DNA from: Cryobacterium sp. Y57 | GTDB taxonomy: Bacteria; Actinomycetota; Actinomycetes; Actinomycetales; Microbacteriaceae | Length of the DNA: 64,000 bases | Assembly (NCBI RefSeq): GCF_002929505.1 | Contig: NZ_PJJL01000070.1 | Coordinates: forward strand, 1-64,000 | Direction: 5' to 3' | Shown here: positions 1 to 64,000 of the stretch, in pieces | How the letters are laid out: each line of letters opens with the position of its first letter | Position numbering within the stretch: the stretch's first letter is position 1 | Notes under the pieces: generated by a model | Seen by the model: the letters and a program-made list of their open reading frames with translations, nothing else | Told to the model about the DNA's origin: nothing | The model's database searches: none | Position numbers and translations under genes: made by a program

Positions 1-204
1 AGAATACGTTGTAGATGGTGCCGTACTGGGTCTGGGTTAGGGAGTCAGGTATCACGATGTCCTCTACTGTCCACGAGCATTCGTTGAAATTACGGGGAAC
101 GAACCAAAATGACTATCCGAGTTGCGTAGCACAACTTACTCCGGCTGTGCGACTTTCCCGGCCAACGCCGCACGGACAATCCGGAGGTTGGCCGCGCGAC
201 CGTG

Positions 205-660
205 TCACGCCTCGACGTTTCCGCGCCACCCGCCTTGGTCGGTTCCCTTCGCCTCGATGAATTCCTTGAAGTTGGCCAGGTCCTTCTTGATGGCGTGATT
301 GTCCACACCAAGAATGGCCCCGGCCTTCTCGAGCAGCCCGGTGGCCTCCCAGTCGAGCTGAACCGTCACGCGAGTCTCATTCATGGCCAACTTGTGGAAC
401 GTGACAACCCCCGCATGGTCCACCTCGCCGCCGGTGCTGTTCCAGGCAACGCGCTCGTCGGGGTGCTGCTCGGTGATCCGAGCCTCAAAGGTGCGCTCCA
501 CGCCGCCGATTTTCACCTTCCACTCGGTGAGCGTGTCGGTCACCTGCGTGATGGATTCCACGAAAGTCAGAAACTTGGGAAATTCCTTGAATTTAGTCCA
601 CTGGTTGTAAGCGACGCTGACGGGGACATTGACGTCGACGGTCTCGATGGCGTTCGGCAC
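205..660 (-). CDS. SRPBCC family (polyketide cyclase/dehydrase-like) protein
   Basis: Predicted 151-residue START/SRPBCC-fold protein of the cyclase/dehydrase type; such proteins bind a hydrophobic ligand in a deep cavity, and no substrate can be named here. The N-terminus (IETVDVNVPVSVAYNQWTKF) is the typical first strand and helix, the middle has the conserved pattern of alternating strands (EWKVKIGGVERTFEARI), and the C-terminal long helix is present. I chose the GTG at 660 because an AGGAGG Shine-Dalgarno sits 5 bases upstream (666-671); an open frame continues upstream but only as low-complexity sequence. It stands alone, co-directional with fumC but about 340 bp downstream of it. Family call is firm, function unknown. 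Confidence 0.85.
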   Translation of the reverse strand: MPNAIETVDVNVPVSVAYNQWTKFKEFPKFLTFVESITQVTDTLTEWKVKIGGVERTFEARITEQHPDERVAWNSTGGEVDHAGVVTFHKLAMNETRVTVQLDWEATGLLEKAGAILGVDNHAIKKDLANFKEFIEAKGTDQGGWRGNVEA

Positions 661-997
661 ACTAACCTCCTGAAGAGAATGGAACTGAAGAAGTATTTTC
701 TGCAAGTCCCGTTCACAGTACTCAAGGCTGGCAGGAGGTCAACCCGGTGAGAGCATGAAAGTGCCAGTACGCGAAAGCTCAGCAGTGCGTACCTGCGGTC
801 GTGGACGATCAAGACAGAGAGGGGCGACGCGACGACGAGCGACATCCGCGAAACCGCCTCAGGCCGCTCACACCGAAGGACCCTGCAGCCGCTGAGCACC
901 ATTGCTTTGCACCCAGCTGAGAAAACGGGTCGCGGACGTACGCCAGAAGCCGACACCTCTCATTTGCGAGGTATCGGCTTCGAGTTGGGCTGCGGTA
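661..997. other. Intergenic region between fumC and the SRPBCC gene
   Basis: A 337-base stretch without a convincing gene. It holds the hairpin at 946-981 downstream of fumC, the strong AGGAGG ribosome site of the SRPBCC gene at 666-671, and presumably that gene's promoter; a TTGACC-like hexamer is visible on the minus strand near 745 but I cannot pair it with a good -10 box. Confidence 0.5.
946..981 (-). terminator. Hairpin downstream of fumC
   Basis: Inverted repeat with arms at 946-959 and 968-981 (14 bp, one mismatch) and an 8-base loop, 17 bases beyond the fumC stop codon. There is no T-run after it, so it may be a Rho-dependent or mRNA 3'-end-stabilising hairpin rather than a classic intrinsic terminator. 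Confidence 0.6.
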
Positions 998-2422
998 TTA
1001 CTTCTTTTGCGGCGGACGCGTCATGCTCAGCACGTCGAGCGCGGTGTCGAGCTCGGCAAGCGTCAGATCGCCGCGTTCGACGTGGCCGAGGGCGATAACG
1101 GACTCACGCACGGTGAGGCCCTCAGCGACGGCCTTCTTGGCAACCTTCGCGGCGGCTTCGTAGCCGATAACCCGGTTGAGCGGGGTGACGATCGACGGCG
1201 ACTTCTCGGCCAGCGCACGAGCGTGTTCAAGGTTGGCGACGAGACCGTCGACGGTCTTGTCGGCGAGCACGCGGGTCGCGTTGGTCAGCAGACGGATTGA
1301 TTCGAGTAGGGCGGTGCCCATGACCGGGATGCCGACGTTGAGCTCGAACGACCCCGAGGCACCCGACCAGGCGATGGTGGCATCGTTGCCGATGACGCGG
1401 GAGCAGACCATGAGCACGGCTTCCGGAATGACCGGGTTGACTTTGCCGGGCATGATCGATGAGCCGGGCTGCAGGTCGGGGATGCTGATCTCGCCGAACC
1501 CGGTGTTGGGGCCGGATCCCATCCAGCGCAGGTCGTTACAGATCTTGGTCAGCGAGACGGCGATGGTGCGCAGGGCACCGGAAGCGTCGACCAGCCCGTC
1601 GCGGTTGGCTTGGGCTTCGAAGTGATCACGCGCTTCGGTGATCGGCAGCTCGGTTTCCTGCACGAGCAATTCGATGACGAGTTGCGGGAAGCCGTACGGA
1701 GTATTAATGCCGGTGCCGACCGCGGTGCCGCCGAGGGGAACTTCGGCGACGCGGGGGAGTGCCGTGCGGATGCGTTCGATGCCGAGGCGCATCTGGCGCG
1801 CGTAGCCGCCGAACTCCTGGCCGAGGGTGACCGGAGTGGCATCCATCAGGTGGGTACGGCCGGCCTTGACAGCCTCTTTCCACAGTTCCGCCTTGGCCTC
1901 GAAGGAGACGGCGAGGTGATCAAGCGAGGGGATGAGTTCGTCGATCAGGGCGCTCGTCACAGCGATGTGCACCGAGGTGGGGAACACGTCGTTCGAGGAC
2001 TGGCTCGCGTTGACATGGTCGTTCGGGTGCACGGAGCGGCCGAGGGCGCGGGTCGCGAGGGTTGCCAGGACCTCGTTCATGTTCATGTTCGAGGAGGTGC
2101 CGCTGCCGGTCTGGTAGACATCGATGGGAAATTCGGTGTCGAACTGCCCGGTGATGACCTCGTCAGCGGCCGTGGCGATCGCGGCGGCGATGTCCGCATC
2201 GAGCACGCCGAGCTGGGCATTGGCGAGAGCCGCTGACTTCTTGATCCGGGCGAGAGCGGCGATCTGGGCGGACTCGAGTGTGGAGCCGGAGATCGGGAAG
2301 TTTTCGACGGCGCGCTGGGTTTGGGCACCGTAGAGAGCATCCGTTGGAACGCGGACCTCACCCATCGTGTCATGTTCGATCCGGTAGCCGGTTTGTGCGG
2401 AGGTGTCCACCACTGTGTGCAT
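998..2422 (-). CDS. fumC: Class II fumarate hydratase
   Basis: Oxygen-stable, iron-independent fumarase of the TCA cycle (fumarate + water to malate), a cytosolic homotetramer in this family. The 474-residue length is normal for class II. The superfamily signature [11 protein letters not shown] is at residues 320-330 (catalytic loop serine), the substrate loop GSGTSSNMN at 106-114 and the catalytic-histidine region [10 protein letters not shown] at 188-197. The ATG at 2422 is preceded by AAAGGG; an upstream open frame overlaps the carbonic anhydrase gene and is non-coding in composition. It is the last gene of the minus-strand run xseA-xseB-DUF4245-carbonic anhydrase-fumC, 58 bp behind its neighbour. 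Confidence 0.97.
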
Positions 2423-2480
2423 TCCCTTTCGGTGCTGTATGAGATTGTGCTGTGCGCAACGGGTACGCGGGTGGTCTGGT

Positions 2481-3131
2481 CTAAATGACACCGACCACGA
2501 TGTTGGGGTCGGCGTGACCCTCGCGAAGAACGTAGTTCGCACCGACGATAGCCAATGTACCTTCTGCGATGGCCGCGCTGATCACCTCGGACTGCTCGAG
2601 CAGCTCGGTGACGGTGTCTTTGAGATGTTCCCGGCCCACGTTGCCGGCATCGATTTGGGTGGGGTCTACAAAAGCGGATACCGGCTGCCCGCTCACCCGA
2701 CGCACTGCCGGAACGATCTTTTCGATCACGTGCGTGATGTGTGCGGGAAGGGCCGGGGCATCCTCTGCCTGAGAGTCGATGGCGGCGCGCACCGCACCGC
2801 ACTCGTCGTGGCCGAGCACGAGGATCAGCGGAACGTGCAGCACGGCCACGGCATATTCCAGGGATCCGAGTACTGACTCTGAGATGATCTGGCCGGCATT
2901 GCGCACGACGAAAAGGTCACCGAGGCCCTGGTCGAAGATGATTTCGGCGGCGAGGCGGGAGTCGCTGCAGCCGAACAGCGCGGCATGCGGGGTCTGCTGG
3001 CCGACCAGTTCGGCCCGCCGGTCGACGTCCTGGCGGTGCCGCGGGGAGCCCGCGACGAAGCGCTCGTTGCCTTCACGCATTTCGTTCCAAGCCTCAGCTG
3101 GAGAGGGCGTAGCCATAGGTGTGGGGTTCAT
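2481..3131 (-). CDS. Beta-class carbonic anhydrase
   Basis: Zinc enzyme interconverting CO2 and bicarbonate, supplying bicarbonate for carboxylations and buffering. The protein has 216 residues. The beta-class zinc ligands are C55, H108 and C111 (motifs CSDSR and GHDEC), and the D57-R59 dyad that gates the zinc site is intact. Its ATG overlaps the stop of the DUF4245 gene by four bases (ATGA), so the two are translationally coupled. No signal peptide, so cytosolic. Placement directly before fumC is plain neighbourhood; no functional link is shown by the sequence. Confidence 0.95.
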
Positions 3132-3781
3132 GGGGCTCCATTCTTTGCCACATTGGCAGCTAACGCGGTGGCGAGGGTCTCGAAGTCGCCGGTGGGTGCC
3201 GTACCGATCAGCAGGTAGGTGCTCGTGCCAGCGGTCGTCACAAGCGCGTAGTCGAAATTGCCCCGATCGGCGGCGGGGGCACTGTTGCGGTAGACGTCCC
3301 AGGTGACGCCCGCGATGCTGGCGGTGTCAACGACGGGGGAGTCGGGCAGTTTCTGGGCCAGCCAGGTGGGGTTCGCGTCGAAGGCCTGGTTGAAACCGAT
3401 GAACTGGTTGTCAGGCGTGAGTAATCCGATGTACCAGGACGGTACTTGGCCGTTAGTGCCGGCCTGCCACTCAGCGTCGTTGGCACTCCAGCCGTCCGGC
3501 AGCTCGGGGCTGGCGAGGGGGTGGTCAACGACCGGTTGTACCTGGGCGGCGATGGTCGCGTAGTCGACGTCGCGAGTGACCGGGTTGTCGTTGCGCGGCA
3601 CCAGAAGCACGAGTACGAGCACGGCGCCCACCGTCACGAGCAGCGAGAGCACGAGATTGTTCACGGTCTTGTGCGAGCGATACTTGCGTGAATTCTCGGC
3701 GAGCCGGTCAGCGGTCTCCTGCGGAGTCTCCGGCCGACCGAGCTCGGCGACGATGCGCGGCGGTTTGGGAGCGCGGCTCAT
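3128..3781 (-). CDS. DUF4245 family membrane-anchored protein
   Basis: A 217-residue protein with a short cytosolic N-terminus rich in Pro/Arg, one transmembrane segment at about residues 38-58 (NLVLSLLVTVGAVLVLVLLV) and an exported domain of about 155 residues. This architecture matches actinobacterial DUF4245 proteins, whose role is unknown. The ATG at 3781 overlaps the xseB stop by four bases, and its own stop overlaps the carbonic anhydrase start the same way, so it sits inside a coupled operon. I see no catalytic motif. Family assignment is from recalled resemblance. Confidence 0.8.
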   Translation of the reverse strand: MSRAPKPPRIVAELGRPETPQETADRLAENSRKYRSHKTVNNLVLSLLVTVGAVLVLVLLVPRNDNPVTRDVDYATIAAQVQPVVDHPLASPELPDGWSANDAEWQAGTNGQVPSWYIGLLTPDNQFIGFNQAFDANPTWLAQKLPDSPVVDTASIAGVTWDVYRNSAPAADRGNFDYALVTTAGTSTYLLIGTAPTGDFETLATALAANVAKNGAP

Positions 3782-4023
3782 CTGCTGGGCGCGGCGTCTT
3801 CGGTCGTGGGCGCCGTGGCCGCGAGACGGGCCGCGTCGAGTCTGGCTTTGGCGCCGATCAACCATTCTTCGCAGCGGCGGGCGAGGGCTTCTCCGCGTTC
3901 CCACAGCGCCAGCGACTGCTCCAGGGTGCTCGAGCCCTGCTCGAGCTCGTTCACCACGCGAATGAGCTCGTCGCGGGCCTGTTCGTAGCTGAGATCACTG
4001 ATGGCGGGGGCAGGCGAGGTCAT
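3778..4023 (-). CDS. xseB: Exodeoxyribonuclease VII small subunit
   Basis: Small subunit of exonuclease VII, which degrades single-stranded DNA from both ends and acts in mismatch repair and damage processing; several XseB chains pack around each XseA. At 81 residues it has normal length, with the two-helix core LSYEQARDELIRVVNELEQG followed by SLALWERGEALARRCEEWL. It begins 14 bases after the xseA stop and ends overlapping the next gene. The C-terminal tail after residue 65 is Ala/Thr-rich and likely disordered. Confidence 0.95.
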   Translation of the reverse strand: MTSPAPAISDLSYEQARDELIRVVNELEQGSSTLEQSLALWERGEALARRCEEWLIGAKARLDAARLAATAPTTEDAAPSR

Positions 4024-4037
4024 AGGGTCTAGTCTAA

Positions 4038-5261
4038 TTATTTCGACGCAGCGCTGGGGACACCTGCAATGGCGGCGACGGTTCCGTGGGCCAGGGTGAG
4101 CAATAGCTCGGTTCCGACCGGGGAATCATCGGCGCGGCGCAGTACGAGGCCATCAGGCAGTTGGGCAATCGCGTAACCACGGTCCAGGGTGCCCTGGGGC
4201 GAGAGGGCGCGCAGCTGGGAGCGCAGTTCCACCACGGCGGCCTCGGCACGCTCGAGAATGCGCCCGGTCAGTTCGGCGCCGCGCGCAACGTAGCGGGTGA
4301 GGTCTTCGCTGCGGGAGTCGATGATCCAGCGCGGGTCGACGAGCACCGGCCGACTGCGCAACTGCGAGATTCGATCGATTTCCGACGAGAGGATGCCCGT
4401 GAGCCGGCTGCTGAGACGCGCCCGGGCCTGCTGCACCCGGTTCAGCTCGTCGCTGACGTCGGGAACGACGCGCTTGGCGGCATCCGTCGGGGTGGACGCG
4501 CGCAGGTCGGCCACCTCGTCGAGCAGCGGACGGTCGGCTTCGTGCCCGATCGCGCTCACCAGCGGCGTCACACAAGCGGCCGCGGCGCGCACCAGGCTTT
4601 CCTCGCTGAAGGTGAGCAGGTTCTGAAAGTCGCCGCCGCCGCGCGCGACGATGATCACGTCGACCTCGGGATCAGCATCAAGACGCGCGATGGCACTGGT
4701 GACCTCGCCAACGGCGCGATCACCCTGCACGGCGGCGTGAGCGACCCGAAAGTTGACGGCCGGCCAGCGCAGCTGGGCGTTGCGAATGACGTCTTTCTCG
4801 GCGTCGGAATCTTTTCCGGTCACGAGGCCGATGCAGTGCGGCAGAAACGGCAGGCGCTTCTTGCGGGAGGCGTCGAACAGACCCTCGCTCGCGAGTTGCT
4901 TGCGCAGCCGTTCCAGCCGCTCGAGCAGGTCACCGAGCCCGACGTGGCGCATGTCGAAGGCCTGCATGGTGAGCGTGCCGCCCTTGACCCAGAAGTTGGG
5001 CTTGACCAGCGCGACGACGCGGTCACCCGCCTTGAAGTCGGCGGTGAGTTTGGCGCGCACCGACGACCAGATCGTGAAACTTACCGTGGCATCTTCGGAG
5101 AGGTCCTTGAGCTTGCCGTAGACGTTGCCGCCGCTTGCGCCCCACTGGGTGATCTCACCCTCGACCCAGACCATGCCGAGGCGTTCGATGTAACCGCGAA
5201 TCTTGCCCGAGAGCAGGGCGACCGGCCACGGTGCTTCCACGGTGGCGGGGGCGTCCGTCAT
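4038..5261 (-). CDS. xseA: Exodeoxyribonuclease VII large subunit
   Basis: Catalytic subunit of exonuclease VII. The 407-residue protein has an N-terminal OB-fold (VWVEGEITQWGASGGNVYGKLKD, residues about 30-52), then the nuclease domain with the conserved ARGGGDFQNLLTFSEE and SAIGHEADRPLLDEVADLRASTPTDAA blocks, and a helical C-terminus that binds XseB. The ATG at 5261 begins MTDAPATVEAPW; the frame stays open upstream only because it runs antisense to ispH. It is the first gene of the minus-strand operon and diverges from ispH with 84 bp between starts. Confidence 0.96.
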   Translation of the reverse strand: MTDAPATVEAPWPVALLSGKIRGYIERLGMVWVEGEITQWGASGGNVYGKLKDLSEDATVSFTIWSSVRAKLTADFKAGDRVVALVKPNFWVKGGTLTMQAFDMRHVGLGDLLERLERLRKQLASEGLFDASRKKRLPFLPHCIGLVTGKDSDAEKDVIRNAQLRWPAVNFRVAHAAVQGDRAVGEVTSAIARLDADPEVDVIIVARGGGDFQNLLTFSEESLVRAAAACVTPLVSAIGHEADRPLLDEVADLRASTPTDAAKRVVPDVSDELNRVQQARARLSSRLTGILSSEIDRISQLRSRPVLVDPRWIIDSRSEDLTRYVARGAELTGRILERAEAAVVELRSQLRALSPQGTLDRGYAIAQLPDGLVLRRADDSPVGTELLLTLAHGTVAAIAGVPSAASK

Positions 5262-5345
5262 GCGGTGGTCCTGGGTGTTGTGGTGGCTGTGGGCACAGTC
5301 GGATCCTCCCAGATTTCTTCGATCGTGCGTGCGTAGACTGAGGCG

Positions 5346-6437
5346 GTGAACACCAGCGCGCACACTACAAGCAAGCCTCCCATTGTCGGCCTGGGTATGC
5401 CGCGCATTCCCAGTGCTCGCAACAGACTCAAGGATACCCCGGTGGTCGGACAGAAGCGCGTGCTGCTCGCCGCCCCGCGCGGGTATTGCGCCGGGGTCGA
5501 CCGTGCGGTCATCGCGGTCGAGAAAGCGCTCGAGCACTACGGCGCCCCGGTTTACGTGCGCAAGCAGATTGTGCACAACGTCCACGTGGTTTCCGAACTC
5601 GAAAATCTGGGTGCGATCTTCGTCGACGAGGTCGATGAGGTGCCGCACGGCGCGCACATCGTCTTCAGCGCCCACGGCGTCTCACCGGCCGTTGTCGATG
5701 CGGCTGCCGCGCGCGGCCTGCAGGCCATCGACGCCACCTGCCCGCTGGTGACCAAGGTGCACCGCGAAGCCGTGCGCTTCGCCCGCGACGATTTTCAGAT
5801 TCTGCTGATCGGCCACGAAGGCCACGAAGAGGTCGAGGGTACCGCCGGCGAGGCACCCGAGCACACCACCCTGGTCGGCAGCCCGGAGGAAGCCGACACG
5901 GTCGTCGTGCGCGACCCGGACCGCGTGGTCTGGCTGTCGCAGACCACGCTGAGTGTCGACGAGACCATGGAGACCGTGCGCCGGTTGCGGGCGCGTTTTC
6001 CCAACCTGCAGGATCCGCCCAGCGACGACATCTGCTATGCCACCCAGAACCGCCAGGTCGCCATCAAGAAGGTCGCCCGCGACTCCGACCTGGTGATCGT
6101 GGTCGGTTCCGCCAACTCGTCCAACTCGGTGCGGCTGGTCGAGGTGGCCCTGGAATACGGTGCCAAGGCCGCGTACCGCGTCGACTTCGCAAGCGAGGTC
6201 AAACAGGAGTGGCTCGACAATGCGGCGACCGTAGGGGTGACGAGTGGGGCATCCGTTCCCGAAGAACTTGTCGATGAACTGCTCGAAGCGCTCGCCGATG
6301 CCGGTTACCGCGACGTCGAGCAGGTCAAGACCGCCCAGGAAGACCTCATCTTCTCGCTGCCCAAGGAACTGCGCAAAGACCTCTCCGGCGAAATGGACAC
6401 CCGTGCCTTCGGCGGTCGCGCCGCCCCGGCCGAGTAG
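5346..6437 (+). CDS. ispH: 4-hydroxy-3-methylbut-2-enyl diphosphate reductase
   Basis: Last enzyme of the MEP isoprenoid pathway, reducing HMBPP to IPP and DMAPP with a [4Fe-4S] cluster. The 363-residue protein carries the three cluster cysteines at about C48 ([12 protein letters not shown]), C132 ([11 protein letters not shown]) and C230 ([11 protein letters not shown]); the E-x-T-S-A-type active-site stretch [11 protein letters not shown] also fits. The chosen start is GTG at 5346; an ATG at 5397 is possible because the first about 30 residues are not conserved in the family. Its final codons GCC GAG TAG form the first unit of an 18-bp tandem repeat. Confidence 0.96.
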
Positions 6438-6534
6438 GCGACCCCGGCCGAGTAGGCGACCCCGGCCGAGTAGGCGACCCCGGCCGAGTAGGCGACCTCG
6501 GCCGAGTAGGCGACCTCGGCCGAGTAGGCGACCG
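6427..6534. repeat. 18-bp tandem repeat, six units, starting inside the ispH stop
   Basis: Six head-to-tail 18-bp units begin at 6427, 6445, 6463, 6481, 6499 and 6517 (unit CGGCCGAGTAGGCGACCC; the fourth and fifth units end CT and the last ends CG). Because 18 is a multiple of three, every unit carries an in-frame TAG, giving six successive stop codons after ispH. Each unit contains CGGCCG; in units 5 and 6 it is part of the 10-bp palindrome CTCGGCCGAG. The array lies between the convergent ispH and DUF6264-like genes and ends 12 bases from the latter's stop. Confidence 0.95.
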
Positions 6535-6545
6535 AGGCCTGCGAG

Positions 6546-7166
6546 CTACTGCTGGCTCAGGAAGTTGATGAGCGTTTGGTCGCCGAGCATAGCGGCGAGA
6601 ATGAAGGAGAACAGCACAACGGTCGAGACGGCGCCCCCGATGAGCGGCACGTAGAACGCTCGCCGGTGTCTGAGGAGCAGACCAATTGACACCGCCGTGG
6701 CAGCCAGCCAGACGAAGACTACGGCGATGGCCCCGACCGTGGTCAACGGGCCAATGCTGGCGGTGGGTGTGTAGGTTCCCAGCCCCTGCTGGGTGTAGAT
6801 CAACTGCATAGCGTCGGGGAGCGCGCCGAGTGAAAACGCGCCGTACAGGGTGGCCAGCAGTCCGAACGCCAGCAGCCCGATAGTCAACGGCTGGTCCCAG
6901 CGTGGCGCGGTGCGCCTGGCTGGCCGGGATGGTTGGCCTCGCTGGTACTGCTGTTCCGGTTCTGACGGAGCCGCCGGAATGACCGGCTGGTTCGCGCGTG
7001 GCGGCCCGCCTGCTCCCGCCCCGACAATGGGGGCGGGAGCAGGTTCAACTTTGGCTTCTTCTTGTGGAGGCTGCCAAGTCCAGCCCTCAGGGGCGAGTTC
7101 GCCGTACTGGGGCCGTGGGCGTGGGTTTTTCGCGGGGGGTGGAACGGAGTCCGGGTTCTCTGACAT
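6546..7166 (-). CDS. Proline-rich membrane protein (DUF6264-like)
   Basis: A 206-residue protein. Residues 1-90 are a Pro/Ala/Glu-rich cytosolic region, and residues 90-206 hold about three to four transmembrane helices (LTIGLLAFGLLATLYGAF; GAIAVVFVWLAATAVSIGLLL; VSTVVLFSFILAAMLG). It resembles small actinobacterial membrane proteins of the DUF6264 group, which have no known function; that name is from memory. The ATG at 7166 was chosen because the frame upstream overlaps fbaA. It starts 17 bases after the fbaA stop and is probably cotranscribed with it. Confidence 0.75.
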   Translation of the reverse strand: MSENPDSVPPPAKNPRPRPQYGELAPEGWTWQPPQEEAKVEPAPAPIVGAGAGGPPRANQPVIPAAPSEPEQQYQRGQPSRPARRTAPRWDQPLTIGLLAFGLLATLYGAFSLGALPDAMQLIYTQQGLGTYTPTASIGPLTTVGAIAVVFVWLAATAVSIGLLLRHRRAFYVPLIGGAVSTVVLFSFILAAMLGDQTLINFLSQQ

Positions 7167-7183
7167 TGCTCTAACTGCGTGCT

Positions 7184-8209
<1,026 letters not shown>

Positions 8210-8363
8210 TGCTTCTCCTCGAAAATGTGCGGGGGTGTGACCCGAGTCTAGCGATGCCCGGTTCGGCGCGGTCCCTCGCGATAGGGTGACTCGGGCGGAC
8301 AATCCGCGCGACCCGCCGCGCATCCGTCGTAATCGAAGTCGAACTTACGTCCGGGAGGACCTT

Positions 8364-9350
8364 TTGAACAACACCGAGACCGCCACTCTGTTTCAACACC
8401 CCGACCGTAACCTCGCTATGGAACTCGTGCGCGCCACCGAGGCCGCAGCTATCCGCGCCGTACCCTTCATCGGCCGCGGCGACAAGAACGCCGCCGACAA
8501 GGCCGCCGTCGACGCTATGCGCGTCTTTCTGGGCACCGTCAACTTCGACGGACTCATTGTTATCGGTGAGGGTGAAAAAGACGAAGCCCCCATGCTCTTC
8601 AACGGGGAACACGTCGGCAACGGTCGTGGCCCCGCCTGCGATATCGCCGTGGACCCGATCGACGGCACGAGCCTCACGGCCGCCGGCCGCCAGAACGCGG
8701 TCTCCGTCATCGCAGTGTCGGACCGCGGCACCATGCTCGACGCCTCATCGATCTTCTACATGGACAAGATCGTCACCAGCGCGGCCGGACGCGGCGTCGT
8801 CAGCCTGGACCAGCCGATCGCCGATAATATTCGCGATCTGGCGCAGGCTATGAAAAAGCCGGTCGGTGAAATGACGATCGCCGTGCTCGACCGTCCGCGC
8901 CACGCTGGCTTGATCGATGCCATTCGCAGTGCCGGTGCTGGCACACGTCTCATGCTCGACGGCGATGTCGCAGGCGGAATCAATGCCGCCCGGTACGAGA
9001 CCCGCATCGACATGTGCGTCGGTATCGGCGGAAGCCCGGAAGGCATCACCACGGCCTGCGCACTCAAGGCGCTCGGCGGCTACATGCAGGGGCGTCTCGC
9101 CCCGAAGGACGACGCTGAGCGTGCCCGTGGCGTCGCAGCCGGGCTCGACATCGACAAGCTGCTGGAGATCGACGACATGGTCAGCGGAGACAACACGTTC
9201 TTCGTCGCAACCGGTGTGACCGACGGCGGCCTGGTCGACGGCGTGCGTCGTAAAGGCCCGATGATTCGCACCGAAAGCATCGTGCTGCGCTCGCGTTCAG
9301 GCACGGCTCGTCGCGTCATCGCCGAGCACCTCGCCGAGAAGTGGCTGTAA
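8364..9350 (+). CDS. glpX: Class II fructose-1,6-bisphosphatase
   Basis: Gluconeogenic phosphatase converting fructose 1,6-bisphosphate to fructose 6-phosphate; the GlpX type is the main FBPase of actinobacteria. The protein has 328 residues. The lithium-sensitive phosphatase metal site is seen as IGEGEKDEAPM and CDIAVDPIDGT, with GGSPEGI further on. I start at the TTG at 8364 because GGGAGGA lies just upstream (8353-8359) and the family begins at this point; in-frame codons further upstream encode Arg-rich sequence. Confidence 0.95.
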   Translation: MNNTETATLFQHPDRNLAMELVRATEAAAIRAVPFIGRGDKNAADKAAVDAMRVFLGTVNFDGLIVIGEGEKDEAPMLFNGEHVGNGRGPACDIAVDPIDGTSLTAAGRQNAVSVIAVSDRGTMLDASSIFYMDKIVTSAAGRGVVSLDQPIADNIRDLAQAMKKPVGEMTIAVLDRPRHAGLIDAIRSAGAGTRLMLDGDVAGGINAARYETRIDMCVGIGGSPEGITTACALKALGGYMQGRLAPKDDAERARGVAAGLDIDKLLEIDDMVSGDNTFFVATGVTDGGLVDGVRRKGPMIRTESIVLRSRSGTARRVIAEHLAEKWL

Positions 9351-9469
9351 GCACTTCAACCGGCTTCTCGGGCCTCACCGAAACTACGCGCCTCGGGTCT
9401 GTTCGTTCAGATGCGAGGCGTGCAGTTTCGTGAGTCGCCTGCACGGCGCATGGCAGTGCAGCCACCGAC

Positions 9470-10918
9470 TTACACGGGTACCTCGGAATCAGATTCGTTG
9501 ACACCAGCGAGACGTCGGTTGATCACGCTGTGTTTAGCCTCGTTCAATTCAGCGCCGTTCAATTCAGCGCCGTCCAATCGCAGTGCAAGGTCCAGCGTGT
9601 CGCGTTCGGATGCCGGTGCCTCCAATTCGGGCGCGGTCAGTTTGCGCGGTGAATCGTGGATGATGGCCGGTTCGGTGAGCAGCCCGATCTTGGTCTGGTC
9701 GATCCCGGGAAACTGCCGGGCGGTCACGAGCACCCGGGATTCAAGCGAATTTGCGAACTTGTTGTAGCTGTCCACCGTGCGCTCCAACGCTTTGCGCAGC
9801 GACTCGGCATGGCCGGACAGCGCACCGAGCCGCTGGTACAGGGCATTGCCGAGGTCGAAGAGTTTCTGCGCCTCGTCGGTCACCGCCTGTTGCTGCCAGG
9901 TGAAGGCCACCGTCTTCAGCACCGCCCACAGATTCACCGGCGACGCCAGGGCCACTCGTTTACTGAACGAGTAATCCAGAATTGACGGGTCGGCCTCGAG
10001 CGCCGCCGACAGCAGGGACTCGCTGGGTATGAACGCGATCACGAACTCTGGGCTGGCATCGAAACCTTCCCAGTAGGTCTTCTTGGCGAGCGCGTCGATA
10101 TGCATGCGCACAGCTTTCACATGCTTGTCGATCAGCAACTTGCGGCGGGCGCCTTCCTCGCCGGTGGCCGTGTAGGGAATGGTGCTCGCCTCGATATAGT
10201 GCTCGAGGGGAACCTTGGCGTCGATCGCGATCGACTTGTTGCCGGGCAGACGCACGACCATGTCGGGCCGGCCGAGCCCGGCATCTGTCGAGATGTTGGT
10301 CTGCGTGTTGAAATCCACGTACTGGGCGAGGCCGGCGGCTTCGACCACGCGGCGCAGCTGGGTCTCTCCCCACACACCGCGGGTGCTGTTGGAACGCAGA
10401 GCGCTCGCGAGCGATTCGGTGGTCACCCGCAGCTGTTGGTCAGAAATCTGGGCTTGCTTGAGTTGCTCCGAGAGCGATCCGTACTGTTCACTGCGCTGAG
10501 TTTCGAGCTCGGTGACCTTTTCCTGCATGGTGCGCAGGGTCTCGCGCACGGGGCTGAGGGCTTCGAGTACGAGGTGTTCGCGTTTCTCCCGCTCGGACTG
10601 CAGTTGCTGGTCAGAACGCTGCCGTTCACCGGTTTCGCGCGCCGTGGCCCGGTCGTGGTCAATCTGTGCAGAGAGTCCATCGACGGTGGCGAGGGCCGCC
10701 GACAACTCACTCTGCAGTGCGGCGCGAACGGTGGCCTCACTCGCCCGAGCCTCGGCGAGGGCCACCTGATGGCGTGCCTCAAGCACAGCAGGATCGTCTA
10801 CGAGCGAGTCGTGGTTGGTAGCGCCCACACCGCGACGTTGTACGAGCACCAGCGTGAGCAGGGCGCCCAACGCGGCGCCGATGACCAGACCAACAATCAA
10901 ACTCAGCATTGACTCCAT
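9470..10918 (-). CDS. rmuC: DNA recombination protein RmuC
   Basis: RmuC proteins are predicted membrane-tethered nuclease-fold proteins that limit DNA rearrangements at short inverted repeats. The 482-residue chain has an N-terminal transmembrane helix (LSLIVGLVIGAALGALLTLVL, about residues 4-24), a long coiled coil to about residue 170 rich in Glu/Gln/Arg, and the conserved domain with GVWGETQLRRVVEAAGL and RPDMVVRLPGNKSIAIDAKVPLEHY. Near the C-terminus DGAELNGAELNEAK is encoded by a short direct repeat at about 9542-9571. The ATG at 10918 is preferred; a TTG two codons earlier is possible. Confidence 0.93.
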   Translation of the reverse strand: MESMLSLIVGLVIGAALGALLTLVLVQRRGVGATNHDSLVDDPAVLEARHQVALAEARASEATVRAALQSELSAALATVDGLSAQIDHDRATARETGERQRSDQQLQSEREKREHLVLEALSPVRETLRTMQEKVTELETQRSEQYGSLSEQLKQAQISDQQLRVTTESLASALRSNSTRGVWGETQLRRVVEAAGLAQYVDFNTQTNISTDAGLGRPDMVVRLPGNKSIAIDAKVPLEHYIEASTIPYTATGEEGARRKLLIDKHVKAVRMHIDALAKKTYWEGFDASPEFVIAFIPSESLLSAALEADPSILDYSFSKRVALASPVNLWAVLKTVAFTWQQQAVTDEAQKLFDLGNALYQRLGALSGHAESLRKALERTVDSYNKFANSLESRVLVTARQFPGIDQTKIGLLTEPAIIHDSPRKLTAPELEAPASERDTLDLALRLDGAELNGAELNEAKHSVINRRLAGVNESDSEVPV

Positions 10919-10992
10919 GCTCAAAGTCTGCCAGTGCCCACCGACATCGCCGAAATGACACTCGGATCAGGCGAATTGCTGGCCTGCTCTGA

Positions 10993-11607
10993 CTAGCTGA
11001 GCGCCATCGGACCGTGCGTTGACGCGTGCTCCCGTGTGGCCACCGGCCCAATTACGCCGACCTTGACCCGGGTCACATGGGCGAGCTGCTCAAGCGTGTC
11101 GACTTCGTGGCGCCCAGCCGCGTGAATCATGATGGCCGCACATGCCTCGGCGTCGGCGAGCGCATTGTGATGCGAGAAATCCTCGAAACCGGCCGCCAGG
11201 GCCGCCACCGGTAGCCGATACGAGTCCAGATGATAGGTGCGGCGGGCCACCTGCAGGCTGCAGACATAGCGAAAATCGGGCACCGGCTGGCCCGTCACGA
11301 TCGACGCCGTCTTGATCACGCCGAGGTCGAACCCGGCGTTGTGGGCCACGAGATCGTCGCCGTCGACGAAGGCGACCAACTGCGGAAGCTGCTCGGCCCA
11401 GGTGGCTGCACCCACGACATCCGCTGCGGTGATGCCGTGAATACGAGTGTTCCACTCGGAGAATTCATCGTGCCCGGGAGGCGGGGCAATGAGCCAGTAG
11501 GCCGAATCGACGACCACGCCGTGACGAACTTTCACCATTCCGACGGAGCACGCCGAGGCGCCCGAGGAGTTGGCGGTTTCGAAATCGATCGCGGTAAAAT
11601 TCAGCAC
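10993..11607 (-). CDS. DEDDh 3'-5' exonuclease (DnaQ/epsilon-like)
   Basis: Predicted stand-alone proofreading-type exonuclease of 204 residues. The DEDDh residues are visible: AIDFETA near the N-terminus (Asp and Glu), HNAGFDLGV (second Asp) and HNALADAEAC (His and last Asp). It lacks polymerase or helicase domains, so it may act in repair rather than as the replicase epsilon subunit. The GTG at 11607 is taken as start because homology begins with NFTAIDFE; only a weak ribosome site precedes it. Divergent from ychF with 64 bp between the starts. Confidence 0.85.
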   Translation of the reverse strand: MLNFTAIDFETANSSGASACSVGMVKVRHGVVVDSAYWLIAPPPGHDEFSEWNTRIHGITAADVVGAATWAEQLPQLVAFVDGDDLVAHNAGFDLGVIKTASIVTGQPVPDFRYVCSLQVARRTYHLDSYRLPVAALAAGFEDFSHHNALADAEACAAIMIHAAGRHEVDTLEQLAHVTRVKVGVIGPVATREHASTHGPMALS

Positions 11608-11671
11608 ACCTAATGTTCTCACGGGCCACCGACAGGGCCCGCGTCGCGAGCTGCCGGTAGAATAATTTCTC

Positions 11672-12745
11672 GTGGCTCTTACTATTGCAATCGTCGGACT
11701 CCCCAATGTGGGCAAGTCCACCCTCTTCAACGCCCTGACCAAGAACAACGTGCTCGCGGCGAACTACCCGTTCGCAACCATTGAGCCCAACGTTGGAATC
11801 GTGAACCTGCCCGATTCGCGCCTGGCCGACCTGGCAACCATTTATGGCAGCAAGGCCCTGTTGCCGGCACCGGTGTCGTTCGTCGACATCGCCGGCATCG
11901 TTCGTGGTGCGAGCGAGGGGGAGGGCCTCGGTAACAAATTCCTTGCCAACATTCGCGAAGCGGATGCCATCGCCCAGGTTATCCGCGGCTTCGCCGACCC
12001 TGACGTGGTGCACGTCGACGGCAAAGTCAACCCGGCCGGCGACATGGAAACCATCAACACCGAGCTGATCCTGGCCGACCTGCAGACCCTTGAGAAGGCC
12101 GTGCTGCGCTTCGAGAAAGAGGTCAAGGGCCGCAAGCTGGCGCCGCTCGTTCTGGAAACCGCGCTCAAGGCGCAGGCCATCCTCGACGGTGGCCAGCCGC
12201 TGTCCTCGGCCACGCTCGACATCGAGCCGATTCGGGAGCTTGGCCTGCTCACCGCCAAGCCGTTCATCTATGTCTTCAACGTCGATGAGGCCGTGCTGCA
12301 AGACCAGGCCCGGCTCGACACCCTCGCCGCGCTCGTCGCTCCGGCGAACGCCGTGTTCCTCGACGCGAAGCTCGAGAGTGAGCTGAGCGAACTCGACGCC
12401 GAAGACGCCGCCGAGATGCTCGCATCGACCGGTCAAGCCGAGAGTGGCCTCGACCAGCTCGCCCGCATCGGCTTCGACACCCTCGGCCTGCAGACCTACC
12501 TCACGGCCGGCCCCAAAGAGTGCCGCGCCTGGACCATTCATAAGGGTTGGACCGCGCCGCAGGCCGCTGGAGTCATTCACACCGACTTCCAGAAGGGTTT
12601 CATCAAGGCGGAGATCTTCTCCTTCGAAGACCTCATGGCCGCCGGTTCGATTGCCGAAGCCCGTTCCAAGGGCAAGGCACGCATCGAGGGCAAGGAATAC
12701 GTCATGCAGGACGGCGACGTGGTCGAATTTAGGTTTAACGTCTAA
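11672..12745 (+). CDS. ychF: Ribosome-binding ATPase YchF (Obg-like)
   Basis: Translation-associated P-loop ATPase that binds the 70S ribosome and is linked to oxidative stress control. The 357-residue protein has G1 GLPNVGKST (residues 9-17), G3 VDIAGIV, a G4 position reading NVDE instead of NKxD (the family change that favours ATP over GTP), a coiled-coil insert and a C-terminal TGS domain ending [11 protein letters not shown] start at 11672. The last codons are unusual for this genome: Glu-Phe-Arg-Phe is written GAA TTT AGG TTT and the end is GTC TAA, whereas the displaced copy at 13994 uses GAG TTC CGC TTC and GTG TAG. That pattern suggests the 3' end was swapped in by a recombining element. 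Confidence 0.97.
12717..12741 (+). repeat. ychF 3'-end core repeat, copy 1 (in ychF)
   Basis: 25-bp segment reading ACGTGGTCG...TTTAACGT that encodes the last residues of YchF. Three further 25-bp copies follow at 13994, 16236 and 17395. Copy 1 matches copy 2 at 19 of 25 positions, all differences being synonymous when both are read in the ychF frame. Interpreted as the left attachment-like site of a decayed island. Confidence 0.8.
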
Positions 12746-12772
12746 TCAGGCCGGCCAAGGCCGCTTCTTGCA

Positions 12773-12835
12773 GGTCGAGGAGGTCCGCCAGAGCCTTTTC
12801 TGATGGTCGAGGAGGCCCGCGAGGGCCGTCTCGAG
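12773..12835. repeat. Two copies of a dispersed intergenic repeat (REP-like)
   Basis: Imperfect direct repeats at 12773-12795 and 12805-12827 share GGTCGAGGAGG and then a (T/C)CCGC..G.GCC block; the second copy continues GTCTCGAG. This resembles the short 'ggtcgaggagg...gtctcga' palindromic repeats scattered between genes in Microbacteriaceae (recalled). The second copy abuts the point at which higA homology begins, so the repeat marks a rearrangement junction. Confidence 0.55.
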
Positions 12836-12836
12836 C

Positions 12837-13035
12837 GCGGTGTCCGTCGGTGTGCCGCCTCGCCGCATCAACGAGGTCGTGCACGGCCAGCGTCGAATCA
12901 CCGCGAACACGGCTCTCCGCCTGGCCAGGTACTTCGGCACCTCGGCGCAATTCTGGTTGACGTTGCAGGACCGGCATGACCGCGATGTTGCCGAGGATCG
13001 CATGGCTGAGCAGATTGCGGCAATCACTCCGCGCC
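12837..13035 (+). pseudogene. 5'-truncated HigA-family antitoxin remnant
   Basis: From 12837 the frame reads AVSVGVPPRRINEVVHGQR and then ITANTALRLARYFGTSAQFW, the second half of the helix-turn-helix of HigA/VapA-type antitoxins, followed by LQDRHDRDVAEDRMAEQIAAITP. The N-terminal about 30 residues, including the first helices (normally ...LGxSxxxLA), are missing, replaced by REP-like sequence. The frame stays open past the normal end until 13160 and overlaps the next gene. No higB toxin precedes it. Most likely a dead remnant; a GTG at 12840 could in principle start a short protein. Confidence 0.75.
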
Positions 13036-13107
13036 GCCCGCGGGACAAAGACCCTTCTTTCGAGGCACGGCGAACCTGGTGGGCGGAGAGCGGACTAGCA
13101 TTCGGTT

Positions 13108-13989
13108 ATGCTCACGGTCGACTCGCTCAGGAACCTCCTCGCAACGGGCCGTTCGGGTGACCTTGCGGCCCGACTCGCTTCCGTTGAGCCGTACGAGCGC
13201 CGCGCGGCGTGCAAGCCCCTGGTTGGTCAGGCCAAGGCCATCCTGTGCGCGAGTTCAGCATCGACGGTGACTTCGTGGCTTCGCGATCTGCGAGCAGACT
13301 ATCCCGGGGGGTACGCGCAATTCGTTGACGCCTGGACAGGGCCATTGGAACTAGGGCACTGGGATGCGGCGACCACCGTCCTGCTGGCCTCCAAAGTGCC
13401 CGCTCAGGCCGCGAAAGTCTGGCCGATACCAGAGGACCGTTCGTTTGCGCAGTGGGTGTACCCGGCCTTGTTCCCCAACGACCTCATCGCGTTCGTCGAT
13501 CAATGGTCTTCGGATTTCGCAGCGAATCCCAAGAACTGGGACCGTAACCGGGGTCGGGCCGTGATGTATGAGTGGATTGAAGAAGGTCTCGTCGAGGCAC
13601 CACATCATGATGGAGCTGTCTTGATGCTGATCAGCGGTTGGGCTGACAGGCCGGGGAAGCCGCTTTTGTACTGGCTGCTTGCGAGACCGAAAGTCACCAG
13701 GGTGCTCTTCGCTCGTCTCTTCACGACGCGTGGCATCAAAGGTGCTTCTTTGAGGCAGAGCGACCGGAGTGATGTCAACGATCCACTTCGAACAGTGGTC
13801 GTGCCCGGGCTCGTGGAGGCTGGAGTGTGGAGTCGGAGCTTCGTCGTTCAAGGCGTCGAGTCAGCCTTGAGAAGTGATCTGCCCGCCTACCAGCGCCGCT
13901 GGTTCGTTCAGCTCGGTGCAGACCTGGGTCTGCCGGCGGCGGGGACGACCGCACTCGCTCGCTCACCCGGTTCAGGGGTTGTTCTGTAA
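13108..13989 (+). CDS. Hypothetical protein, probably an N-terminal fragment (DUF6493-like)
   Basis: A 293-residue predicted soluble, helix-rich protein with several Trp-rich stretches (FAQWVYPALFPNDLIAFVDQW, residues about 112-132). Its start, MLTVDSLRNLLATGRSGDLAARLASVEPYERR, resembles the N-terminus of large actinobacterial DUF6493 proteins, which are usually several hundred residues longer; this is recalled, not searched. The reading frame stops two bases before a copy of the ychF 3' end, so I infer that recombination cut off its C-terminus. No ribosome site is obvious at the ATG. Function unknown. Confidence 0.55.
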   Translation: MLTVDSLRNLLATGRSGDLAARLASVEPYERRAACKPLVGQAKAILCASSASTVTSWLRDLRADYPGGYAQFVDAWTGPLELGHWDAATTVLLASKVPAQAAKVWPIPEDRSFAQWVYPALFPNDLIAFVDQWSSDFAANPKNWDRNRGRAVMYEWIEEGLVEAPHHDGAVLMLISGWADRPGKPLLYWLLARPKVTRVLFARLFTTRGIKGASLRQSDRSDVNDPLRTVVVPGLVEAGVWSRSFVVQGVESALRSDLPAYQRRWFVQLGADLGLPAAGTTALARSPGSGVVL

Positions 13990-13993
13990 CGTA

Positions 13994-14018
13994 ACGTGGT
14001 GGAGTTCCGCTTCAACGT
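13994..14018 (+). repeat. ychF 3'-end core repeat, copy 2
   Basis: 25 bp matching the ychF end and, with the following AG, encoding VVEFRFNV and a TAG stop in GC-rich codons (GAG TTC CGC TTC AAC GTG TAG). It lies directly behind the truncated DUF6493-like gene. It looks more like the genome's native ychF terminus than the one now fused to ychF. Confidence 0.8.
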
Positions 14019-14115
14019 GTAGAGGGCATGCCTGTGGCGACAAGAAAGATACAGTCGGAGTGCCGATTCTGATTGTGGTGCCGCATCCCCTCCAAACGAC
14101 GTGGTAGGTGTCAGA

Positions 14116-14247
14116 GTGAAGACGGGTCCGCGTGGTCGGGCCGGGATCGAGTCGATCCTGACACAAAGCGGAGTTCCCATCGGGGTAGCGGCGTTTATCG
14201 GCCGTGACCGCGCCACGGTGGCGGGACTGCCACCGCTGGGTTCGTGA
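14116..14247 (+). pseudogene. Possible IS30-type transposase N-terminal remnant
   Basis: A short frame reads GPRGRAGIESILTQSGVPIG then VAAFIGRDRATVAG. The pattern 'IE..L...G.....A...GRDR.TV' resembles the N-terminal helix-turn-helix of IS30-like transposases. After this a base-shift continues as RDCHRWVRDLKAG in another frame. No catalytic DDE region, inverted repeats or target duplication are visible, so this is only a weak lead. Confidence 0.22.
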
Positions 14248-14282
14248 CCTGAAAGCTGGGGATGTGCGTCTGCAGGCGGTGG

Positions 14283-15230
14283 TCACCGATCGATGCGCAC
14301 CACCGAGTAGGGGGTGTCGGGTGTCGGGGGAGTGCCGAAGCGGGCGTTCGGAAGGTAGAGTCCGTTGCCAAACTTCGCGATCGTCGTGGGCACCTGGAAG
14401 TCGGGGTCCGTGTACCGGTCGATGAGCTCTCCGCTGGTCCCGGCTGCATTGAGGTGGATAACGGCGACGGTGTTCAACTGATTCTGCACGACGTACAGGG
14501 TGCGCCCGACGACGAGCAGCCCGTCACCGTTGGGGAGCAGAAGCCCGCCCAGATCAACGACCGCGGCGCCGCCGGTCTCGGGATCGACGCGGAACAGAAT
14601 GCCCGTGGACGACTGGATGACCAGGAGCGCGTGATGGTTGGGGGTCTCCGCGATGCCGTTCGCGTTGAAGCCCGGCTGCTGCATCCAGCTGCCCGACAGG
14701 GGGACGACTTCGATCGCATCCGCTCCAGGGAGCGCGCCGCCCGGTCCGAGGGGGAGCTTATAGAGCTGCGCCTGCTGGCTGTCGGTGAACCATGCGGCGT
14801 CGCGAGTCAGAACGACGTCGTTCACGAACGTTGGTGCACCGGTGAGGGCGTAGCTCTGCAGGAGGACGCCCGTGGCGACATCCACGACCCGCGCCTGGCC
14901 GGTGGGCCCGCCCGCGATGAAAAGCCGACCGCGGTTGTCGATCTTCAGGCCGACCGACGGAGTGCCCGGGCCCTCGAGGGTCCTGATGTTCTCGCCGGTA
15001 CGCACGTCGAAGACGTAGACGTCGCCGTCGGCGAGTGAGCCGACGTAGGCAGTGCCGCGCGGGCCGATCGCGATTCCTTCGGGCTGGAATCCGTTGGGAA
15101 GCGCGATAACCTGCTCGAAATGACCGTGCTGTGGCTGCGCTGCGGCGTGGACTGCTGGTATCCCTGAAACAAGGAAGAGAGCACTCAATGCGGCGGCGGA
15201 CAGTGTGCGTGCGACGATGCGACTGATCAT
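14283..15230 (-). CDS. Secreted SMP-30/gluconolactonase-like beta-propeller protein
   Basis: A 315-residue protein with a Sec signal peptide (residues 1-30; RTLSAAALSALFLVSGIPAVHAAA, AxA-type cleavage) followed by a repeated strand pattern of a six-bladed propeller (QPEGIAIGPRGTAYVGSLADG; NDVVLTRDAAWFTDSQQ; NGIAETPNHHALLVIQSSTG). This matches the SMP-30/LRE family, which includes lactonases and sugar-acid hydrolases; the substrate cannot be read from the sequence. Its ATG at 15230 gives a clean signal peptide. It is the only intact minus-strand gene in the island between ychF copies 2 and 3. Confidence 0.75.
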   Translation of the reverse strand: MISRIVARTLSAAALSALFLVSGIPAVHAAAQPQHGHFEQVIALPNGFQPEGIAIGPRGTAYVGSLADGDVYVFDVRTGENIRTLEGPGTPSVGLKIDNRGRLFIAGGPTGQARVVDVATGVLLQSYALTGAPTFVNDVVLTRDAAWFTDSQQAQLYKLPLGPGGALPGADAIEVVPLSGSWMQQPGFNANGIAETPNHHALLVIQSSTGILFRVDPETGGAAVVDLGGLLLPNGDGLLVVGRTLYVVQNQLNTVAVIHLNAAGTSGELIDRYTDPDFQVPTTIAKFGNGLYLPNARFGTPPTPDTPYSVVRIDR

Positions 15231-15483
15231 GGCGATAACAATAGACCGGCTCGGGCGCTGCCAATAGGCCTGATCGGCCTCGGATAGGAAATCACCGGCC
15301 GGTCGCGGTTGTGGCGTCGTGAGCCAGTGCCGTCGCCGGATCCACGGATTGAACGGGTGGCGATCAGAAAGCTGAGGCCGTGGGGTGCGGCAGAAGTGCT
15401 CGACGACTTGACTACAGATTCAACGTTTAGACTGAACCCTTTCGCGTTAATCATCACAGCAGCATCAATCGAAGGAGACCATC

Positions 15484-16158
15484 GTGCCTGTCATCGCCAT
15501 CATCGGAGCCGGACCGGGACTCGGAGCAGCAGTTGCGCGCAGGTTCGGGAGCGAAGGCTATTCAATTGCTCTGATCGCCAGGAACCAGTCGAAACTAGAC
15601 GCTTTGGCTGCCGAGCTCACCGCTGCCGGCTTCACCGCGAGTGCTTACGCTGCGGATGTCCGCACGCCGGCGTCGCTCGAAGCTGCCCTTGCGAATGCCG
15701 CGGCAGAGCTCGGGCCGATCACCGCGCTGCAATATAGCCCGCTTCCGTCACGCGATTATCTGAAGCCGGTTCTTGAGATGACTCCCGAGCTGGCGTTGGA
15801 GGCACTGCGGTTCTCGGCCCTCGGGCTCATCCACGCGGTGCAAGCAGTGCTTCCGGCGATGCGGCAGGCAGGTAGCGGCAGCATCATCATGATCAACGGC
15901 GGAACCTCCGTCAAGGCCCGCGCCGGCTACGCCGGCACATCGGTCGCTTTCCCGGCTGAGAGCGCCTACGGCGAGATGCTCCACGAAGCCCTCGGGGAGG
16001 AGGGTATCCGGGTCAACCAACTGGTGATTCCCGGCGGCATCCCACAGCTTCAGCTTGCCAACGGCATCGACGGGGTCGCCGATCGCATCTGGGACCTCCA
16101 CACCGTGGCCGGTCCGTTCCGCACCATGCTCATCCCGCTTGAGGACGGTCGGGAGTAG
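15484..16158 (+). CDS. Short-chain dehydrogenase/reductase, atypical
   Basis: A 224-residue Rossmann protein. The NAD(P)-binding glycine motif IIGAGPGLGAAVARRFG is at residues 5-21, DVRTPASL at about 59 and an NGGTS stretch follows strand 5. The classical catalytic Tyr-x-x-x-Lys is not visible: the expected position reads YAGTSVAFPAESAYGEML. This fits an SDR subgroup without the standard triad, so catalytic activity is uncertain. GTG start at 15484 with AAGGAG eight bases upstream. A degenerate second copy of its first 54 bases lies at 16821-16874, outside the next ychF-end repeat. Confidence 0.85.
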   Translation: MPVIAIIGAGPGLGAAVARRFGSEGYSIALIARNQSKLDALAAELTAAGFTASAYAADVRTPASLEAALANAAAELGPITALQYSPLPSRDYLKPVLEMTPELALEALRFSALGLIHAVQAVLPAMRQAGSGSIIMINGGTSVKARAGYAGTSVAFPAESAYGEMLHEALGEEGIRVNQLVIPGGIPQLQLANGIDGVADRIWDLHTVAGPFRTMLIPLEDGRE

Positions 16159-16235
16159 AGCGGAGGCTGCCCTCGTTCTCAATTGGACTGTAGGGCGAGA
16201 GCACAGTCAGTTATCTGACGTTGATCGGTGACGAA

Positions 16236-16260
16236 ACGTGGTGGAGTTCCGGTTTGACGT
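16236..16260 (+). repeat. ychF 3'-end core repeat, copy 3
   Basis: 25 bp, 22 of 25 identical to copy 2 (ACGTGGTGGAGTTCCGG then TTTGACGT). The stop codon is lost (CTGG follows). It separates the SDR module from the higBA remnant. Confidence 0.75.
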
Positions 16261-16297
16261 CTGGCTTTATTGACGCTGAACGTTATGTAGTACTTTC

Positions 16298-16712
16298 GTG
16301 GCCAGGTTCTTCGGTAGCAAGGACGCTGGAGGGACCTGGCACGAGCAGTACGTCACGGGTGTCGACCGCACAGTCCCGCGCATGATCCTGCGATAACTCG
16401 AGCTGGTCAATGCGGCCGCGGATGTTGATGATCTGTGGATTCCTCCGGGAAATCGTTTGGAGCGGCTGGTCGGTGACCGTCGGAATCACTCAGAACAAGC
16501 TCGCGGTCAGCATTAGGGTGCCGCCGCACCGGATCAATAAGATCGTGCACGGCAAGCGGGGCATCACGGCCGACACGGCGATCTGCCTGGCGCGGTACTT
16601 CGGAACATCGGAAGAGTTCTGGATGAAGCTGCAGTGCAATTATGAGCTGCATCGTGAGCGCCGGGCGCTGCGGAACACGGTTGCATCGATCACACCGCTG
16701 AAGGCCGCGTAA
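16298..16712 (+). pseudogene. Fused, disrupted higB-higA toxin-antitoxin remnant
   Basis: From GTG 16298 the frame reads a HigB-like toxin: TWHEQYVTGVDRTVPRMILR, a TAA stop at 16394-16396 where family members have Lys, then LELVNAAADVDDLWIPPG and NRLERLVGDR in the same frame to 16480. There the toxin C-terminus and antitoxin N-terminus are deleted. From 16482, in a different frame, GITQNKLAVSIRVPPHRINK continues into VHGKRGITADTAICLARYFG and on to LKAA and a stop at 16712, the C-terminal three quarters of HigA. So toxin and antitoxin are both broken: a nonsense codon plus one deletion spanning the junction. Confidence 0.8.
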
Positions 16713-16720
16713 AAGATCCC

Positions 16721-16880
16721 TCCATCGAGGTAATTGCGCACAATGCGTTGGGTGCGCGAGACCTCGATCAGCTGGGGCGGCTGTTCGACCGCGAGTATTT
16801 ATATGATTTAGGCGAGCACTGTGCCCGTTATCGCCATCAGGGGAGCCGGACCGAGACTCGGCGCAGCAGTTGCGTAGCGA
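16721..16880 (+). pseudogene. Shreds of a possible acetyltransferase and of the upstream SDR gene
   Basis: 16722-16812 reads IEVIAHNALGARDLDQLGRL then FDREYLYDLGE, reminiscent of the N-terminus of small GNAT/aminoglycoside acetyltransferase-like proteins (weak). It runs into 16821-16874, which matches the first 54 bases of the SDR gene (15484-15537) at 48 of 54 positions, then stops at TAG 16875. Both pieces are too short to function and record past duplications in the island. Confidence 0.6.
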
Positions 16881-17055
16881 CGTTCCGGACAATGAGTCGG
16901 CGACTTGGACGACCCGTATGGTGTGGCATCCTGACGACCAGACCGATTCGGGTCGGCTAGAGGTGTCGAGCGGCGACTGAAGTCAACACCTGTAATCTTG
17001 GTGTCTTCTGATGAGGCTCCGGATCCGGCTCCGGGCAGTGAAAGGTGAAGCACAG

Positions 17056-17274
17056 ATGGCGGTAAATGGCATGTATGTCGTGATTCAGGTCGTGCTCAAG
17101 GAGAAGTTTTTGGGCACTGGCTCCGGCAATCTCACGGAGCTGGAGAACGCGATTAATTCCCAGGCCGCGCTCGGCTACCGACTGCACACCATTACAACGG
17201 CAGCGTCGGGCAGTAAGGGGTTCGGAGGAGGCGATCGTGTCCAAGCGACGATGGTGTTCGAGCGAATCGTGTGA
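17056..17274 (+). CDS. DUF4177-like small protein
   Basis: A 72-residue soluble protein: MAVNGMYVVIQVVLKEKFLG, then LENAINSQAALGYRLHTITTA and VFERIV at the end. The pattern of an initial strand, a helix ending 'N..gaeGwelv..i' and a last strand matches the DUF4177 fold. I chose the ATG at 17056 because AAAGGTG lies 10 bases upstream; an upstream in-frame ATG at 17011 has none. Function unknown. It is the only apparently intact gene in the island module between ychF repeats 3 and 4. Confidence 0.65.
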   Translation: MAVNGMYVVIQVVLKEKFLGTGSGNLTELENAINSQAALGYRLHTITTAASGSKGFGGGDRVQATMVFERIV

Positions 17275-17753
17275 GTCGGGCACGAGTGATCATCTAGACC
17301 ACGTCCCACGTCCCGTAAATTGACTGCGTTTCGCGCTCCGCGGCATGGTCGACATTCTGCACAGCTCTCGGCAGAGCTGGGGACGGCGACGGCGACGTGG
17401 TGGAGTGACGCTTCGACGTTTAGTTCAACGGCGATGCTGATGTCGGCATGCCGCCGAAAAGCAGGGCGGTGCGCAGCACCCCGATACACATCCGCTTTGC
17501 CGCGGTTGGACCGAACTGAAGCTACAACCTCGACTGCTCGACCAAATCGAGATTGAAAACACTGAGTCGGGTTGAGACGCCAGCCGTGGCTGCACCTCGA
17601 TTTTTGTTCATAATCACGATTCCCCCTTCACGTTTGCCCGGTATCGGGCCACACGCGTCCCCGTCCACCCGTATCGCGTGCGACGCAGACCACACCCCAG
17701 GCCGACCGCGGTGGAGTGCTGAACTCACGGCGGAGCGGTGGCACAATGGGCGA
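17275..17753. other. Right end of the island and upstream region of the HhH-GPD gene
   Basis: 479 bases without a convincing gene. It contains ychF-end repeat copy 4 at 17395-17419. Beyond it no ychF-like sequence recurs, so the island's right boundary is probably near 17420. The open frame leading into the HhH-GPD gene from 17553 is not conserved-looking and has no start signal. Confidence 0.5.
17395..17419 (+). repeat. ychF 3'-end core repeat, copy 4
   Basis: 25 bp, 22 of 25 identical to copy 2, preceded by ACGGCG so that the match to ychF extends upstream (ACGGCGACGTGGT). In the ychF frame it reads D-G-D-V-V-E-stop-R-F-D-V-stop: one codon has mutated to TGA, then the natural TAG. Taken as the outermost right-hand attachment-like site. 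Confidence 0.8.
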
Positions 17754-18323
17754 ATGACCACCCTGCACCTCACCGGCGATGCCGCCGCCGACGCCCTCCT
17801 CAGTGAGAACCCGTTCGCCCTGCTCGTGGGCATGCTGCTCGACCAGCAGATCGCTATGGAAACCGCCTTCGCCGGCCCGGCCAAAATTCGTGACCGTATC
17901 GGCGCACTTGATCCGGCCGCGATCGCTGGCTACGACGCCGACGCCTTCGTCCTGGTGTTTCGCCAGTCGCCGGCCGTGCACCGTTTTCCGGGCTCGATGG
18001 CCAAACGCGTACAGGAAGTCGCTGCGGTCATCGTGAGGGACTGGAACGGCGACACGGCGTCGATTTGGACCGCTGAGCACCCGACCGGCCCCGAGGTTCT
18101 GCGCCGGCTCAAGGCGCTGCCCGGGTTTGGCGAGCAGAAGGCGAAGATCTTCCTCGCACTCCTCGGCAAACGACTCGGGGTCGACGCGGACGGCTGGCGT
18201 GACGCATCTGCTCCCTACGGCGAAGACGGCGCGTACCGGTCGGTGGCAGACATCGTCGATCCCGAGTCAGTGACCCGGGTGCGCGCGACCAAGCGGGCCG
18301 CGAAAGCCGCAGCGAAAGCGTAG
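17754..18323 (+). CDS. HhH-GPD base excision repair family protein
   Basis: A 189-residue small DNA-glycosylase-like protein. The HhH-GPD helix-hairpin-helix is seen as LKALPGFGEQKAKIFLALLGKRLGV (residues about 122-146), and the N-terminal block FALLVGMLLDQQIAMETAFAGP is the conserved start of this actinobacterial group. The canonical catalytic Lys/Asp of larger glycosylases is not obvious, so the lesion, if any, is unknown. The C-terminus is Ala/Lys-rich (RATKRAAKAAAKA), typical of nucleic-acid contact tails. ATG at 17754. It is the first intact gene right of the island. Confidence 0.85.
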   Translation: MTTLHLTGDAAADALLSENPFALLVGMLLDQQIAMETAFAGPAKIRDRIGALDPAAIAGYDADAFVLVFRQSPAVHRFPGSMAKRVQEVAAVIVRDWNGDTASIWTAEHPTGPEVLRRLKALPGFGEQKAKIFLALLGKRLGVDADGWRDASAPYGEDGAYRSVADIVDPESVTRVRATKRAAKAAAKA

Positions 18324-18356
18324 CCTCGCGTCGTGAGCCCTCATCCCAGTGGCTAG

Positions 18357-18536
18357 ACATTCGACAGTCTCGACGAACTCGAGTATCGCAACGAACGCGA
18401 ATGGTTTCAGGAACACCAACCGATCGACGAAGTCGAGTTGACAGAGCGGATGCTTGCCGTCATCGCAGCGCTCAACGTGGCCCTCGCTGCCCCGCTCGAG
18501 CAGAACGCAGCCGCTGGCCGGCGGCGCTCGGCCTGA
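18357..18536 (+). pseudogene. Unrecognised coding remnant without a start
   Basis: In the gap 18324-18591 one frame (between TAG 18354 and TGA 18534) reads DSLDELEYRNEREWFQEHQP then IDEVELTERMLAVIAALNVA and LAAPLEQNAAAGRRRSA. The acidic/basic helix-forming composition looks like real protein, but no ATG/GTG occurs at its beginning and no ribosome site is seen. I do not recognise the family. The rest of the gap holds nothing I can name. Confidence 0.35.
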
Positions 18537-18591
18537 GTCACCGGTACCGAATTCATGCCGGTCGCGTTCTTCGCGACCGCCGGCATCCGGT

Positions 18592-19395
18592 TTAGACCAG
18601 TTTCGAAATGCGGCTCAGCACCCGCTCCGGAACTGCCTGGCGCGGCACCTCTCCCACCAGAAAATCACCAACCGGCAGCGTGTCGGTGTCGTTCGACCAG
18701 AAGTCCGTGCCGATCACCGCTCCGCGGAGCGCACTGTCGTGCAGCTCGACCCGATCGTCGTGCCGCTGGCCGAGCGCCCACTGGTAGTGGTCGGTCACGT
18801 TGGTGATCGGCGAGTACGTCGACAGCGGTATCGGTTCGGTGCCGAAAGCCGATTCGCGGTCGTCGAGCAACACCGCGATCAACGGCAGCGCGGCGAATCC
18901 GCGCAGCCAGTCGGCGACATACATGGATGCGTTTTCGGCAGTATCGGCGTCGAGCCCCGACACGTCGGCCGACCCCGAAAACGGGTGCGTTCGCGCCAGC
19001 CACTGCATTGGTGACGGAATCTGCAGCACGACCGGCACCCGCTGAGTCTGGCTCAGAACGGTGACCAGTTCGATCACGGACGCCGTCGTTTCGGCATCAC
19101 CCAACAGGGTGCGGAGGGCATAACCGGTGCGGGACTTGGCGCCCATTGCGGTTTGCAGAGCGGGATCAGATGCGACCCGGTGTGCATAGAACCGGTCGAG
19201 ACTGACCAGCGCCAGATCGGACTTGAGAACGCCCTGAACCTGGCCGAAGAAATTCGCGTATGCCATGGGTTCCTGCCACGGCACGGGCTTACCCTGCAAA
19301 AAAACGGATTGGGCATAATCGTGACTATCCAACACCACAGCCCGACTGCGGCCCGAAGGTGGCTCGGCCAGAAGCTCATGGAGCGAAAGTGTCAT
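18592..19395 (-). CDS. Putative fifth (epsilon) subunit of an acetophenone carboxylase-type enzyme
   Basis: A 267-residue (about 29 kDa) soluble protein with no motif I recognise. It follows the HyuB-like gene in the same direction and has roughly the size of Apc5, the loosely bound fifth subunit of acetophenone carboxylase in Aromatoleum (about 34 kDa; recalled). That assignment is from position and size. Features seen: SLHELLAEPPSGRSRAVVLD at the start, YADWLRGFAALPLIAVLLDDRE-like central core. ATG at 19395 with AGGGAG upstream. An intrinsic terminator lies in the 89-bp gap before it, so it is probably made in smaller amounts than the four core subunits. Confidence 0.55.
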   Translation of the reverse strand: MTLSLHELLAEPPSGRSRAVVLDSHDYAQSVFLQGKPVPWQEPMAYANFFGQVQGVLKSDLALVSLDRFYAHRVASDPALQTAMGAKSRTGYALRTLLGDAETTASVIELVTVLSQTQRVPVVLQIPSPMQWLARTHPFSGSADVSGLDADTAENASMYVADWLRGFAALPLIAVLLDDRESAFGTEPIPLSTYSPITNVTDHYQWALGQRHDDRVELHDSALRGAVIGTDFWSNDTDTLPVGDFLVGEVPRQAVPERVLSRISKLV

Positions 19396-19416
19396 GGTGT
19401 CTCCCTGTAATCGATT

Positions 19417-19473
19417 AAAAAAGTGACCCGTGGCTGCGAGGCAGCCAGGAGACGACCTCGCAGCCACGGGTCA
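19417..19473 (-). terminator. Intrinsic terminator/attenuator between carboxylase subunits 4 and 5
   Basis: Perfect inverted repeat with arms 19424-19441 and 19456-19473 (18 bp: TGACCCGTGGCTGCGAGG and its complement) and a 14-base loop. On the minus strand the stem is followed within two bases by a run of six T (19417-19422). This is a textbook Rho-independent terminator, yet it precedes the fifth gene of the cluster by about 20 bases, implying partial read-through. Confidence 0.9.
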
Positions 19474-19484
19474 GAAAGGACAGG

Positions 19485-21818
19485 TCAGGATTTGTGCACG
19501 GTCTCTTCGCCGTACTTCTGCTCGAGTTCGCGTACCCGCGCCTCAAGCTTGCTGATTTTCAGTACTCGGCGGTCAGGAACCATGATGAGTGGCAGATCTT
19601 TGATCTTGCCCTTGACCCGCTCGGGCTCGATTTTGCCCCAGTGCGTCGCCAACAGTTCCTCGTCGTTGTCCTGTCCCCACGAACCGAAATAGAGCAGGTC
19701 CTTGGGCGGCTCTTCTTGAACGAACTCCGCAACGAACTCCTTGTACGGCTTTCCGCGGCTGATCCGATCCTGGCGCATCTGTGCCCGCAGCCGGATCGTT
19801 TCTTCTTCGTGCACCACGAAGGTGTCTGGTTCCCAGACGACGCCGTAGATGTTCGTGGCGACATGGGCCGAGATCCGGTCCAGTTCCAGGTCAGTCACGA
19901 CGAGTTCAGGGTCGCGCTCCAGCACGTCGCCGTAGCCGCCACCGGCGCCCTGGGCGATCATGTACAGCTCGCCCTCCTTCGCCACGTCGAACTGCAGCCC
20001 CATGTGACCGGACTGGTAATCGCCGCCCTCAAAAGGCTGCTCGTTCATGACGCGTTCCATCGACAGGTTGAACTGCGACGGGTCTTTCTTGATGATGTCG
20101 TAGATGTTGATGTTTTTGACCATGGCCAGAGGGTACGTCGGGCATCCGTACCCTCCGAACATGCCCGGAACCGAGGAGAACTTCGATCCAGAGGTGACGG
20201 TCATGAAACCCCAGCTCGGTGTGCCGCGTGAGGCCACCATCATCTCGTAACCCATACCGCCGCGAAACTTTCCGAAGCCCTGGTTGTCGCGCACCAGCCG
20301 CTTGCTGACCAACTGCAGAAACGGAACCTCCTCTTCCATGACTTCCTGCTCGCCGAGGTCGGCCATGGCGCAGAATAACGGCGCTACGGCATTTTCACCG
20401 TCGCGGAATGCTTTCGCCCCGCCGCCCATGCCGTTGAGGTCAGCGCACAGGTTGCCCACTTGCTCACCGTTCTGCGTGGTGCCGCCCCAGAGAAAATCGT
20501 TGATCTGGTTGAACCAGGGCGCGACGACGTTCGAGTATTTCTGCGGCGATGAGAACTGCATCTTGGCGAAGGCCGACTGCAGGGCGGAGAAGCCGCGGAA
20601 GGATGCCTGCAGCGACTGGCCGACGGGCGCGTCGTACCCGGCATCCGCCCAGGTATGTTCCTCCGTGATGATTTCAATCGGCGACAACGCTCCAGTGCTG
20701 CGAGGCAGGTCGGGCCACCAGTACGAGAGAACGGCCTGGGACATGAACGATTTCGTCGACGCGAGCGGTGAGTTGAGGGCCCGATTGAGAATCTCGGGGC
20801 CGGTACCGGTGAGGTCGATAATCATTCGTTCGCCCTTGACGGTGATCTTGCAGGCGAACTTGATCAGAATGTTCTCCTTGAGCGTGGAGTCCACGAACTG
20901 ATTGAAGGTGACGGTGCCATCGGGCAACTCGGCGATGCGGCGGCGTACCTCAGTCTCGACGTCCTCGACGGTGACGCGAAGGGACGCGACGAAGGTCTCC
21001 TGTCCCACCTCGTCGATGAGCCGGTCGACGGTGTCCATGATGCGCCGGGTAGCGCCCATCTTTACCTTGATGTCGGCGAGCATGAGCTTCGGGTCGCGCG
21101 TGGAGTGCTGCAAGAACGTGAGCAGGTCGCGACGCAGATGGCCCTTCTCCACGATCTTGATCGGCGAGGCCCGCAGACCGTCATCGAATGGTGACTCCGA
21201 ACCCGACGGCATGCCACCAGGTTCACACGCTCCGTTCTCGCCTTCGTGGATGGTCGCACCCACCCAGGCGATGATGATTCCGTCGCGCATGACCGGCACC
21301 AGCATCGACTGGTCGGTGTTGTGCACCATGCCGAAGCGGGAGTCGTTGTGGAAGAAACCGTCACCCGGGTTGATGCCGACGGTGGGCTCATCCTTCCAGT
21401 TCTTCATGATGTAGCGGATGGGGTGGTGCAGCACCGCGGAGAAGGCGATCACGCCGCGGTTGGAGAGATACGTGACATCGCCCTCGGCGGTGTAGACCGC
21501 GCAGGAGAGGTCGGCCCACTTCGCTCCGGGCGCCGCGCCCATGCTCTCGCACATCTCAAAGGCCTCATCAAGTGCACCGGCCAAGCGTTTGCGAATCCGG
21601 TCGACCTCGAGCGGGTCGATACCCTGCGCGATGCACTCTTCTTCATAGGCGGTGCGCGGCATGATCTCGTGAGTACGCATGATGGCCGGGTCTGGTCCGA
21701 GAAAAAGAGTGGTCTCGTCCATGAACTGGTCGACCCACTGCTGTTCCTGGTCGGTGAGTAGCTGGGACGCGTCGTCGTTTCCGCTGGTGGGCACGAACTT
21801 GTCAGTTGTCAATGTCAT
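19485..21818 (-). CDS. HyuB-like carboxylase subunit (acetone/acetophenone carboxylase type)
   Basis: A 777-residue (about 87 kDa) member of the hydantoinase B/oxoprolinase superfamily. In acetone and acetophenone carboxylases this subunit holds the site where the phosphorylated substrate meets carboxyphosphate. Characteristic stretches are DGFFHNDSRFGMVHNTDQ (metal/substrate loop), IHEGENGACEPGGMPSGSES, RALNSPLASTKSFMSQAVL and GGMGYEMMVASRGTP. The C-terminal about 80 residues (LRAQMRQDRISRGKPYKEFV; LEARVRELEQKYGEE) are a carboxylase-type extension absent from simple hydantoinases. ATG at 21818. The presence of a zinc-ribbon gamma partner nearby supports a carboxylase over a hydantoinase. Confidence 0.85.
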   Translation of the reverse strand: MTLTTDKFVPTSGNDDASQLLTDQEQQWVDQFMDETTLFLGPDPAIMRTHEIMPRTAYEEECIAQGIDPLEVDRIRKRLAGALDEAFEMCESMGAAPGAKWADLSCAVYTAEGDVTYLSNRGVIAFSAVLHHPIRYIMKNWKDEPTVGINPGDGFFHNDSRFGMVHNTDQSMLVPVMRDGIIIAWVGATIHEGENGACEPGGMPSGSESPFDDGLRASPIKIVEKGHLRRDLLTFLQHSTRDPKLMLADIKVKMGATRRIMDTVDRLIDEVGQETFVASLRVTVEDVETEVRRRIAELPDGTVTFNQFVDSTLKENILIKFACKITVKGERMIIDLTGTGPEILNRALNSPLASTKSFMSQAVLSYWWPDLPRSTGALSPIEIITEEHTWADAGYDAPVGQSLQASFRGFSALQSAFAKMQFSSPQKYSNVVAPWFNQINDFLWGGTTQNGEQVGNLCADLNGMGGGAKAFRDGENAVAPLFCAMADLGEQEVMEEEVPFLQLVSKRLVRDNQGFGKFRGGMGYEMMVASRGTPSWGFMTVTSGSKFSSVPGMFGGYGCPTYPLAMVKNINIYDIIKKDPSQFNLSMERVMNEQPFEGGDYQSGHMGLQFDVAKEGELYMIAQGAGGGYGDVLERDPELVVTDLELDRISAHVATNIYGVVWEPDTFVVHEEETIRLRAQMRQDRISRGKPYKEFVAEFVQEEPPKDLLYFGSWGQDNDEELLATHWGKIEPERVKGKIKDLPLIMVPDRRVLKISKLEARVRELEQKYGEETVHKS

Positions 21819-21868
21819 GGTTCAAGCTCCTTTGCTTATTTGAGGTGTTGCGAGGGTGAGAAAAACGG

Positions 21869-23995
21869 TCAGTCGCTCAGTAGCCATACCGCGCCCTGAC
21901 TGGTCGGTTCCAGCCGCCAGCCGGGCTCGACCAGATAGGTGGTGTTCTCGGTCGTGACGATCGCCGGTCCGTGGATCACGTATTCGTGTTTGAGCGCCTC
22001 GGCGTCGTAAACGGGGGTGTCGACCGCGCCGGCGATACTCGTGAAATGCACCGACCGATGCGAGACCGGTTCCGGCTTGATCTTCTCCCCGCCGGTGTGA
22101 ATCGACTCGAATGCAATGACTTCGCCCTCGATATAGGACGCTACGCGAATGGTCTGCGCACGCACGCCCGCCTCCGGCGCCTGGGTACCCTCGCCGTAGC
22201 GTTCGCCAAAGAGCTCGGAGAACGTCTTGATCAGGTGCAGCACGTCGGCGACTCCATTGACCCGGTTGATGGTGAAGGCGACGGCCGTGGTGACGAGCTG
22301 GTTGCCGTAGCGCATGTCCATTTCGAGGCGATAGCGCACGTCAGCGCGGTCGTAGCCCTGACGTACGAGGTCTTCGGCGCCCTTCGCTTCGAGCTCCTCG
22401 ATGTACCCGTTGAGCGCCTCGTACTGGGCGTAGAGGCTGCGCTTGATCGGTTCGTAGAGCACGACGTAGGCGCTGCGTTCGTGAATGTGGAGCGGACGCA
22501 TGTTGCCGGCCCCGAGCGCGGAGAACACTGAAGCGAACGGCGGAAACAAGATACGGCTGATGCCGGCGCTCGCCGCGATGCCGCAGGCATGCAGCGGGCC
22601 GTTACCACCGTAGGCGAGCATCGTGTAGTCCTCGATCAGTCCGCCGCGCGAGCGCAGCTCCTTTTCGATGCCGATCGCCATCTGTTCGTCGACAGTCTTC
22701 TTGATCACCTTGGCAACCTCGACCGCGTCCAGGTTGAGCTCGTCGCTGAGCGTCTCATCGATGACATAGATCGAACGCTTCTTGTTGAGGGTGATGTGCC
22801 CGTTGGCGTAGTTGTCCGGGTCGAGATAGCCGAGCACCAGGTCGGCGTCGGTAACCGTTGGGCGCAGGCCCCCGCGGTCGTAGCAGGCCGGGCCCGGGTC
22901 GCTTCCAGCTGACTCGGGCCCGATCTGGAGGGCATGGTGAATGCGGTTATAGGCGGCGATAGATCCGCCACCGGCGCCGAGCGTGTTGAGGTGGATCATC
23001 GGCGCGGAGACCATCCAGCGACCAATGGTGGGCTGGAAGTCGTAGTGCCGTACGCCGCCCTCTGGCACCAGGCCGATGTCGAACGAGGTGCCCCCCATGT
23101 CCATTGACACTACGTCGCCGAGGCCGGTCGACTCCGCGAGGTGCTGGGCCGCCCCGACACCGGCGATCGGTCCGGAGTGAATCGTCTGCAGGGCATCCGT
23201 GGAATTGGGCTGCGCCATACCGCCCGAGTTATGGATGACCAGCATCGGCTTCTCATAGCCGGAGTCGCGCAGGTTGTTGGAGAGCTGGTTGAGCGCATGG
23301 AACATGGTCTGGTGCAGAAAAGCATCGACGATGGTGGCCATAGCCCGCACATATTCGCCTTTGCGCCCCGATACTTGGCTGCTGAGAAGCACCGGAATAG
23401 ACCCGAGCTCGTGCGCGGGGTACTCATCGAGAATGATTTCCAGAATGCGATCCTCGTGCACCGAGTTCTCGGTGGCGTTGGTCAGGGCAATGACGATGGC
23501 CTCGGCGCCGTTGTCGACGAGTTCGCGCACCTGCGTGCGCACGTCGTCGTACATGATCGGCACGAGCACCTCCCCAACCGAATCAATGCGTTCCTTCACC
23601 GAGCGGATGAGCTGGCGTGGCACGAGCGGTTCGGGGCGTTGGGCGTCCGGCATGTCGCCCTGTTTGGCCCCGTCGAGTCCTTCGCCGTAGCCGCGGCCAC
23701 GGGAGAGCGGGATGGTGTCTTCGAAGCCGTGGGTGACGATTGCCGCGACCCGTGGGCCCTTGCCCTCGATCAGGGCATTGGTGCCCAGCGTCGTGGCGTA
23801 GCGCACCGAGTCGACCTCTTTGAGTGCCGTCTCGCGGCTGATCCCAGCCCGCTCGCAGGCCCGGTCCAGGGCCTCGTTGAAACCGAGCGCCAGGTTGTGG
23901 TGCGTGGTGAGCGCTTTGGATTCGATGTAGACGTCATCCCAGACGAAGAAACAATCGCTGAACGTGCCGCCGATGTCTACCGAGATTCGTTTCAC
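21869..23995 (-). CDS. HyuA-like carboxylase subunit, larger (about 77 kDa)
   Basis: A 708-residue hydantoinase A/oxoprolinase family ATPase. The actin-like fold's two phosphate-binding loops are seen as VDIGGTFSDCFF (near residue 6) and MDMGGTSFDIG, with RYATTLGTNALIEGKGP and AYGGNGPLHACGI as family markers. In this enzyme class such subunits phosphorylate the ketone or bicarbonate with ATP. The GTG at 23995 begins two bases after the gamma-subunit stop and has GAAGG upstream, so translation is likely coupled. Together with the shorter HyuA-like gene at 24500 it gives the paired HyuA arrangement that distinguishes acetophenone-type from acetone-type carboxylases. Confidence 0.87.
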   Translation of the reverse strand: MKRISVDIGGTFSDCFFVWDDVYIESKALTTHHNLALGFNEALDRACERAGISRETALKEVDSVRYATTLGTNALIEGKGPRVAAIVTHGFEDTIPLSRGRGYGEGLDGAKQGDMPDAQRPEPLVPRQLIRSVKERIDSVGEVLVPIMYDDVRTQVRELVDNGAEAIVIALTNATENSVHEDRILEIILDEYPAHELGSIPVLLSSQVSGRKGEYVRAMATIVDAFLHQTMFHALNQLSNNLRDSGYEKPMLVIHNSGGMAQPNSTDALQTIHSGPIAGVGAAQHLAESTGLGDVVSMDMGGTSFDIGLVPEGGVRHYDFQPTIGRWMVSAPMIHLNTLGAGGGSIAAYNRIHHALQIGPESAGSDPGPACYDRGGLRPTVTDADLVLGYLDPDNYANGHITLNKKRSIYVIDETLSDELNLDAVEVAKVIKKTVDEQMAIGIEKELRSRGGLIEDYTMLAYGGNGPLHACGIAASAGISRILFPPFASVFSALGAGNMRPLHIHERSAYVVLYEPIKRSLYAQYEALNGYIEELEAKGAEDLVRQGYDRADVRYRLEMDMRYGNQLVTTAVAFTINRVNGVADVLHLIKTFSELFGERYGEGTQAPEAGVRAQTIRVASYIEGEVIAFESIHTGGEKIKPEPVSHRSVHFTSIAGAVDTPVYDAEALKHEYVIHGPAIVTTENTTYLVEPGWRLEPTSQGAVWLLSD

Positions 23996-23997
23996 GG

Positions 23998-24453
23998 TCA
24001 GTGTCCTTCGTTTTGGCGCGAGTGGGCGTGGGGTGCCACGGAGTCGAACCGGGCGCTGAGGTCGGCCTCGGCGTTTTCGCCAGGACCATAATTGACGACC
24101 TCTTCGGGGTTGCCCCCGTGGGCAACCCACTTTTCGCGCAGCGAGTCGATGTCCCACAGCATGTCAACAGTCGGCGGATGCCCCGGCGGCAGATATTCGG
24201 CTTCGATCTGGGTTCCGCAGCTGGGGCAGTAGAACTCCAGGATGCGGCAGAAGGTGGGGTCGGGAGAGAATGTGAATTCGTACTTCTCCGGGTCGATCAC
24301 GGGAGGATGAATCTCTTGGGGGTCTCGGTCGTAGACCAGGGTGCCCTCTTTATAATTGCCGCGCGCATCGCCGAAGTCGTGGGCGCAGACGCGGCAGATC
24401 CATCGTTCCGTGTCGAGGTCGATGAGCAGGTATTCGGTCATGGGAACGCGCAT
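23998..24453 (-). CDS. Small zinc-ribbon subunit of acetone/acetophenone carboxylase
   Basis: A 151-residue (about 17 kDa) protein typical of carboxylase gamma/alpha-prime subunits. Cysteines in paired CxxC form occur at C20-C23 (WICRVCAHDFGDARG) and C76-C79 (FYCPSCGTQIE), a likely zinc ribbon. The stretch YKEGTLVYDRDPQEIHPPV is a family hallmark. This subunit is not found with hydantoinases or 5-oxoprolinases, so it is the strongest evidence for ketone carboxylation. ATG at 24453 (GGAAGG ten bases upstream); an in-frame ATG four codons later is possible. Confidence 0.85.
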   Translation of the reverse strand: MRVPMTEYLLIDLDTERWICRVCAHDFGDARGNYKEGTLVYDRDPQEIHPPVIDPEKYEFTFSPDPTFCRILEFYCPSCGTQIEAEYLPPGHPPTVDMLWDIDSLREKWVAHGGNPEEVVNYGPGENAEADLSARFDSVAPHAHSRQNEGH

Positions 24454-24499
24454 TTTGTTTGTACCTTCCTTGGGAAACAAAGTGGGTTGAGGTATCGGG

Positions 24500-26356
24500 T
24501 TAGAGCGTGTCGGCAAGTTGCAGGTCGCCGGCGGTCGATACCGTGAGGGTCCAGCCGAACGGCACCCGCGCGGTGAAGAACGGGCCCTCGACGATGGCCG
24601 GTCCGGCTGCCGTCGCACCGGACTTCTGCTCGTCGAGGTGGTAGACGGCCACGGTGTCAATCTGGGTGGGAGTAGAGCGCACCTGTCGGGTTCCGGCGGC
24701 GACGGCGACGCTCGCTGGAGCGGGCGCTCCGTTGGCAATTTCCGGGTGCGGCAGCCGGAAGGTGGCCTTGAGGGCCAGGATCTCTTCGCCGTCTTCGACC
24801 CGGGTCGACCAGTCGAGTTGGCACTCGCTCAGGTCGTGTCCTTCTTGAAACATGTCCTTGCCGGCATCCGCTTGCAGTGCGGTGCGTACCACATCGATCT
24901 CGGCCGGTGAGAAGCTGGTGACGTTGGCTTCGTAGGACTGCGCGATGTCGGAGAAGCTGATGCCGTAGGCGGAGAACACTGCTGCGAGTCGCGGTACGAG
25001 TACCTGGCGTACGCGGGCTATGCGCGCGGCGCTGCAGGCGTTCATCGGGCCGCCGCCGCCGAACGCGGCGACCGTGGTGTCACCGGTTGCACTCACGAGG
25101 TCGGCGAAGGAGCGCGCCAGGTGGCTGGAATAGCTCGCTTCCATGAGAATCAGAGCCTCCTCGAGGCTGATCCCGAGCGGGTCGGCGACGGTCTTGATGA
25201 TGACCGCGCGCGACCGGTCAGCATCCAGTGCCATCTCGCCGTTCAGGTAGGTCGAAGGGTTGAGCACACCGAGCAGCAGGTTGACGTCGGTGATCGTGGC
25301 CGAGGTACCGCCGAAACCGAAGCAAGCCGGTCCGGGCGCCGCGCCCACGCTTTCCGGGCCGACGGTGATCTCGCCGTCGTGGACGGCGATGATCGAACTG
25401 CCGCCGACTCCGGTGGAACGCACGTTGCTCATCTCATAGGAGATGTCGACGCCCTGGATCGATCCGCGCCGGTCGACGGCGATCGTGGAGTTGGCGACGG
25501 CGCCGACATCCGTAGTCGTGCCGCCGACATCGATCATGAGCACGTTGTCGAGACCGTAGGCCTCCGCGAGGGCACGCGTACCCTCGAGCCCGCCGCGCGG
25601 TCCGGAGGAGTAGGTCTTGAGTGCGACCGACTTGGCGACGCGGGAGGAGGCGCCATCGTTGCGGTAGATCAACAGCGGGTTCTTGACCTTGTAGGCGCGC
25701 AGCCGGTGTTCGGCACTGTAGAGAAAACGCTCGACCGTTGGATGCAGGAAAGAGTTCAGAATGCCCGACCAGACCTGGCGCTGCCTGGAGGTGTCTGTGG
25801 CGAACTCGCGGGAGAACAGGATGGGGACAGATCCAAGCAGGTGCCGCGGAAAATTCTTCAGCATTGTTCGTTTGAACAAGTGCTCGCGTTCGGCGCTCTG
25901 GCCGGCGACGACGAGACGTTCGGCCCCGGCGGTGGTCAGCCGGTTGATCTCGGCGACGAGCTGCTGGGCTAGGTCCTCCGGGGTCCCGGCGGCGGCGATG
26001 ATGCCAACGCGGGCGCCGATCAGATCGTTGAAGAGCCTGGCCGTCTCTTCCGAGGTGCCGAGCGAGTCTGGCAGAGTGGGATCGTCGGTGATCAGGCCGA
26101 TCAGCGGGCCCTTGCGCTGCACAAGCGCGTTGGTGCCCTGCGTCGATGAATAGCGGATGTGCTGGGTCGAGTGCAGCAGACCGGCAAGGTTGGCGTCACC
26201 GTAGATCTGCGCTGACGCCTTCGTCATGGCGTCGAAGAGACACTGGGACAGATCGACCGGGGTGGTGAGGGTCTTGGTGAACGTGAAATCCGTGCCGCTG
26301 GCGACGACAATGTCGGTGAGGGTTCCACCATTGTCAATGTTGATCAATCGTTCCAT
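24500..26356 (-). CDS. HyuA-like carboxylase subunit, smaller (about 67 kDa)
   Basis: A 618-residue HyuA/oxoprolinase-family subunit and first gene of the carboxylase operon. Phosphate loops: INIDNGGTLTDIVV at residues 5-18 and MIDVGGTTTDVGAV in the middle; also YSSTQGTNALVQRKGP and AAFGGGGPMNACSA. It is about 90 residues shorter than its paralogue at 21869. ATG at 26356 with AAAGGAG upstream; the frame continues upstream but crosses the palindromic control region. Intergenic distance to the zinc-ribbon gene is 46 bp. Confidence 0.87.
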   Translation of the reverse strand: MERLINIDNGGTLTDIVVASGTDFTFTKTLTTPVDLSQCLFDAMTKASAQIYGDANLAGLLHSTQHIRYSSTQGTNALVQRKGPLIGLITDDPTLPDSLGTSEETARLFNDLIGARVGIIAAAGTPEDLAQQLVAEINRLTTAGAERLVVAGQSAEREHLFKRTMLKNFPRHLLGSVPILFSREFATDTSRQRQVWSGILNSFLHPTVERFLYSAEHRLRAYKVKNPLLIYRNDGASSRVAKSVALKTYSSGPRGGLEGTRALAEAYGLDNVLMIDVGGTTTDVGAVANSTIAVDRRGSIQGVDISYEMSNVRSTGVGGSSIIAVHDGEITVGPESVGAAPGPACFGFGGTSATITDVNLLLGVLNPSTYLNGEMALDADRSRAVIIKTVADPLGISLEEALILMEASYSSHLARSFADLVSATGDTTVAAFGGGGPMNACSAARIARVRQVLVPRLAAVFSAYGISFSDIAQSYEANVTSFSPAEIDVVRTALQADAGKDMFQEGHDLSECQLDWSTRVEDGEEILALKATFRLPHPEIANGAPAPASVAVAAGTRQVRSTPTQIDTVAVYHLDEQKSGATAAGPAIVEGPFFTARVPFGWTLTVSTAGDLQLADTL

Positions 26357-26443
26357 GAGCGCTCCTTTGCGGTGCAGTTGTGAGTGACCGAGGCTCCCGA
26401 GGAAACCGCTCCCGTAAGAATGACCCCGCGTTCCCGCGGTGGC

Positions 26444-26462
26444 GTGTCCCACATTGGGACAC
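26444..26462. promoter_or_regulatory. Perfect 19-bp palindrome, probable operator
   Basis: GTGTCCCACATTGGGACAC: two perfect 8-bp arms around CAT, in the 167-bp divergent region between the carboxylase operon (start 26356) and the AcoR-type regulator (start 26524). It lies 88 bp upstream of the carboxylase start codon and 62 bp upstream of the regulator's. Fis-type HTH dimers bind such sites, so it is the natural candidate for the regulator's operator. Confidence 0.7.
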
Positions 26463-26523
26463 CGTGCGGCTGGCGTTCGCCGGTCGCAGGGGGCATGCTT
26501 GCAGAGTCCACAAGGGAGTAGAT

Positions 26524-28377
26524 ATGCACAGAGTTGCCGAACGGCGAAGCAGGATTGCCGCCGCTCGCGCCGATTTTCTTCGCTCCGGCCACGCCGAAAC
26601 CCAATCGGTTCCCGGATTGGTGGCGGCTTCCTGGCAGCGATCCTTTTTAGCCGGCGTCGATGCCGTGTCGTCGCAGGCGGTGTTTCAGAGCGACCTGGAT
26701 CTCACCGGTCGGCTGGTGCGGTGCTCCGAACCGGTCATCGCCCGACTGAGCGACGAGATGGCCCAGATGCCGCTATCGATCGTGCTGACCGACTATAAGG
26801 CGCGAATTCTCAGTCGCTCCGAAACCGACACGACGATCGGAACCCTGCTCGACGAGGTGTCGCTCGCGCCGGGCTTCAACTATGCCGAAACAAACGTGGG
26901 AACCAACGGCATCGGCACCGTACTCGAGTCGGGCCAGTCGCTGTACATCGTGGGACCCGAACATTTTTTGGAGCACCTGCAGCCCTTCGCGTGCGCCGGG
27001 AGCCCCATTCGTGACCCGCTCACCGGCCGGGTGGAGGGGGTGCTCGACATCAGCTGCCTAAGCGAGGATGCCAGCCCCCTCATGCATTCCCTGGTGCAGT
27101 CGGCCGCGCATGAAATAGAGCGCAACCTGCTCATCGACCGCAGCCAGCGGCAACAGGCTCTGTTTGAGGCGTATGTGCGGGTGGATTCTCGCACCCGCGG
27201 TGCCGTCATGGCGATCGGCGGTACCGTCGTGATGGGCAACACCGTGGCGCAGAGCCAGTTCTCTCCCGATGAACAGTGGACCATCCACCAACACGCCCGA
27301 TACCTGATGATCTCATCGGGTCGGCCGGTCGATGAGATCGAACTGTCGTCGGGCAAGATCGTGCAGATTCGGGGCAAGCGCGTCGTCGTCGGCCCCGACA
27401 TCGTTGGTATCGTCGTGGTCGTCGAGATCAAATCCGAACGGGCACGCCTCCCGGCCCGAGAGTCAGGTCTGACCCTGTCACCAAAGCGCGGGTGGCGGGT
27501 GCATGAACCCGTGCGGAGCGCTGCAGCGGCCATCGTTCACGATGTGTCATCCCTGCTCGGCAAACGCGCCTCAAGCAGCCTGGTCACCGCGCTGACTGCT
27601 GGGGCGGCCCTGCTCGTGATGGGGGAGGCCGGCGGCGGCAAGGTTTCGCTCCTGGCCGAACTCTATCGCCAGATCGTTCCGCTGGGTCGCAGTGTCGTGT
27701 TCGGCGCTGAAGCGCTCAACGAGAACGGCCTGCAATCCCTATTGGAGAACGATCTGCTCAGCGTCGGGGCTCCGCCCACGCTATACATTTTTCGCAATGT
27801 CGATCGGTTGAGCGCGGCGGTCACCGAAGAAGTAGAGGCATTTCTCGTCGCCCGGGAGGCTCGCGCCGACTCTGCCGGCATCGCCGTGACCGTGTCGCAA
27901 CCCGATCTCCATGTCGATCTCGCCGTCAATCGCGCGTATACGAGCCTACTGCACCATTTTGAAACCTCCGTCACTGTGGCGCCCCTGCGGCATCGCATCG
28001 ACGACCTGCCCGACATCGTCACCCAGGTCCTCGCCCGACGAGCCGGATTGCGCCCCGCCACCGTCAGCGCCGGCGCTATGCGAGTGATTTCCCGCTACCC
28101 CTGGCCGGGCAACATTCGGCAGCTCGAAGAAGCGCTCGATATCGCCCTGCTCACCCGCCCGGTCGGTGCCATCCAGGCTGAAGACCTGCCCGCGTACTGC
28201 CACGGCGTTGCGCCCCGGCTACTGACGGCGCTGGAAGCGGGGGAGCGTGACCTCATTGTCGGCGCACTGCACAAAGCCGAAGGCAACCGGATGCGCGCGG
28301 CGGAGTCCCTGGGAATCGCTCGGTCGTCGCTCTATCGCAAACTGAAAAGCTTCGGCATCACGGTCACCGACTCGTAG
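26524..28377 (+). CDS. AcoR-type transcriptional activator lacking the sigma-54 contact motif
   Basis: A 617-residue regulator. Residues about 20-190 match the AcoR N-terminus with a GAF sensor (NYAETNVGTNGIGTVLESGQ; VEGVLDISCLSEDASPLMHS). A degenerate AAA+ domain follows: the Walker A reads GEAGGGKVS, and the GAFTGA loop that contacts sigma-54 is absent, as expected in actinobacteria, which lack that sigma factor. The C-terminus is an intact Fis-type HTH (NRMRAAESLGIARSSLYRKL). ATG at 26524 with AAGGGAG upstream. Divergent from the carboxylase operon with a shared palindrome; most likely its ligand-responsive regulator. Confidence 0.85.
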   Translation: MHRVAERRSRIAAARADFLRSGHAETQSVPGLVAASWQRSFLAGVDAVSSQAVFQSDLDLTGRLVRCSEPVIARLSDEMAQMPLSIVLTDYKARILSRSETDTTIGTLLDEVSLAPGFNYAETNVGTNGIGTVLESGQSLYIVGPEHFLEHLQPFACAGSPIRDPLTGRVEGVLDISCLSEDASPLMHSLVQSAAHEIERNLLIDRSQRQQALFEAYVRVDSRTRGAVMAIGGTVVMGNTVAQSQFSPDEQWTIHQHARYLMISSGRPVDEIELSSGKIVQIRGKRVVVGPDIVGIVVVVEIKSERARLPARESGLTLSPKRGWRVHEPVRSAAAAIVHDVSSLLGKRASSSLVTALTAGAALLVMGEAGGGKVSLLAELYRQIVPLGRSVVFGAEALNENGLQSLLENDLLSVGAPPTLYIFRNVDRLSAAVTEEVEAFLVAREARADSAGIAVTVSQPDLHVDLAVNRAYTSLLHHFETSVTVAPLRHRIDDLPDIVTQVLARRAGLRPATVSAGAMRVISRYPWPGNIRQLEEALDIALLTRPVGAIQAEDLPAYCHGVAPRLLTALEAGERDLIVGALHKAEGNRMRAAESLGIARSSLYRKLKSFGITVTDS

Positions 28378-29638
28378 TCGCTACGCGCAGCCGACCGACC
28401 GACCAGACCACCACAATCGCAACCAAGGGCATGGCAGCGATGCCGAGCCCGGAGTAGCCGGCCAGCGCCAAAATCGGACCGGCGATCGCGCCGCCGAGCG
28501 CGCCGGCCGCGTTCATGGCGAGGTCAGAGAACCCCTGTAAAGACGCGCGCTCCTCGATCTGCACGGCTTCGGACACGAGCGCCGAACCGGCCACAACGCA
28601 TGCCGACCAGCCCAGGCCTAGAAAGATCAGGCTGAACGTCATCGTGCTGTGTGATCCGTCGCTGAGCCAGGCGACGGTCAGGGCGACGAGCAGCAGGGCC
28701 TGTCCTCCGAGAATGACCGGGACACGACCCACTCGGTCGGCGAGTGCGCCGAAGACCGGGGAGAGGGCGTACATTCCGGCTACGTGCAGGCTGATAGTCA
28801 GCCCAACGACGGTGAGGGTGGCGCCGTGGTCACGCAGGTGCACCGGAGCCATCGACATCAAGGCCACCATGGTGGCGTGGCTGAGTGCGATGACCATGAC
28901 GGCGTACCGGGCCGCCACGTTGCCGCGCAGAATTGACAGACCGCCATTGGCCCGGCGGATGCCCGCGCTCGCCGAACGCACGGCCAGCGCGGTCAATAGA
29001 GGGTCGGGGAGCAGCCCGAGCGCGTAGACGAAGGCGGCGGCGACCGTGGCAGCGAGAGAAAACGCGAAAGCGCCTGTCATCGCCGGCAGCCCGAGCGCTG
29101 CGCCGAGCACCTCGCCCGGTCCGAACAGGTTCGGGCCGAGTACGGCGCCGATCGTGGTCGACCAGACCACGATTGACAGGTCGCGGGCCCGAAAGCGCGG
29201 GGTGGCGAGGTCAGTGGCCGCGAAGCGAGCCTGAAGATTGGTGGCCGAGCCGGAACCGAGCAGCATGAGGGAGAGAAGCAGCAGGGCAAAGCTGTCGACC
29301 GACACCGAGGTGATGGCGAGTATCGCCCCCGTACCGGCGGCGAGCGAGCCGGTGGCGAGCGACACCCGGCGCCCGCGGGCCTGCGCCAGCCGAGCGAGGG
29401 GTATGGCCACGAGCGCGGCGCCCAGGGTGCTCATAGTCGCAGCCATGCCCGACCAGGCACTCGACCCCGACAACTGCGCAGCCAGCAGCGCGCCGAGGGA
29501 CAGGGTCGCGCCCATGCCGATCCCTCCAAGGATCTGCCCGGCGATGAGCACCCGCACCACGCGCTTCTGTAGCGCTGTGTGCAGCACCGGAACCTGCGGC
29601 AAAGTCATCGGGTCGGAGCTGTAATTGTTGTCGTTCAT
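28364..29638 (-). CDS. Major facilitator superfamily transporter
   Basis: A 424-residue membrane protein with about 12 predicted transmembrane helices and an MFS-like loop between helices 2 and 3 (PLARLAQARGRRVSLATGS) and its repeat (VFGALADRVGRVPVILGGQ). Substrate is not readable; drug efflux and small-molecule export are both possible. Its 3' end overlaps the 3' end of the convergent AcoR-type gene by 14 bases, so both stop codons lie inside the partner gene. ATG at 29638. Confidence 0.87.
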   Translation of the reverse strand: MNDNNYSSDPMTLPQVPVLHTALQKRVVRVLIAGQILGGIGMGATLSLGALLAAQLSGSSAWSGMAATMSTLGAALVAIPLARLAQARGRRVSLATGSLAAGTGAILAITSVSVDSFALLLLSLMLLGSGSATNLQARFAATDLATPRFRARDLSIVVWSTTIGAVLGPNLFGPGEVLGAALGLPAMTGAFAFSLAATVAAAFVYALGLLPDPLLTALAVRSASAGIRRANGGLSILRGNVAARYAVMVIALSHATMVALMSMAPVHLRDHGATLTVVGLTISLHVAGMYALSPVFGALADRVGRVPVILGGQALLLVALTVAWLSDGSHSTMTFSLIFLGLGWSACVVAGSALVSEAVQIEERASLQGFSDLAMNAAGALGGAIAGPILALAGYSGLGIAAMPLVAIVVVWSVGRLRVATTSR

Positions 29639-29747
29639 CGTCTCGATTCCCCTGGTTACAGCCTCAACAGACCACTGCTGCACGGCCGAGGCTCACTCTA
29701 CCGAGTAGCAGGTACGGGGACCGTGCAGTCAATGAGATTATGGAGTA

Positions 29748-31437
<1,690 letters not shown>

Positions 31438-31521
31438 TTTCGCGCGATTCTCGCGTGTCACAGGCCACCGCGCGCTTGGCGTGGAGGCACGCTTCGCAGT
31501 CGTCTGCCAGAGATGCAGGGA

Positions 31522-31878
31522 CTACCGCGACTGGCGTTTTTTGCCGAGCTTAGGTTGGCCCTTCACCGCGGGCGCGCGGCCCCTGCCCTTATTGGCCTTG
31601 GCCTTGCCGCCGCCCGACCCACCGGTTGCGCCGGGCTGGGAGCCGCGACCGGCGGCGTGTGCGAGCTCGAGACGCGCGTCGGCAAGAAAAGCGATCCCGA
31701 TCTCGGTGAGCATCGTGCTCTCGGCGGAACGATCGAACAGCGCATAGCCGAGTTCGGCCTCAACCTGCTTCACTGAGGCGCTGAGGGTGTCGCGCGAGAC
31801 GCCGAGCGCCTGGGCGGCACGGGCGAAATCGGGAGCCTCGGCGGCGGCCACGAAATGCCCAAGCAGGGTGATGTCCAC
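31522..31878 (-). CDS. HTH-only LysR-type protein with basic tail
   Basis: A 118-residue protein. Residues 1-60 are the winged helix of LysR regulators (FVAAAEAPDFARAAQALGVS; SVKQVEAELGYALFDRS), but there is no effector-binding domain. Instead the C-terminus is a Gly/Lys/Arg-rich tail (KAKANKGRGRAPAVKGQPKL). It may bind DNA constitutively or act as a nucleoid-like factor; that is inference. The GTG at 31878 starts the homology and has AAAGG upstream. It is convergent with the ABC-F gene. Confidence 0.7.
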   Translation of the reverse strand: MDITLLGHFVAAAEAPDFARAAQALGVSRDTLSASVKQVEAELGYALFDRSAESTMLTEIGIAFLADARLELAHAAGRGSQPGATGGSGGGKAKANKGRGRAPAVKGQPKLGKKRQSR

Positions 31879-32003
31879 GAACAGCCTTTCGTCGTTTGCG
31901 CGGGTGCGCGGTAGACCCTCTAGGCTACGCGTCGAATGCAACCCATTCCAATCCGTCGCGCACAGGGCTTGGCGCAATGCCGATGACGTGGTTCGCTGAG
32001 TGT

Positions 32004-32606
32004 ATGACGACCCTGCCGATGTTTCCCCTGGGATCCGTGCTGTTTCCCTATATGCCGCTGCAACTGCGTGTGTTCGAGGAGCGCTACCTGGTCATGCTGG
32101 CCCGGGTGCTTGATTCCGAACCGGCCGAGTTCGGCATCGTGCTGATCGAACGCGGGCAGGAAGTCGGCGGCGGCGAACGTCGCTTCAGCATCGGCACCGT
32201 CGCCCGGGTCACCCAGCTCGACGCGCCAGAGGGTTATCTGGGGCTGGTCGTGCAGGGCGAGCGCAGAATCGAGGTGACCGAGTGGATGCCGGAGGACCCG
32301 CATCCGCTCGCCACCGTTCGCGCGGTGCCCGACTTGACGTGGGACGATGCGCTGCTGCCACTCCGGGAACAGGCCGAACAGCTCGTGCGCCGTACCCTGT
32401 CGCGCGCGAGCGAGTTCTCCGACCAGGAATGGTCGCCTGATGTGGTGCTCTCGCACGATCCGACCGCCGCTGCCTGGCAACTCGCCGCGATCGCCCCGGT
32501 TGGACCGCTCGACCAGATCGCGCTCCTGCGTTCCGATACGATGTCGGCGCTGCTGGACAACATCATCGAGTTGACCGAGGCGGCGGCCGAATCTTTGTCC
32601 TGGTGA
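32004..32606 (+). CDS. Lon N-terminal (LON substrate-binding) domain protein
   Basis: A 200-residue stand-alone LON substrate-binding domain, without the ATPase or protease parts of Lon. The start LPMFPLGSVLFPYMPLQLRVFEERY is the hallmark of the family, and GIVLIERGQEVGGGERRFSIGT continues it. Role unknown; such proteins may recognise misfolded substrates. ATG at 32004. Followed 51 bp later by the glycosylase gene, same direction. Confidence 0.88.
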   Translation: MTTLPMFPLGSVLFPYMPLQLRVFEERYLVMLARVLDSEPAEFGIVLIERGQEVGGGERRFSIGTVARVTQLDAPEGYLGLVVQGERRIEVTEWMPEDPHPLATVRAVPDLTWDDALLPLREQAEQLVRRTLSRASEFSDQEWSPDVVLSHDPTAAAWQLAAIAPVGPLDQIALLRSDTMSALLDNIIELTEAAAESLSW

Positions 32607-32657
32607 ATGGCACCACACTCGCGGCATGGCGCTGGCCGTCTGCGGGGCCGGTGTCTA

Positions 32658-33272
32658 ATGGTTCGTATGGAACCATTACCAGCCCCCGGGGTGATCGTCG
32701 GCCCCGACGGGCTCGCCCGCCCTGCCTGGGCCTCGGTCGACCCGATGTTGCGCGATTACTACGACACGGAGTGGGGCGTGCCCGTGCGCGACGAGCACGG
32801 GCTGTACGAACGCATCAGCCTCGAGGCGTTCCAATCCGGGTTGTCCTGGGCGATCATTCTGCGCAAGCGCCCCGGGTTTCGAGCAGCATTCGCCGACTTT
32901 GACCCCGAGCGGGTCGCCGCCTTCGACGAAAATGACGTTACTCGGCTGCTGAACGACGAGAAAATCGTACGCAACCGCCTCAAGATTCACGCCACTATCA
33001 CGAACGCGCGGGCCACGGTCGCTCTTCGCGACAGCGGTGGCCTGGTGGATTTTGTCTGGTCGTTCCAACCCGATGCCACGCCAGCGCCGTTGACGCAGTT
33101 CGACGTGCCCACCCGCTCCGACGCATCCGTCGCACTCTCGAAAGCACTCAAGAAGGTCGGCTTCGTCTTCGTTGGACCGACCACGATGTTCGCCCTCATG
33201 GAAGCCATCGGCATCATCGACACCCACCTCGTCGACAGCCATCGGCGTGGCAGCAGCGGTGTGTGGGGCTAG
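32658..33272 (+). CDS. tag: DNA-3-methyladenine glycosylase I, zinc ligands replaced
   Basis: Base-excision glycosylase for 3-methyladenine. The body matches E. coli Tag closely: DPMLRDYYDTEWGVPVRDEH, LEAFQSGLSWAIILRKRPGF, IVRNRLKIHATITNARA, FVWSF, SKALKKVGFVFVGPTT. In E. coli the zinc snap is Cys4, His17, His175 and Cys179. Here the first two align with Pro (ARPAW) and Tyr (DYYDTEWG), and the C-terminal pair region reads DTHLVDSHRRG, with no cysteine. So the zinc clasp has probably been lost while the helix-hairpin-helix core stays. ATG at 32658; a Met three codons on is an alternative. Confidence 0.9.
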   Translation: MVRMEPLPAPGVIVGPDGLARPAWASVDPMLRDYYDTEWGVPVRDEHGLYERISLEAFQSGLSWAIILRKRPGFRAAFADFDPERVAAFDENDVTRLLNDEKIVRNRLKIHATITNARATVALRDSGGLVDFVWSFQPDATPAPLTQFDVPTRSDASVALSKALKKVGFVFVGPTTMFALMEAIGIIDTHLVDSHRRGSSGVWG

Positions 33273-33302
33273 GCTGGCTCCAAGTCACAACTAAACATCG
33301 GG

Positions 33303-33520
33303 TCATATGGACGATGCGGGAGAGTTCGGCGCGAAGGCGTACGAACACCGAAGGAGCAATCCTCCCCGACAATCTCTCAGGTACTCGTACCGCATCGAAC
33401 TGGCCACTCTGAAAAGTAGATTGAACACGCCCTGCGTGTTTCACAATCTCGCCCACGGTGAAAGTCAGTGCGTTGGCGCTGGTGAAGCTCTCAGGCACGA
33501 GCGACAGAGGGGGAGTTCCC
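33303..33520 (+). promoter_or_regulatory. Tandem glycine riboswitch upstream of gcvT
   Basis: Two glycine aptamers in series. The first (about 33309-33418) shows GGGAGAG, ACCGAAGGAGCAA, CTCTCAGG and a closing CCACTCTGAAAAG. The second (about 33421-33516) shows CTGGTGAAGCTCTCAGGCA and GACAGAGGGGG. This order and spacing is the gcvT-type glycine riboswitch, which normally turns on the glycine cleavage operon when glycine is high. It directly precedes gcvT. Boundaries are approximate. Confidence 0.9.
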
Positions 33521-33521
33521 A

Positions 33522-33541
33522 CGAGGCTCAACCGAGCCTCG
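33522..33541 (+). terminator. Hairpin in the riboswitch expression platform
   Basis: CGAGGCTCAACCGAGCCTCG: an 8-bp perfect stem with a 4-base loop immediately after the second aptamer and 45 bases before the gcvT start codon. No T-run follows, so control may act on translation or through Rho rather than by intrinsic termination. Confidence 0.6.
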
Positions 33542-33586
33542 CACACAAGCGGCCTTGCCTGTTCGGCCCTGTCACCCGGAGAACTC

Positions 33587-34750
33587 ATGACCTCGGCCGA
33601 TTCCAGCACCCCCGGCTCCACTGATTCACGAAATACGGAGCGGTTCTCGCCGCTGCACCAGGCGCACGTCGACGCCGGTGCGAGCTTCACCGACTTCGCC
33701 GGCTGGCAGATGCCGGTGCGCTATTCGAGTGATCTCGCCGAGCACCACGCCGTGCGCGCCGAAGCCGGCCTGTTCGACCTGTCGCATATGGCCGAGATTC
33801 TGGTCGAGGGCCCGGATGCCGCTTCCTACCTCGACTCTGCGCTGGCCGGCAAGCTCTCGGTCATCGAGCTGTGGCAGGCCAAGTACAGCTTGCTCCTCGC
33901 TGAGCACGGCGGCATCATCGACGACCTCGTCGTCTACCGCCTCGGCGATACCAGGTTTCTTATCGTCGCCAACGCCGGCAATCGATTTGCCGCTTTCGAT
34001 GCGCTGCGCGCCCGTGCCGACGGCTTCGCCGTGAGCGTCGTCGACCAGAGCGACGATTATGCCCTCATCGCCGTGCAGGGCCCCAACGCCCTCGCCATTC
34101 TTATTGCCACCGAGGGCGTCACCGACCTCGGCACCGACCTGCACTTCATGAAGTATTACCGCATCACGGATGCTTCCTTCCTCGGTCAGCCACTTCTGGT
34201 GGCTCGCACCGGCTACACCGGTGAAGACGGCTTCGAGCTCTACCTCGAGGCCGCGCGAGCCCGAGAACTGTGGGATGCACTCATGAGCGCCGGCGCTGAG
34301 AACGGGCTCGTTCCGGCCGGTCTCGCCAGCCGCGACACCCTCCGGCTCGAAGCCGGCATGCCGCTCTACGGTCACGAGCTCACCCTGAACACCTTCCCGG
34401 CGCAGGCGGGCCTTGGCCGGGTGGTCAACCTGGGCAAGGAGCACGACTTCGTCGGCCGCGCCGCGATCGAGGCAGGGCCGAAGGCGGGGGTATCCGTTTT
34501 GGTGGGTCTGATTGCCGCCGGCAAGCGTGCCGGGCGCGCCGACTACGAGATTTTTCGCAGCCTCGACGCCGAGACTTCCGACGGCGTCATCACGAGCGGC
34601 GCGCTCTCACCAACCCTCGGCTACCCGATCGCCATGGCCTACGTCACCCCCGACCTCGCCCGCCTCGGCACCGAGGTGTACGTCGACGTGCGTGGCACCC
34701 GCCTTCCCGCCACCGTTACCTCGCTTCCGTTCTATAAGCGCGTCAAATAG
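33587..34750 (+). CDS. gcvT: Glycine cleavage system T protein (aminomethyltransferase)
   Basis: Transfers the methylene group from aminomethyl-lipoyl-H protein to tetrahydrofolate, releasing ammonia. The 387-residue protein has FTDFAGWQMPVRYSSDLAEH and LFDLSHMAEI near the start, RTGYTGEDGFELY in the folate domain and ASRDTLRLEAGMPLYGHEL near the C-terminal domain, all normal. ATG at 33587 is the first in-frame ATG behind the riboswitch. First gene of gcvT-gcvH-gcvP; its transcription is expected to rise with glycine through the upstream riboswitch. Confidence 0.97.
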   Translation: MTSADSSTPGSTDSRNTERFSPLHQAHVDAGASFTDFAGWQMPVRYSSDLAEHHAVRAEAGLFDLSHMAEILVEGPDAASYLDSALAGKLSVIELWQAKYSLLLAEHGGIIDDLVVYRLGDTRFLIVANAGNRFAAFDALRARADGFAVSVVDQSDDYALIAVQGPNALAILIATEGVTDLGTDLHFMKYYRITDASFLGQPLLVARTGYTGEDGFELYLEAARARELWDALMSAGAENGLVPAGLASRDTLRLEAGMPLYGHELTLNTFPAQAGLGRVVNLGKEHDFVGRAAIEAGPKAGVSVLVGLIAAGKRAGRADYEIFRSLDAETSDGVITSGALSPTLGYPIAMAYVTPDLARLGTEVYVDVRGTRLPATVTSLPFYKRVK

Positions 34751-34803
34751 CTCCGCCCTGTTGAAATAGCCCTGAATCCGTGCACCCTGCGAAAGGCAAC
34801 ACC

Positions 34804-35175
34804 ATGACAGACACATCCCAACTGCACTACACCGCTGAGCATGAGTGGGTTTTGGTCGACGGCAGCATTGCGACCGTCGGCATCACCGCCTATGCCGCCG
34901 AGAAGCTCGGCGACGTGGTTTTCGTCGAACTGCCCGAGGTGGGCAGCACGGTCGCCGGCGGCACGGTCATCGGCGAAATCGAGTCGACCAAGTCGGTCGG
35001 GGAACTGTTCGCACCGGTCAACGGCACCGTCACCGCCACCAACGCTGCCGTGGTCGAGAGCCCCGAGCTGGTCAATAGCGACCCGTTCGGTGCAGGCTGG
35101 CTGATCAAGGTTGAGTTCGACACGCTGCCCACCCTGCTCAGCCCGGCCGAATACTCGGCCCTCATCGGCGAGTAG
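34804..35175 (+). CDS. gcvH: Glycine cleavage system H protein
   Basis: Lipoyl carrier that shuttles the aminomethyl group between P, T and L proteins. At 123 residues it has normal length. The lipoylated lysine is K63 in [12 protein letters not shown], and the flanking beta hairpins ([20 protein letters not shown]) are intact. ATG at 34804; 53 bp behind gcvT and 3 bp before gcvP. Confidence 0.97.
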
Positions 35176-35178
35176 CTC

Positions 35179-38100
<2,922 letters not shown>

Positions 38101-38103
38101 AAG

Positions 38104-38895
38104 TTAGCTGGCCGGGGCGAGCAGCTCCGGCCACCAGGCCAGCGCGAGCGGATAGCCGACGAACGAGAGAATATCGAGCAGCCAGTGGGTCACCACGAGC
38201 GGCATGGTGCGCCCCCAGCGGGTGTAGCACCACCCGAACACGACGCCCATGGCAACGTTGCCGAAGAACGGCCCAATCCCCTGATAGAGGTGATAGCTGC
38301 CGCGCAGTGTGGCCGAGCTCACAATGATGATCCAGGGTGACCAGCCGAGTTCACGCAGACGGGTGAACAGGTAGCCGACCACGATGATTTCCTCGACCAG
38401 CGCAGCCTTCAGGGCGGCGAAGACGAGAATGGGTATGGTCCACCAGAAAGTGTCGAGCGGTGAGGGCACCACGGCCACGGTGAACCCCAACGCGCGCCCA
38501 GCCAGGTATAGCGCGAGGCCCGGAATGCCGATGACCAGCAGCAGTCCAAACCCACCCGACACATCCTTACCGGGACGGGTCAGGTCGAAGCCGAGCCGGG
38601 TGAACGGGTTCTGCCCGGGCCGCCAGAGCAGAAACATCACCAGGGCCACCGCTCCGAGCCCGAACGCGATACCCAGAAACTGGTACGTGAAGTCGAGCCA
38701 CTCGCGCGGCGACTGCGAGCCGTTCAGCGTCGCCGACTGGTCGGCGAGCGGCGTCGTATCGGTCAGCCGGGCCACGATCGACACGATGGAGTAAACCGCC
38801 GACGCCCCGAGCGACAGAGCGAGAACAATACCGATCTCCCAATAGTTCCGGGAACGGTCGAGCCGGAAACTCGGTAACAGGGATGCTTGCGGCAT
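38104..38895 (-). CDS. CPBP family intramembrane glutamic endopeptidase
   Basis: A 263-residue membrane protein with about six to seven transmembrane helices. The CPBP/Abi motifs are present: EEIIVVGYLFTRL (the EExxxR-like motif, here with Tyr/Leu before Arg), and RGSYHLYQG (second histidine motif). Relatives include the CAAX-prenyl protease Rce1 and bacteriocin-immunity proteins; the substrate is unknown. ATG at 38895. Convergent with gcvP with only 3 bp between stop codons. Confidence 0.85.
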   Translation of the reverse strand: MPQASLLPSFRLDRSRNYWEIGIVLALSLGASAVYSIVSIVARLTDTTPLADQSATLNGSQSPREWLDFTYQFLGIAFGLGAVALVMFLLWRPGQNPFTRLGFDLTRPGKDVSGGFGLLLVIGIPGLALYLAGRALGFTVAVVPSPLDTFWWTIPILVFAALKAALVEEIIVVGYLFTRLRELGWSPWIIIVSSATLRGSYHLYQGIGPFFGNVAMGVVFGWCYTRWGRTMPLVVTHWLLDILSFVGYPLALAWWPELLAPAS

Positions 38896-39383
38896 GGCTC
38901 TATCCTGCCACCCCGTCATCCCAGGTACCCGCTTCACGATCACGGGAGCTGAACCTCCCCGTCGGGGCCACCCCGTGTTCGACAACCTCCGGGAGCTCTA
39001 CACGCAGGCGCTTTTCGCCGCCATCCCCGGTGGCGATTTCGAGTTCGGTCGCTAACGGCTCGACCCGAGCCATATAGTCCTTACCGGCAATGCCGGTCAG
39101 GACTATCTGGCGTTCACGGCCACTGAGGACCGCGATCCAGCTCGGCGGCCCTGCGGCGCTTTCCGCGGTTTGGTCGGTAAAAACGGGACAAATTCCGTGC
39201 ACGAGCGCACCAGACGCAATTTTTGTGCAGAATGCCCGACTTGAACGAAAAAGAATGGACCTATTTGATAACAGTTCGACAATTTGATTGGCAAGCTGAG
39301 GATTTCTCTCTATGGTCGTAGCTAACCACGATCGACTCGCGGCCTCTCGCCGGTGTCGACGATCACATCGCCCAGGAGGAATC
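38896..39383. other. Intergenic region upstream of the oligopeptide ABC operon
   Basis: 488 bases between two divergent genes. A minus-strand frame at 38900-39073 (57 residues, MARVEPLATELEIATGDGGE...) has protein-like composition but no recognised family and no ribosome site. The stretch 39230-39290 is the most AT-rich of the gap (TTGAAC followed by TTTGATAAC 17 bases on) and is a plausible promoter for the lipoprotein gene. An AGGAGGA ribosome site at 39374-39380 decides the downstream TTG start. Confidence 0.4.
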
Positions 39384-41171
39384 TTGTCCATCAGAGGAAA
39401 ACTGTTCAGGAAAAGCCTCAGCGGGGTCGCCGTTCTCGGCGTCGCTGCCCTTGCCCTGACCGCATGCACCACAGCCGGCAGCACCGCCCCGAATACGGAT
39501 GCCGCGGCCAGCGGCGGCACGGTGACGGTCGCGGTGGTCAACGACTTCACGTCGTTCAATAACCAGACCCCGCAATCCAACCTCGACACCAACGGCCAGG
39601 TCGGTTACCTCATGGGTAACTACGGCTCCGCCTTCTCTTATATTGATAAAGACTTCAAGATCGTGCACGAAAAAAAGTTCGGCACCTTTGAGAAAACCAG
39701 CGACGACCCACAGACGGTCACCTACACGCTCAACCCCGACGACAAATGGTCCGATGGCGAGCCCGTCACAGCCGATGACATGGTGCTTTCCTGGGCAACC
39801 CAGGCTGGCTACTACAACAGTTCCACTACCGATGAAGCCACCGGTGACGTGATCACCGGTACGACCTACTTCGAAATTGCGGCGAGCACTGCCGGTCTCG
39901 ACACGACAGCTTTCCCCACGGTCAGCGCTGACAACCTGTCGATGACGTTGGTCTATGGCACTCCCTACGTGGATTGGGAGCTGGTCAACCCGATCGGCCA
40001 GCCCGCGCACATCGTCGCCAAGAAGGCCGGGCTTGGTTCTGCCGCTGACCTGACCGCCCTGCTCAAGGGCTTGCCGAAAGGCGACCCGGCCAACCCGGCG
40101 TCTTCCGACCCCACGCTCAAAGCCGCTGCGGACTTCGTGAACACCGGCTACGACGTGACCGCCTTCCCCACCGACCCCGACCTACTGGTTTCCAGTGGCC
40201 CGATGGTGCCGACCGGCTGGACTCCCGGCCAGTCGTTCACGATGGAGCGCAACAAGTACTACGTCGGTGGCATGGTTCCTAAGATCGACAAGATTGTGCT
40301 GCGCGTCATCCCCGACGCGAATGCGCAGGTCACCGCGCTGCAAAACGGTGAAGTGGACATCATTAACCCGCAGGCATCCGCTGACACACTGACCGCACTG
40401 GAGAACACCGGCGCTGACGTGCTCACCGGCGACCAGGTGTCGTACGACCACCTCGACCTCAACTTCGGAGCCTCGGTCTTCGCTGACCTCAGTGTTCGCC
40501 AGGCGTTCCTGAAGACCATTCCGCGGCAGCAGATCCTTGATTCCATCGTGACCCCGGTCAACCCGGACGCCAAGGTTCTGAACTCGCAAATCTGGGTTCC
40601 GGCCAACGAGCCGTACGCCGACTCGATTGCGAACAACGGATCCAGCGACTATGCAGAGGTCGACATCGAGGGCGCCAAGAAGCTCCTCGCCGGAGCAACA
40701 CCGACGATCAGCATCCTCTACAACACCAAGAACCCGAACCGCGTCGATGAGTTCCAGGCCATTCAGGAATCGGCTACCAAGGCCGGTTTCAACATTGTGG
40801 ACAAGGGCTCACCCGACTGGAGTTCCCTTTTGCCCGGTGGCGACTATGACGCCTCGATCTTTGGTTGGATCAGCCCGGGTGTCGGCTCTGCCGGCATTTC
40901 GCAGATCTTCTCAACCGACGGCGGTGGAAACTACAGCCGCTACACGGGAACCAACGCTGACGCCATCGCGACCCAGACCACTCTGGATCCCGACGAACTC
41001 GTCAAGATCGAGAAGCGTATGGACAAGCAGATGTTCACGGATGCCTACGGCCTGCCGATGTTCCAACTGCCCGGTGTGTTCGGTGTCGCCAAGCGCGTGA
41101 GCGGTGTGGAGTACATGGGCAACCAAACCGGTCCGTTCTGGAACTTCTGGGAGTGGTCCGTCAGTAAGTAG
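39384..41171 (+). CDS. Oligopeptide-type ABC transporter substrate-binding lipoprotein
   Basis: Extracytoplasmic solute-binding protein of family 5 (Opp/Dpp/Nik type), 595 residues. A lipoprotein signal peptide ends in LALTAC with the lipidated cysteine at residue 28. Family markers: VTYTLNPDDKWSDGEPVTADDMVLSW in the N-terminal lobe, FTMERNKYY and VRQAFLKTIPRQQI later. I start at TTG 39384, as a strong AGGAGGA lies 3 bases upstream. First gene of a complete importer (permeases at 41317 and 42850, ATPase at 44591). Ligand probably a peptide, but nickel or sugars cannot be excluded. Confidence 0.92.
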   Translation: MSIRGKLFRKSLSGVAVLGVAALALTACTTAGSTAPNTDAAASGGTVTVAVVNDFTSFNNQTPQSNLDTNGQVGYLMGNYGSAFSYIDKDFKIVHEKKFGTFEKTSDDPQTVTYTLNPDDKWSDGEPVTADDMVLSWATQAGYYNSSTTDEATGDVITGTTYFEIAASTAGLDTTAFPTVSADNLSMTLVYGTPYVDWELVNPIGQPAHIVAKKAGLGSAADLTALLKGLPKGDPANPASSDPTLKAAADFVNTGYDVTAFPTDPDLLVSSGPMVPTGWTPGQSFTMERNKYYVGGMVPKIDKIVLRVIPDANAQVTALQNGEVDIINPQASADTLTALENTGADVLTGDQVSYDHLDLNFGASVFADLSVRQAFLKTIPRQQILDSIVTPVNPDAKVLNSQIWVPANEPYADSIANNGSSDYAEVDIEGAKKLLAGATPTISILYNTKNPNRVDEFQAIQESATKAGFNIVDKGSPDWSSLLPGGDYDASIFGWISPGVGSAGISQIFSTDGGGNYSRYTGTNADAIATQTTLDPDELVKIEKRMDKQMFTDAYGLPMFQLPGVFGVAKRVSGVEYMGNQTGPFWNFWEWSVSK

Positions 41172-41201
41172 CACGACCGAGATATCCAGCTCGATCGCGC
41201 C

Positions 41202-41233
41202 GTTGGGCTCCTGGGCACGCTCAGGAGCCCAAC
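41202..41233 (+). terminator. Hairpin between the binding-protein and permease genes
   Basis: Perfect 12-bp stem (41202-41213, GTTGGGCTCCTG, and 41222-41233) with an 8-base loop, in the 145-bp gap after the lipoprotein gene. No T-run follows. Hairpins in this position often protect the upstream message so that binding protein is made in excess over the permeases. Confidence 0.65.
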
Positions 41234-41316
41234 TCTCGGGTCGGGCGGCATCCGTATTTCGTCGTAACGCCCGGTAAAGCGGCACGAACCAACCCCGACA
41301 GCGAGGTAGCCCACGC

Positions 41317-42849
41317 ATGGTGACCTTCATTCTGAGACGTGTTCTCGTTTCCATGCTCATTCTGGTCGCTGCATCATTTCTGATGTACGTCATGGTGGGC
41401 TATTCGGCCGACCCGCTTCAAGACCTCCGAAGCAGCAATTCGCCCAATAAGCAGCAACTGATCAACGCCCGCGTCTCGCTCCTCGACCTTGACGTTCCGC
41501 CGCCCTTGCGCTGGGTGCTCTGGATCGGAGGTGTGGCGAAATGTGCGATTCCGTTCGCCAACGCTTGCGACCTGGGCTCGACTATCTCGAATGCCCGGGT
41601 GGTCGACATCCTGCCCAACGCCCTTGCCGCAACGGTGCAGCTCGTCACCTTCGCGCTTGTGCTGGCCATTCTGCTCGGCGTGACGATCGGCATCATCACC
41701 GCCCTCCGCCAGTACAGCGGCCTGGACAACACGGTCACCTTCGTCAGTTTCTTTCTCTACTCGCTGCCCGCCTTCCTTGTCGCCGTGCTGCTCAAAGAAT
41801 TCGTCGCCATCGGTTTCAACGACTTTCTGCGAAACCCCGTGATCGGTGGCATAGCATTGCTGGTCATCGGCCTCATCGTCGGGGCCATCTGGCAGTCGCT
41901 CCTCGGTGGTGACGGGCGGCGCAGACTGGTCGTCTTCCTCGTGTCGGGGCTTACGACATCGGGTGTTCTGCTGCTGATGAGTGCGACGGGCTGGTTCATG
42001 CGCCCGGGCCTCGGCGCGATCCCGATCATTCTGCTGGTCGCTGCGATCGCCCTCGGCTCGGCCACTCTGCTGGCCGGCCTGCGCAACCGTCGGGCCGTCA
42101 TCACGGCGGGTATCAACGCGGTGATCGCCATTTCGGCGTACTTCACCCTGCAGCCACTGTTCGACGTGTCGAGCGCGGGTACCCTGTTCATTCTCGCCCT
42201 CGCCACCATCGCTGTTGGGCTGGTCAGCGGCTTTCTGGCGGGGGGCTACGACCGGGGCCAGAATATGCGGGTCGGTCTCGTCACTGCCCTGTTTTCCGGC
42301 GCTGTCGTTCTGCTGGACCGCTTCATGCAGTCCTGGGGGGACCTGCTGTCCGCTACGAACGGACGACCGATCGCGACGGTGGGCTCGAAGACACCGGGGC
42401 TGTCCGGCGATGTGTGGCTTTCGGGCCTCGATGCCTTCGTGCACCTGACCCTGCCGACAATTGCGCTGCTGCTCATCTCCTTCGCCGGGTACACCCGATA
42501 CTCCCGCGCCGGCATGCTCGAAGTTCTCAGTCTGGACTTCATCAGGACAGCTCGCGCCAAAGGACTACCCGAACGCACCGTGATCATGCGCCACGCCTTC
42601 CGTAACATGCTCATTCCCCTGACAACCCTCGTCGCTTTCGACGTCGGCGCCCTGCTCGGTGGCGCGATCATCACAGAATATGTCTTCGCTATCCCGGGCA
42701 TGGGCAGTCTGTTCAATGCGGGTCTCTTTCGCGGTGACGTCAATCCGGTCATGGGATACTTCCTGATCGTGGCCGCGATGGCCATCACCTTCAACTTTCT
42801 GGCCGATATGGCCTATGCCGGGCTCGACCCGAGAGTGAGGATTCGCTAA
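41317..42849 (+). CDS. OppB/DppB-type ABC permease with large membrane insert
   Basis: Inner-membrane permease, 510 residues against about 310-340 for usual DppB/OppB. The N-terminal part (VTFILRRVLVSMLILVAASF) and C-terminal part are canonical, with the ATPase-contacting EAA loop at about residues 395-425 (DFIRTARAKGLPERTVIMRH). Residues about 170-350 are an extra block with five or so further hydrophobic helices (GGIALLVIGLIVGAIWQSLL; GAIPIILLVAAIALGSATLL; TLFILALATIAVGLVSGFLA). The end (TAA) directly abuts the ATG of the next permease. Confidence 0.92.
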   Translation: MVTFILRRVLVSMLILVAASFLMYVMVGYSADPLQDLRSSNSPNKQQLINARVSLLDLDVPPPLRWVLWIGGVAKCAIPFANACDLGSTISNARVVDILPNALAATVQLVTFALVLAILLGVTIGIITALRQYSGLDNTVTFVSFFLYSLPAFLVAVLLKEFVAIGFNDFLRNPVIGGIALLVIGLIVGAIWQSLLGGDGRRRLVVFLVSGLTTSGVLLLMSATGWFMRPGLGAIPIILLVAAIALGSATLLAGLRNRRAVITAGINAVIAISAYFTLQPLFDVSSAGTLFILALATIAVGLVSGFLAGGYDRGQNMRVGLVTALFSGAVVLLDRFMQSWGDLLSATNGRPIATVGSKTPGLSGDVWLSGLDAFVHLTLPTIALLLISFAGYTRYSRAGMLEVLSLDFIRTARAKGLPERTVIMRHAFRNMLIPLTTLVAFDVGALLGGAIITEYVFAIPGMGSLFNAGLFRGDVNPVMGYFLIVAAMAITFNFLADMAYAGLDPRVRIR

Positions 42850-43893
42850 ATGTCCACACCGATTGGTTCGGGGCAGACCCCGCCCACCGAAATTCCGGCC
42901 GACGAACTCGCCGCCGCCAGCGCTATCCCCGAGAGCCAGGGACGTTTGATTTGGCGACGGTTCATCGGCAATAAAGTCGCCGTTGCTTCGATCATCGTCA
43001 TTGCGTTCATCATCATTTTTTCCTTCTCCGCCATCGGTGTCGGCGCCATTCCCGGCTGGTGGAAATACGACTTCAAATCACTCAATCCGCAGGTGAACCA
43101 GGGTGACCCGACCCTGTCGCTCCTGCCCCAATTCCTCGGCGGCAACGGAATCTCGCTGGGCGAACATCCGTTTGGCCAGGACCGTATCGGCAAGGACTAT
43201 TTCGCCATGACCATGCGCGGAATTCAGAACTCCGCGCTCGTCATGGTGGTTCTCGGCCTCATCGCGACCGTTGTCGGAGTGGTGGTCGGGGCGGTCGCCG
43301 GCTACTACCGCGGCATGGTCGATGCCGTGTTGATGCGCATCACGGACGTCTTCATCGTGATTCCCGCGCTCGTCATCGGCTCGGTCGTCGGCCACTGGTT
43401 CGGCAGCCTCGGCGCCCCGATACTCGCAATCATGCTCGGGTTCTTCTCCTGGATGGGCATCGCTCGCCTGGTGCGCAGCGAGTTCCTGTCGCTACGCGAA
43501 CGCGAGTTCGTCGAGGCGGCCCGGGTAGCCGGGGCGTCGGACGCGCGCATCATCTTCAAGCACATCCTGCCCAACGCCATGGGAGTGGTCATCGTGTCGG
43601 CCACGCTCATCATGGCGTCTGCCATTTTGCTCGAGACAGCGTTGAGCTTTCTCGGCTACGGCATCCGCTCTCCCGACGTGTCGCTGGGCCTGCTGATCAG
43701 CTCCAACCAGTCGGCGTTCCAGACCCGACCGTGGCTGTTCTGGTGGCCCGGCGCCTTCATCGTGTCGCTGGCGCTGCTGGTCAACTTCGTCGGCGACGGC
43801 CTCCGCGATGCCTTCGACCCGCGCCACCGCCGGTTCAACCTCAGCAAAATGCGCGAAACGCGGCCGGAGCCGGAGCTGGAGACCCAGCCGTGA
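42850..43893 (+). CDS. OppC/DppC-type ABC permease
   Basis: Second inner-membrane permease, 347 residues. The N-terminal OppC signature (LIWRRFIGNKVAVASIIVIA) is followed by a periplasmic loop and the EAA loop SLREREFVEAARVAGASDAR plus FKHILPNAM. About six transmembrane helices. ATG follows the preceding stop codon with no gap, so translation is coupled. The ATPase gene is 700 bp downstream, separated by an antisense PH-domain gene. Confidence 0.94.
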   Translation: MSTPIGSGQTPPTEIPADELAAASAIPESQGRLIWRRFIGNKVAVASIIVIAFIIIFSFSAIGVGAIPGWWKYDFKSLNPQVNQGDPTLSLLPQFLGGNGISLGEHPFGQDRIGKDYFAMTMRGIQNSALVMVVLGLIATVVGVVVGAVAGYYRGMVDAVLMRITDVFIVIPALVIGSVVGHWFGSLGAPILAIMLGFFSWMGIARLVRSEFLSLREREFVEAARVAGASDARIIFKHILPNAMGVVIVSATLIMASAILLETALSFLGYGIRSPDVSLGLLISSNQSAFQTRPWLFWWPGAFIVSLALLVNFVGDGLRDAFDPRHRRFNLSKMRETRPEPELETQP

Positions 43894-43913
43894 CGTCGCG
43901 CAGCGCCGTAGAG

Positions 43914-44522
43914 CTACGCCAGCAGAATGGCTACAACGGATGCCGCAGCACCCGCCGCCAGCACGCCAGCGCGACCCCAGGCCCAGAGCACCGCAACGGG
44001 CGTCTGTGCCGCGAGGCCGCCATCAACCCGACCGGTCTTCTGAAGCAGGTCCCAGCGTGCGCGCACCAGTTGCGCAGCGTCCCCGGACTCACTTCCCGGC
44101 AAATCGCCAGGCCGCGGGAAGCCGCTGACGTAGGGCACCGGGTCGGTGCTCTTGCGTCGTCCGGAGCTGGTCAGGCTGCGGCCGGGCGCTGGGGCGCAGT
44201 ACACCGCGAACTTACGACCCGGCGTGTACAGGGTGAGGGCGAACTTGGTGTCCACGTGCACGAGCGCCGCCCACGGCACGACGATGGTGCGCAGCGGATT
44301 GCGAATGGTGACGGCATCATCGCTCACTCGCAGGTCGGGCCGCCAGAGCATCTCCCAGACGAACAGCATCACGAACAGGGCTGGGACGACCAGCCAACGG
44401 TTCGACGCTGTCGGGAGCAAAAACAGGCTCAGCGCGCTGAGTGCGGCGACCGCGCAGAAGACCGCCGCGACGATGCGATTGAACCGCGAGTAGAAAACGT
44501 TCGGGACGGCAGCGACGGACAT
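43914..44522 (-). CDS. Membrane protein with bacterial PH domain
   Basis: A 202-residue protein with two N-terminal transmembrane helices (IVAAVFCAVAALSALSLFLL; WLVVPALFVMLFVWEMLW), a short bacterial PH-like domain (LRVSDDAVTIRNPLRTIVVPWAALVHVDTKFALTLYTPGRKFAVYCA) and a C-terminal hydrophobic helix. Such actinobacterial proteins have no known function. It lies antisense inside the oligopeptide importer operon, between the OppC-type permease and the ATPase gene, and diverges from the ATPase gene (68-bp gap). Confidence 0.75.
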   Translation of the reverse strand: MSVAAVPNVFYSRFNRIVAAVFCAVAALSALSLFLLPTASNRWLVVPALFVMLFVWEMLWRPDLRVSDDAVTIRNPLRTIVVPWAALVHVDTKFALTLYTPGRKFAVYCAPAPGRSLTSSGRRKSTDPVPYVSGFPRPGDLPGSESGDAAQLVRARWDLLQKTGRVDGGLAAQTPVAVLWAWGRAGVLAAGAAASVVAILLA

Positions 44523-44590
44523 GCAGCTATGCTGCCAGATTTTGGCGGCAACCACCGAAGCAGCAACAGTATTGACGAAAGCAGGACTCC

Positions 44591-46378
44591 ATGACCGACC
44601 AGGTGACGACCACATTCTCCGGCCCGGTGCTGCAGGTCACCGATCTCACGGTGCATTTCGGCGTCGACAACGTCTGGGTGCCGGCCGCGCTCAACCTGAA
44701 CTATTCGATCGAGCGGGGCAAGGTGCTCGCCATCGTCGGCGAGTCCGGCTCGGGTAAGAGCGCCAGCTCGATGGCCATTCTCGACCTGCTCCCCGAGAAC
44801 AGCCGCATCTCCGGCAGCGTCAAGCTCAACGGCCGGGAGCTCATGGGGCTGAAGCCCGCCCAGATGCAAAAGGTGCGCGGTGGCCAGGTTGCCATGATCT
44901 TTCAGGAGCCGATGACGGCACTCAACCCGGTCTACACGATCGGGTTCCAGATCATCGAGACTCTGCGCGCCCACTTCGGCATGTCACCCTCACAGGCCAA
45001 GGCGCGCGCCCTCGAGCTGCTCGACCTGGTGGAGCTGCCCGATCCGCTCAAAGCCTTCGACTCCTACCCGCACCAGCTGAGCGGCGGACAACGCCAGCGC
45101 GCCATGATCGCCCAGTCCATCTCCTGCGACCCGCAGCTCCTCATCGCCGACGAACCGACGACAGCCCTTGACGTGACGGTGCAGGCCGAGATCCTCGACC
45201 TGCTGCGTAGCCTGCGCGACCGACTCGACAGCGCCATCCTGCTGATCACGCACGACATGGGTGTCGTTGCCGACCTCGCCGATGACATCGCCGTGATGCG
45301 ACGGGGGGTCATCGTCGAACGCGGCACGGTCGATCAGATCTTCAACGAACCCACCCACCCGTACACCATCGCCCTGCTCCAAGCCGTTCCGCACCTCGGC
45401 CAGCGCGGTGATCAGGCGATCGACATGACGGCCGCGCTCGCCACCGGCACCGACATCGTGGTGGACGCCGTGCTCGCCGCTCGCATCGAGGTCAACGAGC
45501 GTCTGGCGAATGAGGCCGCCGCTGCAGCTCGGCGCGATAGCCGTGAAGTCGTCGTGAAGTTTGACGACGTCGTGATCGAATACCCCAAGCACGGTCGCGT
45601 CGCAGCGTTCCGCGCCGTCGACAAGGTCAACCTGTTCGTGCGCCAGGGAGAGGTTCTCGGACTCGTGGGGGAGTCGGGCTCCGGTAAAACCACCCTCGGA
45701 CGCGCCGCCATCGGTCTCCTACCCATAACAGAGGGAACGCTGCACGTTGCCGATCAGGATATCTCGAAGGCCAGCCGTGACGAGATCCATCGATTGCATA
45801 AAAGCGTCGGCATCGTTTTTCAAGACCCCTCCTCCTCACTCAACCCGCGGATGCCCATTGGCGACAGCATCGGGGAACCCCTCAAGCTCGGCAAGGGTTT
45901 GAAGGGCGCTGCCCTGAGCGCCGAGGTGGAGCGGCTGCTCGATAGCGTTGAGCTGCCTCGGTCCTATCGCAGTCGCTTTCCGCACGAACTGTCCGGTGGG
46001 CAGAAGCAGCGTGTCGGCATTGCCCGTGCGCTCTCGCTTGAACCGAAGGTACTCATCGCCGATGAGCCGACCAGCGCGCTGGACGTATCGGTGCAGGCCC
46101 GCGTGCTTCTGCTGATTCAGGCGTTGCAGCAGCAGATGAATTTCGCCTGCCTGTTCATCACCCACGACCTCGCCGTCATCGACGTGCTCGCCGATCGCAT
46201 CGCGGTCATGCACCACGGCCGCATCGTGGAAACCGGAACGCGGGATGAGATTCTGCGCTACCCGAAAGACCCCTATACCCAGCGCCTGCTCGCGGCCGTT
46301 CCGATCCCCGATCCGACCGAACAGCGTGCCCGCCGCGAGTTGCGTCGTGAGTTGCTGGCCGCCGGCAACGATGTTTAG
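44591..46378 (+). CDS. Fused oligopeptide/dipeptide ABC ATPase (DppD-DppF)
   Basis: A 595-residue protein carrying both ATPase subunits in one chain. First half: Walker A GESGSGKSA (residues 50-58), signature LSGGQRQRAM, Walker B LLIADEPTTALDVTV, then the Opp-type C-terminal HPYTIALLQAVP. Second half: Walker A GESGSGKTTLG at about residue 360, LSGGQKQRVG, VLIADEPTSALDVSV and DPYTQRLLAAVP. It powers the importer at 39.4-43.9 kb. ATG at 44591. The fusion forces one-to-one pairing of the two motors. Confidence 0.95.
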   Translation: MTDQVTTTFSGPVLQVTDLTVHFGVDNVWVPAALNLNYSIERGKVLAIVGESGSGKSASSMAILDLLPENSRISGSVKLNGRELMGLKPAQMQKVRGGQVAMIFQEPMTALNPVYTIGFQIIETLRAHFGMSPSQAKARALELLDLVELPDPLKAFDSYPHQLSGGQRQRAMIAQSISCDPQLLIADEPTTALDVTVQAEILDLLRSLRDRLDSAILLITHDMGVVADLADDIAVMRRGVIVERGTVDQIFNEPTHPYTIALLQAVPHLGQRGDQAIDMTAALATGTDIVVDAVLAARIEVNERLANEAAAAARRDSREVVVKFDDVVIEYPKHGRVAAFRAVDKVNLFVRQGEVLGLVGESGSGKTTLGRAAIGLLPITEGTLHVADQDISKASRDEIHRLHKSVGIVFQDPSSSLNPRMPIGDSIGEPLKLGKGLKGAALSAEVERLLDSVELPRSYRSRFPHELSGGQKQRVGIARALSLEPKVLIADEPTSALDVSVQARVLLLIQALQQQMNFACLFITHDLAVIDVLADRIAVMHHGRIVETGTRDEILRYPKDPYTQRLLAAVPIPDPTEQRARRELRRELLAAGNDV

Positions 46379-46511
46379 CCGTGGGCGCCCCACGAGCCCG
46401 GGATAAACCATACGGTAGGATAATAAGTTGGGTCACACTATGACCCTTGGTATCCATTCTTCGTCGCGCGCGAGACTCTGCGGCACTCATTCTTCGTAAG
46501 GATCTATTTTT

Positions 46512-48422
46512 ATGGCGATTGCTACACGCAATAACCTCCGAAATGTTGCAATCGTTGCTCACGTTGACCACGGTAAAACGACGCTGGTCGACGCGATGCT
46601 CAAGCAGACCGACTCTTTCGCGGACCACTCTCACGTTGAAGAGCGCGCGATGGACTCGAACGAGCTCGAGCGCGAAAAGGGCATCACGATTCTCGCCAAG
46701 AACACGGCGGTTTCGTACAAGGGCATCCACGCCACCGAGGGTCCCATCACGATCAACGTGATCGACACCCCGGGCCACGCCGACTTCGGTGGCGAGGTCG
46801 AGCGCGGACTGTCCATGGTCGACGGCGTTGTGCTCCTCGTCGATGCTTCAGAGGGCCCGCTGCCGCAGACCCGTTTCGTACTCCGCAAGGCGCTCGAAGC
46901 CAAGCTTCCCGTCATCCTGCTGGTCAACAAGACCGACCGTCCCGACGCGCGCATCGATGAGGTCGTGGCCGAGAGCCAGGACCTCCTGATCGGCCTCGCG
47001 AGCGACATGGCCGACGACTTTCCCGACCTCGACCTCGACGCCGTCCTCGACGTACCCGTCGTCTACGCGTCGGGCCGTAACGGTGCCGCCAGCTGGAACA
47101 AGCCCGAAGACGGCACCCTGCCGGACAACGACGACCTCGAGCCGTTGTTCGATGCGATCCTCAAGCACATCCCGGCACCGACCTACGATGACACGCACCC
47201 GCTCCAGGCGCACGTCACCAACCTCGACGCCTCGCCGTTCCTCGGCCGTCTCGCACTGCTGCGCATCTTCCAGGGCACCATCAAGAAGGGTCAGACCGTG
47301 GCCTGGGTGCAGCAGGACGGCACCGTCAGCAATGTGAAGATCACCGAGCTGCTCATCACCAAGGCTCTGGACCGCTACCCGACCGAGAGCGCTGGCCCCG
47401 GCGACATCGTCGCCGTAGCCGGTATCGAGAACATCACCATTGGTGAAACTCTCGCCGACCCCGACGACGTGCGCCCACTGCCGACCATCACGGTCGACGA
47501 CCCGGCCATCTCGATGACCATCGGCACCAACACCTCACCGCTCATGGGCAAGGTCAAGGGCCACAAACTCACCGCCCGCATGGTCAAGGATCGTCTTGAC
47601 CGCGAACTCGTGGGTAACGTCTCGCTCAAGGTCGTTGACATCGGACGCCCGGACGCGTGGGAGGTTCAGGGCCGTGGTGAACTGGCCCTTGCCATCCTGG
47701 TCGAGCAGATGCGTCGCGAAGGCTTCGAACTCACCGTTGGCAAGCCGCAGGTAGTTGTCAAGCGCGTCGACGGTAAGGTCCACGAGCCTTACGAGCACCT
47801 CACCATCGATGCGCCCGAAGAATACCTCGGTGCCATCACGCAGCTGCTCGCAGCCCGCAAGGGTCGCATGGAGAACATGGCCAACCACGGCACTGGCTGG
47901 GTTCGCATGGAATTCATCGTTCCGTCGCGTGGACTGATCGGCTTCCGCACCCAGTTCCTCACCGACACGCGTGGTACCGGTATCGCCAACGCGATTCTGC
48001 ACGGCTACGAGCCTTGGGCCGGCACCATCAACACCCGCACAAACGGTTCCATCGTGGCCGACCGCTCCGGAGCTGTCACGCCGTTCGCGATCATCAACCT
48101 GCAGGAGCGCATGTCGTTCTTCGTGCAGCCGACCAGTGAGGTTTATGAAGGCATGGTCATCGGCGAGAACTCGCGCGCCGACGACATGGACGTGAACATC
48201 ACCAAGGAAAAGAAACTGACCAACATGCGTCAGTCCAGTTCCGACACGTTCGAGTCGATGACGCCGCCCAAGGTGCTTTCGCTCGAGCAGTGCCTCGAAT
48301 TCGCTCGCGAAGACGAGTGCGTCGAGGTCACCCCCGCTGCCGTGCGTATTCGCAAGGTGGAGCTGACGGCATCCGCCCGCTCACGCCAGGTTTCACGCGT
48401 CAAGAAGATGGACGCGAACTAG
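46512..48422 (+). CDS. typA: Translational GTPase TypA/BipA
   Basis: Ribosome-associated GTPase of the EF-G family, involved in 50S assembly and in stress and low-temperature growth. The 636-residue chain has G1 [15 protein letters not shown] at residues 16-30, G2 [20 protein letters not shown]3 [15 protein letters not shown]4 NKTDRPDAR, and the TypA-specific C-terminal domain ([28 protein letters not shown]). ATG at 46512 with AAGGA upstream. A strong hairpin follows the stop. Confidence 0.97.
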
Positions 48423-48446
48423 CCAGTTTCGCTCCCGAGATCGTAA

Positions 48447-48481
48447 AGAGTGCCGCTTTGACCACGTCAAAGCGGCACTCT
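48447..48481 (+). terminator. Strong hairpin downstream of typA
   Basis: Perfect 16-bp inverted repeat, arms 48447-48462 (AGAGTGCCGCTTTGAC) and 48466-48481, with a CAC loop. It begins 25 bases after the typA stop and lies 43 bases before the small lipoprotein gene. No T-tract follows; probably a transcription terminator all the same. Confidence 0.8.
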
Positions 48482-48523
48482 GTGCACCTCGCGGTGTATT
48501 CGCATAACGTGAAAGGTTTTTTC

Positions 48524-48988
48524 ATGACAACCAGCAGACCAACACGACGAGTTGTTCTCGCTCTTGTAGTCGCCGCAGCCGGATTACCGCTTGTGGCGGG
48601 CTGCTCCGTGGGCGAGTCCGTGCGCGACAGCGTCAATGGCGCCGTCAACGGCGCTGTTCAGGATGCGACGGGCGGTGACGTCAGCCTCGGCGGGCAGCTT
48701 CCCGCCGACTGGCCGAGCGAAATTCCTGTGCTCGACGGAGAGGTTCTCCTCGCGACCGGTAGCCTCGGCGAGAGCGGGGTCGGTGTCTGGGTCGTGACTG
48801 TCAACGCCACGTCGACGACTCCCCTGGACGACGCACGGGCCCAGCTGCTGTCGGCCGGCTTCACCGAGGTTGTGGCCGGAGTCGACGCCGAGGTGGTCAC
48901 AATGGCGAACGCAGCGTACGGCGTCGTCGTCGCGGGCAATTCCGATGGTGTTCTCTACACCGTCACTCCGGTGCCGGCGCTCGGTTAG
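48524..48988 (+). CDS. Small lipoprotein of unknown function
   Basis: A 154-residue exported lipoprotein: Arg-rich start, hydrophobic core (VVLALVVAAAGLPLVAGC) with lipobox LVAGC at about residues 24-28. The mature part has two short repeats NGAVNGAVQ and a compact alpha/beta pattern (WPSEIPVLDGEVLLATGSLG). I do not recognise a family with confidence. ATG at 48524 with AAAGG ten bases upstream. Its stop codon overlaps the stop of the degraded, convergent efeB. Confidence 0.75.
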   Translation: MTTSRPTRRVVLALVVAAAGLPLVAGCSVGESVRDSVNGAVNGAVQDATGGDVSLGGQLPADWPSEIPVLDGEVLLATGSLGESGVGVWVVTVNATSTTPLDDARAQLLSAGFTEVVAGVDAEVVTMANAAYGVVVAGNSDGVLYTVTPVPALG

Positions 48989-49154
48989 GCGAACAGGGCT
49001 GCGCCGACGTAACTCTGGTCGGAGATGCCTCCGGGAACGGCGAAAAGGGCGCGGCTGACGTGCCGAATATGCGCGTTGAGCGCGTCGTGCTACCAGGTAG
49101 GAGCCGCCCGCCAGCCAGGCCGGGCCGTCAGACGCCGACTCCCAGACCTGGTCG
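48985..49154 (-). pseudogene. efeB: efeB remnant (deferrochelatase/peroxidase)
   Basis: EfeB is a Tat-exported haem peroxidase of about 430 residues. Only two scraps remain: DGPAWLAGGSYLVARR (the conserved GGSYLVxRR block) and, after a deletion and frame change, ALNAHIRHVSRALFAVPGGI ending SDQSYVGAALFA and the natural stop at 48985. All haem-binding regions between are missing. The 5' scrap is joined directly to efeO sequence. Confidence 0.85.
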
Positions 49155-49449
49155 GTGACGACCTCGTCGAGCAGGCCGATGGCACCGTTGGTCTGCTGCG
49201 ACAGGGTGAAACTCACACCCTGCACCGTCGCGTGCAGGGTAGCGGTGTCGTGATGAGTTGCTGCGTGAGGGCTGCGCCCTTCTCGGCGCTGTACGGCTCG
49301 AAACTGGTTTCAGCCTCGGCTGGCCAGAGGTCCTTCTCGATCGCGTGCCAGCCGGTCCAGTCCTGACCATCTTCGAGGTCGGCGTCGCGCAGGTCGAGCT
49401 TGGGGTCAAGGTAGCCGAACGAGTCGGTGCCGGTGACGAGCTGGTCGAT
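49155..49449 (-). pseudogene. efeO: Degraded imelysin domain of efeO
   Basis: Continuing in frame past the stop codon of the gene at 49450, the sequence reads IDQLVTGTDSF, then directly GYLDPKLDLRDADLEDGQDW, TGWHAIEKDLWPAEAE and AALTQQLIT: an imelysin domain lacking about 30 or more residues after GTDSF. A one-base loss then shifts the frame, after which DTATLHATVQGVSFTLSQQT and NGAIGLLDEVVT follow. The remaining C-terminal part is gone, fused to efeB. Confidence 0.85.
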
Positions 49450-49917
49450 CTAGTTGGTGACGGACGAGGCGTGGTCGGAGTTGGCGGTGTCGACCTGGGC
49501 CGCACGGTCGACGTTGACGGTGGTGGCGGCATCCGTTTTGGTGGCGGTGAATTCGGCCTTGCCGACGCTGTCGCCGCCCATCCCCGGCTTGCAAGCTGTG
49601 AAGTAGCTACCGGCGTCGAGCTGCACGACGAGGTCGCGGCTGAGGCCGGGGCCGATGTTCTCGGCCTCGCCGACGATGCGCAGGCCGTCGGCGGCGAGCA
49701 GGTAGAACTCGGTCACCTGGTCACCGGAATTGGTGACCGAGAAGCGAATGCTGCCAGCCGGCGCCTCGTTGGCGGACACCGCACAATTCGTCGCGCTGCT
49801 GTCTACGGCGAGGGCCGTATTCGAGGCGGCAGGGTTGTTTGCGACGCAGCCGCTGAGCAGAGTGACACCGAGAACACCGACGCCGAGCAGGCGGGCATAA
49901 CGAAAAACACGAAGCAT
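49450..49917 (-). pseudogene. efeO: EfeO N-terminal cupredoxin domain, truncated
   Basis: EfeO is the periplasmic iron-binding protein of the EfeUOB ferrous/ferric uptake system. This 155-residue ORF keeps the lipoprotein signal (LLGVGVLGVTLLSGC) and the cupredoxin domain (SIRFSVTNSGDQVTEFYLLA; SRDLVVQLDAGSYFTACKPG), but a TAG at 49450-49452 stops it exactly where the imelysin domain should follow (DHASSVTN-stop). The downstream domain is present but disrupted. The product could still be secreted, but full EfeO function is unlikely. Confidence 0.85.
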
Positions 49918-49945
49918 GAAAATCCTTTGACAGAGAAACGAGAAG

Positions 49946-50815
49946 TCAGTGCGCGGCAACCGGAACGGGCGCCGGCGTCTGGGGTGCGGTCTGAACCGGG
50001 TGGGCGTTCGTGCGGCCCTGGCGGCTCTTTTTGATGAAGAGGCTCAGTGTCGGCACTGCGTAGGCCAGCCAGGCGAACATCTCCAGCCAGGTGGTGGCGG
50101 GGGAGAAGTTCAGGGTGCCCTTGAGCAGCGTGCCGTACCAGCTGTCCGGCGGCACGGCGGCACTCACGTTGAAGGCCAGGGCGTGCAGACCGGGCAGGAA
50201 TCCGGCCTCCTGCAGGTCGTGCACGCCGTAGGAGAGCACGCCCGCAGCGACGATGATGAGAATCGCGCCGGTATAGGTGAAGAACTTAGACAGGTTGATC
50301 TTGAGCATGCCCGCGTAGATCAGTGCGCCAAGGCCGATCGCCGTCGCGATGCCGAGCGCCGCGCCGAGCAGCGGCATGGTCGTTGCTCCGGTGGCCTGCA
50401 CGGCGGCCCAGAGGAACAGGGCGGTCTCAATACCCTCACGCCCGACCGCGAGAAAGGCGACGAGAACAAGGCCGAGGCCGGTGCCGACGAGGTGCTTGTC
50501 GATGTTGCCCTGCAGGTGCCCCTTGAGGTCGCGTGCGGTACGCAGCATCCAGAACACCATCCAGGTCACCAGGCCGGTCGCGACGATCGACAGCACGCCC
50601 CCGATGGTCTCCTGTGCAGTGAACGAGAGCCCATACGTGCCGTAGGTGAGCAGGGCACCGATGCCGAGGGCGAGGAGCACGGCCAAGCTCACGCCGATCC
50701 AGATGCGCGGCAGCACATCACGACGGTTGATTTTCACGATGTAGGCGATGAGAATCGTCACGATCAGCGCGGCCTCAAGGCCTTCGCGCAGGCCGATCAG
50801 GTAGTTTGCGAGCAC
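49946..50815 (-). CDS. efeU: Iron permease EfeU/FTR1 family
   Basis: A 289-residue inner-membrane iron permease with seven predicted helices and the two REXXE iron-transport motifs intact: LREGLEAALIV (residues 9-19) and GREGIETALFLW. The C-terminus is Pro/Gln/Ala-rich. GTG start at 50815. It leads the efeU-efeO-efeB operon, but only efeU is undamaged; without EfeO and EfeB its transport role is doubtful. The DtxR-like palindrome 44 bp upstream would make it iron-repressed. Confidence 0.92.
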   Translation of the reverse strand: MLANYLIGLREGLEAALIVTILIAYIVKINRRDVLPRIWIGVSLAVLLALGIGALLTYGTYGLSFTAQETIGGVLSIVATGLVTWMVFWMLRTARDLKGHLQGNIDKHLVGTGLGLVLVAFLAVGREGIETALFLWAAVQATGATTMPLLGAALGIATAIGLGALIYAGMLKINLSKFFTYTGAILIIVAAGVLSYGVHDLQEAGFLPGLHALAFNVSAAVPPDSWYGTLLKGTLNFSPATTWLEMFAWLAYAVPTLSLFIKKSRQGRTNAHPVQTAPQTPAPVPVAAH

Positions 50816-50858
50816 AGGGTCCCTCGAATAGTTCGGGCAAGTTTCGGGTGAAAGCTTT

Positions 50859-50876
50859 GGTAAGGCTATCCTTACC
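50859..50876 (-). promoter_or_regulatory. DtxR/IdeR-like iron box upstream of efeU
   Basis: GGTAAGGCTATCCTTACC: two perfect 7-bp arms around CTAT, 44 bp upstream of the efeU start codon. It resembles the DtxR/IdeR consensus (TTAGGTTAGSCTAACCTAA) at the central AGGCTA...CCT positions. Expected to repress efeU when iron is plentiful. Confidence 0.75.
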
Positions 50877-50976
50877 GACTTCGACTCTAGTCGGAACGGC
50901 GCAAGCGTGTCTAGTTATAATTTGACTCGGGCACGGGTATTACCCAGCAAGATGAATAGCCAGCAGAACAGAAACG

Positions 50977-51945
50977 GTGCGTACGCCCATGGTCATGTCC
51001 GGCAGCGGCGAGCGAATCCTGTTCGTGCATGCCCGGCCCGGCGACGAATCCGCACTGACCGGTGGCACGATTGCCCGGCTGCGCGCCGATGGGTCACAGG
51101 TCGTTGTGCTCTACGCCGGTGCTGTCACCGAAGCAGACGCCGCGATCTTTGCGGCGTTGGTCGAGCTGGGGGCGCGCAGCTGGCGCCGCTTGCCCCAGAT
51201 CTCCGCGACCGAATTCGTCTCGACTTGTCGAGAGGCCATTGACGCACTCGGGGCAACCGCAGTCGTCGTCGGCACCGTCGATGACGGTCTGCGTAGGGTC
51301 GCGACGACCGCCGCGCACGAGGCCGGCCTGCCGGTGTTCCTGGCCTGCACGGTACGGCAGGCAGCCGGCCAGCGTCTCATCGCTATCGACGTCGGCGCTC
51401 ACCTCGACCAGAAACTGCGCGCCCTCTCGCACTTCCCCGCGCGCTGGACGCTGACCGGGCACACCCGCGTCCTGGCCGACGGGGCCATCGATGTCATCAC
51501 CGACACCGAAACGTTCCTGAGAGCGGATGCCCCGCGCACAGCGCTGCCCGCGCCCACCCGACGGCCCGCTCGCCCGACGCTGGCGAACCGGTCGTTGGGC
51601 GGTCTCGCCGGCCTGCTTTTGGGTATCCTCTTCGGTGTGCTCGGAACCATCGCCCACCAGGCCACCCTGACCGTGTTCGGCGTGGCGCTGCCGATTGGCC
51701 TGACAATCGCGTTCGTCGGCATCGGAGCGCTGCTGCTCGGGCTGCGCCTTGTCGTTGGCGACAGGTTCGTGGTCGGCTTCGCCGCGACGGGATTGCTCCT
51801 GACCATTTTTGTGCTGTCACTGCGCGGTTCCGGAGGGTCGGTGCTTGTGCCGGCTGGCCTGCCCGGAACCCTGTGGACCGTTGTTCCGGCGCTGATGGCG
51901 GCTTTTGTGCTGGCCTGGCCGAAACTGCCGCCGCGCCGACGCTAG
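50977..51945 (+). CDS. PIG-L/LmbE-like pseudoenzyme fused to a membrane domain
   Basis: A 322-residue protein. Residues 1-190 follow the LmbE/MshB deacetylase fold (RILFVHARPGDESALTGGTI; VVVLYAGAVTEADA), and residues about 210-315 form four transmembrane helices (LAGLLLGILFGVLGTIAHQA onward). In MshB the motif is AHPDDE: His and the second Asp bind zinc and the first Asp is the catalytic base. Here it reads ARPGDE, so one ligand and the base are lost. Catalysis is therefore unlikely. GTG at 50977, though ATG at 50989 or 50995 is possible. Next to fdxA, same direction. Confidence 0.78.
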   Translation: MRTPMVMSGSGERILFVHARPGDESALTGGTIARLRADGSQVVVLYAGAVTEADAAIFAALVELGARSWRRLPQISATEFVSTCREAIDALGATAVVVGTVDDGLRRVATTAAHEAGLPVFLACTVRQAAGQRLIAIDVGAHLDQKLRALSHFPARWTLTGHTRVLADGAIDVITDTETFLRADAPRTALPAPTRRPARPTLANRSLGGLAGLLLGILFGVLGTIAHQATLTVFGVALPIGLTIAFVGIGALLLGLRLVVGDRFVVGFAATGLLLTIFVLSLRGSGGSVLVPAGLPGTLWTVVPALMAAFVLAWPKLPPRRR

Positions 51946-52026
51946 CCGGCGTCGCGTAACACGGAAAGAGGCCTGACCGAGGAGGCGTACAATCAGGAGT
52001 CCGCTCTTGAAGGGAACCCCCAGCCT

Positions 52027-52350
52027 GTGACGTATGTGATCGCTCTTCCGTGCGTCGATGTGAAAGATCGTGCCTGCATCGATGAATGCCCGGTGGACTG
52101 CATTTATGAGGGCGAACGCTCCCTCTATATCCATCCGGACGAGTGCGTCGATTGCGGCGCCTGCGAACCGGTCTGCCCGGTCGAGGCCATCTACTACGAA
52201 GATGACCTGCCCGAACAGTGGTCCGACTACTACAAAGCCAACGTCGAATTCTTCGACGACATCGGCTCCCCCGGAGGAGCCGCCAAAATCGGTGTCCTCG
52301 CCAAGGACCACCCCGTCATCTCCGCACTGCCACCGCAGGTTCAGCACTAA
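52027..52350 (+). CDS. fdxA: Seven-iron ferredoxin FdxA
   Basis: Cytosolic electron carrier with one [3Fe-4S] and one [4Fe-4S] cluster. The 107-residue protein has the 7Fe spacing: C9-x7-C17-x3-C21-P and C40-x2-C43-x2-C46-x3-C50-P; C25 is extra. The C-terminal extension [20 protein letters not shown] is typical of actinobacterial FdxA. GTG start at 52027. A TACAAT at 51987 may be its -10 box. It lies 9 bp before dapC. Confidence 0.96.
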
Positions 52351-52359
52351 GCGATTTTC

Positions 52360-53460
52360 GTGCTGAAGTCGCTTCCGGACTACCCCTGGGACCAGATGGT
52401 TCCGTTCGCCGAGCAGGCTCGGCAGCATCCAGGCGGCATCGTCGACCTGTCGATCGGTTCGCCGGTCGATGCCACGCCCGACGTCGTGCAGCAGGCGCTG
52501 CGCACCGCAACGGATGCCCACGCTTATCCGCAAACCGTCGGTACGCCCGCCCTGCAGCAGGCGATCATCGCCTGGTATGCCCGGCGCCGCGGTGTCACTG
52601 GCCTGGAGCCCAAGAACGTGTTGCCCACGATCGGTTCCAAGGAGCTCGTGGCGCTCATGCCGTTCATGCTCGGCCTCGGTGATGGCGACACGATCGTGCA
52701 CCCGCGGGCGGCCTACCCGACCTACGCGATCGGTGCCGCTATTGCCGGTGCTGTGGCCGTGGCCTCTGATGATCCGGCGGAGTGGCCCGAATCGACCAAG
52801 CTGATCTGGCTGAACAGCCCCGGAAACCCGGACGGCCGAGTATTGACGGTCGACGACCTGCGCGCTGCCGTTGCCCGCGCCCGCGAACTCGACGCCGTGA
52901 TCGTGAGCGATGAGTGTTATGCCGAGCTGGGCTGGGACGCCCCGTGGAATGCCGAGGCGATCCCGAGCATTCTTGACCCCCGAGTTATTGACGGCGACCG
53001 ACGCAAAATCGTCGCGATCTACTCGCTCAGCAAGCAGTCCAATATGGCCGGCTATCGGGCGGCCTTCGCGGCCGGCTGCAGCGGCGTACTCGAGCGCGTG
53101 CTGACCGTGCGCAAACACGCCGGCCTCATGCTTCCGGCGCCGCTGCAAGCGGCAATGATCGCCGCTCTCGGCGACGACGAGCACGTTCGCGTGCAGAAGG
53201 AGCGCTATCGCGCGCGCCGCGCTGTGCTGCGTCCCGCGCTGGAGCAGGCCGGCTTTCGCATCGATCGCAGCGAGGCGGGGCTCTACCTGTGGGCGACCGA
53301 GGGACGACCAGCATGGCACTCCATCGAACGGATGGCCGCCCTCGGCATTCTGGCCGGTCCTGGTCCGTTCTATGGTGATGTCTACCCTGAGCACGTGCGA
53401 TTTTCGCTCACCGCGACCGACGAGCGTATTGCCGCAGCAGCAGCACGCCTGGTGGTCTGA
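52360..53460 (+). CDS. dapC: Succinyldiaminopimelate transaminase
   Basis: PLP aminotransferase making N-succinyl-LL-2,6-diaminopimelate from the keto precursor with glutamate, in lysine and peptidoglycan synthesis. The 366-residue class I/II fold has the PLP lysine in IYSLSKQSNMAGYRAAF, LNSPGNPDGRVL for the N-P loop and ERVRF-like end HVRFSLTATDERI. GTG at 52360, 9 bp behind fdxA, a pairing common in actinobacteria. It works with dapD and dapE at 61-64 kb in the same window. Confidence 0.92.
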   Translation: MLKSLPDYPWDQMVPFAEQARQHPGGIVDLSIGSPVDATPDVVQQALRTATDAHAYPQTVGTPALQQAIIAWYARRRGVTGLEPKNVLPTIGSKELVALMPFMLGLGDGDTIVHPRAAYPTYAIGAAIAGAVAVASDDPAEWPESTKLIWLNSPGNPDGRVLTVDDLRAAVARARELDAVIVSDECYAELGWDAPWNAEAIPSILDPRVIDGDRRKIVAIYSLSKQSNMAGYRAAFAAGCSGVLERVLTVRKHAGLMLPAPLQAAMIAALGDDEHVRVQKERYRARRAVLRPALEQAGFRIDRSEAGLYLWATEGRPAWHSIERMAALGILAGPGPFYGDVYPEHVRFSLTATDERIAAAAARLVV

Positions 53461-53653
53461 AGCAGCATTTGTCTGGGCTGAGAGCTTGTGGACTTCTGCC
53501 AACGAATCGACCGAAGTCTTAGCTGATGCAACAGCGGGTGGTCAGGCGGATTAGGCTGTAGTCGCGACGGAGTCGGCCACAGCAGCTTGATCACTGACCG
53601 ATTCAGTGACGCGTCGTCACATTTCATCCGGCAGTGATACCCGAGGAGGCTCC

Positions 53654-54979
53654 GTGACCGACGTCGCGCAGCACACAACATCCGGCGAACCGATGAGCGC
53701 TGACCCGAATAAGGTCACCATCACTTTTCCCGGCGGGAGTGCAGAGTTCCCGATCCTGACCAGTGTGGACGGCCTGTCGAGCATCGACATCTCCACCCTG
53801 ACCAAGAAGACCGGCCTCACCGCGCTGGACTACGGTTTCGTGAACACTGCGGCAACTCGCTCCGCGATCACCTATATCGACGGTGACGCCGGCATCCTGC
53901 GCTATCGCGGGTATCCGATCGAACAGATCGCTCAGAACTCGAACTTTCTCGAGACGGCCTGGCTGTTGATCTACGGTGATCTGCCCAGCGCGAGCGAACT
54001 GGCTAACTTCGACGATCGCATCCGCCATCACACGCTCTTGCACGAAGACATGCGTCGGTTCTTTGATTCCCTGCCGCACAAGGCGCACCCGATGAGTGTG
54101 CTCGCCTCGGGCGTCTCGGCCCTGTCTACGTTCTACCAAGACTCGCTCGACCCGAAGGACCCGGAACAGGTCGAGATTTCGACCATTCGACTTCTGGCCA
54201 AACTGCCGGTCATGGCCGCCTATGCGCACAAAAAGAGCGTCGGCCAGGCCTTTCTCTACCCCGACAACTCCCTGAGCTTCGTCGACAACTTTCTGAAGCT
54301 CAACTTCGGCAACATGGCCGAGCCTTACGAGATCAACCCGGTCGTCAGTAAGGCCCTTGAACGCCTACTCATGCTGCACGAAGACCACGAGCAGAACGCG
54401 TCGACGTCGACGGTGCGCCTGGTCGGCTCGACGGAGGCCAACCTATTCGCGTCGGTCTCCTCCGGCATCAACGCGCTGTTCGGACCGCTGCACGGCGGAG
54501 CCAACGAAGCCGTATTATCAATGCTTGGTGAGATCCAGGCATCTGGCCAGGGCGTCGAAAAGTACGTCGAACGCGTCAAGAATAAAGAGCAGGGCGTGAA
54601 GCTCATGGGCTTCGGGCACCGGGTCTACAAGAACTACGACCCACGCGCCACCCTTGTTAAGGAGAGCGCCCATGAGGTGTTGGCCGCTTTGGGCGTGAAG
54701 GACGACCTGCTCGACATTGCGCAGGAACTCGAGCACATTGCGCTCAATGACGATTACTTCAAGGAACGTCGACTGTACCCCAATGTCGACTTCTACACCG
54801 GCGTCATCTACAAGGCGATGGGCTTTCCGACGCGCATGTTCACCGTGCTTTTCGCGATCGGTCGTCTGCCCGGCTGGGTTGCGCACTGGCGTGAGATGAA
54901 CGAGGATCCGGCCACCAAGATCGGCCGCCCGCAGCAGCTCTACGTGGGTTCCGCGGCCCGCGACTACCCCCGCACATAG
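53654..54979 (+). CDS. gltA: Citrate synthase
   Basis: Condenses oxaloacetate and acetyl-CoA at the entry of the TCA cycle. The 441-residue length is that of the hexameric, NADH-sensitive type. Catalytic residues are seen as GPLHGGANEAV (His), GFGHRVYKNYDPR (His) and YPNVDFYTGV (Asp). The GTG at 53654 has GAGGAGG five bases upstream and adds a short non-conserved N-terminus before MSADPNKVTI; the ATG there is a weaker alternative. Confidence 0.97.
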   Translation: MTDVAQHTTSGEPMSADPNKVTITFPGGSAEFPILTSVDGLSSIDISTLTKKTGLTALDYGFVNTAATRSAITYIDGDAGILRYRGYPIEQIAQNSNFLETAWLLIYGDLPSASELANFDDRIRHHTLLHEDMRRFFDSLPHKAHPMSVLASGVSALSTFYQDSLDPKDPEQVEISTIRLLAKLPVMAAYAHKKSVGQAFLYPDNSLSFVDNFLKLNFGNMAEPYEINPVVSKALERLLMLHEDHEQNASTSTVRLVGSTEANLFASVSSGINALFGPLHGGANEAVLSMLGEIQASGQGVEKYVERVKNKEQGVKLMGFGHRVYKNYDPRATLVKESAHEVLAALGVKDDLLDIAQELEHIALNDDYFKERRLYPNVDFYTGVIYKAMGFPTRMFTVLFAIGRLPGWVAHWREMNEDPATKIGRPQQLYVGSAARDYPRT

Positions 54980-55011
54980 CATCGCTGCTGTAACCTTCCT
55001 GCGCAAATAAC

Positions 55012-55043
55012 TCGGGGCTGAAGAGCCTGGTCGCTACGACCAG
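55012..55043. repeat. Left copy of a direct repeat flanking the nitronate monooxygenase gene
   Basis: TCGGGGCTG (55012-55020), nine other bases, then GTCGCTACGACCAG (55030-55043). The same two blocks recur in the same order at 57015-57023 and 57031-57044. The copies are about 2.0 kb apart and enclose the 55414-56904 gene. Confidence 0.7.
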
Positions 55044-55044
55044 G
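55026..55044 (+). terminator. Hairpin downstream of gltA
   Basis: CCTGGTCG-CTA-CGACCAGG: perfect 8-bp stem with a 3-base loop, 46 bases after the gltA stop. No T-run. It overlaps the left direct repeat, so its role as a terminator is tentative. Confidence 0.45.
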
Positions 55045-55413
55045 GAGCACTCACGGGTCGATAACGCGGTCGCGCGAGCAACCGGTGCGTGCCTGAAGAG
55101 CAAGGGCTGTTGTGAGCTGTGGTGTGTGGTGTGTGTTGTGATGGGCGCTGACGCGGTGGGCTGCGTCGAGCGGCGGCGCAGTAATTAATTATTCTTGGAT
55201 ACTTCTGCACGGTCGAGCGTGCGGACCGACGCCCGCATCGCCCGGGCGTCGCCTGTCCCTCGTTGAGCGCGCCTTCCGCCGTCTGCCTTCCGCTTTCAGC
55301 GTTTGACCGGAGCTGGCATGGACCTGCGGAACGTATTCGTGGGGCGGAATATGCACGGGAATAGTCTGTGAAAGGGCGCCCAGCCGTGGTGTCCGTCACT
55401 GAAAGGTTCGCTC

Positions 55414-56904
55414 ATGACTCTGCTCCAGATGACTGCGTCCGTGATACTTGCGACGGCCACCTCATCCACGACTCCGCGCCCAACGCAGGCGCTGCCGACC
55501 ATCATTCAGGGCGGCATGGGCGTTGCCGTGTCATCGTGGCAACTCGCCCGCGCTGTGTCCAAAGCGGGGCAGCTCGGTGTCGTCAGCGGTACCGCCCTCG
55601 ACACGGTCATCGCCAGGCGCTTGCAGGACGGCGACGCGGGTGGCCACGTACGCCGCGCGTTGGCTCACTTCCCGGTGCCGGCCCTAGCCGACCGGGTACT
55701 GCGGAAATACTTTCGCGCCGGTGGTCGTCACTCGGGAATTCCGTACCTTCCCATCGCGAAGGTCAGCCAGCATCCGCTCGTGAAGTCGCTTGAGCTGAGT
55801 GTTGTGGCGAACTTCGTCGAAGTCTGGCTGGCCAAGGAGGGCCACGATGGTCTGGTCGGCATCAATTTTCTCGAGAAGGTGCAGTTGGCCACCCCGAGCG
55901 CGGCTTACGGAGCAATGTTGGCTGGCGTCGACTATGTGTTGATGGGGGCTGGAATCCCGGCCGAGATACCCGCGTTGCTCACCGGACTGGCCCGGCACGA
56001 GACCCGGTCGCTCGACCTGCACGTCGAGAACTCCACCACCAGATATTCCGTCGAGTTCGATCCGGAAGCCGTTACCGGTGGGGGACTGCCGCCGTTACAC
56101 CGGCCCCGTTTTCTGGCGATCGTCGCTGCCCATGTGCTCGCTGTGTACCTGACTCGGGAGGAGTCCACGCGTCCCGACGGCTTCATCATCGAAGGGCCGC
56201 GGGCCGGCGGGCACAATGCACCGCCGCGCGGACGCGGCTTGGTCGATGACGACGGCCAACCCATCTACGGCCCCCGGGATGATGCCGATCTGGCGAAGGT
56301 CGCAGCGGTCGGCCTGCCGTTTTGGGTCGCCGGCGGTTATGGCACCCCCGAGCGAGTCAGCGAAGCCCTCGCGATTGGTGCTGCTGGCGTTCAAGTGGGG
56401 ACGCTGTTCGCCCTCGCGGCCGAATCCGGCCTCGACGAGACCCTGCGGGAGCAGCTGCTCCGTCAAATCGACAGCCAGGAGCTGGAGATTCGAACCGATC
56501 CGCTGGCCTCCTCGACAGGATTTCCGTTCAAAGTCGCGACGCTGCCGGGAACCCTGTCGGACTCCACCCTGTATGAAGAGCGCCCGCGCCTGTGCGATCT
56601 CGGTTATCTCCGGGTGCCGTACGAACGCGCCCCTGGAGTTCTCGGTTACCGGTGCCCAGCCGAACCGGTTGCGACGTTTGTGCGCAAGGGCGGTTCCAGC
56701 GCGGAGGCCGCCGGCCGCAAATGCCTGTGCAACGCCCTCACGGCCAACGTCGGACTCAGCCAGACCCGGCGAGACGGATACGAGGAGTTGCCGCTGGTCA
56801 CTCTCGGTACTGACCTCGACGGGGTCACCGCCTTGCGTACCGCGCACCCCCAGGGCTGGTCCGCCACCGAGGCTGTAGCCTACCTCGAGTCTAAATCGCG
56901 ATAG
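55414..56904 (+). CDS. Nitronate monooxygenase family FMN protein
   Basis: A 496-residue TIM-barrel flavoprotein of the nitronate monooxygenase/2-nitropropane dioxygenase family, which oxidises alkyl nitronates or serves related FMN reactions. Motifs: IIQGGMGVAVSSWQLARAVS near the N-terminus, FIIEGPRAGGHNAPP in the phosphate-binding region and AAGVQVGTLFALAAES. It is about 130 residues longer than bacterial NMO, with a C-terminal extension containing a Cys pair (GRKCLCNALTANVGL). That extension is seen in a subgroup of unknown substrate. ATG at 55414 with AAAGG upstream. Confidence 0.8.
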   Translation: MTLLQMTASVILATATSSTTPRPTQALPTIIQGGMGVAVSSWQLARAVSKAGQLGVVSGTALDTVIARRLQDGDAGGHVRRALAHFPVPALADRVLRKYFRAGGRHSGIPYLPIAKVSQHPLVKSLELSVVANFVEVWLAKEGHDGLVGINFLEKVQLATPSAAYGAMLAGVDYVLMGAGIPAEIPALLTGLARHETRSLDLHVENSTTRYSVEFDPEAVTGGGLPPLHRPRFLAIVAAHVLAVYLTREESTRPDGFIIEGPRAGGHNAPPRGRGLVDDDGQPIYGPRDDADLAKVAAVGLPFWVAGGYGTPERVSEALAIGAAGVQVGTLFALAAESGLDETLREQLLRQIDSQELEIRTDPLASSTGFPFKVATLPGTLSDSTLYEERPRLCDLGYLRVPYERAPGVLGYRCPAEPVATFVRKGGSSAEAAGRKCLCNALTANVGLSQTRRDGYEELPLVTLGTDLDGVTALRTAHPQGWSATEAVAYLESKSR

Positions 56905-57014
56905 CAGCCCACGGACTGAACCGGCGTAGTGCGGGTTTCAGTCGTGCGGGTACACCCGGACGGCTGGGTAAGGGAGAGTCTTATCGGTCGGGTTATGGGC
57001 GAGGTAGCGGTGAT

Positions 57015-57044
57015 TCGGGGCTGGGACGCCGTCGCTACGACCAG
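57015..57044. repeat. Right copy of the direct repeat flanking the nitronate monooxygenase gene
   Basis: TCGGGGCTG (57015-57023), seven other bases, then GTCGCTACGACCAG (57031-57044), matching 55012-55043. It lies in the 197-bp gap before the PKD-type gene. Confidence 0.7.
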
Positions 57045-57101
57045 CGCGAACACGGCGTTGTGATGAACCTCTCGATGTCGAAGGTGTGGTGGTTGTGTCG
57101 T

Positions 57102-57983
57102 TTAGCAGCCGGGTCCGCGGGGGTTGGTGTTGCAGTCTTCGGCGACGAGCACGGTTGATTCGTTGGCGGCGACAACGGTGAAGGGTGTCGACGGTACGGT
57201 GACGATGCCTTCGACGGGGCGCCAGCCTTGGTCGCCGAAGCTGTAGTCGGCGCGGTAGTCGATGGTGAGGGTGACGGTGTACGTGCCTTTCGCGGCGTAC
57301 TTGTGGCTGGTGGTGGTGTTGGAGAATTCGGTGAGGTTGAGGGTTGTCCAGTTTGAGCCGCTTGTTGGGGTTGAGGTGGTGCTGTTGTCTCCGTAGTCCC
57401 AGTGGTAGCCGATCGGGGTGAACATGACTTGGGCGGGTTGGCCGAGGAGTAGTCCTTCTTGGATTTGTGCGGATGCGTTGGCCCAGAAATTTGTGGGCAG
57501 TCCGACGATGGTCCAGCCGTTGGGTTCCATGTTTGTGGGCGCGGCGTAGGCGGGGAAGTTTTGCAGGTCGGTGATGCTCACGATGGTGGAGGGGGAGCAT
57601 GCGGTGCAGGGAGTTGTGGGGGTGTTGGGGCGGGCGAGGGGTAGGAAGGAGCCGTTGCCGCAGGGGATGGTCTTGATGCCGGGCTTCGCCGGGTCGCCGT
57701 TTGCGCAGACCGTTGGTGTCGCCGGCGTGTCCGATGCGCTGCGTCCTCGTCGTGGGTGGCTTCCGGTTCCGGTGCCGCTGGAGCCCGTGGTGGTATCTGC
57801 TGTCACGTCAACACTGCCGCCGTTAGCTTTCCCACCCGTTTCGGGAGCATCCGGGCAGAGTCCCATTTTTCGATTTTCAGCCGTGCAGGCTGAAATGTCG
57901 GCGCGAGAAGGTGATGAGGGTACGACGCTAAACATCATCGCGGCAACCACGCCGATTACGAGCAGAAGTTTGAACCGGACCAT
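57102..57983 (-). CDS. Secreted protein with PKD-like domain
   Basis: A 293-residue exported protein: signal peptide (LLLVIGVVAAMMFSVVPSSP), a Gly/Thr/Ser-rich linker at about 55-85, several Cys pairs (ISACTAENRKMGLCP; TPCTACSPST; EDCNTNPRGPGC) and a PKD-like Ig fold with the typical YHWDYGDNS and TTSHKYAAKGTYTVTLTIDY motifs. Probably a cell-surface or secreted binding protein. ATG at 57983; its first 28 bases overlap the 3' end of the upstream lipoprotein gene, so the two are co-translated. Confidence 0.75.
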   Translation of the reverse strand: MVRFKLLLVIGVVAAMMFSVVPSSPSRADISACTAENRKMGLCPDAPETGGKANGGSVDVTADTTTGSSGTGTGSHPRRGRSASDTPATPTVCANGDPAKPGIKTIPCGNGSFLPLARPNTPTTPCTACSPSTIVSITDLQNFPAYAAPTNMEPNGWTIVGLPTNFWANASAQIQEGLLLGQPAQVMFTPIGYHWDYGDNSTTSTPTSGSNWTTLNLTEFSNTTTSHKYAAKGTYTVTLTIDYRADYSFGDQGWRPVEGIVTVPSTPFTVVAANESTVLVAEDCNTNPRGPGC

Positions 57984-58573
57984 ATTGGAGACTCCGAAAT
58001 CAGCAGTTGTCGGGAATTCTTATCGGGGGTAACAAAAACGACGACCATCGGTGATCGCACGGGACGATCTGATTTGACGACAGACTCACCCGCCTTGTTG
58101 ACCGTGTCGGTGGAGCTGAGATCTAGGCATAGATAGGCTCGAATCTCCCAAGTGGAATCTGGGAGGGCTCGAGACGATTGGATGGTCATTGAATCAAACC
58201 GGGTGACCCCGGTAAACGCCCAACCATTTTCTTCCATCAGCTCTCTTCCGCGTATGAGCCCCTCTCGTTCAACCCCAGTCGTCAGGTCTAGGTATCCATC
58301 CCAGGATTCGGAGCGCATTGAAGGGACAGCATCGCCCAGCGAGAGATAGTTTCCATACGCGGCTTTCGCGGCAGCCAGAGCCTCGACGTTCGAGGCGAAG
58401 ACCGGGGGAGTCTCGGTTGGCGCGCCCGTCGCCTTGGCGATGCGTGCGGCCGTGTCGCTGGGTTCGGGAACGGGAGCGCCCATGCATCCGCTGAGCGTGC
58501 CCAGGGCGAACGGCAACGCAATAGCAGCGAGCACAAATCCGTGCACGCGGCGGCGACGTGATGGATTTCGCAT
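57956..58573 (-). CDS. Putative lipoprotein, unknown function
   Basis: A 205-residue exported lipoprotein. The Arg-rich N-terminus (RNPSRRRRVHGFVLAAIALP) leads to the lipobox TLSGC at about residues 26-30. The mature part has a helical region (AAKAAYGNYLSLGDAVPSMR) followed by strands, reminiscent of lipoproteins that sit beside PKD-type secreted proteins in Microbacteriaceae. ATG at 58573. Paired by overlap with the PKD-type gene, so the two products likely act together at the surface. Confidence 0.7.
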   Translation of the reverse strand: MRNPSRRRRVHGFVLAAIALPFALGTLSGCMGAPVPEPSDTAARIAKATGAPTETPPVFASNVEALAAAKAAYGNYLSLGDAVPSMRSESWDGYLDLTTGVEREGLIRGRELMEENGWAFTGVTRFDSMTIQSSRALPDSTWEIRAYLCLDLSSTDTVNKAGESVVKSDRPVRSPMVVVFVTPDKNSRQLLISESPIWSGSNFCS

Positions 58574-58662
58574 GCGGTTACCATAGACCGGATCACTGCG
58601 ATCCCATTTAACTTATGCACAGGCTGGTGTCCCGCCCCAAATGAGGCTAGTAGAACTCCTCC

Positions 58663-61347
58663 TTACGACGGCGGCTTGAGGGTCAGGGTGTCGGCCGCGT
58701 TGCCGTTGATGGCAGCGGGGGTGAACAGCCAGGGGCGGGTTTCATGGTCGCGCCAGAGCGGCGCCTGGTCTGTGTAGTTGGGGTGGAAAGCGTGTCCGGA
58801 TGCCCCGGTGAGGTTGATCCAGCTGGAGTCGTCGAAGTTCTCCAGGCTGACGACTTGTCGCATCGACGGTACCCAGTCCACCTGGTAGCCCAAGGTGGCA
58901 TCCCAGCCGACCGCGTTGACGACGGCTGACCCTCCGGCGAGCTCGTACGGGCCTCGGTTGAATAACCATTCCAGCGGGGCAATCCCGGACTTGCCGAAGC
59001 TCTGGTTGGTGAGCTCGAGGGTGTGGATATTGCCCCACTGCCAGTCCGTCGGGTTAGATCCCATGAGGTCGGCAGCCTCCACCGACGCATCCGTCATTAC
59101 TCGACGCAGCATGCTGTCCTGCCCGACGGTTCCGTAGGCGGCGTTGGACCACCACGGGGAGTTCGGCTCAGCGAGCAGGCTTGTGACCACGGAGAAGGCG
59201 CGATCACCGCCGGTGAGGGCAGCGCCGGCGGCGATCTTGCCGGTAAATATGTCGTGCACAAGCGTGCGCCAGACCACGTTGAAGTACGCGGCGGCGGCAC
59301 TGTCGGCGTCCATTTGGTAGTCCCAGCCGTCGAGCAACTTCTGTGCTTCGGTGGCGTCGCCGGTGAGTCGCACCTGCTGCAGGGCCGGCACCAGTGCCGC
59401 CGCGATAGCGCTGTAGTTGTCACCCTGAATCTCGCTCATCAGCTCTGCGGTCAGCGGGATTTTCGCGGCAATGAGTTCCTGCAGCTGGGCCGTGATCTGG
59501 TTTGCTCGATAGCCCAGGTCCCAATCGGCGGTCAGAAGGTAGGGGTAGCTCTGATCGGCGGCCGCGTTATTGGCCGTGACGATGTATCCGCTCGGCGGAT
59601 TGAACATGCTGGGCAGGGCGTCAAAGGGGATGTATCCGGTCCAACCGTACTGGCTGGTATAGCCCGGTACCGGCAGGGTGCCGTTGCCGCTGGCCCGAAT
59701 GGGGATAAGCCCGGGCGCTTGATAGCCGATATTTCCGTCGACGTCGGCATAGGTCAGGTTTTGCGCCGGCACCTCGAACAGGGCGGCTGCAGCGCGAAAA
59801 CTGGTCCAGTCGGTCGCCTGGTTCAGGGCGAATATAGCGGATGCTGTATGCCCCGGCGTGAGTGCCGTCCACTGTAACGACAGCTCATACGTGGTTGGGT
59901 CAGCGCTGGTTGGGTCAGCGCCGGTCTGGCCAGCACCCGCCTCGGCGATCGGAGTTGGAGGCAGACCTGCCGCCTCCGGAAAATCACTGGCGATCTGGGG
60001 GTAGGCGGTGCCCTCGAAACCGCTCAATAGCGGACCGTGTCCGGTCGAGCGGATCTCGATCTTGACGTCGTCACCGCCGGCGACGGAAATCTTTTCGTCG
60101 CGCAGCAGCAGGGGCCTGAGAACGCCGTCCAACTCGTAGCTGTCGCCGGTGACCTTCTCGATATACAGATCGGCGACGTCAGGGCCGAGGTTGGTGAAGC
60201 CCCAGGCGATGCGCTCGTTGTGCCCGATGATCACGCCGGGCATTCCCGAAAAACTGTACCCGGCAACGTCGAACGGGCAGTCGACCGTGATCGACTGGCA
60301 GCGTAACCCCACCTGGTACCAGACCGAGGGCAGCGCCGGGCCGAGGTGCGGATCGTTGGCGAGCAGGGGCTTGCCGGTGTCGGTGAGGGCCCCGGCGACG
60401 ACCCAGGAATTGGAACCGATCTCCCCGCCGGCCGGCCCGAGTAATTCAGGTACCGACCCGAGGTGCGAGCGCAACTCGGTGAGAGCCCGCGCGTACGAAT
60501 CGACGGAACCGGAACCGGGTGCGTTGGGCGCGATGCTCGGGGTAGCGCCGCGCTCGGCGGCGGGGACATCCGTTGAATCAACGTTCGGCCGAGCGGCCAG
60601 CGCCCCGGGTGACGGCTTGGTGACGGCCTGGCTGCCGGTGATGGTGGGATGCTGCTCGGACGGAAAGTCCGGGTGCAGTTGGCGCACCTCGGCGGGGGTG
60701 AGCGTCGTTGACAGCAGGGCACGGTCGATCTCGTCGTCGAGGTTGGAACGCAGGTCCCAGGCCATGGCTTTCAGCCACGCGACGGAGTCGGCCGGGGTCC
60801 ACGGTTCCACCTCGTATCCGGGGTTCTGGAGACCCAAGACGGCATACTCGAGCGACAGGTCGGCTCCGTCGTGGGTACCCAGGTAGGCATTCACGCCATC
60901 GGCGTAAGCCTGGTAGTAGCCGAGGTTGACCGGGTCGAGAAGGGCAACCTCCTGCTCGGCGACAGCTCGCCAGCCGAGCGTGCGCACGAATGTGTCGGTG
61001 CCGACCTGACTTTCTCCGAACAGTTCCGACAGTCGCCCACTCGTGATGTGCCGGCGAAAGTCCATCTCCCAGAACCGGTCCTGCGCATGCACGTAGCCCT
61101 CGGCGAGAAACAGGTCGGCGGCAGTCTTCGCGGTGATCTGGGGAATTCCGGCGTCATCGCGGGTGACCGTGACCGTGTCGGCGAGCCCCGGAATGTCGAT
61201 GGTGCCGGCCAGCGTCGGAAACGACCGCGTGACCGTCCAGACCCCGAGACCCGCGGTGACCACAACCAGGCTGACTAAGATACCGAGCGCGATCAACACC
61301 CGCCGAACGCGACGGTGCCCCCTGCTGCGCGGTGCGTCGGTGCCCAC
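58663..61347 (-). CDS. Penicillin acylase family protein
   Basis: An 894-residue Ntn-hydrolase of the penicillin/acyl-homoserine-lactone acylase family, made as a precursor that cleaves itself. A transmembrane/signal-anchor helix lies at about residues 17-38 (LIALGILVSLVVVTAGLGVW). The alpha chain and spacer precede the nucleophile S312 of GSNSWVVAG, which becomes the first residue of the beta chain; NDPHL follows. True substrate unknown: amide-linked side chains or quorum signals are possible. GTG at 61347 with GAGGGAG upstream. A short repeat (GADPTSADPTT) occurs in the beta chain at about 59890-59925. Confidence 0.93.
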   Translation of the reverse strand: MGTDAPRSRGHRRVRRVLIALGILVSLVVVTAGLGVWTVTRSFPTLAGTIDIPGLADTVTVTRDDAGIPQITAKTAADLFLAEGYVHAQDRFWEMDFRRHITSGRLSELFGESQVGTDTFVRTLGWRAVAEQEVALLDPVNLGYYQAYADGVNAYLGTHDGADLSLEYAVLGLQNPGYEVEPWTPADSVAWLKAMAWDLRSNLDDEIDRALLSTTLTPAEVRQLHPDFPSEQHPTITGSQAVTKPSPGALAARPNVDSTDVPAAERGATPSIAPNAPGSGSVDSYARALTELRSHLGSVPELLGPAGGEIGSNSWVVAGALTDTGKPLLANDPHLGPALPSVWYQVGLRCQSITVDCPFDVAGYSFSGMPGVIIGHNERIAWGFTNLGPDVADLYIEKVTGDSYELDGVLRPLLLRDEKISVAGGDDVKIEIRSTGHGPLLSGFEGTAYPQIASDFPEAAGLPPTPIAEAGAGQTGADPTSADPTTYELSLQWTALTPGHTASAIFALNQATDWTSFRAAAALFEVPAQNLTYADVDGNIGYQAPGLIPIRASGNGTLPVPGYTSQYGWTGYIPFDALPSMFNPPSGYIVTANNAAADQSYPYLLTADWDLGYRANQITAQLQELIAAKIPLTAELMSEIQGDNYSAIAAALVPALQQVRLTGDATEAQKLLDGWDYQMDADSAAAAYFNVVWRTLVHDIFTGKIAAGAALTGGDRAFSVVTSLLAEPNSPWWSNAAYGTVGQDSMLRRVMTDASVEAADLMGSNPTDWQWGNIHTLELTNQSFGKSGIAPLEWLFNRGPYELAGGSAVVNAVGWDATLGYQVDWVPSMRQVVSLENFDDSSWINLTGASGHAFHPNYTDQAPLWRDHETRPWLFTPAAINGNAADTLTLKPPS

Positions 61348-61441
61348 ATCACTCCCTCGTGAATCGAGCGATCCCCACCCGAACGGAAGCCGCTACCCGG
61401 ATGCTAGCGGAACGCGCCGACATCCGCTTGGCGGCCGCCGT

Positions 61442-62425
61442 CTACGCGTGCAACGCGGCGTTCAGCGTGATGCCGCTGCCACGGCGAGCGAGCACCTCGA
61501 CGGCGCCGGAGATGGAGTTGCGGCGAAACAGCAGGTTCGGCACGCCGGAAAGCTCGACCGCTTTCACCGTGGACGGGGCGCCCTCCGCTGTGACCACTTC
61601 GCCGACCAGGACAACCTTGGTGCCGGCTGTGACGTAGAGCCCGGCCTCCACAACGGTGTCGTCGCCGATGGCGATACCGACGCCGGAGTTAGCGCCGAGC
61701 AGGGCGCGGGCGCCGATCGAGATCCGCTGCGTTCCCCCGCCGGACAGGGTTCCCATGATGGATGCTCCGCCACCGATATCGGCGCCGTCACCGACGACGA
61801 CACCCTGCGAGATACGGCCCTCGACCATGGAGGAGCCGAGGGTTCCGGCATTGAAATTCACGAAGCCCTCGTGCATCACGGTCGTGCCGGGGGCGAGGTG
61901 GGCGCCGAGCCGCACGCGGGAGGCATCCGCTATTCTCACGCCGACCGGCACGACGTAGTCGAGCAGCGGCGGAAATTTGTCGACGCCGCTGGCCTGGATG
62001 CCGGCGCGTTGCAGGGTAGGGCGAAGCCGGGCGAAGTCGATGGGCAGCATCGGGCCGGCATTGGTCCAGACCGCCGTGGGCAGGTGCGCGAAGATGCCGT
62101 CGAGGTTGATGGTGTTGGGCCGAACGAGCAGGTGCGAGAGTAGGTGCAGCCGGAGATAGGCATCCGAGGTGCTTGCCGGCGGCGCATCGAGAGTGATTTC
62201 CACCGTGATGGCCTCGAGACGCACCGCGCGGCGCGCGTCGTCACCGGCGGCTTCGCACAGTTCGGCCGGAACGATCCAGCGGTCGCGGCCGGTCGGCAAT
62301 GCTCCCAATGTCGGGGACGGAAACCAGGTGTCGAGCACGGTGCCATCCGAGGCGACGGTGGCGAGACCATACCCCCAGGCCTGAGTCGGTGCGGATGGGG
62401 CGTTTTCGGTAACAACAGAGGGCAT
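61442..62425 (-). CDS. dapD: Tetrahydrodipicolinate N-succinyltransferase
   Basis: Transfers succinyl from succinyl-CoA to tetrahydrodipicolinate, committing it to the succinylase route to diaminopimelate and lysine. The 327-residue actinobacterial type has a left-handed beta-helix of hexapeptide repeats (VRLGAHLAPGTTVMHEGFVN; NAGTLGSSMVEGRISQGVVV; GDGADIGGGASIMG). ATG at 62425. Divergent from dapE with only 17 bp between start codons, so the two promoters must overlap each other or the coding sequences. Confidence 0.95.
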   Translation of the reverse strand: MPSVVTENAPSAPTQAWGYGLATVASDGTVLDTWFPSPTLGALPTGRDRWIVPAELCEAAGDDARRAVRLEAITVEITLDAPPASTSDAYLRLHLLSHLLVRPNTINLDGIFAHLPTAVWTNAGPMLPIDFARLRPTLQRAGIQASGVDKFPPLLDYVVPVGVRIADASRVRLGAHLAPGTTVMHEGFVNFNAGTLGSSMVEGRISQGVVVGDGADIGGGASIMGTLSGGGTQRISIGARALLGANSGVGIAIGDDTVVEAGLYVTAGTKVVLVGEVVTAEGAPSTVKAVELSGVPNLLFRRNSISGAVEVLARRGSGITLNAALHA

Positions 62426-62442
62426 ACCTCTAGATTAGTAGG

Positions 62443-63585
62443 GTGACTTCTTTGACTCCGGCCCCGGCCGCTCCCGCCAGCGCCGCCGCAAGGCCGGCAC
62501 AGCTCACCGTGCTCGACCTAACGGCGACCTCGATCGACCTGACCCGGCAAATCTGCGACATGGAGTCGGTGTCGGGCAACGAGACCGCCCTCGCTGACGC
62601 GATCGTGGCTGCCCTCGCCGGTTGCGATCACCTCGAGATCATTCGCGACGGCGACACCGTCGTCGCCCGCACCAACCGCGGCCGCGCCCAGCGCGTCGTC
62701 ATCGCCGGCCACATCGATACGGTTCCGCTCAACGACAACCTGCCCACCCGTTACGAGACCATCGACGGCACCGAGTACCTCTGGGGTCGAGGCACCGTCG
62801 ACATGAAGGCCGGCGTGGCCGTGCAGCTCAAGCTCGCTGCCGAACTGACCGACCCCGCAGTCGACGTGACCTGGATGTGGTACGACCACGAAGAGGTCTC
62901 CGACGACCTCAACGGCCTCGGACGCCTCGCCCGCAATCGTCCCGACCTGTTCGCCGGCGACTTCGCCATTCTCGGGGAACCGACCCGGAGCCAGGTCGAG
63001 GGCGGCTGCAACGGCAATCTGCGCGTGGAGATTCGCACCTTCGGGCTGCGTTCGCACTCCGCGCGCAGCTGGGTCGGTGAGAACGCCATCCACAAAGCCG
63101 CTCCCATTCTCAACATTCTGGCCGGGTACCAGGCCCGCGAGGTCGAGGTGGAGGGCCTCGTCTACCGCGAAGGCCTCAACGCGGTCGGCATCACCGGCGG
63201 CGTCGCCGGCAACATCATCCCCGACGAGTGCATGGTGCATGTCAACTACCGCTTTGCGCCGAGCCGCAGCGGCGACGAAGCCGTCGCCCATCTGCGCGAG
63301 CTCTTCGCTGGCTACGATCTCACCGTCGTCGACCGGGCCGAGGGTGCCCGTCCCGGTCTCGACGCCCCGCTCGCCCGCGAATTCCTCGCCGCCGTCGGTG
63401 GCGTAGCTACCCCGAAATACGGCTGGACCGACGTCGCTCGCTTCTCGGCCCTCGGCGTTCCGGCCGTCAACTACGGGCCCGGTGACCCGCTCAAGGCTCA
63501 TGCCGACGACGAACGCGTCGCCGTGGCCGAGATCACGGCCTGCGAGAAGGGTCTGCGCGACTGGCTGAGCGCATCCGTTCGGTAG
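62443..63585 (+). CDS. dapE: Succinyl-diaminopimelate desuccinylase
   Basis: Dizinc M20 peptidase-family enzyme releasing succinate to give LL-diaminopimelate. The 380-residue protein has the metal and catalytic motifs IAGHIDTVPL (His, Asp), RGTVDMKAG (bridging Asp), YDHEEVSDDL (catalytic Glu pair) and ILGEPTRS (Glu/Asp site), with the dimerisation domain in between (HSARSWVGENAIHKAAPIL). GTG start at 62443. It completes dapC-dapD-dapE in this window. Confidence 0.95.
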   Translation: MTSLTPAPAAPASAAARPAQLTVLDLTATSIDLTRQICDMESVSGNETALADAIVAALAGCDHLEIIRDGDTVVARTNRGRAQRVVIAGHIDTVPLNDNLPTRYETIDGTEYLWGRGTVDMKAGVAVQLKLAAELTDPAVDVTWMWYDHEEVSDDLNGLGRLARNRPDLFAGDFAILGEPTRSQVEGGCNGNLRVEIRTFGLRSHSARSWVGENAIHKAAPILNILAGYQAREVEVEGLVYREGLNAVGITGGVAGNIIPDECMVHVNYRFAPSRSGDEAVAHLRELFAGYDLTVVDRAEGARPGLDAPLAREFLAAVGGVATPKYGWTDVARFSALGVPAVNYGPGDPLKAHADDERVAVAEITACEKGLRDWLSASVR

Positions 63586-63600
63586 CGCAGTGACAGCACC

Positions 63601-64000
63601 ATGACTGAGCGGATGCTCGGCCCCCGCCGTCCGGCTGCCCGCAGTCAGCGCGCCCGCAGCCAGCGCGCCCGCCGGCTGCCAACCGTCTGGCACGTCCGCT
63701 ACCGGCTGACCCCGTGGTGGGGCAAAGTGCTCGTGGTTTGGGCGCTCTCGCGACTGGTCACAACGAGCCTCATCCTCGTGTTGGAGAGCGTTCAAGGCCC
63801 CAACGCCTGGACCGGTGCCAGCCCGAAATACGCCGATTTCGCGACCATGTGGGACGGGCGCTGGTACAACATCGTCGCGATGCTCGGCTATCCGAGCGTA
63901 CTGCCGATCACCGACACCGGCCAGGTGGGCGAAAATGCCTGGGCATTCATGCCTGGCTATCCGTTCGTGGCCAGGCTGCTCATGGAGCTGACTAGCTTTC
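63601..64000 (+). CDS. Integral membrane mannosyltransferase, 5' part only
   Basis: Starts at ATG 63601, 15 bp after dapE, and runs off the right edge (133 codons visible). After an Arg-rich cytosolic start comes a transmembrane helix (VLVVWALSRLVTTSLILVLE) and then the family hallmark TMWDGRWYNIVAMLGYPSVL with NAWAFMPGYPFVARLLM, matching PIG-V-like polyprenol-phosphate-mannose-dependent mannosyltransferases of the actinobacterial envelope. The first 25 residues contain a repeated SQRAR. Incomplete, so length and C-terminus are unknown. Confidence 0.8.
   Translation, partial: MTERMLGPRRPAARSQRARSQRARRLPTVWHVRYRLTPWWGKVLVVWALSRLVTTSLILVLESVQGPNAWTGASPKYADFATMWDGRWYNIVAMLGYPSVLPITDTGQVGENAWAFMPGYPFVARLLMELTSF

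What the first reader, a model, noticed from the sequence alone, without database searches (positions are those of the whole stretch)
19417..19473. Intrinsic terminator placed before the fifth carboxylase gene
An 18-bp perfect stem followed by T6 stands between subunit 4 (HyuB-like) and subunit 5. In the known enzyme the fifth subunit is not part of the stable core complex, so an attenuating terminator would set its lower dose. It is an unusually explicit stoichiometry device.
Basis: partly seen in the sequence, partly recalled or inferred. Interest (0 to 1): 0.6.

Follow-up and report, generated by a model that had tools for sequence, protein, structure and literature searches.

The report
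Conserved hairpin before fifth carboxylase gene
A very strong RNA hairpin sits between the fourth and fifth genes of a bacterial ketone-carboxylase-like operon; relatives keep the hairpin but mostly not the run of T that makes it look like a standard terminator, so it is probably a leaky end-marker that lets the cell make less of the fifth subunit, a known kind of control found here at a new place.

Summary
In detail: on the operon (minus) strand, 11 nt after the HyuB-like (beta) stop, lies an 18-bp perfect stem, then C and T6. The genome is a Cryobacterium. The fifth protein's predicted fold best matches ApcE, the loose epsilon subunit of acetophenone carboxylase.

Comparison adds the main point. 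A strong hairpin occupies this junction in 46 of 49 actinobacterial loci (14 named genera), with changing sequence and compensatory changes, while two other junctions of these operons have none (0 of 26, 0 of 38). The T-run is not conserved: 3 or more T in the next 8 nt in 14 of 46, T6 only here. The spacer before the fifth gene is short and shows no TANNNT box placed to serve it (0 of 46). The fifth gene has the lowest codon adaptation of the five in 14 of 15 Cryobacterium loci and in the window.

Best reading: a leaky 3'-end hairpin closes the core message, and epsilon comes from the minority that continues. "Lower dose" has indirect support; "intrinsic terminator" fits this window, not the conserved element. 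Termination and protection from mRNA decay cannot be told apart from sequence. Known kind of device, new place.

The parts
19424..19473 (-). intercistronic hairpin: 18-bp perfect outer stem (arms 19456-19473 and 19424-19441) plus inner pairs, 22 pairs, -45.8 kcal/mol
   Evidence: strong hairpin at this junction in 46 of 49 loci; compensatory changes
19417..19422 (-). T6 run after the stem (one C between); not conserved in relatives
19448..19453 (-). loop hexamer GTCTCC, complementary to the fifth gene's Shine-Dalgarno; seen in one Cryobacterium subclade
19400..19406 (-). Shine-Dalgarno AGGGAGA of the fifth gene
   Evidence: sequence
18592..19395 (-). fifth gene, ApcE-like epsilon subunit (267 aa)
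   Evidence: no Pfam, NCBIfam or PDB sequence hit; fold match to ApcE 9fou, E 8.6e-5, 9% identity
19485..21818 (-). beta subunit, HyuB-like (777 aa)
   Evidence: PF02538; best PDB relative is the acetophenone carboxylase delta chain 5l9w, E 3.5e-83
21869..24019 (-). alpha subunit, HyuA-like (716 aa)
   Evidence: PF01968, PF05378, PF19278
23998..24453 (-). gamma subunit, small protein (151 aa)
   Evidence: PF08882 acetone carboxylase gamma
24500..26356 (-). alpha' subunit, HyuA-like (618 aa)
   Evidence: PF01968, PF05378
26380..28377 (+). divergent Fis/AcoR-type regulator, start codon uncertain
   Evidence: PF02954 HTH_8 and PF25601 AAA lid

Best explanation
The hairpin is a leaky 3'-end element inside the five-gene carboxylase operon. 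Transcription from upstream makes the alpha'-gamma-alpha-beta message. At the hairpin most transcripts acquire a 3' end, by partial termination (helped by T6 in this strain; U-poor or Rho-assisted in relatives), and the hairpin then shields that end from 3' exonucleases. The fraction that reads through supplies the fifth (epsilon) mRNA, which has its own Shine-Dalgarno and does not overlap beta. Net effect: core subunits in excess over the detachable epsilon subunit. Shown: the hairpin, its position, conservation, compensatory changes, absence at the two sister junctions measured, short spacer, lower epsilon codon adaptation. Inferred: that RNA ends form there, that read-through is partial, and that epsilon is less abundant.
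For: Strong hairpin (E <= -23) at the beta-epsilon junction in 46 of 49 loci with gaps under 300 nt (a 50th, Streptomyces L050, has a gap of 1184 nt and is set aside). Sister junctions with gaps of at least 25 nt: alpha-beta 0 of 26, alpha'-gamma 0 of 38 at E <= -20. By a near-perfect-stem score (>= 33): beta-epsilon 36 of 45 rows (L050 left out) against 5 of 49 in the 150 nt after epsilon. Shuffles of each junction: 32 of 2760 as good for the 46; 132 of 2880 with L043 and L102. Two Cryobacterium genomes, co-directional gaps of 70-130 nt: E <= -35 in 7 of 59, against 15 of 18 Cryobacterium beta-epsilon junctions and 31 of 48 over all genera. In their gaps of 60-160 nt, strong stems (score >= 33) mark 3' ends: convergent 14 of 33, divergent 0 of 36, co-directional 9 of 86. 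Compensatory changes in 5 of 21 pairs over 11 sequences, 0 of 500 shuffles as many. Hairpin end to start codon: median 32.5 nt, 40 nt or less in 32 of 46; TANNNT starting at least 18 nt before the start codon in 0 of 46 spacers. Epsilon has the lowest codon adaptation in 14 of 15 Cryobacterium loci and in the window, 0.548 against 0.608-0.655. In Streptomyces clavuligerus, highly structured 3' ends are mostly U-poor (353 of 535), and non-terminal ends are proposed to set transcript levels within a transcription-unit cluster (PMC8269248 passages).
Against: No RNA data. Hairpins are common at gene ends in these GC-rich genomes: E <= -23 in 16 of 59 co-directional gaps, and in the 100 nt after epsilon in 20 of 50 (7 of 50 at -35). 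Two junctions counted as strong are unremarkable against shuffles of themselves (z -1.3 in L055, -1.5 in L033). Three junctions lack it (L031 genes overlap by 4 nt; L043; L102) yet keep epsilon, so it is not essential. In Streptomyces clavuligerus the non-terminal ends are enriched in weakly structured ones, unlike this. Without a U-tract, termination in most relatives is uncertain; the title of a cited mBio 2014 paper (seen; paper not held) says mycobacterial polymerase requires one. Low codon adaptation could reflect epsilon's fast evolution rather than low dose. The loci are related, so counts are not independent.
Confidence: 0.55

Rival explanations
1. Purely post-transcriptional: the operon is transcribed through; an endonuclease cuts between beta and epsilon, and the hairpin protects the core mRNA from 3' decay (selective RNA processing and stabilisation).
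For: Hairpin conserved while the U-tract is not (14 of 46 with 3 or more T of 8). In Clostridium cellulolyticum only 5 of 33 such stem-loops had a U run, and their strength correlated with the transcript ratio (PMC4423207 section 7).
Against: The window itself has T6, the most T-rich tail of the 46. Other Cryobacterium 3'-end hairpins are also U-poor, so lack of U does not exclude termination.
Confidence: 0.25
2. Complete terminator plus a separate promoter for epsilon.
For: Hairpins of this class mark gene ends in Cryobacterium; 12 of 46 junctions have 46-97 nt between hairpin and start codon.
Against: Median 32.5 nt between hairpin and start codon, and a TANNNT box at least 18 nt before the start codon in none of 46 spacers. 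A promoter upstream of the hairpin, inside beta, was not tested.
Confidence: 0.1
3. Translational insulator or switch: the hairpin stops ribosomes coupling from beta to epsilon, and in the Cryobacterium subclade its loop GUCUCC pairs with the epsilon Shine-Dalgarno.
For: 7-8 bp loop-SD complementarity in 9 of the 11 subclade members, window included (5 and 6 bp in L021 and L024); loop invariant in 11 of 11 aligned.
Against: Outside the subclade only L054 reaches 7 bp or more; shuffled loops reach the observed length in 1-17% of trials for those 9 rows; changes in the SD are not matched by changes in the loop.
Confidence: 0.06
4. No function: a relic or chance GC-rich palindrome.
For: GC-rich junctions fold well by chance: 390 of 2880 shuffles reach -23 kcal/mol.
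Against: Conservation with compensatory change and junction specificity.
Confidence: 0.04

Closest known systems
Intercistronic stem-loops of SRPS operons (cip-cel cellulosome operon, Clostridium cellulolyticum; PMC4423207 abstract, outline and section 7)
   Same: Strong stem-loop at the 3' end of an upstream complex subunit inside an operon, mostly without a U run, proposed to set subunit ratios
   Different: No processing site or transcript ratio is known here; different phylum; a single junction found over 14 named genera
Non-terminal, highly structured transcript ends of Streptomyces clavuligerus (PMC8269248 passages)
   Same: Actinobacterial, GC-rich stem, U-rich or U-poor tail, located between genes of one transcription-unit cluster
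   Different: Those are mapped RNA ends; ours is predicted from sequence
I-shaped mycobacterial terminators (PMC12288462 passages)
   Same: Hairpin within 50 nt of the stop codon, without a poly-U tail in most relatives
   Different: Window copy has T6; cited titles disagree on whether such hairpins terminate; this one must be leaky if epsilon has no promoter of its own
Acetophenone carboxylase operon apcA-E of Aromatoleum aromaticum (PMC5214803 abstract and passages)
   Same: Gene order alpha', gamma, alpha, beta, epsilon; fifth protein with ApcE-like fold
   Different: The four core subunits score below the NCBIfam equivalog cut-offs; substrate unknown; whether apcD-apcE has a hairpin was not seen

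Membership tests
Canonical (L-shaped) intrinsic terminator | GC-rich stem followed at once by a U-tract | tested here: met
   window: C then T6; of 46 junctions with the hairpin only 14 have 3 or more T in 8 nt, so the conserved element as a class fails this
Canonical (L-shaped) intrinsic terminator | RNA polymerase releases RNA at the site | not testable with these tools
   needs 3'-end mapping or in vitro transcription
I-shaped (U-less) terminator | hairpin within 50 nt of the stop codon, no poly-U | tested here: inconclusive
   position met in 45 of 46 (L062 is the exception); U-poor in most relatives but not in the window
SRPS intercistronic stem-loop | strong stem-loop at the 3' end of an upstream gene inside an operon | tested here: met
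   46 of 49 loci; sister junctions 0 of 26 and 0 of 38; co-transcription itself is assumed from gene order
SRPS intercistronic stem-loop | endonucleolytic processing site and unequal abundance of flanking mRNAs | not testable with these tools
   only a proxy: epsilon codon adaptation lowest in 14 of 15 loci
Acetophenone-carboxylase-type operon | gene order alpha', gamma, alpha, beta, epsilon with matching domains | tested here: met
Acetophenone-carboxylase-type operon | fifth subunit with ApcE fold | tested here: met
   AlphaFold model pLDDT 90; top three PDB matches are ApcE 9fou, TMq 0.56-0.59, prob 1.00
Acetophenone carboxylase (NCBIfam equivalogs ApcA-D) | score over the curated cut-off | tested here: not met
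   ApcD 302 of 1500 bits, ApcC 537 of 1500, ApcB 136 of 250, ApcA 314 of 1250

The most novel reading that the evidence does not exclude
A structure-conserved, sequence-independent dosage element dedicated to the beta-epsilon junction of actinobacterial ketone-carboxylase-type operons, found over 14 named genera, that gives the loosely bound epsilon subunit a sub-stoichiometric dose; in one Cryobacterium subclade the loop also pairs with the epsilon Shine-Dalgarno, tying 3'-end formation to epsilon translation.
Probability: 0.12. Interest if true: 0.6.

Novelty: new member of a known kind. Interest (0 to 1): 0.4.

Why it matters
It is a clean natural test case for how GC-rich bacteria set subunit ratios inside an operon: one junction, one hairpin, many sequence variants with a T-run or without, plus natural junctions lacking the hairpin (L031, L043, L102). 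It could show whether U-poor hairpins terminate transcription or only protect mRNA in Actinobacteria. It also gives an independent, evolutionary hint that ApcE-type subunits work in less than one copy per core.

Tried and rejected
Dispersed palindromic repeat: rejected, one copy in the genome. Known structured RNA: no Rfam match there at gathering scores. Promoter after the hairpin: no TANNNT at least 18 nt before the start codon. A conserved strong hairpin also ending the operon after epsilon: score >= 33 in 5 of 49; E <= -23 in 20 of 50 within 100 nt; an earlier 150-nt count (33 of 52 at E <= -20) reaches into downstream coding sequence. Loop-SD pseudoknot as the general mechanism: essentially limited to one Cryobacterium subclade. 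Sequence search of the fifth protein in the PDB, Pfam and NCBIfam: nothing, solved only by fold. Papers joining 'acetophenone carboxylase' and 'terminator': 0. In the listings of searches I saw nothing on this junction; PMC6498646 (passages) mentions apc1-4 in Rhodococcus ruber without it. PMC9477822 (passages) gave no data on such an operon. Rows left out of the 50-locus count: copies of the own or of named loci (L001-L011, L013, L015, L018, L100, L101, L107, L108; judged by genome handle or by matching gap, hairpin and tail), the weak match L016, contig-end loci L058 and L063, and the distant beta loci L104-L106 (46-48% identity to our beta, no strong hairpin within 200 nt). The crude gene caller apparently placed the epsilon start elsewhere, so the window's own junction fell in its 160-300 nt bin. 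The codon reference (23 ORFs) includes some doubtful ORFs; one search used 14 genes.

Full report
What is there. The operon lies on the minus strand: alpha' (24500-26356), gamma (23998-24453), alpha (21869-24019), beta (19485-21818), fifth gene (18592-19395), with a divergent regulator at 26380-28377. Between beta and the fifth gene are 89 nt. The hairpin begins 11 nt after the beta stop codon, has an 18-bp perfect outer stem and 22 pairs in all (-45.8 kcal/mol), and is followed by C and T6; 28 nt separate its end from the ATG. 0 of 200 shuffles fold as well.

Is the fifth gene really the fifth subunit? By sequence it has no relative in the PDB even at E 1 and no Pfam or NCBIfam hit at E 0.1. 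Its model (mean pLDDT 90.1) matches three chains of ApcE (9fou) as the top three PDB matches, the only ones at E <= 0.001, at 8-10% identity. The core subunits match the Apc families but far below their equivalog cut-offs, so the substrate is open. In the known enzyme epsilon separates from the core on purification and is needed for activity (PMC5214803, abstract and passages).

Relatives. 13 of 60 genomes (own included; all hits in the same genus) have the fifth gene, 6 of 299 in a family sample and 2 of 396 in a phylum sample, own included in each. One scan of named genomes gave 45 loci; same-genus loci there are named Cryobacterium, so that is the genus. Of the distinct junctions, 50 had beta upstream and could be measured. 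Setting aside Streptomyces L050, where an alcohol-dehydrogenase-like ORF lies between beta and epsilon (its name is my reading), 46 of 49 have a hairpin of -23 kcal/mol or better. The three without are L031 (genes overlap), L043 and L102. The 46 include Cryobacterium, Arthrobacter, Paeniglutamicibacter, Pseudonocardia, Mycolicibacterium, Modestobacter, Rhodococcus, Corynebacterium, Gordonia, Pseudoclavibacter, Leucobacter, Kribbia, Brevibacterium and Sinomonas, some as metagenome bins; 18 of the 46 are Cryobacterium, so the counts are not independent. Between groups the stems share no sequence evident by eye; within the closest Cryobacterium group (11 sequences), 5 of 21 pairs show changes on both sides, 6 never vary, and 96.4% of cells pair; slid versions of the structure reach at most 2 such pairs and 45%.

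Controls. Two other junctions of the same operons have nothing comparable: alpha-beta 0 of 26 and alpha'-gamma 0 of 38 at -20 kcal/mol, among junctions of 25 nt or more; gamma-alpha genes overlap or nearly touch. Those junctions are shorter (25-88 nt), which favours the contrast, but z-scores against shuffles agree: between -1.5 and 1.8 at these, mostly -3 to -9 at beta-epsilon, with weak cases L055 (-1.3), L033 (-1.5) and none in L043. Shuffles of the junctions themselves: 32 of 2760 as good for the 46. In 700 kb of two Cryobacterium genomes, co-directional gaps of 70-130 nt reach -23 kcal/mol in 16 of 59 and -35 in 7 of 59; the Cryobacterium beta-epsilon junctions reach -35 in 15 of 18. Strong hairpins there are a mark of gene ends: score >= 33 in gaps of 60-160 nt, convergent 14 of 33, divergent 0 of 36, co-directional 9 of 86; by energy, convergent 18 of 27 and divergent 2 of 18 at -23. 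Against specificity: the 100 nt after epsilon also reach -23 in 20 of 50, and inside the window's beta gene 6 of 48 windows do. By stem score, however, the region after epsilon has 5 of 49 against 36 of 45 at beta-epsilon.

The T-run. By the criterion used for Streptomyces clavuligerus (3 or more U in 8 nt; PMC8269248 passages), 14 of the 46 junctions, window included, are U-rich and 32 are not; among the 18 Cryobacterium junctions 9 are. T6 is found only in the window, and the nearest relative has T4. Ordinary 3'-end hairpins in Cryobacterium are also U-poor. So the lack of T does not show that these are not terminators, and the presence of T6 here does not define the conserved element.

Mechanism. 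The spacer after the hairpin is too short for a normal promoter in most loci (40 nt or less in 32 of 46) and has no TANNNT box at least 18 nt before the start codon in any (0 of 46). If no promoter lies inside beta, which was not tested, epsilon must be read through the hairpin or released by processing. Both ways predict fewer epsilon than core transcripts. Codon adaptation agrees: epsilon lowest in 14 of 15 Cryobacterium loci (L033 is the exception) and in the window. This is indirect, since epsilon also evolves much faster (61-70% identity against 91-92% for the part of beta held, in L011-L015). I put partial termination with end protection first (0.55) and pure decay protection second (0.25).

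Known or new. Stem-loops that set subunit ratios inside operons are described (PMC4423207 abstract, outline and section 7; PMC5927463 abstract and outline), and so are structured U-poor transcript ends in Actinobacteria (PMC8269248 passages; PMC12288462 passages). This is a new, widely conserved member of that kind. No paper I found links it to this operon (searches, seen as listings; open-licence library only).

Noticed in passing
18592-19395 (-): The fifth protein has no detectable sequence relative in the PDB, but its predicted fold best matches ApcE (9fou, released Dec 2025) at 8-10% identity; actinobacterial ApcE proteins are thus a highly divergent branch.
   Followed up: yes
19448-19453 (-) and 19400-19406 (-): Loop GTCTCC of the hairpin is complementary to the fifth gene's Shine-Dalgarno; kept in one Cryobacterium subclade (7-8 bp in 9 of 11 members).
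   Followed up: partly
33307-33402 (+): Glycine riboswitch (Rfam RF00504, 65.9 bits) just upstream of an ORF that looks like gcvT (recalled) at 33458-34750.
   Followed up: no
26380-28377 (+): Regulator with Fis-type HTH and AAA lid but no sigma-54 interaction domain hit in Pfam; Actinobacteria lack sigma-54 (recalled), so how it activates transcription is open.
   Followed up: no
L050 about 4870-5919: In Streptomyces hygroscopicus an alcohol-dehydrogenase-like ORF (name from its residues, recalled) lies between the beta and epsilon genes.
   Followed up: partly
L104-L106, after the beta stop codon: Distant beta genes (46-48% identity to ours) are followed within about 65 nt by a different ORF whose start looks epsilon-like to me, without a strong hairpin.
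   Followed up: partly
about 13990-14019, 16230-16265, 17394-17420 (+): A similar motif ACGTGGTGGAGT..CGCTTC.ACGT, seen by eye, occurs three times between small or broken-looking ORFs, perhaps remnants of one mobile element.
   Followed up: no
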